Shown: in pieces, positions 1 through 30,868 of the stretch
Position numbering within the stretch: position 1 is the first letter of the stretch
How the letters are laid out: every line of letters starts with the position of its first letter
From: a virus
DNA length: 30,868 nt
IMG/VR virus record: IMGVR_UViG_3300036900_000176
Location: 1-30,868 of that record
Direction: 5' to 3' (one strand)
Made by a program: the position numbers and the translations under genes
The notes under the pieces: generated by a model
What the model was told of the DNA's origin: nothing
Databases searched by the model: none
Seen by the model: the letters and a program-made list of their open reading frames with translations, nothing else

Positions 1-127
1 CGCACCGGAGCACGAGCGCAGCGGCCATGGCTGACCTCACCGACCGACGCCTCGAGCAGATTTTCCGGGGCTGCTGCACGCGCGCGAAATTCACCGGAGC
101 GCACCGGCGCTTCGGCTACGCCGTCGC
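1..127. repeat. Terminal direct repeat, left copy (assembly overlap)
   Basis: The first 127 bases are identical to the last 127 (30742-30868). The exact length of 127 with no mismatch is what a de Bruijn assembler with k=127 leaves at the ends of a circular contig. I read it as evidence that the molecule is circular or circularly permuted, not as a biological terminal repeat. The true unit would be 30,741 bp. Confidence 0.93.
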
Positions 128-368
128 TGCCGAGGTCGGCGCGCCGGCGCCCGAGCTCGTCGCCGCCGGGCGCCAGGCGCGCGAGGCGCTGCGTCACCTC
201 GTCTCGGCGCTCGGCGCTGCGCGCTACATCATGCGCGACGCCGACGCGCGCGCCGAGGCGAGCCACTGGTGCCGCGCCGGCCAGGCCGCTGTCGAGGCGC
301 TGGCCGTGACGCTGCCCCCGGCGATCGCCGTCCCCGAACCCGCCACCGAACCCGAACGGATTCCCTGA
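27..368 (+). CDS. Hypothetical protein, 113 aa, packaging region
   Basis: Function not recognised. The product is mostly helical by composition (long runs of Ala, Arg, Leu and Glu), has two adjacent Cys near residues 16-17, and ends in a Pro/Glu-rich tail. It has no signal peptide or membrane segment. Closing the circle places it fourth in a run of five small genes between small and large terminase. Its ATG overlaps the end of the preceding 88-residue gene, and its stop overlaps the next ATG as ATGA, so the run is almost certainly one transcript. The start is fixed by these overlaps. The window end carries a truncated duplicate that is only the assembly overlap. Confidence 0.8.
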   Translation: MADLTDRRLEQIFRGCCTRAKFTGAHRRFGYAVAAEVGAPAPELVAAGRQAREALRHLVSALGAARYIMRDADARAEASHWCRAGQAAVEALAVTLPPAIAVPEPATEPERIP

Positions 369-601
369 TGCTTGCCGCTCTCGACCCCACCAATCCGCCC
401 CTCGTGCGCCTGCTGTGCGTGCTGGACGCGTGCGAGAACGGGCTGCGGTTTTATGAGCTCGGAACCTCGGCCCCGCAGCTGGCGCGTGAGGTCGCCGACG
501 CGCTCGCCGCCTTGCGCGCGATCCTCATCGCGGCCGCCGGCGCCAGCATCGACGACGAGAAACGACGGCGCCAGGCCGAGACCACGCGCCCCCAAGGCTA
601 G
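368..601 (+). CDS. Hypothetical protein, 77 aa, upstream of large terminase
   Basis: Function not recognised. The protein has a helical N-terminal half with a single Cys-x-Leu-Asp-Ala-Cys patch, an Ala/Leu helix in the middle and a charged Arg-rich C-terminus. The ATG overlaps the upstream stop (ATGA at 368) and the stop lies six bases before the large terminase ATG, so translation is probably coupled. An upstream in-frame Met at 269 lies deep inside the previous gene and was rejected as start. Its position directly before terL makes a packaging accessory role possible, but this is inference from position only. Confidence 0.7.
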   Translation: MLAALDPTNPPLVRLLCVLDACENGLRFYELGTSAPQLAREVADALAALRAILIAAAGASIDDEKRRRQAETTRPQG

Positions 602-607
602 GGCCGC

Positions 608-2365
608 ATGCCAGGGCGCCGCCGCACCGCGCCGGCGAGCGCTCCCGCCCCGCCGCCGCCCTCCCCCCCGCCCGCGCTCGATCCGGTCGCCGACTTCGCG
701 CACGCCGTCGGCGCCGGGCGCATCGTCGCCGGCCCGAGCGTGCGCGCCGCCTGCCGCCGGCACCTGGCCGACCTCGAGCACGCGGCCGAGCGGGGCTGGC
801 ATTTCGACCAGGCGCGCGCCGCCCGGGCGCTGCGATTCTTTCCGAAGATCCTGCGCCTGAACGGCGGCCGCTTCGAGGGGCAACCGTTCGAGCTCGCCGG
901 CTGGCAGGCCTTCGGCGTCGGCTCGCTTTTCGGCTGGGTCGGCGCGGACGGCCGCCGGCGCTTTCGGCGTGCCTACTTCGAGACGGGCAAGGGCTCGGGC
1001 AAATCGCCCCTCGCCGCGGGAATCGGCCTGCTGATGCTCGTCGCCGACGGTGAATCACGCGCCGAGGTCTACGCCGCCGCCTCGAAAAAGGAGCAGGCGC
1101 AGGTCCTCTTTCGCGACGCCGTCGCCATGATCGAGCAGTCGCCGCCGCTGCGCGAACGGCTGCGCATCATCGGCGGATCGAACCCCTGGAACATCGTCGT
1201 CGGCGGCTCATTCTTCCGCCCGATCGCCTCGGACGAAAAGCAGAGCGGGCCGCGCCCGCATTGCGTGCTCATCGACGAACTGCACGAGCACCATGACGAC
1301 ACCGTCATTGAGCTCCTCGTGGCGGGCTTCAAGAGTCGCGAGCAGCCGCTGCTCGTCGCGATCACGAACGCCGGCGTCGATCGCACCTCGGTGTGCTGGC
1401 AGTACCACCAGCACGCGATCAACGTGGCCGCGGGCGTGCTCGAGGACGATCGATTTTTCTCCTTCGTCTGCGACCTGGACGCGGGCGAGGACCCGCTCGA
1501 GGACGAGGCCTGCTGGATCAAGACCAATCCGAGCCTCGGCGTGACGATCGGCCTGGACTACCTGCGCGACCAGGTGCACGCGGCGCGGCAAATGCCCGCC
1601 AAGGAATCGAAGGTCCGACGGCTGCACTTCTGCCAGTGGGTCGACGCCGCCTCCCCCTGGATTTCGGGCGAGGCCTGGCGCGCGTGCGAGCGCGAGGCCG
1701 TGCCGGACGCGCTGGCCGACTTCGCCGATCGCGACGTCATCCTCTCGGCCGACCTGTCGACCACGACCGACCTGTCGGCGCTCGCGATCGTGGCCGAGGA
1801 CGAGGCTGGATGGATCGACGCGGCCGTCGAGTTCTGGACCCCCGGCGACACGCTCGCCGCGCGTGCCGAGCGCGACGTCGTCCCCTACGAACTGTGGCGC
1901 GACCAGGGCTGGCTGCACGCGCTGCCCGGCTCGACGATCGATTACGCCTCGATCGCGCGGCGCGTCGACACCATGATTCGCGCCGGCCTGCGCGTGCGCT
2001 CCTTCGTGTTCGACCGCTACCGCATGCCCTTTCTGCGCCGCGAGTTCGAGGCGCTCGGCCTGGCGCTGCCGCTGCTCGAGCACCCGCAGGGCTTCGTCAA
2101 AGTCAAGTCGACGGCGCTCTGGATGCCGCAATCGATCAACGAGCTAGAAACGGCCGTGCTCGAAGGCACGCTGCGGGTTGCCCGAAACCCCGTGCTCACC
2201 TGGAACAGCGCGAGCGCCGTCGTCGTGAAAGACGAGCAGGAGTCGCGCGTCTTTTCAAAGCGCCGTTCGACCGGGCGCATTGACGGCGTCGTCGCGCTCG
2301 CCATGGCCGTGGGCGCGCTCAAGGCGCCGGCCGAGATGCTCGACGTCGAGACCTGGATTGCATAA
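608..2365 (+). CDS. terL: Terminase large subunit (HK97-like Terminase_1 family)
   Basis: DNA-packaging ATPase and headful or cos nuclease, acting at the portal vertex. The sequence shows a Walker A P-loop GKGSGKS at residues 127-133, a Walker B LIDELHEH at 221-228 with catalytic Glu224, and a nuclease-domain acidic set beginning LSADLSTTTD (Asp382, Asp388) and ending RIDGVVALA (Asp559). At 585 residues it has normal family length; residues 1-30 are a Pro/Ala-rich extension. The start has only a weak Shine-Dalgarno but lies six bases after the upstream stop, consistent with coupling. Unusually, five small genes separate it from the small subunit. Immediately after its stop lies one of three TAAAGCTTTAAATA sites. 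Confidence 0.96.
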   Translation: MPGRRRTAPASAPAPPPPSPPPALDPVADFAHAVGAGRIVAGPSVRAACRRHLADLEHAAERGWHFDQARAARALRFFPKILRLNGGRFEGQPFELAGWQAFGVGSLFGWVGADGRRRFRRAYFETGKGSGKSPLAAGIGLLMLVADGESRAEVYAAASKKEQAQVLFRDAVAMIEQSPPLRERLRIIGGSNPWNIVVGGSFFRPIASDEKQSGPRPHCVLIDELHEHHDDTVIELLVAGFKSREQPLLVAITNAGVDRTSVCWQYHQHAINVAAGVLEDDRFFSFVCDLDAGEDPLEDEACWIKTNPSLGVTIGLDYLRDQVHAARQMPAKESKVRRLHFCQWVDAASPWISGEAWRACEREAVPDALADFADRDVILSADLSTTTDLSALAIVAEDEAGWIDAAVEFWTPGDTLAARAERDVVPYELWRDQGWLHALPGSTIDYASIARRVDTMIRAGLRVRSFVFDRYRMPFLRREFEALGLALPLLEHPQGFVKVKSTALWMPQSINELETAVLEGTLRVARNPVLTWNSASAVVVKDEQESRVFSKRRSTGRIDGVVALAMAVGALKAPAEMLDVETWIA

Positions 2366-2376
2366 AGCTTTAAATA
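2363..2376. promoter_or_regulatory. Operator/centromere-like site 1 (TAAAGCTTTAAATA)
   Basis: The 14-mer TAAAGCTTTAAATA contains the perfect palindrome TAAAGCTTTA and overlaps the last codons and stop of terL. The same 14-mer in the same orientation occurs at 20667-20680 and 21626-21639 beside the ParA/RHH genes. Three copies of an AT-rich 14-mer in such GC-rich DNA are not expected by chance. The likely binder is the ribbon-helix-helix protein encoded at 20666-20905, which is inference. Confidence 0.6.
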
Positions 2377-2393
2377 CATACTGATTCGGTGCG

Positions 2394-2417
2394 CTGATGG
2401 AACAATCTGTTCATCAG
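2394..2417. other. Inverted repeat between terL and capsid gene
   Basis: The arms CTGATGGAACA and TGTTCATCAG pair with one bulged base around a three-base loop. No T-tract follows, so it is not a clear intrinsic terminator. It sits in the 188-base gap between terL and the protease-capsid gene, next to operator-like site 1, and may be an operator or an RNA hairpin in the leader. The rest of the gap shows no gene. Confidence 0.4.
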
Positions 2418-2553
2418 TGGCGCTAATCCGCGCATAATCGCGTGCGCATGACGACCGCAACCCGTCAGCGTCCTGGACTGGACGAGCGTAAAACCGGCCC
2501 GGCGCCCTCCCCGCGTCCTGGCGACGGTGGCCTTTCTCCTCGGAGGCCCGCCG

Positions 2554-4662
2554 ATGCCGTTCCCTCTCCCCCCGGCGCACGCGCGCCCCGCTGACGTCAT
2601 CCGCCGCGACGCGAGCAGCGTTCGCACCGTCCGCAAGGCCGCCGGCCCCGAGCTCGTCACCCGCGCCGCCGGCTCGGGCGGCTATCGCTTCGTCATCTCG
2701 ACCGAGTCGCGCGACCTGATGGGCGACGTCGTCGTGCAGGCCGGACGCGAGGACGCGTCCGAGCGCATCCCGGCCCAGGTCGACCATTCCGGCGCCATGC
2801 GCGACCTCGTCGGCCACTGGGCAAATATCCAGACCAAGGGCGTGCGCACGTTCGCCGACCTCGTGCTGCTGGCGCCCGGCCTGTCAAAGACGGCCGACAT
2901 GGTGCGCGCCCTCCTCGACGCGGGCGTGCGCATGGCGAGCTCGATCGGGTTCACCTCGATCAAGCGCGAATGGATCCGCGAGCCGGACACCGACCAGGGG
3001 CAGATCACCGGGATCCGGTTCCTGCGCTGGAAGCTCCTCGAGGCCTCGATCGTCGTCGTGCCGGCCAACCCCGAGGCGCTGTCGACGGCCAAGTCTTTCC
3101 TGCCGGCCGAGGCGCGCGCCGGGCTCGACGAGTTCGTTCGAGCGCATGCGCGCCGCATCCCCTCGCCCTCCCGTGCGGCTGCTGCCGCGGGCAACCCACT
3201 GGAGTCCCGCACCATGACCATCGCTGAACGCATCGCCGAAGCGCGGCGCCTGCTCACCGAGCAGCGCAGCGCCCTCACCTCTGCCCGTGAACGCCTGGCC
3301 GAGGACCAAGACGACGACGAGCTCGTCGCCGAGGTCGAGCGCCTGGCCGACGAGCAGGCCCGCACCGAGCGCACGCTGCGCGCCCTCGGCGACGCCGAGA
3401 ACCAGAGCGCCGCCGGCGCCATGCCCGCCGGGGCCGTTCGCTCGAGCGGCGCGCGCGCCGTCGTGCGCATGGGCGAGGGCGATGTGATCGACGTCGAATC
3501 GCGCCCCATCGCGCGCGCGCAGGCGCCCGCGTTCCTGCGCCGGCGCACGGTGGCCGAAGTCTCGCCGGCCGACCTGCTCGTGCGCTCGGCGCTCGTCGCG
3601 ATCGAATCGCACATCACGCGCCGGCCCGTGGCCCAACTCCTCGAGGAGCGCTATCGCGAGCACGAGGAGACCCGAACCGTCGCCATGCTCGTCGTGCGCG
3701 CCGCGCAGAATCCGGCCATGACGAACGTGCCGGGATGGGCGCAGGAGCTCGTGCGGGAATCCTTCGGCGCGTTCATGGATCTCCTCGCGACGTCCAACTC
3801 GATCGTGCCGCGCCTGCCGCTGCAGCGCTTCGAGTTCAACGCGTACGGCAAGATCACGATTCCCTCGCGCAAACGCACCTCGACGCCGCCGAACCTGGCC
3901 GCCGCGTTCCGGGCCGAGGGCGCGCCGATCCGCGTCGGCGCCATGACGCTGCAGTCCGCGGCGCTGACGCCCAAGTCGATGGCCGTGATCGGCACCTACA
4001 CGAACGAACTGTTCGAGCGTTCGACGCCCAACATCGAAACCGTGATCCGCGAAGGCATGATCATGGACACGAATGAAGTGCTCGACGCGATCTTTGCCTC
4101 GACCCTGCCGGCCGGTCCGGGCCCGGCCGGAATCTACGCCGGCGTCGTCGCGCCGAACACGGCCGCCTCGCTCGGCACGACCCCCGACAAGATCCTGGCC
4201 GACGGCAAGGCGCGCATTGCGCAAATGCTCGGTTCGCGCTACGGCCGCCGGCCGGTCTGGATCATGCACGAGGTCCGCTGGCTGGCGCTGAAGGCCGCAC
4301 AGAATGCCATGGGCGGGCTCGCCTTCCCCGAGACCGCAAACGGCCTCTGGATGGGCTATCCCGTCTATGCATCGCTCGACGTCCAGACGGACGTCGTCGG
4401 CCTGATCGATGCCTCGGCGGTCGCCTTCGCCGGCGGCGCGCCGCAGTTCGCGGGCACCGACGTCGCCACGATCCACGAGGAGTCCGTCGCGCCGCTGCCG
4501 ATCATCGGGGGCACCGCCGGCACGCCCGTCGAGGCCTTCCCGACCCGTTCGCTTTTCCAGACCAATTCGGCCGCGCTGCGCTCGATCTGGGAGATCGATT
4601 GGAACGTCCTCCCCGGCCCGACCTCGGGCGCCGTGCAGACGATCACGGCCGTGGCCTGGTAG
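2554..4662 (+). CDS. Fused prohead protease - major capsid protein (HK97 fold)
   Basis: One open frame encodes an HK97-type prohead serine protease (about residues 30-205) followed by a coiled-coil delta/scaffold segment (about 220-285) and an HK97-fold major capsid protein to residue 702. Protease signatures are the His context VDHSGAMRDLVGHW and the Ser context MASSIGFTS. The chosen ATG follows CGGAGG by seven bases; an in-frame GTG at 2527 has no such site. An internal ATG at 3214, preceded by GGAG, opens the scaffold-capsid part (MTIAERIAEARR), so capsid may also be made separately. The fusion would package protease inside the shell, with self-cleavage releasing mature capsid. A large-loop terminator follows. 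Confidence 0.92.
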   Translation: MPFPLPPAHARPADVIRRDASSVRTVRKAAGPELVTRAAGSGGYRFVISTESRDLMGDVVVQAGREDASERIPAQVDHSGAMRDLVGHWANIQTKGVRTFADLVLLAPGLSKTADMVRALLDAGVRMASSIGFTSIKREWIREPDTDQGQITGIRFLRWKLLEASIVVVPANPEALSTAKSFLPAEARAGLDEFVRAHARRIPSPSRAAAAAGNPLESRTMTIAERIAEARRLLTEQRSALTSARERLAEDQDDDELVAEVERLADEQARTERTLRALGDAENQSAAGAMPAGAVRSSGARAVVRMGEGDVIDVESRPIARAQAPAFLRRRTVAEVSPADLLVRSALVAIESHITRRPVAQLLEERYREHEETRTVAMLVVRAAQNPAMTNVPGWAQELVRESFGAFMDLLATSNSIVPRLPLQRFEFNAYGKITIPSRKRTSTPPNLAAAFRAEGAPIRVGAMTLQSAALTPKSMAVIGTYTNELFERSTPNIETVIREGMIMDTNEVLDAIFASTLPAGPGPAGIYAGVVAPNTAASLGTTPDKILADGKARIAQMLGSRYGRRPVWIMHEVRWLALKAAQNAMGGLAFPETANGLWMGYPVYASLDVQTDVVGLIDASAVAFAGGAPQFAGTDVATIHEESVAPLPIIGGTAGTPVEAFPTRSLFQTNSAALRSIWEIDWNVLPGPTSGAVQTITAVAW
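3201..3216 (+). promoter_or_regulatory. Internal ribosome binding site and ATG within the capsid fusion
   Basis: GGAG at 3201-3204 lies nine bases before ATG 3214, in frame with the protease-capsid ORF and exactly at the boundary between the Ala/Pro-rich protease tail and the coiled-coil scaffold segment. It would give an independent 482-residue scaffold-capsid product in excess over the protease fusion. Whether it is used cannot be told from sequence. Confidence 0.5.
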
Positions 4663-4723
4663 GGATGCCGGCGGCTTTTTCCGTTACTCCTCCTCGCAGT
4701 TGCCATACAGCCTGGAGACCTCG

Positions 4724-4783
4724 GGCCCGCGTGCGGTTTCTCCCCCTCCCGACCCGATCGCGCACGCGGGCCGCTTTTTCTTT
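4724..4783 (+). terminator. Intrinsic terminator with long loop after capsid gene
   Basis: A perfect 12-bp inverted repeat, GGCCCGCGTGCG at 4724-4735 and CGCACGCGGGCC at 4761-4772, is followed by GCTTTTTCTTT. The loop is 25 bases. It sits inside the head operon after the capsid gene, so it is probably partial, making capsid mRNA more abundant than the portal and tail genes downstream. Confidence 0.75.
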
Positions 4784-4802
4784 CGTGAGGAGTCCCCCCA
4801 CC

Positions 4803-5072
4803 ATGCCGACCACCGTCTGGGCCCCTGATCCCCTGCCCGAGCTCGAGGGACGCGTCGGCCTCGTCCAGATCGACGACGCGCTGGCCGAGACCCTGCTCGC
4901 GGCCGACCGGGTGCAGAACCCGGCCATCGGCGCGTTCGCCTTGCGCAACCCGTCGGGCACGGCCGCGCCCGCGCTCGAGGGCGAGCCGGACGCGGGCACC
5001 TACGGCACGCGCGAGATGACGTCGGCCCGCGCGCCGAAGCGCGCCAAGTCGACAAAGGCGACGGACGAATGA
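4803..5072 (+). CDS. Hypothetical head-module protein, 89 aa
   Basis: Function not recognised. The protein is small and acidic in its first half, with an Ala-rich helix and a basic Lys/Arg tail (SARAPKRAKSTKATDE). GAGGAG lies 10 bases before the ATG, just after the capsid-gene terminator, and the stop overlaps the portal ATG (ATGA). Its position between capsid and portal suggests a virion or head-assembly role, such as decoration or scaffolding accessory, but no motif supports this directly. Confidence 0.75.
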   Translation: MPTTVWAPDPLPELEGRVGLVQIDDALAETLLAADRVQNPAIGAFALRNPSGTAAPALEGEPDAGTYGTREMTSARAPKRAKSTKATDE

Positions 5073-6667
5073 GCTCGACCGAGAACGCCGTCGCGCCGAG
5101 CCGTCCGACCTGGCTCGCGCGCCTGGCGCGCGCGGCCGCGACGACGCTCGCGCGCTCGTGGCCGTTCTCGCTCGCCGGGCCGGCCGAGGGGTCCTGGCGC
5201 GGCCCCTTTTTCGGCATCGGCGAGCAGGGCCATACGTTCGAGCTCGGCCCGCTCGAGGACGGCTGGCAGCGCAACCTGAGCGTCGTCGGCTCGCCCGAGG
5301 CGCGATTCATCCCCGCGGCCTACGCCTGCGTGATGGCGAACGCGCGCGGCATCTCGCAGTGCTACCCCGCGCACAAGCGCCGCGACGCCGCCGGGCGCAT
5401 TGAGACGGTCACGACCTCGGCCGCGGCGCGCGTGCTGCGCAAACCCAACGGCGTGGAGACCTGGCCGCAGTTCATCCTGAACCTGGTCTGTGATCTGCAG
5501 TTCGACGGCAATGCCATGGCCGTGGGCGTGCGCAACGGCCGCACCGAGCTCGAGTCGCTCTGGCGCATGCCGCGCACGGCCTGCGCGCCGATGGTGGGCG
5601 TGGACGGCTCCGTTTTCTACAGCGTCGGCGTCAACGACTTGAACCCCGACGCCACCGAGATGATGGCGCCCGCCAGCGATGTGCTGCACTTGCGCATGTA
5701 CTGCCCGCGGCACCCGCTGCTCGGCGAATCGCCGATCACGGCCGCGGCCATGGCCGCGGGCATCAACGTCGCCTTGTCGCGCTCGCAGCTGGCCTTTTTC
5801 TCGAACATGAACCGCCCCTCGGGCGTGCTGTCGACCGAGCATCCCCTGACGTCCTCGGACATTGAAACGCTGCAGATCAAGATGGCCGAGGCCTCGAAAC
5901 GCTGGGCGATGGGCGGAATGCCCATCCTGTCGCGGGGGCTCAAGTTCCAACCCCTGTCGATCTCGAGCGTCGATGCGCAGCTGATCGAGGCGCAGCGGCT
6001 CTCGATCGAGGACATTGCGCGCGTCTACGGGGTGCCGCTGCCCGTGATTGGCGACCTGTCCAAGGCGACCCTGCAAAACGTCGAGCAGCTGGCCGGGCTG
6101 TGGCTCGCGATCGGCCTGGGCGCGCTGCTCGAGAACCTCGAGCGCTCGCTCGATGCCCTGTTCGACCTGCCGGCCGACGAATGGATCGAGCTCGACACCG
6201 CGGCGCTGCTGCGCACCGACTTTCTGGCGCGCGTGGAGGGGCTGACGAAGGCAATCCAGGGCGGGCTCATGTCGCCGAACGAGGCGCGCGCGCGCGAGTC
6301 GCTCTCGCCCGTCGCGCACGGCGACACGGTCTACGTGCAGCAGCAAATGGTGCCGCTCGGGGGCCGCCCCCCCGCGCCGGCGCCCGCCCCCGGCGCCACG
6401 CCGCCCGCCGATCCGGCGGCCAGCGATCCGGCGGCCAACGACCCGAACGGCGGCGCCGCGGCCGACGGCACCGAACCCCCGCCGAACGCGCCCCCGCCCG
6501 ATCCGGGCACCAGGCAGCACGTGCCGCTGCGCGACGAGCTCGAGGTCGAGATCGCGCGCGTCGTGCGCACCCTCACCGATGACGAGGCGCTGGCGCTGCT
6601 GCGCGCCTCCGTCACCGAAACCGAGCACGCGATCGCGCGCGCCAAGGTCGGAGCATTGATGCCATGA
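5069..6667 (+). CDS. Portal protein (HK97 family, Phage_portal)
   Basis: Forms the dodecameric ring at one capsid vertex through which DNA enters and leaves. The core (about residues 80-440) has features typical of HK97-like portals: IPAAYACVMANARGISQ near 90, a WPQFILNLVCDLQFDGNA segment near 136, and SIEDIARVYGVPLPVIGDL near 315, followed by a helix that would line the channel. Residues about 430-490 are a Pro/Ala/Asp-rich linker. The stop overlaps the next ATG. Its place downstream of the capsid gene is unusual, because portal normally precedes protease and capsid in this phage type. Confidence 0.93.
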   Translation: MSSTENAVAPSRPTWLARLARAAATTLARSWPFSLAGPAEGSWRGPFFGIGEQGHTFELGPLEDGWQRNLSVVGSPEARFIPAAYACVMANARGISQCYPAHKRRDAAGRIETVTTSAAARVLRKPNGVETWPQFILNLVCDLQFDGNAMAVGVRNGRTELESLWRMPRTACAPMVGVDGSVFYSVGVNDLNPDATEMMAPASDVLHLRMYCPRHPLLGESPITAAAMAAGINVALSRSQLAFFSNMNRPSGVLSTEHPLTSSDIETLQIKMAEASKRWAMGGMPILSRGLKFQPLSISSVDAQLIEAQRLSIEDIARVYGVPLPVIGDLSKATLQNVEQLAGLWLAIGLGALLENLERSLDALFDLPADEWIELDTAALLRTDFLARVEGLTKAIQGGLMSPNEARARESLSPVAHGDTVYVQQQMVPLGGRPPAPAPAPGATPPADPAASDPAANDPNGGAAADGTEPPPNAPPPDPGTRQHVPLRDELEVEIARVVRTLTDDEALALLRASVTETEHAIARAKVGALMP

Positions 6668-7557
6668 ACGACGCGGCCGATTTCCTGCACCTGATCGGCG
6701 TCTACGTGCGCGAGGAGATCGGCCGGCTTAACCTTCCGCCCGGCGAGCGCGGCGACCGCGGCGAGCCGGGGCCGCCCGGCGATGCCGGCCCCCCGGGGGA
6801 ACCCGGCGCGCCCGGCGAGCGCGGCGAGCGTGGCGCCGACGGCGCCGGCGTCGAGGCGCCGGCCTGGGTGGCGGGGCTGATCTGCCGCGAGGGCGCGACG
6901 GTGCAGCATTTCATCGGCCAGACCTTCCGCGCGCGGCGCGACACGGCCGAGGAGCCGGGCTCGGGTGACGCCTGGGAGCGTCTGGGCCGCGGCGGTTTCC
7001 GCCTCGCCCCCCCCTGGGTCGAGGGCGCCACCTACGACGACGGCGACCTGTTCGTGCGCGACTTCGGGCTGTTCCTGCAGTGGAACGGCGAGGCCGCGCT
7101 GCTCGTGGGCCGCGGGCCGCGGGGCGAGCGCGGGATCCGGGGCGAGCGCGGCGAGCCAGGCCGCGCCGGGCGCGACGGGGCCACGCTCGCCGGCGTGGAA
7201 CTGCGCGACACCCACCTCGTCGTGACCTGGCGCGAGGGCGGATCGGCGACGCTGCGCGAGGCCGGCGCCGACTTCGCACCCTTTCTTGCGCAGGCCGTCG
7301 AGCGCTGCACGCGCGCCGCCGAGGAGGCCGGGCGCGCCGTCGCCGCGCTGCCGGTCGGCGCCGTCGTCGCCTCGCCCCTGCCCGAGGACGTCTGGGCGCG
7401 CCTGCGGGGCCGCGAGGCCTCGAAATGGGTCGCCTGCGACGGCCGCGCGCTGCCCGTGGGCACCCGCTACGGGGCCGCGGCGCAGACGACCAGCGCGCCG
7501 GCGCTGAACAGCGCGCCGGGCGTGCCGGGGCTGCGGCATTACCTGCGCGTCGACTGA
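6664..7557 (+). CDS. Collagen-like neck or head fibre protein with putative carbohydrate-binding module
   Basis: Two runs of Gly-X-Y triplets are visible: 12 triplets at residues 27-62 and 8 triplets at 151-174, enough for a trimeric collagen-like stalk. Between them (about 65-140) two Trp-containing repeats resemble small chitin/carbohydrate-binding folds (APAWVAGLICREGATV, then APPWVEGATYDDGDLF). The C-terminus, PVGAVVASPLPEDVW to WVACDGRALPVGT, resembles phage tail-collar domains. It overlaps portal by ATGA and precedes the adaptor, so it probably sits on the virion neck or head rather than at the tail tip. Roles in surface attachment are inferred. It is a trimer candidate because collagen triplets need three chains. 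Confidence 0.85.
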   Translation: MNDAADFLHLIGVYVREEIGRLNLPPGERGDRGEPGPPGDAGPPGEPGAPGERGERGADGAGVEAPAWVAGLICREGATVQHFIGQTFRARRDTAEEPGSGDAWERLGRGGFRLAPPWVEGATYDDGDLFVRDFGLFLQWNGEAALLVGRGPRGERGIRGERGEPGRAGRDGATLAGVELRDTHLVVTWREGGSATLREAGADFAPFLAQAVERCTRAAEEAGRAVAALPVGAVVASPLPEDVWARLRGREASKWVACDGRALPVGTRYGAAAQTTSAPALNSAPGVPGLRHYLRVD

Positions 7558-7575
7558 CCGGGGAGCGCACCCACC

Positions 7576-8136
7576 ATGCCCGACTCCATCGATCGTGACG
7601 CGCTGCCCGCCGGCCTGCTCGCGCTCGCGAAGGCCCAGGCGCGCGTCGACCACGACGCCGATGACCTGCTGCTGACCGAGCAACTCGCGCAGGCGATCGA
7701 CGACGTCGAGCGGCTCACGAATGCGACCCTGTTCGAGCGCGTGCTCTCGGTCGACTCGCGCGACCTGGTCACGCCGCCGCTGTGGTCCTGGGCGCTCTCG
7801 GGCTCGGGCAATTGGATCGGCCTGCCGTTCAACAACGTGACCGCGCTCGTCGCCGTCGACGCGGACGGCCTGGACGTCTCGGCGGGCTACCGCATTCGCC
7901 AGGCCGACCTCGGGGGCGTGGGGACGGCCTGGCTGCAGGGCCCGAGCGTCGTCGCGACGCTGCCTGTCGTCTTCACGTTCACGGCGGGACTGGCGACGCC
8001 GAGCGCGATCGCGCCGGCGCTGCGCCGGCTCATCCTGCGCCGGGCCGCGGCGCTCTACGAATACCGCGAGGCCGCGCTGCCGCTGTCGGATTCCGACCTG
8101 GCCGGCGAGCCGTCGCTCTGGAGGCCCGACCTATGA
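7576..8136 (+). CDS. Head-tail connector (adaptor, gp6-like)
   Basis: Probable adaptor ring that docks beneath the portal. The fold pattern fits the gp6/gp15-like connector family: an N-terminal helical bundle (LLTEQLAQAIDDVERLTNATLFER), a central beta insertion ending IGLPFNNVTALVAVDADG, and a C-terminal helix RRLILRRAAALYEYRE. At 186 residues it is of ordinary size. It lies 18 bases after the collagen-like gene and overlaps the next gene by ATGA, in the standard position between portal and head closure. Confidence 0.82.
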   Translation: MPDSIDRDALPAGLLALAKAQARVDHDADDLLLTEQLAQAIDDVERLTNATLFERVLSVDSRDLVTPPLWSWALSGSGNWIGLPFNNVTALVAVDADGLDVSAGYRIRQADLGGVGTAWLQGPSVVATLPVVFTFTAGLATPSAIAPALRRLILRRAAALYEYREAALPLSDSDLAGEPSLWRPDL

Positions 8137-8468
8137 AAGCCGGCCTGATGCGCCGTCGCATTCGGCTCGAGCGGCCGACGACGCTCGCCGACGACTTCGG
8201 CGCGCCGGTCAAGTCCTGGGCGCTCGTGGCCGAAGTGCACGCGGCCGTCGATTCGGTCTCGGGCCGCGAATACTTCGCCGCCGATCGCGAGCTCGCCGAC
8301 GCCACGTGGCGAATCACGCTGCGTGCGCTGCCGGACACGCTGCCCGAGCCGGACTGGCGCGTCGTCGATGTGGACAACGGCCAGATTTTCGACGTCCGCG
8401 CCGTCCTGCCCTCGCACGAGCGCGCCGCGCTCACCCTCGCCGCCTCGTGCGGCTCGTCCGAACCCTGA
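8133..8468 (+). CDS. Head closure / head-tail joining protein
   Basis: Probable stopper ring closing the DNA channel below the adaptor (HK97 gp7 / SPP1 gp16-like head-tail joining family). At 111 residues it has family size, and the sequence runs as a small beta barrel: RRRIRLERPTTLADDFG, then SWALVAEVHAAVDSVSGREYFAADRE, then DWRVVDVDNGQIFDVRAVLP. This matches the usual 'tlDeyGapv..W..va.vwA.v..lsg.E...a' pattern. The ATG overlaps the adaptor stop. A longer in-frame reading starting upstream inside the adaptor gene is rejected because it would lie wholly in another gene. Confidence 0.85.
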   Translation: MKAGLMRRRIRLERPTTLADDFGAPVKSWALVAEVHAAVDSVSGREYFAADRELADATWRITLRALPDTLPEPDWRVVDVDNGQIFDVRAVLPSHERAALTLAASCGSSEP

Positions 8469-8495
8469 ACCCCGCCCGCCTGAGGAGTCCGCACC

Positions 8496-9182
8496 ATGGC
8501 AAAAGTCAAGTCTGCCGCGCAGCTGTATCTGACCCCGACCGGGCTCGACCCGACCGATCCGGCGCTGGCGCTGACGCTGACCGGGATCAGCGCCGCAGCG
8601 CCGGCCGTGGCCGTGGCGACGGCCCCGCTCGATGCGGGTTTCATCGAGGGCACGATCGCGCTGCTGCGCGACACGACCGCCGAGGACCTCGACGGCTACG
8701 GCTGGCGCGCCTCGAACCCGACCGGCTCGAGCTTCGCGCTCGACGACTCCGACCGCACCGGCGACCAGGCGACGACCGGGGGCACGTATCAGCCGTTCAT
8801 CGTCGGCGAGGACCTGATCCACGCTTGCGTCGCGCAGGTCACGGTCACCGGCCAGGCGCCCGACTCGATCAGCATGGACGATATGTGTGGCACCTCGACC
8901 GTGCTCGGCGACGCGAAGCCGCCGACGTTCACGTTCACGGGCTGGGTCGACAAGGAATCCCTGGGTTTCCGCAACCTGATGCAGGCCTCGCTCGAGAGTC
9001 CGAAGCAGCCGCGCTATCTGCTGATCGACTATGGCGAGCCGGCCGGCTACATCTTCGGGCCGGTCGAGGTCGGCGAAATCACGATCACCGCGGCCACGAG
9101 CGCCGGCCTGCAGTTCTCGGGTTCGGGCGTCTTCACTGAAGTCCCGACCTATTCCTGGGCGCTCGGCGCCGTGACGGCCTGA
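8496..9182 (+). CDS. Major tail tube protein
   Basis: Probable tube subunit of a non-contractile tail. It is 228 residues long, beta-rich, with an N-terminal tube-like segment (KSAAQLYLTPTGLDPTDPA), short hydrophobic strands and a C-terminal strand pair (GYIFGPVEVGEITITAATSAG). A TGAGGAG sequence precedes the ATG. It sits directly after head closure and before the chaperone pair. Here the tail terminator gene lies after the chaperones, whereas it more often precedes the tube gene. Assignment rests on order, size and composition rather than a diagnostic motif. Confidence 0.78.
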   Translation: MAKVKSAAQLYLTPTGLDPTDPALALTLTGISAAAPAVAVATAPLDAGFIEGTIALLRDTTAEDLDGYGWRASNPTGSSFALDDSDRTGDQATTGGTYQPFIVGEDLIHACVAQVTVTGQAPDSISMDDMCGTSTVLGDAKPPTFTFTGWVDKESLGFRNLMQASLESPKQPRYLLIDYGEPAGYIFGPVEVGEITITAATSAGLQFSGSGVFTEVPTYSWALGAVTA

Positions 9183-9198
9183 CGGCGAGCGCGCGGCC

Positions 9199-9576
9199 AT
9201 GCCCTACGCCCCCGCCCGCCGCCTGGTACACGATGCGCCGCGCCTGGCCGCACACTTCGCCGGCGCCCGGCTCGAGCTCGTCGAGCTCACGTTCGGGCCG
9301 CAGTTCGAGATTGCGGTCGGCGTGCGCACGCGCGGCGACCATCCCGGCCTGGCGATGCTCGCGCGTGCGCTGCACATCGACGGCGAGCCGCTCGGGCTGG
9401 ACGGCCTGCGGGCGCTCCCCGGGTTCCTCGGCGCGGAGTTAAACGCGTTGATGCTCGAGACCGTGCGCATGCACGCCGACCCCCTCGAGGACGACGTCCC
9501 CGCGGCCGAGGCGAGCGCGAACGATGCGACCGCGGAGGGCGCGCCGCCGGGGGAATCGCGGACGAGGTCGGCATGA
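9199..9576 (+). CDS. Tail assembly chaperone, G-like
   Basis: Probable chaperone coating the tape measure during tail assembly, equivalent in position to lambda gpG. It has 125 residues: an N-terminal domain (RRLVHDAPRLAAHFAGARLELVEL), a middle helix, and an acidic, disordered C-terminus. The next ORF is in the -1 frame, and that frame is open back to a G GGG GAA run at 9549-9555. A ribosomal -1 slip there would make a G-GT-like fusion. The ATG follows the tube gene by 16 bases. Confidence 0.7.
   Translation: MPYAPARRLVHDAPRLAAHFAGARLELVELTFGPQFEIAVGVRTRGDHPGLAMLARALHIDGEPLGLDGLRALPGFLGAELNALMLETVRMHADPLEDDVPAAEASANDATAEGAPPGESRTRSA
9549..9555 (+). other. Candidate -1 programmed frameshift site (G GGG GAA)
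   Basis: In the frame of the upstream chaperone the codons read CCG GGG GAA. The -1 frame is open from here through the downstream ORF without a stop, so slippage would produce one fused chaperone. The A-site re-pairing is not ideal (GAA to GGA), so the exact slip point is uncertain. Confidence 0.4.
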
Positions 9577-9791
9577 GGCGCGCGCATGCCGGGCTCGTCT
9601 TCTCGCTGGCCGCGCGCCTGGGCCGCACGGCCGCCGAAGTCGAGGCGCTGTCCACGCGCGAAGTGCGCGGCTGGCTCGCACACTTCCGCCGCGCCGCGCA
9701 CGACGCCGACGAGGCCGGCGGCTTCGACGCCGACGCGCTCGATCCGCGCAGCGTCGACCGCGCCACGCTGCGCGCTGCGTTCCACCATTGA
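9573..9791 (+). CDS. Tail assembly chaperone, T-like domain
   Basis: Small 72-residue helical protein (HAGLVFSLAARLGRTAAEVEALSTREVRGWLAHFRRAAHD) of the kind found as the frameshifted T domain after the G-like chaperone, where it contacts the tube protein. It is in the -1 frame relative to the gene before it and overlaps it by ATGA. It may therefore be made alone from its own ATG or as a -1 fusion, or both. The motif 'LS.RE...W.a.f' is typical of small tail proteins in this position. Confidence 0.65.
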   Translation: MRRAHAGLVFSLAARLGRTAAEVEALSTREVRGWLAHFRRAAHDADEAGGFDADALDPRSVDRATLRAAFHH

Positions 9792-9802
9792 AAACCGCCG
9801 CC

Positions 9803-10228
9803 ATGCTTGCCGAGCGCCCGCCCCTCGATCCGCCGCCCGCAACCTCCGAGCAGGACCTCGTCTCCATGCTCGCGCTCGCGCTGGCGCCGGTGCCGGTCTG
9901 GTGGGGCTATGCGCCGGCCGAGGAGGTCGAGAAACCACCCTCCCTGCCGCTCGTCGTCGTCGTGCGCACCTCGGCCGTTGTGCGCACCGACTGGGCCGAT
10001 ATGTGTGAGGAGGACGACGCCGCCCCGATCCCGGCCGACGTCACCCTGCAGGTTCGGGTCTGGCATCCCGAGTACAGTGCGGCGCGCGCGCTCCAGGCGA
10101 GCGTGCGCGCGACGCTGCGCGCGCTCCAGGGATGGGCCGTGCAAAGCGAGTTCGACGCCCGCGACGCAGACCTGCGCGCCTGGGCGATCTCCTCGGATTG
10201 GCTGGCCGTCGCGACGGTGCTGGAATGA
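9803..10228 (+). CDS. Tail terminator / tail completion protein
   Basis: Probable protein that caps the tube and joins it to head closure (tail terminator-like). It has 141 residues: an N-terminal helix (SEQDLVSMLALALAPVPVWWGYA), central strands LPLVVVVRTSAVVRT, and a helix-strand C-terminus (SAARALQASVRATLRALQGW). Alternation of one long helix packed on a sheet is expected for this fold. An alternative in-frame TTG at 9788 would couple it to the previous stop; the ATG is preferred. It follows the chaperone pair rather than preceding the tube gene, an uncommon order. Confidence 0.62.
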   Translation: MLAERPPLDPPPATSEQDLVSMLALALAPVPVWWGYAPAEEVEKPPSLPLVVVVRTSAVVRTDWADMCEEDDAAPIPADVTLQVRVWHPEYSAARALQASVRATLRALQGWAVQSEFDARDADLRAWAISSDWLAVATVLE

Positions 10229-10241
10229 TCGGGGGCCGGCC

Positions 10242-11015
10242 GTGGCGCTCGTGATTCCCGCCCGCAAAACGATCGACCTCGGGGGCGGCCAGGTCGGCGC
10301 GCGCGAGTCGCTCGCCCGCGAGATCGCGCTGCAGTCGCTCGAGGACGTTCGCACGATGCTGCGAACGATCACGATCACCGAGACGGCCCAGCAAATCCGG
10401 CTCGGCAACCCGCCGAACCTGACCGAGGTCGACGGCCAGGCCGCGAAGCCGGTCACCGCCGCCGAAAAGCGGACCGTCGTGATCTTCGGCGCGACGCTCG
10501 CCGCCGCCGCAATGCGGCTCGTCGAGTCGGCGCTCGCCGCTGCGATCGCGAAAACCACGACCGCGCGCTCCGGGGGCCTGGGCGATATCACGGGCCATTG
10601 GCAATGGCTGCTGATCACGAAGGCCGGCGTGCGGCGCGTCTCGAGCGCGAACCCGCCCGCGGCGCTCACGATCTCCGATCGGCTCGTGCTGCAGCCGCGC
10701 GACGTCCCCTATGCGGCCAATGTGAATCAGGCCGTGGACGGCGTGCTGAATCGGGGCGGCAAGACGCTCGTCGGCACGGCCGGGGGACTGAAGCGCCGGC
10801 GGCGCGTCAAGCGCGCGGGCGCCAAGGGCAAGGGCTCGGCCGTCGGGTTCCTCGAGGCCGCGACGGCGTCGCTCAAGAGTCGCACCGACTTTCGTCAATT
10901 CGCGGTCTATGCCGCGTTCTCGCTCACCCACAAGGTCCCCGGCGAGCGCTCGAAAAAGCAGGGCTCCCCCATGATCGTGATTCGTCCGCGCCGGCGTGGC
11001 GCGCTGCGGGGCTGA
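10242..11015 (+). CDS. Tail protein of unknown function, 257 aa
   Basis: Not confidently recognised. The start is a GTG (VALVIPARK) 13 bases after the previous stop, preceded by GGGGG. The product has an N-terminal basic segment, a central Ala-rich hydrophobic helix (VIFGATLAAAAMRLVESALAAAIA) and a strongly basic C-terminus with RRRRVKRAGAKGKG and RPRRRGALRG. The position just before the tape measure is often held by tail completion or HK97 gp10-like joining proteins. The basic C-terminus could bind DNA or the acidic chaperone. No membrane targeting signal is seen. Confidence 0.65.
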   Translation: MALVIPARKTIDLGGGQVGARESLAREIALQSLEDVRTMLRTITITETAQQIRLGNPPNLTEVDGQAAKPVTAAEKRTVVIFGATLAAAAMRLVESALAAAIAKTTTARSGGLGDITGHWQWLLITKAGVRRVSSANPPAALTISDRLVLQPRDVPYAANVNQAVDGVLNRGGKTLVGTAGGLKRRRRVKRAGAKGKGSAVGFLEAATASLKSRTDFRQFAVYAAFSLTHKVPGERSKKQGSPMIVIRPRRRGALRG

Positions 11016-11019
11016 TGCC

Positions 11020-13005
11020 ATGGCCGACGCGATCGAGCGCCTGTATCGCCTGAGCGTCGACGCGACGCAGGCCGTCTCGCAGATCACCAAGCTGAACACG
11101 AACGTCGACAAGTTTGCCTCCAGCCTGGCGACGATCGGCAAGACCATCGGCGGCGCGCTCGCGCTCGACTACGTCGTCGACAAGTTCTCGGCCGTCGTCG
11201 ATGGCATGGACGACATTGTTAAGGCCTCGCAGCGCGTGGGGGTCTCGGCCGAGAACCTGCAGGCGCTGCGCTACGCCGCCGAGGCCTCGGGCGCCAGCGC
11301 CGACACGCTCGACAAAGGCCTCGAGCGGCTCGGCGCGAACCTGCAAGACGTCGAGGCCGGCACGACCGACGCGGCCCGGGCGCTGAAAGCGTTCGGCGTC
11401 ACCAGCACCGACACGACCGAGAGCGCGTTTGCGAAAATCTCGGCCGGCTTTGCGAAGCTTCCCGACGGCGCGCAGAAGACGGCCGCGGCGATGAACATTT
11501 TCGGCAAGGCCGGCGCCGAGTTGATTCCGACGCTCAACGCCGGCGCCGACGGCCTGGCCGCGTTCTCTGAGGAGGCGCAGTCGCTCGGGCTCGTGCTCTC
11601 GACCTCGACGCTCAAGGCCGCCGAAGCGTTCAACGATCAGTTGGACATGCTCGGCAACATGAGCAAGGCCAGCGCGCAGCAGTTCGCCGCCGGCCTGCTG
11701 CCCGCGCTGCAGACGATCACGACGGCGCTGATCGATGCGAAAAAGGGCGGCGACGGCTTCCAGTCCTGGGGCGAGCGTGTCGGCGACGTCCTCGTCGACG
11801 TCGCAAAGTTTGCGATCCTGGTGGCGACCGGCTTCGAGAAAGTCGGCGAGACGCTCGGCGCCGTCGCCGCCGGCCTGGCCGATCCGTTCCACGCGCGCGC
11901 GATCTTCGACGCCCTCGGCGAGGAGCTCGACCGGCTCAACGACAAGGCCGCCGCGACGATGGAGGACCTCGACGCGCGGCTGCAGAAGTTCAAGGATGGT
12001 CAGAAGGCCTTCGTCGGGCCGCCGGCGCCGCCGACCGAGCCGATTGCGAAACTCGTGATTGCCACGGGCAAGCTGACCGAGGCGCAGCAGCACGCCGCCG
12101 ACATGATGAAGGTCTACACGGCCGCGGCCGCCGCGAACGCGACCGAGGACGAGCGCGCCGCGAAGGCCGCCGACGAGCGCGCGAAGTCGACGAAGGCCGT
12201 CGACGACGCGCTGCACGCCTCGGCGCGCGGCCAGGAGGAGGCGACGAAAAACGCCGAGGACGCGTTCGACACCGAGCAGAAACGGCTCGCGCTGCTGGAC
12301 GGCTACACGAAGATGCTCGAGACGGGCGACGAGTGGCAGCAGAAATTCGCCGCCTCGCAAATCCTGCTGCTCGATCCGCCCAAGAAAATGGCCGACGCGA
12401 TCGCGCAGACGACCACCGAAATCGATGTGCTGACCGACGGGTTCAAGCACTTTTTCGACAACCTGGCGCACGGCACGGCCGACGCGCTGGACCTGTTCAA
12501 GTCGATGGTCCAGTCGATCATTGCCGAGCTACTGAAACTCTGGGCGCAGAAATACATCATTGAGTTTTTCTTCCCCAAGGCCCGCGCCACCCCGGCGCCC
12601 GCGTCCGGCACGGGCGGGCTGTTCGCCGCCGGCGGCGCGTTCGACGCGGGCCGCGTGATCCCGTTCGCGACCGGGGGCGTGATCGGCTCGCCGACCCTGT
12701 TTCGCATGGCGGGGCGCAGCCTCGGCCTGGCCGGCGAGGCCGGCCCCGAGGCGATCCTGCCGCTGCAGCGCACGGGCGACGGCGCGCTCGGCGTGCGGGG
12801 CATGGTGCCGGCCATGAACGTGGCGATCCACAACCACACCGACGCGGCCGTCTCCGCGCGGCGCAACAACGCGGGCGACCTGGAGGTGATCATCGAGCAG
12901 ACCCGCAAGGCGATCGCGGCCGACTTCCGCCGCGGGGGCACCGACGTCGCGCGCGCGGCCGAGGCCGCCTATCGGCTCTCGCGCGGCGCCGCGGCGCCGT
13001 TCTGA
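11020..13005 (+). CDS. Tape measure protein
   Basis: Sets tail length and is ejected ahead of DNA. It has 661 residues, mainly helical and Ala/Lys/Asp-rich, with hydrophobic stretches near residues 35-65 and 255-290 and again near 495-520 (SMVQSIIAELLKLWAQKYIIEFFF). The C-terminus has the lambda-H-like signature FATGGVIGSPTLFRMAG followed by GLAGEAGPEAILPL. At about 0.15 nm per residue the tail would be near 100 nm, so a siphovirus-like particle is expected. The ATG at 11020 is chosen over an in-frame ATG at 10996 that overlaps the upstream gene. Confidence 0.93.
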   Translation: MADAIERLYRLSVDATQAVSQITKLNTNVDKFASSLATIGKTIGGALALDYVVDKFSAVVDGMDDIVKASQRVGVSAENLQALRYAAEASGASADTLDKGLERLGANLQDVEAGTTDAARALKAFGVTSTDTTESAFAKISAGFAKLPDGAQKTAAAMNIFGKAGAELIPTLNAGADGLAAFSEEAQSLGLVLSTSTLKAAEAFNDQLDMLGNMSKASAQQFAAGLLPALQTITTALIDAKKGGDGFQSWGERVGDVLVDVAKFAILVATGFEKVGETLGAVAAGLADPFHARAIFDALGEELDRLNDKAAATMEDLDARLQKFKDGQKAFVGPPAPPTEPIAKLVIATGKLTEAQQHAADMMKVYTAAAAANATEDERAAKAADERAKSTKAVDDALHASARGQEEATKNAEDAFDTEQKRLALLDGYTKMLETGDEWQQKFAASQILLLDPPKKMADAIAQTTTEIDVLTDGFKHFFDNLAHGTADALDLFKSMVQSIIAELLKLWAQKYIIEFFFPKARATPAPASGTGGLFAAGGAFDAGRVIPFATGGVIGSPTLFRMAGRSLGLAGEAGPEAILPLQRTGDGALGVRGMVPAMNVAIHNHTDAAVSARRNNAGDLEVIIEQTRKAIAADFRRGGTDVARAAEAAYRLSRGAAAPF

Positions 13006-13033
13006 AACCGAATGGCCACGGGACAACCCTGAC

Positions 13034-13546
13034 ATGCCCTCGACCGGCGTCTCGATCGATCTCGCACGCGCCTGGGCGAGCGCGCCCGCCGGCGTCGACC
13101 TGTGGCCGACGCTGACGCTCGAGCACCCCCTTTGGGCCGCGCCCTACTACCTGACCTCGGCGCCGCAGCCTTTCACGGTCACCCTCGAGACGGGCCCCTT
13201 GGTCACGTTCACGCCGTTTCCGTTTTCCGTCGTGCTGCCCACCGTCGACGGTGCCGGCCAGCAAGACCTGCAGGTCACGCTCACGAACGCCGACCCCCTC
13301 ATCGCCGACGCCGTGCAGCGCGCGCACGCCGACCCGACGCAGCGCATCGTCGCGACCTATCGCCTGTACCTGTCCACGCTCGGCGTGACGCAACCGCCGC
13401 AGTCGCCGCCGCTGAAACTCGCGTTCGACTCCGTCCAGATCACCGAGGAGGCCGTCGCCGGGATTGCGGGGCGATCCAACACGCTGAACCGGCGCTTTCC
13501 CGGGGTCTGGTACGACGTCGCACACTTTCCGGGGCTCGATCGATGA
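13034..13546 (+). CDS. Minor tail protein, DUF1833 family
   Basis: Member of a small distal-tail family found between tape measure and NlpC/P60 protein in lambda-like tails. The 170-residue sequence is beta-rich: a central repeat PFTVTLETGPLVTFTPFPFSVVLP, then GAGQQDLQVTLTNADPLIADAV, and a C-terminus RFPGVWYDVAHFPGLDR. It probably forms part of the tail-tip ring linking tube and hub. Its stop overlaps the next gene's ATG. Confidence 0.82.
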   Translation: MPSTGVSIDLARAWASAPAGVDLWPTLTLEHPLWAAPYYLTSAPQPFTVTLETGPLVTFTPFPFSVVLPTVDGAGQQDLQVTLTNADPLIADAVQRAHADPTQRIVATYRLYLSTLGVTQPPQSPPLKLAFDSVQITEEAVAGIAGRSNTLNRRFPGVWYDVAHFPGLDR

Positions 13547-13959
13547 CGCACCCTCGCCTGATCGACTGGCGCCAGATCGAGGCCGTGCTGCGCGACCTGC
13601 CCGGCCAGCCCTTCCGGCGCGGCGCGCGCGGCCCCGACGCGTTCGACTGCTGGGGGCTCGTGCTCGAGGTCCGGCGCCGGCTTGACCTGGCGCTGCCGCC
13701 CGATTTTGCGAGCGGGGAATTGACGCGGGAAAACTTGCGCGACCTGTTCCACGCCGAGCGGCCCGCGGGCTGGCGCCGCATCGAGCCGGCGCTCGGCGCG
13801 ATCGTGCTCGCCAACGACGCGACGCATGCGGGTGTGCTCGTCTCCAATCGCGTGCTGCACACGCAGGCGCGCGCCGGCGTCGTGGCCTGGACGCTCGGAC
13901 ACTGGGCTGCCAATTTCGGCGGGCTCGAGTGCTGGGAGCGTGCGGGGCCGGGGGGCTGA
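13543..13959 (+). CDS. NlpC/P60-family tail assembly peptidase
   Basis: Lambda gpK-like tail-tip protein with an NlpC/P60 cysteine peptidase fold. The expected catalytic Cys is Cys36 in DAFDCWGLVLEV. His95 in NDATHAGVLV is the likely partner, and His106 may be the third residue. At 138 residues it is a single domain without the MPN-like part of gpK. It may cleave peptidoglycan peptides during DNA entry or act in tail-tip assembly. It overlaps the DUF1833 gene by ATGA and precedes the tail-tip J protein by four bases, the normal order. Confidence 0.88.
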   Translation: MTHPRLIDWRQIEAVLRDLPGQPFRRGARGPDAFDCWGLVLEVRRRLDLALPPDFASGELTRENLRDLFHAERPAGWRRIEPALGAIVLANDATHAGVLVSNRVLHTQARAGVVAWTLGHWAANFGGLECWERAGPGG

Positions 13960-13963
13960 TCCG

Positions 13964-16456
13964 ATGGCCGACGTCGTCGTCCTGTTGAACCCGCTCGACG
14001 TCTCGCGCCGCCGGCGCTGGTCGGTCGCCACCGGCGAGCCGCTGCTCGCCTGGCTCGAGTCGCACGAGCCGGCCGTCGGCGCGCTCGAGCGCCAGGTCTA
14101 CGTCAACGGCACCCCCTGCACCGATCCGACCTATCGCACGCACGAGCGCGACGAGATCCTCGTCGCCTTCGCGCCGGGCGTGGGCGTGCCCATCGGCGTC
14201 TTTGTGCTTAATTCGCTCATCTCGATGGCGATTTCGTTCGTCGTCTCGAAGATATTCGCCCCCTCGCAGCCGACCGCGGCCGACACGCCGCAACCCTCGC
14301 AGGTCTACGGCATCGCGCCGCCGCGCAACACGGTGCGGCTTGGCCAACCCATCCCGGCCATCTACGGCAGCGTCATTGCGCAGCCGGATTTCGCCGCGCA
14401 GCCGTACGTGATCTTCGACGGCAATGACCAGTTCCTGCACGCGCTGCTGTGCATTGGCCTGGGCGACTACGATGTGACCGAGCTCCTCCTCGGGCAGACC
14501 TCGGCCTCGACCCTCGTCGACGTCGTGCAGTGGTCGGTCTACCTGCCCGCGGCGCACGGCAGCGCGTTCGGCGTGATCGAGGGCGCGTTCGGCGTGCGCG
14601 AAAACGTCGTGACGTCGCCGGCCGTGGGCGACCAGGAGCTCGTCGCGCCCAACGCCGGCGGCGCCCTCATCCCCTCGACCTGGTATTGGGCGCTGTCGGG
14701 CGTGGCCGCCTCACACAGCGATCCGGGCGGGCTCGACCTGACGCTGTCGCCGACCGTCTCGGGCAAGCTCGCGAAGCTCGCGACGGTGGCCGGCCCGACG
14801 CCGGCGCTCGGCACGGCAGTTTTCTGCAAGCTCGGGTTCGACGGCTCGACCTACACCTCGGGCACCTACACGGCCGCGGCCTACACGCCGGACCAGCAGA
14901 CGGCGCCCGGCGCCCTCATCCCGCCGCCGAGCTACTCGCAGGCCGGCCAGGCGAAATGGCTCGGCTACTTCTCGACCTGCAAGCCCGGCCAGCACGGCTC
15001 CCTGCTCGAGCTCGATTTCGTCTTTCCGGGCGGGCTGTACACGGGCGACGCGTCGGGCAATCTGAACAATTGCACGGTGAACGTGACGGTGGAGGCGCAG
15101 CCGATCGACGCGAACGGCAACAACGCCGGCGCGCTGCAGACCTTCGTCGAGACGTTCACGCAAAAGGACAACACGCCGCAGCGATTCACGCGCGCGCACC
15201 CCGTCCCCTCGGGCCGCTACAAGGTGCGCGCGCAGCGCACGAGCGCGGCCGATTTGAAGGTCACGACCTCGGACCATGTCACCTGGTCGGGGCTCAAGTT
15301 CCAACTCGACCCGCCCCCCGTGGGCACCGTCGTCTATGGCAACGTCACCCTCGTGGCGGTCAAGATGCGCGCCACCAACGGGGTGGCCGCCGACGCCGCT
15401 GGCAGCATGCGCTTTCGGGTCACGCGCCGGCTGCCGCCGCTCGGAACCGGCGCCGCTGCGGCCACGCGCAACCCCGCCGACGCCTTCGTCGATGTGCTCT
15501 GCGCCGCCTACGGGGGGGCGCGCCCGGTCAACGCCGACGAGCTCGACCTCGTCGAATTGACTGCGAGCCGCTCGGCCTGGGCGACGCATGACGGCTTCAA
15601 TGCGATTTTCGACCAGGCCTCGACCGTCTGGGAGGCGCTCGGTCTGGCCGTGCAGACGGTGCACGCGGCGCCGCTGCCCGTGGGCTCTCGCATGTCGCTG
15701 ATCCACGACGGCGCGCAGACCGTGCGCGCGCAAGTGTTCACCGACGCGAACATCGTCGCGGGCTCGCTCCAGGCCACGATGCAATTCGACACGACGGGCA
15801 CGCCCGCGGGAATCCGCGTGAACTATCGCGACCCGCTCTCGTTCTCGGCCGTCGCGCTGCTCAACCCGCCCGACGCACCCGACTTCACGACGGTGAACCT
15901 GTTCGGCTGCACCTCGGCGAGCGTGGCCGCCGAGCATGCGGCGCTGCTGGCCGCGAAGCGAAGCAAGCAACGCGCGCAGATCGCCTTTTCGACCGAGCTC
16001 GAGGGGCTCAACGTGTTGCCCGGCGACCGCATCGGCGTGCAGGCCGACCTCGTCAAATGGGCGCAGGGCGCGCGCGTGGAGGCCGTCGCCGGCAATACGC
16101 TCACGCTCGACACGGTGCTCGTCTGGACGGCCAGCGCCACGCATGCGGTCCTGCTGCGCGACGCCGCCGGCGTGCCGACGCGCGTCGTCGGGGTGACGCC
16201 GGGCGCCCGAGCGAACGAGCTCGTGCTGCCCGCCGCGCCCCCCTTCGCGATCACCGGCGCGAACGCGACGCAGGAGGCGACCGCGCTCGCCTTCGGCGTC
16301 GTCGGCGCCGAGATCACCGACTGGACGGTATCCAAGGTCACCCCGAACGGCGCTACGGTCACGCTCGAGTGCGTGAACTACGACGCCTCGATCTACGCCA
16401 GCGCCGCCGCGTTCACGCACGCGCCGATCGATGCTGCGCAGGAGGTCCTCGCATGA
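13964..16456 (+). CDS. Tail tip / host specificity protein (TipJ-like)
   Basis: Central hub and receptor-engaging protein of the tail tip. It has 830 residues: an N-terminal ubiquitin-like segment with YVNGTPC, a hydrophobic helix at about 74-98 (PIGVFVLNSLISMAISFVVS), then the conserved stretch RNTVRLGQPIPAIYGSVIAQPD at about 121-142 typical of TipJ proteins. A long beta-rich region (about 200-480) is probably a variable insertion that may contact the receptor, followed by the phage-tail_3-type domain to the end. It overlaps the next ATG. It is the main candidate determinant of host range besides the tailspike. Confidence 0.9.
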   Translation: MADVVVLLNPLDVSRRRRWSVATGEPLLAWLESHEPAVGALERQVYVNGTPCTDPTYRTHERDEILVAFAPGVGVPIGVFVLNSLISMAISFVVSKIFAPSQPTAADTPQPSQVYGIAPPRNTVRLGQPIPAIYGSVIAQPDFAAQPYVIFDGNDQFLHALLCIGLGDYDVTELLLGQTSASTLVDVVQWSVYLPAAHGSAFGVIEGAFGVRENVVTSPAVGDQELVAPNAGGALIPSTWYWALSGVAASHSDPGGLDLTLSPTVSGKLAKLATVAGPTPALGTAVFCKLGFDGSTYTSGTYTAAAYTPDQQTAPGALIPPPSYSQAGQAKWLGYFSTCKPGQHGSLLELDFVFPGGLYTGDASGNLNNCTVNVTVEAQPIDANGNNAGALQTFVETFTQKDNTPQRFTRAHPVPSGRYKVRAQRTSAADLKVTTSDHVTWSGLKFQLDPPPVGTVVYGNVTLVAVKMRATNGVAADAAGSMRFRVTRRLPPLGTGAAAATRNPADAFVDVLCAAYGGARPVNADELDLVELTASRSAWATHDGFNAIFDQASTVWEALGLAVQTVHAAPLPVGSRMSLIHDGAQTVRAQVFTDANIVAGSLQATMQFDTTGTPAGIRVNYRDPLSFSAVALLNPPDAPDFTTVNLFGCTSASVAAEHAALLAAKRSKQRAQIAFSTELEGLNVLPGDRIGVQADLVKWAQGARVEAVAGNTLTLDTVLVWTASATHAVLLRDAAGVPTRVVGVTPGARANELVLPAAPPFAITGANATQEATALAFGVVGAEITDWTVSKVTPNGATVTLECVNYDASIYASAAAFTHAPIDAAQEVLA

Positions 16457-16995
16457 GCACGCCCTACCCGTCGACGCTGCCCTGCGTCTCGCGCATCGAA
16501 GGCCATTCAGCCACCCTGTCAACGGGCGTCGTGCGTACACCCATGGAAGCGGGCAACACGCGCCAGCGCCGCTCGCAGCGCGTGCTGCCGCACCAGCTGG
16601 CGCTCGTCTTCGTAATGCCGCAAGAGATTTATGCGACCTGGCTCGCGTGGGTCAACGCACACGCGTTCGACGAGTTCATCGACATGCCGCTGCCGGGCCT
16701 GCTCGCCTCGCGCGTACTCGCCGACACGACGCCCACGCCCGTGCGCTTTATCTCCGACATTCAAAGCGAGTTGCTGCCCGTGCATCGGCTGTGGTACTGG
16801 CGCTGTCGGGTGCAGGCCGAATGGTTGCCGATGGCGGGCGACCTGGCGCTCATCGCTTCCGGCCAGTGGATTGTCGCGGGCACGCCGGTGCAGCCCTCGG
16901 CGCCCGACCGCATCCTCGCCGGGCGCGCCTCCGCGCCCTCGAACGCGGGCACGGTGGCCGGCGGCACGCCGCAGGCGCCATCCGGTTGGATCTGA
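16453..16995 (+). CDS. Tail protein downstream of TipJ, 180 aa
   Basis: Not assigned to a named family. The sequence has a basic N-terminal part (RQRRSQRVLPHQLALVF), an aromatic middle (WLAWVNAHAFDEFIDMPLP) and a C-terminal Ser/Pro/Gly-rich tail. It looks like the small receptor-side tail proteins that follow tip proteins in siphoviruses of GC-rich hosts. It overlaps TipJ by ATGA and ends 32 bases before the tailspike ATG. A tail-tip attachment or fibre-docking role is inferred from position. Confidence 0.72.
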   Translation: MSTPYPSTLPCVSRIEGHSATLSTGVVRTPMEAGNTRQRRSQRVLPHQLALVFVMPQEIYATWLAWVNAHAFDEFIDMPLPGLLASRVLADTTPTPVRFISDIQSELLPVHRLWYWRCRVQAEWLPMAGDLALIASGQWIVAGTPVQPSAPDRILAGRASAPSNAGTVAGGTPQAPSGWI

Positions 16996-17027
16996 TTCCC
17001 GTCTACCCCCCCCTTGAGGCCCTCACC

Positions 17028-18869
17028 ATGACCGACACTCTCGCGCGCATGCGCCAGATCCTGGGCACGACCGCCGAATGGGCGGCCAACGACTTGACGC
17101 TCGGCGACGGCGAACTCGCCGCGGAGCACCTGGCGGACGGCACCTTCTCGCTGCGCCTGGGCGACGGCTCGAGCCGGTTCTCGCAACTGCCGCCGCTGGG
17201 CGCGGTGGCCTCCACCGTCATCATCGGCGACGGGGTGACCGACCGCACGGCGGCGATCTACGCCGCCAACCAGGCCGGCAAGCCGATCACGATCTCAGGC
17301 ATTGCCCACGTGGCGGGCCCGATCACCATCACGGTGCCCATCACCGACACGCGCGCGCAGATCTTCACCTACGCCTCGGATGTGCGCATCGACAACGGCC
17401 AGGCCGTGCGCCCCGAGTGGTTCGGCCCCGTCAACGGCCGCGCCGGGCTCGTGCGGCGCGCGGTCGACGCGCAGGTCAAGGGCGTCATAGCGCTGTCGGT
17501 GGCGATCTACCTGTCCGGGTACGACACGGCTACTGCCGCCATGTTCCAGAACCGCGGCGGCACGCCGGGGCTCGACTACATGGTCAAGCCCAACATCAAG
17601 ATTCAGGGTGCGCAGCTGCCGCGCTACGCCGACGACAACTCCGCCCTCATCAATGGCTCGGTGATCCAGGGCACGCTCTACGTGTCCTCCGAGTGTCACG
17701 GATTCGGCCTGGATGAGGTCGGCATCGACGCGGGCTCGGCCGTCTGCGCCTCGCTGTACGGCGGCGCCGATCACGACGGGTGCTGCTTCCTGCAGTGCAA
17801 CAAGCTCACCCCCATCTACGGCCACGGGATCACGATCGGTCGCGTACGGGGTCTCTGCTCGGGCGACTCGAGCCAGGCGCATGCCTGCCTATTCGAGGCG
17901 ATCGACGGCGGCTCGATCGGCAATGCCGAGGGTCGCTACGCGCTGCACGGCGTCGCGATCAAGTCCATGCACCTGGTCTGTGGCACGCTCTCGGGGAGCT
18001 TGAACCATGGTGAAGACATCATCTTCAAGTCCGACGACTACGCCAACCTGGCGAGCGTCGAGGTCGACAAGTGCTTTTGCCAGGGGCGCACGGCCGGCGA
18101 TGCGGGCTACGGGGTCTACATCCTGGCCTCGGCTGCGAGCGGGGGCACGGTGTCGATCGGGCAAATCGTGGCCGAGCGCAAGGCGATCGGCCTGGGCATG
18201 TCGGCCAATGCATCGCTCGCGCTGGCGGACCTGAACGTCGGCGAGCTCATCACGCAATCCTGCCCGACCGGCTGGTCGCTGGGCGGCGCCGGGCTGGCGC
18301 GCATCCATGTCGGGCGCGCCCTCATCAACGCGACGACGAACGGGGTCTTGGTCGACGTCAGCGTGACGGCGCGCACCGTGGGCGTTGGATCGTTGTCCGT
18401 CAACAGCGCCACCCGCGGCATCGACGCCTCGGGGAAATTGCGCGTGGGCACGCTGTACGTGGACAACGCCTCGGCCTTCGCGCTGTACCACCGCTCGGCC
18501 GCCGCACGGGTCTTCCTCGACGGCGGGGCACAGATCGACCGCTCGGTGTTCTGGGCGGCCGATCCGGCCCTCATCAACAGTTGGGTCAACTTGGCCGGCG
18601 GCTCGGCGCCTTTCTCGCTCACGCTCAACGCGGGTCGCGTCGTGATGGGCGGGCGTATCAAGGCGGGCACCGCGGCGACAATCTGCAACGTGGCGACACT
18701 GCTCGCGCCTGCTGCGGCGTTGAGCTTCCCCTGCGTGGCGTACAACGGCTCGGTCTACGCGATCGTCGAGGTGGCAATCTCGGCCGCGGGCGCAGTCACC
18801 GTCTCCAGCTTCGCGGCCGCCTCGAGCTATCTGTCACTCGAGGGCATTTCCTGGCCGATTCCGTTCTGA
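17028..18869 (+). CDS. Tailspike / tail fibre with right-handed beta-helix
   Basis: Adhesin or depolymerase at the tail tip. Residues about 1-55 (EWAANDLTLGDGELAAEH, RLGDGSSRFSQLP) match the small trimeric N-terminal domain seen on many phage fibres. IIGDGVTDRTAAIYAANQAG at 65-84 and VRPEWFGPVNG at 127-137 are the usual entry motifs of pectate-lyase-like tailspikes. The rest is repetitive short strands consistent with a beta-helix to about 520, then a beta-sandwich-like C-terminus. Many Cys residues (for example CASLYGGADHDGCCFLQCN) are unusual for a virion fibre and could stabilise the helix or bind metal. The substrate is unknown. An out-of-frame coding remnant follows its stop. Confidence 0.85.
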   Translation: MTDTLARMRQILGTTAEWAANDLTLGDGELAAEHLADGTFSLRLGDGSSRFSQLPPLGAVASTVIIGDGVTDRTAAIYAANQAGKPITISGIAHVAGPITITVPITDTRAQIFTYASDVRIDNGQAVRPEWFGPVNGRAGLVRRAVDAQVKGVIALSVAIYLSGYDTATAAMFQNRGGTPGLDYMVKPNIKIQGAQLPRYADDNSALINGSVIQGTLYVSSECHGFGLDEVGIDAGSAVCASLYGGADHDGCCFLQCNKLTPIYGHGITIGRVRGLCSGDSSQAHACLFEAIDGGSIGNAEGRYALHGVAIKSMHLVCGTLSGSLNHGEDIIFKSDDYANLASVEVDKCFCQGRTAGDAGYGVYILASAASGGTVSIGQIVAERKAIGLGMSANASLALADLNVGELITQSCPTGWSLGGAGLARIHVGRALINATTNGVLVDVSVTARTVGVGSLSVNSATRGIDASGKLRVGTLYVDNASAFALYHRSAAARVFLDGGAQIDRSVFWAADPALINSWVNLAGGSAPFSLTLNAGRVVMGGRIKAGTAATICNVATLLAPAAALSFPCVAYNGSVYAIVEVAISAAGAVTVSSFAAASSYLSLEGISWPIPF

Positions 18870-19005
18870 CTCGCTCATCGCCTACATCGAGCTCCAGCGC
18901 CGCGAGCAGGATGCGCCGCCCGTGCCGGCGCCGCCGCCGCCAGGCGCCGATGTGCCGGGCGCAGCCGCCGAGGTGCCGCCGGCGCAGTATCAGGCGCTGA
19001 ACTGA
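18868..19005 (+). pseudogene. Possible coding remnant after tailspike
   Basis: Directly after the tailspike stop, another frame stays open for 45 codons, reading DSLIAYIELQRREQDAPP and a Pro/Ala-rich tail ending QAQYQALN-like (PPAQYQALN). It has no start codon of its own. A helix followed by a Pro-rich tail is coding-like rather than random. It may be the 3' end of a lost fibre-associated gene or of a longer ancestral tailspike reached by frameshift. An intrinsic-terminator-like hairpin follows. Confidence 0.35.
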
Positions 19006-19028
19006 AAAAAGTGCGGCCCCGAGGGGCC
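19005..19028 (-). terminator. Terminator-like hairpin, T-tract on minus strand
   Basis: CGGCCCC-GA-GGGGCCG (19013-19028, with one extra G) is preceded on the plus strand by AAAAAA (19005-19010). On the minus strand this reads as a GC-rich stem followed by CAC and TTTTTT, a good intrinsic terminator for leftward transcription. Some effect on the tail operon from the plus side is possible but there is no T-tract on that side. Confidence 0.6.
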
Positions 19029-19249
19029 GGGAACGTTCGCGCGCTCACGCGCGCACGCCCCCCGGCCTGCCGGCCCGCGCCCTCGGGGGCGCTCCTCGGG
19101 CGGGGGCGAGACCCCCGCACCCCCCGGGCGGCGCTGGCGCCCGCCCCCGGCCCGCGCTGGACGCGCCCGGCCCGGCACCCCCACCCGCGAGGCGATCGAG
19201 GCAGGAGGGGCCGTTTCCGGGCTTTTGCGGGCGTCTTTCAATCGCGGGG

Positions 19250-19353
19250 GAGACGGTGGGCAGGTTCGCACCGGCTGTGCCGGCCGTCCCCAGGCGCAAG
19301 CCTGGGCCCCGCAGGGGCGCCCGAAGGGCGGGCGGGAACCTGTCCACGGTCTC
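19250..19353 (+). ncRNA. Candidate structured RNA, five-way junction
   Basis: Bases 19250-19267 pair with 19336-19353 as an 18-bp stem with one G-G mismatch (19255/19348) and one G-U wobble (19260/19343). Inside lie four consecutive hairpins: CCGGC-TGT-GCCGG (19271-19283), CCCAGGC-GCAA-GCCTGGG (19289-19306), CCCC-GCA-GGGG (19307-19317) and CGCCC-GAA-GGGCG (19318-19330). The GNRA tetraloop GCAA and the G-U pair favour plus-strand transcription. It is not a tRNA. Possible roles are a control RNA for repL, an origin structure or a packaging/replication RNA. GC-rich DNA folds easily, so comparative evidence is needed, but nested pairing of this extent is notable. Confidence 0.5.
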
Positions 19354-19388
19354 GGGGGCGCGGCCCCCGGCGCCGGCGTGCTGCTGCA

Positions 19389-19417
19389 CTGATAGATTCA
19401 AGAGGAAAACGCCGCAA
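19389..19417 (-). promoter_or_regulatory. Weak leftward promoter candidate
   Basis: On the minus strand TTGCGG and TATCAG are spaced by 17 bases. Transcription from here would run left over the folded region and end at the terminator at 19005-19028, defining a unit of about 375 bases. Both boxes are imperfect. Confidence 0.2.
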
Positions 19418-19438
19418 ACCCGCATGGTTGCTAGACCT

Positions 19439-19484
19439 GAGTGATCAAATTTGATCACTCGACTGATCAAATTTGATCACTCGA
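19439..19484. promoter_or_regulatory. Tandem palindromic operators/iterons upstream of repL
   Basis: A 21-base unit containing the palindrome TGATCAAATTTGATCA occurs twice in direct tandem (19442-19462 and 19464-19484, 22-base period). The first copy is part of a perfect 22-bp palindrome at 19439-19460. Looser relatives, GAGTGATCG at 19505-19513 and GTGATCACTCA at 19563-19573, lie nearer repL. Spacing of two turns of helix suggests dimers bound side by side, by RepL itself (iterons) or a lysogeny repressor. Confidence 0.7.
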
Positions 19485-19486
19485 TG

Positions 19487-19498
19487 CGTACGCGTACG
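19487..19498. promoter_or_regulatory. Palindrome CGTACGCGTACG
   Basis: Perfect 12-bp palindrome immediately after the tandem TGATCA operators. Its core GTACGCGTAC recurs at 29161-29170 inside the HNH gene. A protein-binding site is possible; the binder is unknown. Confidence 0.35.
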
Positions 19499-19516
19499 GT
19501 CTCGGAGTGATCGCCA

Positions 19517-19552
19517 AAAAGAAACGCGACCTGTCAAAGTTGATAGGTCGCG
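19517..19552 (-). terminator. Leftward intrinsic terminator in repL leader
   Basis: CGCGACCTGTCA (19525-19536) and TGATAGGTCGCG (19541-19552) form a 12-bp stem with one G/T position and a four-base loop. On the minus strand it is followed by TTTCTTTTT (19516-19524 read backwards). It should stop leftward transcripts coming from the repL side. In plus-strand RNA the same hairpin forms with a G-U pair and could act in the repL leader. Confidence 0.6.
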
Positions 19553-19610
19553 TTCCATTGTTGTGATCACTCAACCATAATCGCGCCGGCAATCACTTGC
19601 AGGGGATCAC

Positions 19611-20111
19611 GTGGGAAAGACTCTGTTTCGCGGCCAGCGGCGCCTGATCGATCAGGCGACCGGCGAGATCATCGAGACGCAGGTTGTCGAGCGCAGCGTC
19701 GCCGGCGGCGATGTGGGCTTCCATAAAATTTGGCTCGGGCACATCCTCGAGCTCGTCGAGGAGTGCGGGAACGCAAAGATGCAGGTTCTGGTTTGGCTGC
19801 TGCGCCAGGCCGACGCGCAAAATCAGATTGCCGCCTCGACGCGTCAGATTGCCGACGGATCGGGCGTCGGCATTGCGACGGCCAATCGATTGATGCGGGC
19901 GCTGCAGCGCGTCAACGTGATCACCCGCAATGGACGATATGGGCTCTGGCGACTCAATCCCGATGTGATCTTCCGCGGCGACTATCAGAAACGCATGAAC
20001 GTCCTCATCCGCTACCGCGACGAATCGCAGGCCTCGCTGCCATTCGACGGGGTCGAGGAATCGGCCCCGTCGCCGACAGAGAACGTGACGCCGATCCGGC
20101 GCGCCGCGTGA
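19611..20111 (+). CDS. repL: Plasmid replication initiator, RepL family
   Basis: Replication protein of the RepL type (winged-helix plasmid initiator), 166 residues. The N-terminus has the family pattern RLIDQATGEIIETQVVER. A helix-turn-helix lies at about 60-105 (STRQIADGSGVGIATANRLMRALQRVNVITR), followed by the conserved LNPDVIFRGDYQKRMNVLIRY at about 115-137. The start is GTG with AGGGG six bases upstream. It is a lone plus-strand gene between the origin-like region and a bidirectional terminator. With ParA/RHH nearby and no integrase it argues that the prophage is a plasmid. The tandem TGATCA sites upstream are likely its origin or operator. Confidence 0.85.
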   Translation: MGKTLFRGQRRLIDQATGEIIETQVVERSVAGGDVGFHKIWLGHILELVEECGNAKMQVLVWLLRQADAQNQIAASTRQIADGSGVGIATANRLMRALQRVNVITRNGRYGLWRLNPDVIFRGDYQKRMNVLIRYRDESQASLPFDGVEESAPSPTENVTPIRRAA

Positions 20112-20117
20112 AAACAG

Positions 20118-20140
20118 AAGGGGGCCCGCGGGCCCCCTTT
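20118..20140. terminator. Bidirectional terminator between repL and minus-strand genes
   Basis: AAGGGGGCCCG-CGGGCCCCCTT is a perfect 22-bp palindrome (20118-20139) followed by TTTCGCTTT on the plus strand and preceded by AAAACAG. It lies six bases after the repL stop and before the end of the convergent minus-strand operon, so it can serve both. Confidence 0.8.
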
Positions 20141-20163
20141 CGCTTTGGGTCGACCGAGCTCCC

Positions 20164-20376
20164 CTAGCGGACCTGCTGCCCGGGATCGCGCTGCGACTCG
20201 ATCCCGTCGGCGCACCGGCGCAGCAGTTCGGGAAGCTGCACGATCAGCGATGGCGGCCCCTGGACAGAAAACCCGCTCCCCTGCGTCCCATCGAACACGA
20301 TCACGATCACGCCGCCGGCGTTCGTGAGCAGGCGCACCATCGTGCACGCGTCGTCGTATTTGCCCGGATTGTTCAT
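20164..20376 (-). CDS. Hypothetical protein, 70 aa, last gene of the partition operon
   Basis: Function not recognised. The pattern is an N-terminal helix, a beta-hairpin GGVIVIVFDGTQGSGFSVQGP, then a helix LPELLRRCADGIES. The same arrangement, GG-(I/V)-hydrophobic hairpin then (L/N)PxELLRxAxGxL, is found in the 82-residue protein at 21697-21945, so the two may be distant paralogues. The Met at 20376 is chosen because it lies four bases after the preceding gene; a longer in-frame extension to 20613 would overlap that gene entirely. Confidence 0.65.
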   Translation of the reverse strand: MNNPGKYDDACTMVRLLTNAGGVIVIVFDGTQGSGFSVQGPPSLIVQLPELLRRCADGIESQRDPGQQVR

Positions 20377-20380
20377 GCGC

Positions 20381-20662
20381 TCACTGCCCGAGCGCGTCGA
20401 CCGCTGCGGCGAGGACCTCGCACAGCTTGGCCCGGGCCTGCAGGGTTTCCCGGTCGAATCCGTCCCGATCGAACACGAGCGCCAGCTTGACCCATCGGGG
20501 CACGTTGGCCTCGGGCGCCGCCTCGAGATCGCCGAGCACCGCATAGGCTTTTCCGGCCAGGCGACCGGCCCGCTCCTCCTCGAAGGGGCTACCGTCCGGC
20601 GCAGAGCAGGCAAATTGGAAGGAGGCGCCCCGTAGAGCGGCCGAAAGACTGCTGTAAATCAT
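20381..20662 (-). CDS. Hypothetical protein, 93 aa, downstream of RHH gene
   Basis: Function not recognised. The protein is helical in its first half, with a predicted strand LALVFDRDGFDRE and a C-terminal helix LQARAKLCEVLAAAVDAL. Its ATG lies three bases after the palindrome TTTAAAGCTTTAAA that also encodes the last codons and stop of the RHH gene. There is no purine-rich Shine-Dalgarno, so translation may depend on coupling to the RHH gene, or the site may control this gene separately. Confidence 0.65.
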   Translation of the reverse strand: MIYSSLSAALRGASFQFACSAPDGSPFEEERAGRLAGKAYAVLGDLEAAPEANVPRWVKLALVFDRDGFDRETLQARAKLCEVLAAAVDALGQ

Positions 20663-20665
20663 GGT

Positions 20666-20905
20666 TTAAAGCTTTAAATATTGCTTGATTGCAAGGTCGA
20701 TCAGATCCGACTCCGTCACCCGGGCGCCCGCGGCGACGCTGCGCTCGAGCGCGGCCCGCTTCAGCGCCTGATCGAGGGATCGATCCATGCGAATGGTTTT
20801 TGTGATCCGCTCGGGCGCCGCCGGCGTCGCCTCGGCGACGGCCGCCTGGCCGCCGCGCAGGAATTGGTCGGCCGCCGCGGCGCTGAGATCCGGCTTGCCT
20901 TTCAT
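20666..20905 (-). CDS. Ribbon-helix-helix protein, probable centromere-binding partner of ParA
   Basis: A 79-residue DNA-binding protein. Residues about 34-79 show a ribbon-helix-helix: strand RITKTIRM, helix A SLDQALKRAALERSV, and helix B TESDLIDLAIKQYLKL. The N-terminal 30 residues are flexible and Ala-rich, as in ParG/omega-type partner proteins that stimulate ParA ATPase. The ATG overlaps the parA stop (ATGA), the normal arrangement of a type Ib par operon. Its probable targets are the three TAAAGCTTTAAATA sites. It could instead be a plain repressor; adjacency to ParA makes partition more likely. Confidence 0.8.
   Translation of the reverse strand: MKGKPDLSAAAADQFLRGGQAAVAEATPAAPERITKTIRMDRSLDQALKRAALERSVAAGARVTESDLIDLAIKQYLKL
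20667..20680. promoter_or_regulatory. Operator/centromere-like site 2 (TAAAGCTTTAAATA)
   Basis: Second copy of the shared 14-mer, here embedded in the perfect 14-bp palindrome TTTAAAGCTTTAAA (20665-20678). It overlaps the stop of the RHH gene and sits in the ribosome-binding position of the next gene. Confidence 0.6.
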
Positions 20906-21600
20906 CGCGTCACCTCCGCAAAAACCGATTCGAGCTCGTGAATGGCGACGGCGTCGCGCCGCACCCCGTCGAGCTCGTCGACCGTCAGGCCGTCGCCGAT
21001 CGCGCGCCGGTATGCCACGCGCTCGCAGATCCGGGCGTCGAGCACCTCGAGCCGCTGCTCGGCCAGATAGGCGAGCATCTCGCCCGCGTCGCGCGTGCGG
21101 GGATCCACCCGGGCGAGCAGCACGCGCAGCTGAAGCTCGGGATTGATCTCGCGCGCCACGCTGGCGATCTCGAGCAGGTCCGTTAACGCGGCCGCATCGA
21201 ACGTCGACGCCCCGACCGGCACGATCGCGCGCTCGGCGAGCAGCAGCGCGCCGCGCAGGCTGGCCGAATCGCGCCCGCCCGCGTCGACGACGGTGTGCAC
21301 GAAGCTGCGCGCCAGACGCCCGCCCTCGTCGAACACGGCCCGCCCCGCGAGGCAGACCGTCGTCGGGCTTTCGTTGGCCGCCGAGCCGGCTTGGATCCCC
21401 TCGCGTCGCCAGGCCGCCCAACTCGCGGCCGAGGCCTGGGGATCCCCGTCGATCAGCAAAACCGCGGGCCGGCTCGGCACGCGCGGCCCGTCGCCGAGCG
21501 CGTCCAGCACCGGCGAGCGCCGGCACAGCATCGTCGCCAGGTGCACGGCCAGCGTCGTCTTTCCGACGCCCCCCTTCGTGTTCACTACCGCTATGCGCAT
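20902..21600 (-). CDS. parA: ParA-family partition ATPase
   Basis: Walker-type ATPase that segregates low-copy plasmids. The 232-residue sequence has a deviant Walker A KGGVGKTT at residues 9-16 (signature Lys9), Walker A' LLIDGDPQAS with Asp51-Asp53, and Walker B VVDAGG with Asp106. It has no N-terminal DNA-binding extension, so it is a small type Ib (ParF-like) ParA that depends on a separate small partner, here the RHH protein. AAAGGTGG precedes the ATG. An operator-like palindrome lies about 25 bases upstream, consistent with autoregulation. It supports episomal prophage maintenance. Confidence 0.93.
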   Translation of the reverse strand: MRIAVVNTKGGVGKTTLAVHLATMLCRRSPVLDALGDGPRVPSRPAVLLIDGDPQASAASWAAWRREGIQAGSAANESPTTVCLAGRAVFDEGGRLARSFVHTVVDAGGRDSASLRGALLLAERAIVPVGASTFDAAALTDLLEIASVAREINPELQLRVLLARVDPRTRDAGEMLAYLAEQRLEVLDARICERVAYRRAIGDGLTVDELDGVRRDAVAIHELESVFAEVTR

Positions 21601-21625
21601 CGCCTGCCACCTTTCTGTAAAGCAT

Positions 21626-21639
21626 TAAAGCTTTAAATA
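21626..21639. promoter_or_regulatory. Operator/centromere-like site 3 (TAAAGCTTTAAATA), upstream of parA
   Basis: Third copy of the shared 14-mer, with a perfect 12-bp palindrome TTAAAGCTTTAA (21625-21636) and an additional TAAAGC half-site at 21618-21623. It lies in the parA promoter region. The clustering of half-sites fits cooperative RHH binding. Confidence 0.65.
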
Positions 21640-21696
21640 AAGGTTGCATTATGTATGCATGCGGCGCCCCCGCCGCGGCGCTGTCGCGCCGGCGCG

Positions 21697-21945
21697 TCAG
21701 CCGTTCATCGGGGGCGCGCTCACGCGCGCGGCGCCGGCCTCGAGGCGACCGAGCGCCATGCGCAGGAGCTCGGCCGGGTTGATCGGCAGACCCTCGTCAA
21801 ACACCGAGACGAGCAGCGCCTGACCCGTGGGCGTCACCGCGACCAGGATGCCCCCCGGAAAGCCGGCCGCCTCGAGCAGTTGCGCCAGCGCGTGCGCCAG
21901 CACTTTTTGCAGCCGCTCGTCGGGCTGCGCGTTGTTCTCGGCCAT
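21697..21945 (-). CDS. Hypothetical protein, 82 aa
   Basis: Function not recognised. It has an N-terminal helix (ERLQKVLAHALAQLLEAAG), a beta-hairpin GGILVAVTPTGQALLVSVF and a C-terminal helix INPAELLRMALGRL. This resembles the 70-residue protein at 20164-20376 in layout. AAGGAG, which overlaps the stop of the lipoprotein gene upstream, lies nine bases before the ATG and fixes the start, so the longer frame reaching 22188 is rejected. It is the last gene before parA in the same direction. Confidence 0.7.
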   Translation of the reverse strand: MAENNAQPDERLQKVLAHALAQLLEAAGFPGGILVAVTPTGQALLVSVFDEGLPINPAELLRMALGRLEAGAARVSAPPMNG

Positions 21946-21953
21946 GGTGTTGC

Positions 21954-22142
21954 TCACTCCTTCGGGGATTCGGGGGCGCTCGCGCCCGAGGCCGCCGGCC
22001 GGGCCGGCGCGGCGCCCGCATGCGCCGAGCAGGCCACGACGCAGCGCGGATTCATGGTGCCGCGGGGCAGGTCGGGGGGCTCGACGATCAGTGTGCAGCC
22101 GGACCAGACCAGGGCGACCGCGAGCAGGAGGAGACGACACAT
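21954..22142 (-). CDS. Small lipoprotein, o-spanin-like candidate
   Basis: A 62-residue predicted lipoprotein: basic N-terminus MCRLLLLAVALVWSGC with a lipobox-like VWSGC and Cys15 as the acylation site (Trp at -3 is not the usual residue). A short Pro-containing mature part follows with two more Cys and a Pro/Ala tail. Size and composition fit an outer-membrane spanin, the last-step lysis protein of phages of Gram-negative hosts. However, no inner-membrane partner is visible around it. It may instead be a surface lipoprotein involved in superinfection exclusion. GAGGG precedes the ATG. Confidence 0.7.
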   Translation of the reverse strand: MCRLLLLAVALVWSGCTLIVEPPDLPRGTMNPRCVVACSAHAGAAPARPAASGASAPESPKE

Positions 22143-22276
22143 TGCAACGCCCTCGACGGCTTGATATCGCCGGCGAGAGTGAGCACAACCGCAGGCGAAT
22201 GGATCACGCTCGACCGATCAGCAGCCACAACGGCCGTCTCCCGGCGTGCATCGTAGCAGCAGTCCCCGCGACCCGA

Positions 22277-23338
22277 TCAATCGCTTTGCCAGTGCTCGGC
22301 GAGCAGCGCGACCTCGTCGGTTTTCTGAATCCACGTGCCGGGCTGCGCGCCTTTGTAGTTCAGGCCGTATTCGTTCGGGTCGCTCGTGTTTTGCTTCCAC
22401 TGCCACCAGGCGTAGCCGACGCGCGCCTCGTCCATTTTCTCGAGCGCGCGGCGCATGTGGGCGAGATCCCGGTCGGCCTCCGTCTTGCGGCCCATTTGCT
22501 GCACGAAAATCGGCGCGCCCCGCTCGTCGCGCATGCGCACGAGATGCGCCAGGCCGGGGTCGAATTTCTCCGGGCTCGTGACGTAGCCCGAGAGCAGATT
22601 GCCCGTGTAGACGACGTCGGTTCTCTCCTCGAGAAAGGCCTCGTCGCAATACTCGATGTGGTAGCCGTTGCGCGCGCCAATCAAGACAGGCGTATCGGCG
22701 TCGACCTCGCGCACGCCCGCGATCACCTCGCGATAGAAGTCGCGCACCTGGGCCGCATACTCCGGGCCGCGGCCGTCCGCGGGCTCGGGCTGCAGTTCGA
22801 GCAGGGCGATTTTCGACAACGTGCGAAGCTTCGCCGCGGCTGCCGGCCAGACCACCTGGGCGAACACGCGCCGCATGGACGGATCGGTGAAAAAGTTATG
22901 CCCCTGCGCGCCCCACGAGCCGTAGGGATCGCAATAGCGAACCATGTCGGGATTCTGCGTGCCGGACTGGCCGCAGTTCGAATCGATGAACGGCACCGCC
23001 CACAGACCCGCCGAGGTCACGCTCGCGATCATGTCGAGCCAGTGCGCCACGTTCGAGCGGCTCAGAAAGGCGAACGCGTTGTTGTCGCGCGATTCCACGC
23101 CCGCGGGGCCGTACAGACCCCACCAGCGCAGGCAGACGCGCACGCAGTTCGCCCCCATCGCTTTCACCTGGTTGACGTCGATCGGATCGTCTTCCCCCCA
23201 GGATCCGAAGGAGGGCCCGCGCAGCAGGATCGGCCGCCCGTTGGGCTTGATCAGCTGGCCGCCGGCGCAGCGCAGGCGCGGCGGAAGCTCGTCGGCCGCC
23301 GGGGTGGCGGCGCCGCTCGGCGCCTCGGTCGAGATCAT
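22277..23338 (-). CDS. GH5-like TIM-barrel protein with altered nucleophile position
   Basis: 353 residues resembling glycoside hydrolase family 5/cellulase-like barrels. The opening strand is PNGRPILLRGPSFGSW (32-47), then GANCVRVCLRW (62-72), HIEY (227-230) and a late aromatic strand GYAWWQW (308-314). The acid/base Glu region is LLELQPEPAD (Glu185), where the usual Asn-Glu-Pro is Pro-Glu-Pro. The strand that should carry the nucleophile Glu reads IFVQQMG, putting Gln281 there. No signal peptide. GGAAGGA precedes the ATG. It may be a binding protein or pseudoenzyme, or use another residue. It lies with membrane and lipoprotein genes where lysis genes would be expected; a lysis role is unproven. 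Confidence 0.75.
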   Translation of the reverse strand: MISTEAPSGAATPAADELPPRLRCAGGQLIKPNGRPILLRGPSFGSWGEDDPIDVNQVKAMGANCVRVCLRWWGLYGPAGVESRDNNAFAFLSRSNVAHWLDMIASVTSAGLWAVPFIDSNCGQSGTQNPDMVRYCDPYGSWGAQGHNFFTDPSMRRVFAQVVWPAAAAKLRTLSKIALLELQPEPADGRGPEYAAQVRDFYREVIAGVREVDADTPVLIGARNGYHIEYCDEAFLEERTDVVYTGNLLSGYVTSPEKFDPGLAHLVRMRDERGAPIFVQQMGRKTEADRDLAHMRRALEKMDEARVGYAWWQWKQNTSDPNEYGLNYKGAQPGTWIQKTDEVALLAEHWQSD

Positions 23339-23401
23339 GGGAGATCCTTCCAGCAGGCGCCCTCATCGAACGGCAGGCGCCTCGGTCACGCTGCCGCCCG
23401 T

Positions 23402-23677
23402 CTAGCCGTCTCGCCGGGCCTTCTCCGAGTGCGGGCTGACCGCCCGCGGGTATTCGTCCGGCTCGACGAGCATCGCAATGGCGAGACTCGACACGGCCAG
23501 CGTCAGCTGGCGCTCGGCCATGTCCAGATACGTCCGGCGCCCGCCCGGCTCGACGTCGCGTGCCCGGCGAATCCCCTCGGCGAGCATGCGCGCCTGATCG
23601 AGCAACGCGTCGAGATCGGGCGCCGGCGCCTGGGCGAGCTCGGGCAGGCGCAGCAGGCGCGAGCGGGCCGAGCTCAT
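23402..23677 (-). CDS. Hypothetical helical protein, 91 aa
   Basis: Function not recognised. Two helices are evident: PDLDALLDQARMLAEGIRRA and, after a short turn, RTYLDMAERQLTLAVSSLAIAML, then VEPDEYPR. The ending 'helix - P - aromatic - P' is reminiscent of small helical-hairpin phage proteins such as cyclic-nucleotide sponges, but there is no decisive motif. The ATG overlaps the previous stop by four bases; the long upstream extension in this frame is rejected. It lies 63 bases before the GH5-like gene. Confidence 0.65.
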   Translation of the reverse strand: MSSARSRLLRLPELAQAPAPDLDALLDQARMLAEGIRRARDVEPGGRRTYLDMAERQLTLAVSSLAIAMLVEPDEYPRAVSPHSEKARRDG

Positions 23678-23910
23678 CGCAGACCCTCGACCAGCACGAC
23701 GAGACCGACGAGCGCCAGGCCGCCGACGCCGAGACCGGTCGCGGCCGCCACGAGTCGCCAGGGTGACGCCGGCGCGAGCTCGAGGCGCTCGGCCCGGCGC
23801 TGCGGCCCCTCGAGCCAATCGGCCGGGCTCGTCTCGACCTCGCGCAGGGTGCGCGCCGCGCGCGCGGTCAGGGCGTCGTGGCGCAACGCGTGGGGCGGGA
23901 CATAGACCAT
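23674..23910 (-). CDS. One-TM membrane protein, holin-like candidate
   Basis: 78 residues with a soluble basic/acidic N-terminal half and one strong membrane segment at about 51-75 (WRLVAAATGLGVGGLALVGLVVLVEGL) followed by two residues. It is the first gene of the minus-strand operon that includes the GH5-like protein and lipoprotein. A C-tail-anchored topology is expected. It could be a small holin, a pinholin-like protein or a membrane exclusion factor. GAGGAG lies nine bases before the ATG. Confidence 0.7.
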   Translation of the reverse strand: MVYVPPHALRHDALTARAARTLREVETSPADWLEGPQRRAERLELAPASPWRLVAAATGLGVGGLALVGLVVLVEGLR

Positions 23911-24062
23911 CGGCTCGACTCCTCGACACACTGTGCGGGCATACAGCCGGGGGCCCGCCGCGCGCATCCTGCGCGAAATCGCGTCGGGGCGTCAAGTGTC
24001 CAAAGGGCCGACCCAAAAGGGCCGCGTTTTCATGCGACGGCGACAGGGGCATCCCGGGCGAC

Positions 24063-24091
24063 TTGGCAGAACAGGCGCTCCGTCCTAAAAA
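24063..24091 (+). promoter_or_regulatory. Candidate rightward early promoter
   Basis: TTGGCA (24063-24068) and TAAAAA (24086-24091) are separated by 17 bases and point toward the early operon, leaving a leader of about 300 bases. The match to a sigma-70 promoter is moderate. Confidence 0.3.
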
Positions 24092-24329
24092 CGATGCCGG
24101 ACCCGAGCACCCCATGTCCCCGGATTTCTCCCCCCGCCGCCCCTTGCCTGGCACCCGCTGCCGGCGCCGCGGCGAGCGTGCGCCGCGGCAAGCGCGCTGC
24201 ACGCCGGGCCAGGGCCGCTCGTCGCATCAATGGTTCGCCGACGCGCAAGGCGCCGTGCCGCCTGATCACTGACCCGTCGGGCCGGGCAAGTCGCCGCACA
24301 GACGGCACCCGCCCGGCCCGGGATCAGCG

Positions 24330-24354
24330 TCCGAGGAAAAACAGGGTCCTCGGA
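24330..24354 (+). other. Leader hairpin before early operon
   Basis: TCCGAGGA (24330-24337) and TCCTCGGA (24347-24354) form a perfect 8-bp stem with loop AAAACAGGG, 29 bases before the ribosome binding site of the first early gene. It has no T-tract and could be an antitermination, operator or translation-control element. Confidence 0.4.
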
Positions 24355-24399
24355 ACGCCAACCCACCTAACAAGCAATACCAAAAAGGAGATCACAACT

Positions 24400-24744
24400 A
24401 TGGGCACTCTGCAGCGCCAGGGCGGAGCCGTGGGCGGCGCGCGCGCATTTCAGACGATCCGAGACCAATTGAACGCGCACCTTGTCCCATTGACCGAGCA
24501 GACGACCTCACAACGCGCCGACCGCGACTCGCGCGCGGCCGACCTGCGCGACGCGCTGCGCCTGGGGCCGGCGACCGCCGCCGAGCTCGCCGCGCGCTCG
24601 GGCATCGACTCCAAACGCATCGGGGGCATCCTCTCGAACGACGTCGCCGCCGGACGGATCCTCACGCAGCGCGACGCGCGCACGCCCAACCGGACCCTCG
24701 TCTACACGCTCGCCTCGCAGCGCAGCGCCGGGGCCCGCTCATGA
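24400..24744 (+). CDS. Winged-helix DNA-binding protein, 114 aa
   Basis: First gene of the early operon. Residues about 45-100 form a winged helix-turn-helix: AADLRDALRLGPATAAELAARSGIDSKRIGGILSNDVAAGRI, then a wing with RTLVYTL. AAAAAGGAG nine bases upstream fixes the ATG; an in-frame extension to 24094 is low-complexity and rejected. It overlaps the replication gene by ATGA, so it may aid replication initiation or repress the operon. Proteins of this kind often precede DUF1376 genes in phages. Confidence 0.8.
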   Translation: MGTLQRQGGAVGGARAFQTIRDQLNAHLVPLTEQTTSQRADRDSRAADLRDALRLGPATAAELAARSGIDSKRIGGILSNDVAAGRILTQRDARTPNRTLVYTLASQRSAGARS

Positions 24745-25820
24745 AAGCCGCCGACCGCTGGTTTCCGCTGCACATCGGCGACTTCGTCGCCGGCGTGCTC
24801 GACCTGTCGCGCGCCGAGATCGGGGCCTATGTGCTGCTGCTGTTCCACCAGTGGACGTCCCACCGGCCGATTCCCGCCGACGCGCAGACGCTCGCCAATA
24901 TCACGCGCAGCACGCTCGAGGAGTGGGCGGCCATGGCGCCGCGCATCCTGGCGAAATTCACCCGCGTGGCCGACGGCTGGCTGCAGCTGCGCCTGGCGAG
25001 CGAACGCGCCAAGGCCGACCAGATCACGACCCGACGCGCGGCTGCCGGCCGGGCCGGCGCCGCCGCCCACTGGCAATCCGCACAGTGGGAGGAACCCTAC
25101 CTGCCAGGGCTCGAGCCTGTGGATAACTCCCCTGTCCGGCCCGCTGTCATTTCGGCAGCGCCGGCTGCCGAACTGCACAATGGCGCTGCCGAAACGGCAG
25201 GCGATATGGCAAAAGATAGCAAATCGATGGCAAACGTATACGTTCGCCATACACCTGTACCTGTACCTAAACAGGACCTCTTCGATCAGCACGCGCGGCG
25301 GACCTCGCATGTGCGCGCGCGCGTCGGGCACGCGCACGCGCACGCGCTGCGCGCCCGCGCCTGCGCGCACGAGACCCACGCCCGCGCGGCCATGCTCGCG
25401 ACGTTCGCCGCCCGCGAGGCGCTGCGCCAGGAGGGCGTGCGCGTGCCGGCCTCGGATCCGACGCTCGCCGCGCTCGTCGCCGCCGGCGTGCCGCCGACCG
25501 ATTTCGCGCTCACCGCCCGCCAGGCGATCGCGCGCGGCGCCGAGATCACCTCGCCCGCGGCCTGGACGCTCGCGACGATGGCAGGGCGCCTGCGCCACGC
25601 GCCCGCGCTCGAGACCCGTCCCCCGCCCGACTGGCACGCCACGCGCGCCAGCATGGACGCGCACGCGCGCACGCTCGGCCTGGCCGCCTGGGCCGACTTC
25701 GAGGCCGAGCAGGCAAGCCGCGGGATCATGCCCATCCATGCCGAATGGCTGCGCGCCGTCGAGATCGCCGACGCCGCCGCCGCGCGCGCGCAGCGCACCT
25801 CGGAGGAGGCCTGCCCGTGA
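24741..25820 (+). CDS. Phage replication protein, DUF1376 family
   Basis: 359 residues with an N-terminal DUF1376 domain (about 5-115): RWFPLHIGDFVAGVLDLSRAE, then YVLLLFHQWTSHRPIPADAQTLANI, and the basic RAAAGRAGAAAHWQ. This domain is found in phage and prophage replication initiators and helicase-loader-like proteins. The C-terminal half is Ala/Arg-rich with a His-rich patch (HVRARVGHAHAHALRARACAH) near 195-215. Between the two halves the DNA (25118-25275) turns AT-rich and carries a perfect DnaA box and repeats, as in lambda O where the origin lies in the gene. It overlaps both neighbours (ATGA, GTGA). Confidence 0.82.
   Translation: MKAADRWFPLHIGDFVAGVLDLSRAEIGAYVLLLFHQWTSHRPIPADAQTLANITRSTLEEWAAMAPRILAKFTRVADGWLQLRLASERAKADQITTRRAAAGRAGAAAHWQSAQWEEPYLPGLEPVDNSPVRPAVISAAPAAELHNGAAETAGDMAKDSKSMANVYVRHTPVPVPKQDLFDQHARRTSHVRARVGHAHAHALRARACAHETHARAAMLATFAAREALRQEGVRVPASDPTLAALVAAGVPPTDFALTARQAIARGAEITSPAAWTLATMAGRLRHAPALETRPPPDWHATRASMDAHARTLGLAAWADFEAEQASRGIMPIHAEWLRAVEIADAAAARAQRTSEEACP
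25118..25275. other. Origin-like segment within the replication gene
   Basis: The segment contains a perfect DnaA box TGTGGATAA (25118-25126) and a perfect 13-bp inverted repeat (25150-25162 and 25182-25194, arms TTTCGGCAGCGCC). It also carries four CTGCCG/CGGCAG motifs, three ATGGCAAA-like direct repeats (25206, 25216, 25227), the palindrome AACGTATACGTT (25233-25244) and tandem CCTGTA units (25254-25269). It is markedly AT-richer than its surroundings yet stays in frame. A lambda-O-like internal lytic origin is the best reading. Confidence 0.6.
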
Positions 25821-26320
25821 GGACGGCCACCTACGCCGACCATCGGGTCGCCGACGAGGTCGCGCTCGCGCGCGAGCTCGCCTGCCAGGCGCGCGGCTGC
25901 CCGCTGCCCTGGACGATCGACACGGGCGGCTCGCGCCTGTGCTCGGCGCATGCGACGGCGCTGCCGCGCGAATGGCCGGCGATCACCGAGCGGCTGCTCT
26001 GGAAGATGGCCGACGCGGCGCAGCGCGCCGGCGCCGCCCCCGCCCCGACCGCACGCGGGCCGCTGGCCGCGGCGACGCTGCGCGCCTCGCCCGAGCAGGT
26101 CGCCGCGCTGCGCGCCACGCGCGACGAGATCGCCGGCGTGCCGACGCTCGAGCGCCTGACGCGGCGCTGGCTCGAGTTGCGCGAGCGCGAGCGCGCCGGC
26201 GAGCGCCTGACCCGCCCGCAGGCCGACGCCTGGCGTGCGGGGCTGCGCCTGGGGCCCGAGGCCGACGCCTGGGCGCCGGCCTGGTTCGAGCGCGCCCCAC
26301 AATCCCGCCGCAACGACTGA
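25817..26320 (+). CDS. Zinc-motif protein of early operon, 167 aa
   Basis: Function unknown. The start is GTG, overlapping the upstream stop as GTGA, with GGAGGAGG seven bases before it. Near the N-terminus a Cys/His set, ACQARGCPLPW followed by RLCSAH, looks like a small zinc ribbon. The rest is helical and Arg-rich (RRWLELRERERAGERLTRPQADAW). Similar zinc-motif proteins accompany DUF1376 genes in phages of GC-rich hosts, which suggests a helper in replication, but this is association only. Confidence 0.72.
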   Translation: MRTATYADHRVADEVALARELACQARGCPLPWTIDTGGSRLCSAHATALPREWPAITERLLWKMADAAQRAGAAPAPTARGPLAAATLRASPEQVAALRATRDEIAGVPTLERLTRRWLELRERERAGERLTRPQADAWRAGLRLGPEADAWAPAWFERAPQSRRND

Positions 26321-26354
26321 CCCCCGCCACCCTGACCCGAAAGGCCCGCCCGCC

Positions 26355-27017
26355 ATGTTCGAGCTCCTCACCCCCCAGGCCGCGACGCTGGCGAGCGTGC
26401 AGCCGCGCACCGAGATGCACGGCGACGAGGAAAAGCTCGCCGTGACGCTCGCGTTCAAGATCACGACGGCCAACACCCTTCTCGACCGGCTCTCGCCGAC
26501 GCTGCGAGACGCGCTGTACATGGCCGAGCCGAATCAGCTGAGTGTGCCGAGCGTCGATCCGGGCACGCCGCGGCTGCGCACCGACGCGATCCGCGTGGCC
26601 GTGCTCGATTTCTCCTTCGAGGGCTGGACGCTGGCCGTGCTGCGGCGCGTCGACGAGCGCGTCGGCGTCATCCTGCGCGCGTGCAAGGTCGACAAATTCC
26701 GCCTCGAGCCGATCGAGGGCGGCTCCGTCGTGCTGACGTTCCACGCGGGAACGAGCGCCGTCGATGCGAACCTGATCGGCGACCTCTGCGGCCAGCTCGG
26801 GCATGAGGTCTCGATCACGCTCACGGCGCCGACGATCACCGACGCGCCGGCGGCCACCGACGAGGACCTGGCCGCCCGGCGCGCGCTGCCGAAGGACAAG
26901 CGCCAGGCCACGATCGACGGGGTCGATCCGGCCAGCGCGACAGCCGAGGCGATCTTCGCGGCGCAGCACGGCCCGAAAAAGCGCGGGCGCCCGCCCTCGG
27001 CGCAGAAGGGCCACTGA
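26355..27017 (+). CDS. Early protein with C-terminal AT-hook-like motif, 220 aa
   Basis: Function not recognised. The first 165 residues look like a compact alpha/beta domain (MFELLTPQAATLASVQPRTEMHGDEEKLAV, then SFEGWTLAVLRRVDERVGVILRACKVDKFRLEPIEGGSVVLTF). The C-terminus ends KKRGRPPSAQKGH, an AT-hook-like basic motif with the RGRP core that binds the minor groove of AT-rich DNA. In a GC-rich genome with a few AT-rich control islands this could direct the protein to origins or operators. The stop overlaps the next ATG. Confidence 0.72.
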   Translation: MFELLTPQAATLASVQPRTEMHGDEEKLAVTLAFKITTANTLLDRLSPTLRDALYMAEPNQLSVPSVDPGTPRLRTDAIRVAVLDFSFEGWTLAVLRRVDERVGVILRACKVDKFRLEPIEGGSVVLTFHAGTSAVDANLIGDLCGQLGHEVSITLTAPTITDAPAATDEDLAARRALPKDKRQATIDGVDPASATAEAIFAAQHGPKKRGRPPSAQKGH

Positions 27018-27223
27018 TGCACTTCGACCTCGAGGACGTCGCGAGCGTGCGCACCTGGGTGGCCGTGCGGCCCGACGCGCACGCCGGGCTGCTGCGCGCG
27101 CTGCTGGCGCTGCCGCTCTGGGGCCGCTGGCGCGACGTCGCGCACGACGCCCTCGAGCCGGAATCGGAATGTGCAAATTTTGGGGCCGGATTTGCAAATT
27201 CCGGCCCGCCCCGTTCCATGTGA
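27017..27223 (+). CDS. Hypothetical protein, 68 aa
   Basis: Function not recognised. The ATG overlaps the upstream stop (TGATG). The product has a central hydrophobic helix HAGLLRALLALPLWGRW, too short and polar to be a sure membrane span, and a C-terminus encoded by an AT-rich inverted repeat (27183-27207). The last 20 codons coincide with that repeat, so the natural protein may be shorter in relatives. Confidence 0.6.
   Translation: MHFDLEDVASVRTWVAVRPDAHAGLLRALLALPLWGRWRDVAHDALEPESECANFGAGFANSGPPRSM
27183..27207. promoter_or_regulatory. Inverted repeat around TTTGCAAAT
   Basis: GGGCCGGA and TCCGGCCC form an 8-bp stem around TTTGCAAAT. A second TGCAAATTT lies 20 bases upstream (27172-27180). 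The two TGCAAAT elements, two helical turns apart and unusually AT-rich, suggest an operator ahead of the membrane microprotein and methyltransferase genes. Confidence 0.4.
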
Positions 27224-27242
27224 AACAACCCGGAAAGCCGCC

Positions 27243-27365
27243 ATGCGTCAAGACTTCGACCCCCGTCCCCATATCCACCCGCGCACGCTGCGAACGGCGA
27301 TCATCGTGGCCGGCGCAACGATCGCGATCATCGTGGCCGTCTGCGTCGTGGCCGGCTGGCTGTAG
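27243..27365 (+). CDS. Single-pass membrane microprotein, 40 aa
   Basis: A basic, soluble N-terminus (MRQDFDPRPHIHPRTLR) followed by a strong membrane span TAIIVAGATIAIIVAVCVVAGWL to the end. CGGAAAG lies about five bases before the ATG. It is three bases upstream of the methyltransferase start and in the same operon. Possible roles are membrane anchoring of replication, superinfection exclusion or a small holin; nothing in the sequence decides among these. Confidence 0.65.
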   Translation: MRQDFDPRPHIHPRTLRTAIIVAGATIAIIVAVCVVAGWL

Positions 27366-27368
27366 CAC

Positions 27369-28313
27369 GTGGCCGTCCAGATCCTCACCGGCGACTGTCG
27401 CGCGCTGCTGGCAACCCTGCCCGCGGGCTCGGCGCAATGCTGCGTGACGTCGCCGCCTTACTTTGGGTTGCGCGACTACGGCCACGCCGAGCAGATCGGC
27501 CTGGAGTCCTCGCCCGAGGCCTACATCGCCGCGCTCGTCCAGACGTTCCGGGCCGTGCACCAGGTGCTCGCCGACGATGGGACGCTCTGGCTCAACCTCG
27601 GCGACACCTATGCTGGCGATCGCGGCGCCGCCGGTTCTAACAATCGAGGCCTGACCGATTCGCGCCGCCGCGATAACACGCCAGTCCCCCGAAGCGATGC
27701 AAGAATCGACGGCCTGAAGGCCAAGGATCTTGTTGGCATCCCCTGGCGCGTCGCTTTCGCGCTGCAGGCCGACGGCTGGTGGCTGCGCCAAGACCTGATC
27801 TGGTCGAAACCGAACCCCATGCCCGAGAGCGTGATCGATCGGTGCACCAAAGCGCATGAGTACGTTTTCCTGCTATCGAAGGCAGCGCGCTATCTGTTCG
27901 ACGCGGAGGCGATCGGCGAGGCCGCAAGCGGACGCAAGTCCGGCCGCATCGCCGAGGACAAGGCAGGCACCGATGCCGGGTTTGAGATTCGCGGCGGGTT
28001 CGCTGCGTGCGGTCAGACGGAATGGTTTTCCCGCAACCGCCGATCCGTCTGGACGATCGCGACGCAACCCTTCGACGGCGCGCACTTCGCAACGATGCCG
28101 CCCGAGCTCGCGCGCCTGTGCATCCTCGCCGGCTCGCGCCCGGGCGACACCGTGCTCGACCCCTTCGCGGGCGCCGGAACGACCGGCCTCGTCGCCGATC
28201 GGCTGCAGCGCGGGGCCGTGCTGATCGAGTTGAATCCCACCTATGCCGAGCTCGCCCGAGCCCGCTTGCAGGGTGACGCCCCTCTGTTTGCTGACGTCTG
28301 CCTGCATGGGTGA
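27369..28313 (+). CDS. Orphan DNA methyltransferase, beta-class (TSPPY motif)
   Basis: Site-specific methyltransferase of 314 residues. Motif IV TSPPYFGLRDYG is at 27-38 and precedes motif I DPFAGAGTTG at 264-273, which is the beta-class order. The Ser-Pro-Pro-Tyr form of motif IV is more typical of N4-cytosine enzymes, although some of this group methylate adenine. A central target-recognition region (about 100-230) separates them. The start is GTG, four bases after the preceding stop. No restriction endonuclease lies near, so it probably protects phage DNA from host restriction or alters regulation. Its stop lies inside a 20-bp direct repeat. Confidence 0.9.
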   Translation: MAVQILTGDCRALLATLPAGSAQCCVTSPPYFGLRDYGHAEQIGLESSPEAYIAALVQTFRAVHQVLADDGTLWLNLGDTYAGDRGAAGSNNRGLTDSRRRDNTPVPRSDARIDGLKAKDLVGIPWRVAFALQADGWWLRQDLIWSKPNPMPESVIDRCTKAHEYVFLLSKAARYLFDAEAIGEAASGRKSGRIAEDKAGTDAGFEIRGGFAACGQTEWFSRNRRSVWTIATQPFDGAHFATMPPELARLCILAGSRPGDTVLDPFAGAGTTGLVADRLQRGAVLIELNPTYAELARARLQGDAPLFADVCLHG

Positions 28314-28321
28314 CAGGATCA
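28302..28321. repeat. 20-bp direct repeat, left copy, flanking XF1762-like gene
   Basis: CTGCATGGGTGACAGGATCA here is repeated exactly at 28818-28837, 516 bases away. The repeat contains the methyltransferase stop (TGA). Sequence after each copy stays partly similar (CAAA). Confidence 0.85.
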
Positions 28322-28326
28322 AGCAA

Positions 28327-28815
28327 ATGCTCAGACTCGTTCCAATTTCATTCGAGGAGGCGAATTGCTTCGTCGAGCAGTACCACCGGCACCGAGGCGC
28401 GGTCGCCGGCGCGAAATTCTGCATTGCTGTAGCACAACGCTTTGAGATTGGCGGGCCGCAGCCCGGCTCGGCAGGCTACGGAATGCATGCGGATTCGATC
28501 GTCGGCGTGGCGATCGTTGGACGGCCGATTGCGCGCAGCCTGGACGACGGATTGACGCTCGAGGTCAATCGATGCTGCACAGACGGCACATCTAACGCGT
28601 GCTCGATGCTGTACGCGGCCGCGTGGCGTGCAGCCCGGGCATTAGGCTATGCGCGTCTCGTGACGTACACACTCAAGAGTGAGACTGGCGCATCGCTGCG
28701 GGCTGCTGGCTTTCGCGTTGTCGGCTCGGGGCAGGGCCGCAGTTGGTCCTGCCCCTCTCGGCCACGGGTTGATACGCAACCGCATCAGGCCAAACTGCGA
28801 TGGGAACCGGCATGA
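28327..28815 (+). CDS. XF1762-like / GNAT-fold phage protein
   Basis: Phage accessory protein of 162 residues resembling the XF1762-type family, with acetyltransferase-like pattern: MLRLVPISFEEANCFVEQYHRHR, then VGVAIVGRPIARSLDDGLTLEV, CTDGTSNACSMLYAAAWRAARALGYARLVTYTL and GASLRAAGF. The family's role is not established. Compared with the usual family form an extra segment lies at about residues 43-60. The ATG at 28327 gives the family-like N-terminus; an ATG at 28306 lies in the repeat. The gene is bracketed by exact 20-bp direct repeats and is less GC-rich than its neighbours, so it looks like an inserted cassette. Confidence 0.75.
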   Translation: MLRLVPISFEEANCFVEQYHRHRGAVAGAKFCIAVAQRFEIGGPQPGSAGYGMHADSIVGVAIVGRPIARSLDDGLTLEVNRCCTDGTSNACSMLYAAAWRAARALGYARLVTYTLKSETGASLRAAGFRVVGSGQGRSWSCPSRPRVDTQPHQAKLRWEPA

Positions 28816-28817
28816 GA

Positions 28818-28837
28818 CTGCATGGGTGACAGGATCA
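28818..28837. repeat. 20-bp direct repeat, right copy, flanking XF1762-like gene
   Basis: Exact copy of 28302-28321. Recombination between the two would remove the XF1762-like gene cleanly and join the methyltransferase stop directly to the HNH leader. Confidence 0.85.
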
Positions 28838-28862
28838 GTCAAACTCTTTACGCTTCGCGTAC

Positions 28863-29300
28863 ATGGCCGGCTTCTACTCCTCGACCGAATGGGCGACGCT
28901 GCGACGCCGCGCGCTCGAGCGCGATCGGTGGCGCTGCGTGCTCTGTGGCGCGAACCTGCACGGGTTCGGACGCTCGCGCGTCGATCACATCCGCCCCCGC
29001 GACAAGGCGCCCGAGCTCGCGCTCGTGCTCGAGAACCTGCGCAGCCTGTGCCCGGCCTGCGACAACGCGCGCCACGCCGAGAAAGGAGGCGCGCCAGGCC
29101 GCGCCCTCGTCGGTGCCGACGCCTCGGGCTGGCCGACGGCCCCCGACCACCCATGGAACCGTACGCGTACCACCTCGAGGACGTCGAACGCGTACACCGT
29201 GCGCGATCCATCGGGGGCCGCCGAGGGGGGGGAGGTCGCCGCGTTACCCCTCGAGGCGCGGAGCGGGGGCCGAAGTGCGATTTACAGCGGGACGAAATGA
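28863..29300 (+). CDS. HNH endonuclease, packaging type
   Basis: 145-residue HNH nuclease that in cos phages works with terminase. Motif order: zinc pair Cys25 and Cys28 (RCVLC), VDHIRPRD with Asp41-His42, Asn58 (LENLRSLC), second zinc pair Cys63 and Cys66, then NARHAEK with His71. The C-terminal 65 residues are low-complexity and may be unstructured. Its position just before small terminase is the standard HNH-terS order. No Shine-Dalgarno is visible before the ATG. Confidence 0.9.
   Translation: MAGFYSSTEWATLRRRALERDRWRCVLCGANLHGFGRSRVDHIRPRDKAPELALVLENLRSLCPACDNARHAEKGGAPGRALVGADASGWPTAPDHPWNRTRTTSRTSNAYTVRDPSGAAEGGEVAALPLEARSGGRSAIYSGTK
29161..29170. promoter_or_regulatory. Palindrome GTACGCGTAC within HNH gene
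   Basis: Perfect 10-bp palindrome identical to the core of the palindrome at 19487-19498. It lies in the low-complexity 3' part of the HNH gene, near the expected packaging start. Confidence 0.3.
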
Positions 29301-29309
29301 ACCCATTTT

Positions 29310-29354
29310 CCCCGATCTAAGTAGATTCTAATTAGATTCTCTGGAGTATCTAAT
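29310..29354. promoter_or_regulatory. AT-rich repeat cluster before small terminase (candidate cos/pac or promoter)
   Basis: A short AT-rich island between HNH and terS contains two direct AGATTCT repeats, the palindrome TCTAATTAGA (29326-29335), and flanking ATCTAA copies. GGAG for terS is within it. In HNH-terS-terL phages the terminase recognition site is commonly near here, so this is the best candidate in the window. Confidence 0.45.
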
Positions 29355-29834
29355 ATGGCAGGCAGAATCCCGAAACCCACCGTCTTGCGCCTGGTCGAAT
29401 CGGGCGGAAAGATGCGCACCCGGTTCAAGGAGCGTGCGAAGCAGGAGCCGCGACCTCGAGCGGCGATCGGCGAGCCTCCCCCCTGGTTCACCCTCGACCA
29501 GCTGGAGGTCTGGTTTCGTCTCGTCGAGGCCGCGCCCGAGGGATTATTGACGGGCTGCGACCGCGAGATATTCGAGGGCTTCGTCGTATTGGCTTGCGCG
29601 CGCACGAAACTGATACAGCAATATAACGCGAGTTCGCGCGATGTTATTGCACAATCGCCCGACGACCTGAATCGGTGGATTCTCGTCGCCTCCCTGCGGG
29701 AATACAAGCGTCTTACCGAATCGCTGCGCGTGCTCGCGCATGAGCTCGGGTTCACGCCGGCGGCGCGAACGCGCGTGCTCGTCGCGCCATCCGAGGCGCC
29801 GGTCGATCCGCTCGACGAGTTCATAGGGAGATAG
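29355..29834 (+). CDS. terS: Terminase small subunit (P27 family)
   Basis: Recognises phage DNA and recruits large terminase. The 159-residue sequence fits the P27 family: N-terminal PKPTVLRLVESGGKMRTRFKERAKQEPRPR, then GEPPPWFTLDQLEVWFRLVEAAPEGLLTGCDREIFEGFVVLACARTKL, and a C-terminal helix LTESLRVLAHELGFTPAARTRV. GGAG lies eight bases before the ATG. Its 3' half is somewhat AT-richer than the phage average. The next gene follows after five bases. Large terminase is not next but five genes further on across the circle junction. Confidence 0.9.
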   Translation: MAGRIPKPTVLRLVESGGKMRTRFKERAKQEPRPRAAIGEPPPWFTLDQLEVWFRLVEAAPEGLLTGCDREIFEGFVVLACARTKLIQQYNASSRDVIAQSPDDLNRWILVASLREYKRLTESLRVLAHELGFTPAARTRVLVAPSEAPVDPLDEFIGR

Positions 29835-29839
29835 CAGCC

Positions 29840-30280
29840 GTGGCCCTTTCCTCAGATGTGCCGCGAGCCGATAAGGACGGGCATACGTTTACCGTAAATT
29901 CATCGGTGGATGAATTGTTCTCTTGTCGCCTTTCTAATTCATTAAAGGCGGAAAAGATCTATTCCGTCCGTGATTTGATTCGGTACTCCGAAGGAGAATT
30001 GCTGGAACTTTGTAATATTGGACGCTTATCGGTTAAAGAAATAAAAGAGGCTTTGAAATTTCATGGAATGACTCTAAGGGGGAGCGGAGCACCGCTGCCC
30101 GAGATGCCGCCGTGTGATTCAGATTGGGAATGTTCAATTCCGAACGTTACTTATGAAAACCTTACCCTATTAATAAGTGAAGGAGGGGTAACCATTTGCT
30201 TGACTCTGATGTTGAGTGATGTGTCAGAACTTGTTTCGAAATTACAGTGCGCAATTGCAACTGGGCTGCGCCAGAAGTGA
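29840..30280 (+). CDS. Stand-alone RNA polymerase alpha C-terminal-domain-like protein
   Basis: 146 residues. Residues 22-81 (VDELFSCRLSNSLKAEKI to ALKFHGMTLRG) align along their length with the bacterial RNA polymerase alpha CTD. By E. coli numbering, Arg30, Asn33, Gly61, Ser64 and Glu67 match DNA-contacting R265, N268, G296, S299 and E302; Ser34 and Leu63 replace C269 and K298. No alpha NTD is present. Residues 95-146 are an unrecognised beta-rich tail. The start is GTG with GGGAG nine bases before. The gene is strikingly AT-rich (45 of 120 bases G+C at 29941-30060), so recently acquired. Likely a phage transcription modulator at UP-element-like sites; inferred. Confidence 0.85.
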   Translation: MALSSDVPRADKDGHTFTVNSSVDELFSCRLSNSLKAEKIYSVRDLIRYSEGELLELCNIGRLSVKEIKEALKFHGMTLRGSGAPLPEMPPCDSDWECSIPNVTYENLTLLISEGGVTICLTLMLSDVSELVSKLQCAIATGLRQK

Positions 30281-30516
30281 CCGTCGACACGATCGAATGC
30301 GAGACCCCGAGCGCGGACAAGGTTCGCGCGCTGCGCCTGCGCGCGTTCCTGACGCAGCGCCAGGCCGCCGAGCTCGTCGGCCTGGGCGCCGCGGCGCGCT
30401 GGAACGACTACGAAGCCGGGCGCCACGCGCTCGATCCGATTCGCTGGCTCGTGTTCCTGCTGCTGACCGACCAGCACCCCACGCACCAACTGACCCCGAG
30501 GAGCACGCATGCCTAA
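30277..30516 (+). CDS. Small XRE-like helix-turn-helix protein, 79 aa
   Basis: Residues about 14-58 (KVRALRLRAFLTQRQAAELVGLGAAARWNDYEAGRHALDPIRW) form a Cro/CI-type helix-turn-helix followed by the hydrophobic WLVFLLLTDQHP. The start is GTG overlapping the alpha-CTD stop as GTGA. It is back to the GC-rich phage composition. As the only Cro/CI-like protein in the genome it may be a late regulator; it lacks the C-terminal peptidase domain of SOS-cleavable repressors. Confidence 0.78.
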   Translation: MTVDTIECETPSADKVRALRLRAFLTQRQAAELVGLGAAARWNDYEAGRHALDPIRWLVFLLLTDQHPTHQLTPRSTHA

Positions 30517-30775
30517 ATCCCCGATCCGAATCGCGATTCGCGACGAGGGCGAATGGATCAACGCCTACGTGGCGCAGCGCGAAACGATGGCCGAGGCGAT
30601 CCTCGTCGCCACGCTGCGAAAATCCCTGGCCGAAATGCCGGGGGGCTTCGACGCGTTCAAGGCCCATGTTGCGGCGCTGGGTCGAATCCTCGTCGAGGGC
30701 GCGCTCGGGCCGGGCTCATTCCTGGGAACGACGATCGAGACCGCACCGGAGCACGAGCGCAGCGGCCATGGCTGA
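30509..30775 (+). CDS. Hypothetical protein, 88 aa
   Basis: Function not recognised. It has a short N-terminal strand region PIRIAIRDEGEWINAYVAQ, then helices MAEAILVATLRKSLAEM and FDAFKAHVAALGRIL. GAGGAG lies five bases before the ATG, which overlaps the end of the preceding gene. Its stop overlaps the ATG (30768) of the 113-residue gene that continues at position 27 after circular closure. Confidence 0.72.
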   Translation: MPKSPIRIAIRDEGEWINAYVAQRETMAEAILVATLRKSLAEMPGGFDAFKAHVAALGRILVEGALGPGSFLGTTIETAPEHERSGHG

Positions 30776-30868
30776 CCTCACCGACCGACGCCTCGAGCAG
30801 ATTTTCCGGGGCTGCTGCACGCGCGCGAAATTCACCGGAGCGCACCGGCGCTTCGGCTACGCCGTCGC
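30742..30868. repeat. Terminal direct repeat, right copy (assembly overlap)
   Basis: Exact second copy of bases 1-127. It contains a second, truncated copy of the 113-residue gene that begins at 27 (here ATG at 30768). The gene ending at 30775 therefore overlaps the start of that gene by 8 bases once the circle is closed, which shows the junction is a natural continuation of one operon. Confidence 0.93.

Follow-up and report, generated by a model that had tools for sequence, protein, structure and literature searches.

A Free-Standing RNA Polymerase Alpha-CTD Encoded beside the Terminase Genes of a Tailed Phage

RNA polymerase uses the C-terminal domain of its alpha subunit (alpha-CTD) to read promoter DNA in the upstream region and as a docking site for activators. 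Seven residues of this domain (R265, N268, C269, G296, K298, S299, and E302) contact UP-element DNA. R265 is crucial for UP-element contact and is ADP-ribosylated by Alt and ModA of phage T4 (PMC2988021), and in Bacillus the purified alpha-CTD alone binds UP-element DNA (PMC9655642). Rac of phage LUZ19 causes a cleavage that detaches alpha-CTD, the loss of which is lethal for Pseudomonas aeruginosa (PMC7552054). Several viral proteins found among structure matches in BFVD already bear the name of the domain (“RNA polymerase, alpha subunit, C-terminal”: A0A6J5QDR9 and others from uncultured Caudovirales, A0A2P1JY10 from Rhodococcus phage Finch, and A0A5Q2WLP1 from Mycobacterium phage Mithril). 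Our literature search, which covered open-access sources and is weak evidence of absence, found no functional study or paper on a phage-encoded alpha-CTD. As far as the open literature shows, the phage-encoded free alpha-CTD is a kind known by annotation, for which we found no study. Here, we describe one such protein, encoded between the two terminase genes of a tailed phage.

The window (the whole stretch analyzed, 30,868 nucleotides of IMG/VR record IMGVR_UViG_3300036900_000176) had an exact 127-bp repeat common to both ends, an indication that the genome of 30,741 bases is circular or circularly permuted. PHROGs recognized a terminase large subunit (terL), a capsid/protease fusion, a portal, a tape measure, and a central tail fiber J, identifying a tailed phage. 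Genes for a RepL-like replication protein (19611-20111, + strand; 8.2e-31) and a ParA/CbiA-type ATPase (20902-21600, − strand; 5.1e-15) suggest that the phage may persist as a plasmid. A cellulase-family (GH5) gene, possibly accessory or lysis related, lay on the opposite strand (22277-23338, −; 1.6e-9), and an N6/N4 DNA methylase gene was followed by a Mom-like DNA modification gene (27369-28815; phrog_1384, 6.2e-38), probably for antirestriction. The alpha-CTD locus comprised the following features.

29316..29337, no strand: two tandem near-palindromes, TCTAANTAGAT, with 11-bp spacing, just upstream of terS (repeat and palindrome search)
29355..29834, + strand: terminase small subunit (terS), P27-type (phrog_83, 5.4e-14; Terminase_4, 1.1e-4, slightly below the Pfam cut-off)
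29840..30280, + strand: free-standing RNA polymerase alpha-CTD protein, 146 aa, GTG start, with the alpha-CTD core at residues 19-80 (Pfam, PDB sequence, structure model)
30101..30277, + strand: C-terminal extension of that protein, residues 88-146, predicted at low confidence as a beta-hairpin plus helix
30277..30516, + strand: helix-turn-helix (HTH) regulator (HTH_31, 8.3e-7)
30509..30775, + strand: 88-aa open reading frame (ORF), next in the operon after the HTH gene, with no Pfam or PHROG match
608..2365, + strand: terL, downstream across the contig junction (phrog_9, 2.4e-141)

Only 5 bp separated the terS stop codon from the alpha-CTD ORF, and GGGAG, 9 nt 5' of the GTG start (29840), is a plausible Shine-Dalgarno sequence. 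As read from the sequence, the GTG of the HTH gene at 30277 overlapped the alpha-CTD stop by 4 bp (GTGA), and the two genes are probably translationally coupled; the program-made ORF list started the HTH gene at 30247, in frame with 30277, the start that yields the usual coupled layout. Measured on the 30,741-bp circle, the distance from the alpha-CTD stop to the terL start was ~1.07 kb. Upstream, TCTAANTAGAT had four matches at up to one mismatch (both strands) against 0.08 expected, and the tandem pair is a candidate operator for the whole operon. A further inverted copy reached near the terS start codon. Related phages showed no such motif ahead of terS; one relative (L018) had a different palindromic array, composed of ATGCGGACCATCCGCAT variants, in the equivalent place ~140 bases upstream of its terS (5601).

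An earlier note on this DNA, made from its letters, had read the ORF as an alpha-CTD lacking the polymerase-binding N-terminal domain (NTD) and ending in an unrecognized C-terminal part, and the searches agreed on each point. The profile search it had proposed gave a match to Pfam RNA_pol_A_CTD (PF03118; E = 1.6e-12, 47.4 bits against a cut-off of 23.8) that aligned protein residues 19-73 with profile positions 11-66 of 67. All PDB sequence matches at E < 0.1 were RNA polymerase alpha chains, and most NCBIfam matches covered the C-terminal end of RpoA models and scored far under their cut-offs, with one further match to PRK07758 (a 95-aa hypothetical protein). No alpha-NTD was matched in the 146-aa ORF by Pfam or NCBIfam, and scores were far under the rpoA equivalog cut-offs. 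Residues ~88-146 had no meaningful match in Pfam, PHROG, PDB sequences, or phage genomes, the two top PDB matches being designed proteins; the full-length model placed a helix at 121-145, and the extension modeled alone reached a pLDDT of 51. Together with the predicted structure described below, these results make it almost certain that ORF 29840-30280 encodes a genuine alpha-CTD.

Contact residues were read from an alignment of the protein to an enterobacterial alpha. Five of the seven UP-element contacts were retained, in line with the earlier count (R265 = R30, N268 = N33, G296 = G61, S299 = S64, and E302 = E67), and two were substituted (C269 by S34 and K298 by L63). E261, a sigma-contact determinant, was missing, and the main activator-contact positions 287 and 317 (CAP contacts) were not kept. 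The domain has probably retained DNA binding.

Free alpha-CTDs proved to be recurrent among phages. IMG/VR was scanned twice, which yielded 16 and 58 loci (12 in common), or 62 distinct records with free alpha-CTDs, and beyond these, one related phage (G009) also encoded one. Together with the proteins annotated in BFVD, these records do not bear out the view that a phage-encoded alpha-CTD is singular. The ORFs that were read spanned 81 to 317 aa, none resembling an RpoA with an NTD, and each of the 17 proteins in the first set (those of the window and G009 counted in) matched the Pfam alpha-CTD at E < 0.01. No match was to a PHROG family with alpha-CTD in its name, and a diverse alignment (A2) yielded no conserved stretch usable as a search pattern. 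Several candidates were rejected: in the “phages” collection, every match that was inspected or carries an rpoA annotation was a full-length host RpoA, probably on a bacterial contig filed as phage; the plasmid matches inspected were full-length rpoA; and two unannotated records (L038 and L039) held full rpoA. One 16.5-kb Yoonia plasmid (NZ_CP150953.1) encoded a full-length RpoA with an extra C-terminal tail (L029:3275-4444) that is absent from the PLSDB gene table.

The set of 56 distinct free alpha-CTDs from phages averaged 46% identity to the enterobacterial reference over the domain, and positions 287 and 317 drifted. G296 was conserved in 98%, S299 in 93%, E302 in 91%, K298 in 80%, and N268 in 73%, with the search patterns covering positions 294-304, so that conservation there is partly built in. 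R265 was present in 55 of the 56 (98%), the remaining copy having a gap; the search patterns of the 58-locus scan do not include it, and its near-invariance is therefore the cleaner result, of which a retained DNA contact is the natural reading. Some copies were fused to other domains. Sigma70 region 4 was joined to alpha-CTD in L044:2476-3183 (Pfam, 1.1e-8 and 2.4e-20, respectively) and in a 191-aa ORF of L092 (~2001-2180; 8.4e-12 and 1e-18), and an XRE-type HTH was joined to alpha-CTD in a 166-aa ORF of L114 (~2001-2186; HTH_3, 7.8e-12; alpha-CTD, 9.5e-14). The alpha-CTD protein of L081 had a weak Mor-like HTH. Such fusions in other phages speak for a functional link between the alpha-CTD and a domain that targets DNA. 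In the L044 and L092 proteins, it is as though the parts of polymerase that read the −35 and UP elements had been united in one chain. Another record (G022, locus L053) held two separate alpha-CTD ORFs (17209-17433, +, and 19644-19823, −). Positions 330-387 of phrog_1660 (“PmgS-like head morphogenesis”) weakly matched residues 169-226 of the L044 protein, in its alpha-CTD (9.5e-4), and this family may carry an unnoticed alpha-CTD-like domain.

The reading we prefer, with about an even chance of being correct, is that the window protein is a phage-directed DNA-binding accessory factor or modulator of transcription that works with the coupled HTH protein. It would bind AT-rich (UP-like) DNA through the R265/N268/G296/S299 face, and the C-terminal extension or the coupled HTH protein would position it at particular phage promoters, perhaps at the TCTAANTAGAT array before terS. 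There it would work in trans, making contact with an activator or with sigma region 4 in the manner of an alpha-CTD carried by polymerase, and transcription of the packaging operon would be adjusted. In-trans DNA binding is feasible, since the purified domain binds UP-element DNA (PMC9655642), and the fusions to an XRE-type HTH (L114) or sigma70 region 4 (L044 and L092) make a separate, coupled alpha-CTD/HTH pair a plausible split form. Against the accessory-factor reading, C269S and K298L lie in the DNA face, where K298 is 80% conserved in the phage set, E261 is missing, and within its lineage this phage is the sole carrier of the gene.

The main rival is a decoy for host takeover, in which UP elements and host activators would be contested between the free alpha-CTD and those carried by polymerase, so that the free domain, as a dominant negative, would lower strong host promoters (rRNA and CRP dependent), in parallel to phages that disable alpha-CTD. 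The modification of R265 by T4 Alt/ModA (PMC2988021) and the Rac-provoked cleavage in an organism that does not survive loss of the domain (PMC7552054) offer precedents, and the DNA face is kept in the window protein. However, the gene adjoins the terminase genes and does not lie in an obvious early takeover block, positions 287 and 317 and E261 are not kept, and the fusion of several phage homologues to DNA-targeting domains suits site-directed action more than a soluble decoy. We consider the decoy unlikely, though it is the alternative that survives best.

The next alternative, also unlikely and placed slightly behind the decoy, is a passenger gene, transferred recently from an AT-richer source and either binding DNA in a generic way or serving no selected function in this phage. 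The alpha-CTD gene had a GC content of 0.452, against 0.698 ± 0.037 for 20 other genes, and a GC3 of 0.438, against 0.868 ± 0.067, which upholds the sharp difference in base composition reported earlier and fits acquisition from such a source. It was the lowest-GC 438-bp stretch of the contig, the island being as long as the gene; the earlier term “AT-rich island” is apt in a relative sense, but the gene is still 45% GC. The closest RpoA domains among the matches listed were 51 to 52% identical and came from Pseudomonadota genomes, and a betaproteobacterial (Comamonas) domain was 50% identical. Matches were found in 193 of 200 Pseudomonadota genomes, and among those listed the open frame was always at least 243 aa, as expected for RpoA. 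In a family tree of short alpha-CTDs, the window protein sat on a long branch with no supported neighbor, and its origin was not resolved. The full-length protein used as a query found no relative in genome contigs and just one distant record in viral contigs.

Relatives of the phage were sought with terL as the query, which found 25 viral records; the terS protein as a query gave no match in viral contigs. In most records showing both genes, terS abutted or overlapped terL (e.g., L003, L004, L006, L008, L014, L018, and L027, some of these being near-duplicates). Other junctions held inserts, namely, a 169-aa ORF in L005, a C5 methylase gene with further ORFs in L009, ~2 kb in L010, and ~5.5 kb in L011, and homologues of the window HTH protein adjoined terL in L011, L012, and L013. 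No alpha-CTD was present at the terS-terL junction of any related record tested. The alpha-CTD gene is cargo in a variable site, adjoining a recurrent HTH tenant; because terS usually abuts terL and the junction sometimes takes cargo, it looks like an acquired accessory gene. In G009, whose terL was 52% identical, a different free alpha-CTD (L033:1342-1710, 122 aa) immediately preceded the recombination genes YqaJ and RecT. The proposed link to packaging is one of position only: the gene lies beside terS, the junction varies among relatives, and none of those tested has an alpha-CTD there. With no alpha-CTD at this site in any relative tested and no full-length homologue, a recent acquisition without phage-specific function is possible, and the GC3 of 0.44 against 0.87 and the long branch lean the same way. 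The passenger reading sits less easily with a frame that is intact over 146 codons and keeps R265 and the fold, with a plausible Shine-Dalgarno sequence and probable translational coupling to the next gene, and with the recurrence of similar free alpha-CTDs across many phages.

The structure was predicted with AlphaFold2 on an alignment of 16 phage proteins. Pointed to beforehand as the outcome that would count against the assignment, a generic helix-hairpin-helix (HhH) fold was not what the prediction gave; the fold was that of alpha-CTD, with a pLDDT of 94 to 97 (~96) over residues 21-80. The predicted core superposed on E. coli alpha-CTD (8y5t) at 0.8 Å root mean square deviation over 62 residues (Foldseek), and a VIA structure match of the model to E. 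coli alpha-CTD had a Z score of 12.2. That the protein is an HhH protein outside RNA polymerase (e.g., a recombination or repair HhH domain) merely resembling alpha-CTD is highly improbable: Rad51/Dmc1 N-terminal domains have the same fold but rank lower in the structural list, sequence matches were limited to RNA polymerase alpha, the best solved structures were alpha-CTDs (0.8 to 1.2 Å, 38 to 42% identity), and the alpha-specific R265, N268, G296, S299, and E302 were retained.

The accessory-factor reading can be extended beyond this phage. Tentatively, and at somewhat under an even chance, detached alpha-CTDs, whether single or joined to an HTH or sigma region 4, would form a recurrent class of phage transcription factors acting in trans as add-on alpha-CTDs, of which the split form in the window, an alpha-CTD cotranslated with an HTH partner, would control the packaging operon. 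That many phages have their own detached alpha-CTD, with R265 near-invariant and sometimes with a fused domain, points to a general means by which promoter contacts could be added or blocked in trans and probably serves phages in directing the transcription of their hosts; for this, the window protein and those of L044, L092, and L114 are named candidates.

Compared with the C-terminal domain of RpoA (PF03118), the window protein had the same fold, an alignment spanning the whole domain, and five of seven UP-contact residues, but it had no alpha-NTD or linker, carried C269S and K298L, lacked E261, and added a C-terminal extension of ~59 residues. The BFVD proteins named for the domain also had the alpha-CTD fold, came from tailed phages, and measured ~100 to 240 aa; their identity to the window protein was low (best, 24 to 36%). 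The IMG/VR copies (L044-L058 and L072-L126) were likewise detached alpha-CTDs with R265, G296, S299, and E302 conserved and, unlike that of the window, occurred often, though not always, in AT-richer phages; four (L047, L048, L051, and L055) had a common helical C-terminal extension, and several were fused to an HTH or sigma region 4. LUZ19 Rac likewise yields a free alpha-CTD in the infected cell, but it resembles an acetyltransferase, acts by provoking the cleavage of host alpha, and is not itself an alpha-CTD (PMC7552054). T4 Alt and ModA, too, represent a phage strategy aimed at R265 of alpha-CTD (PMC2988021); they modify the host domain and supply none, in contrast to the phage described here, which encodes an alpha-CTD of its own.
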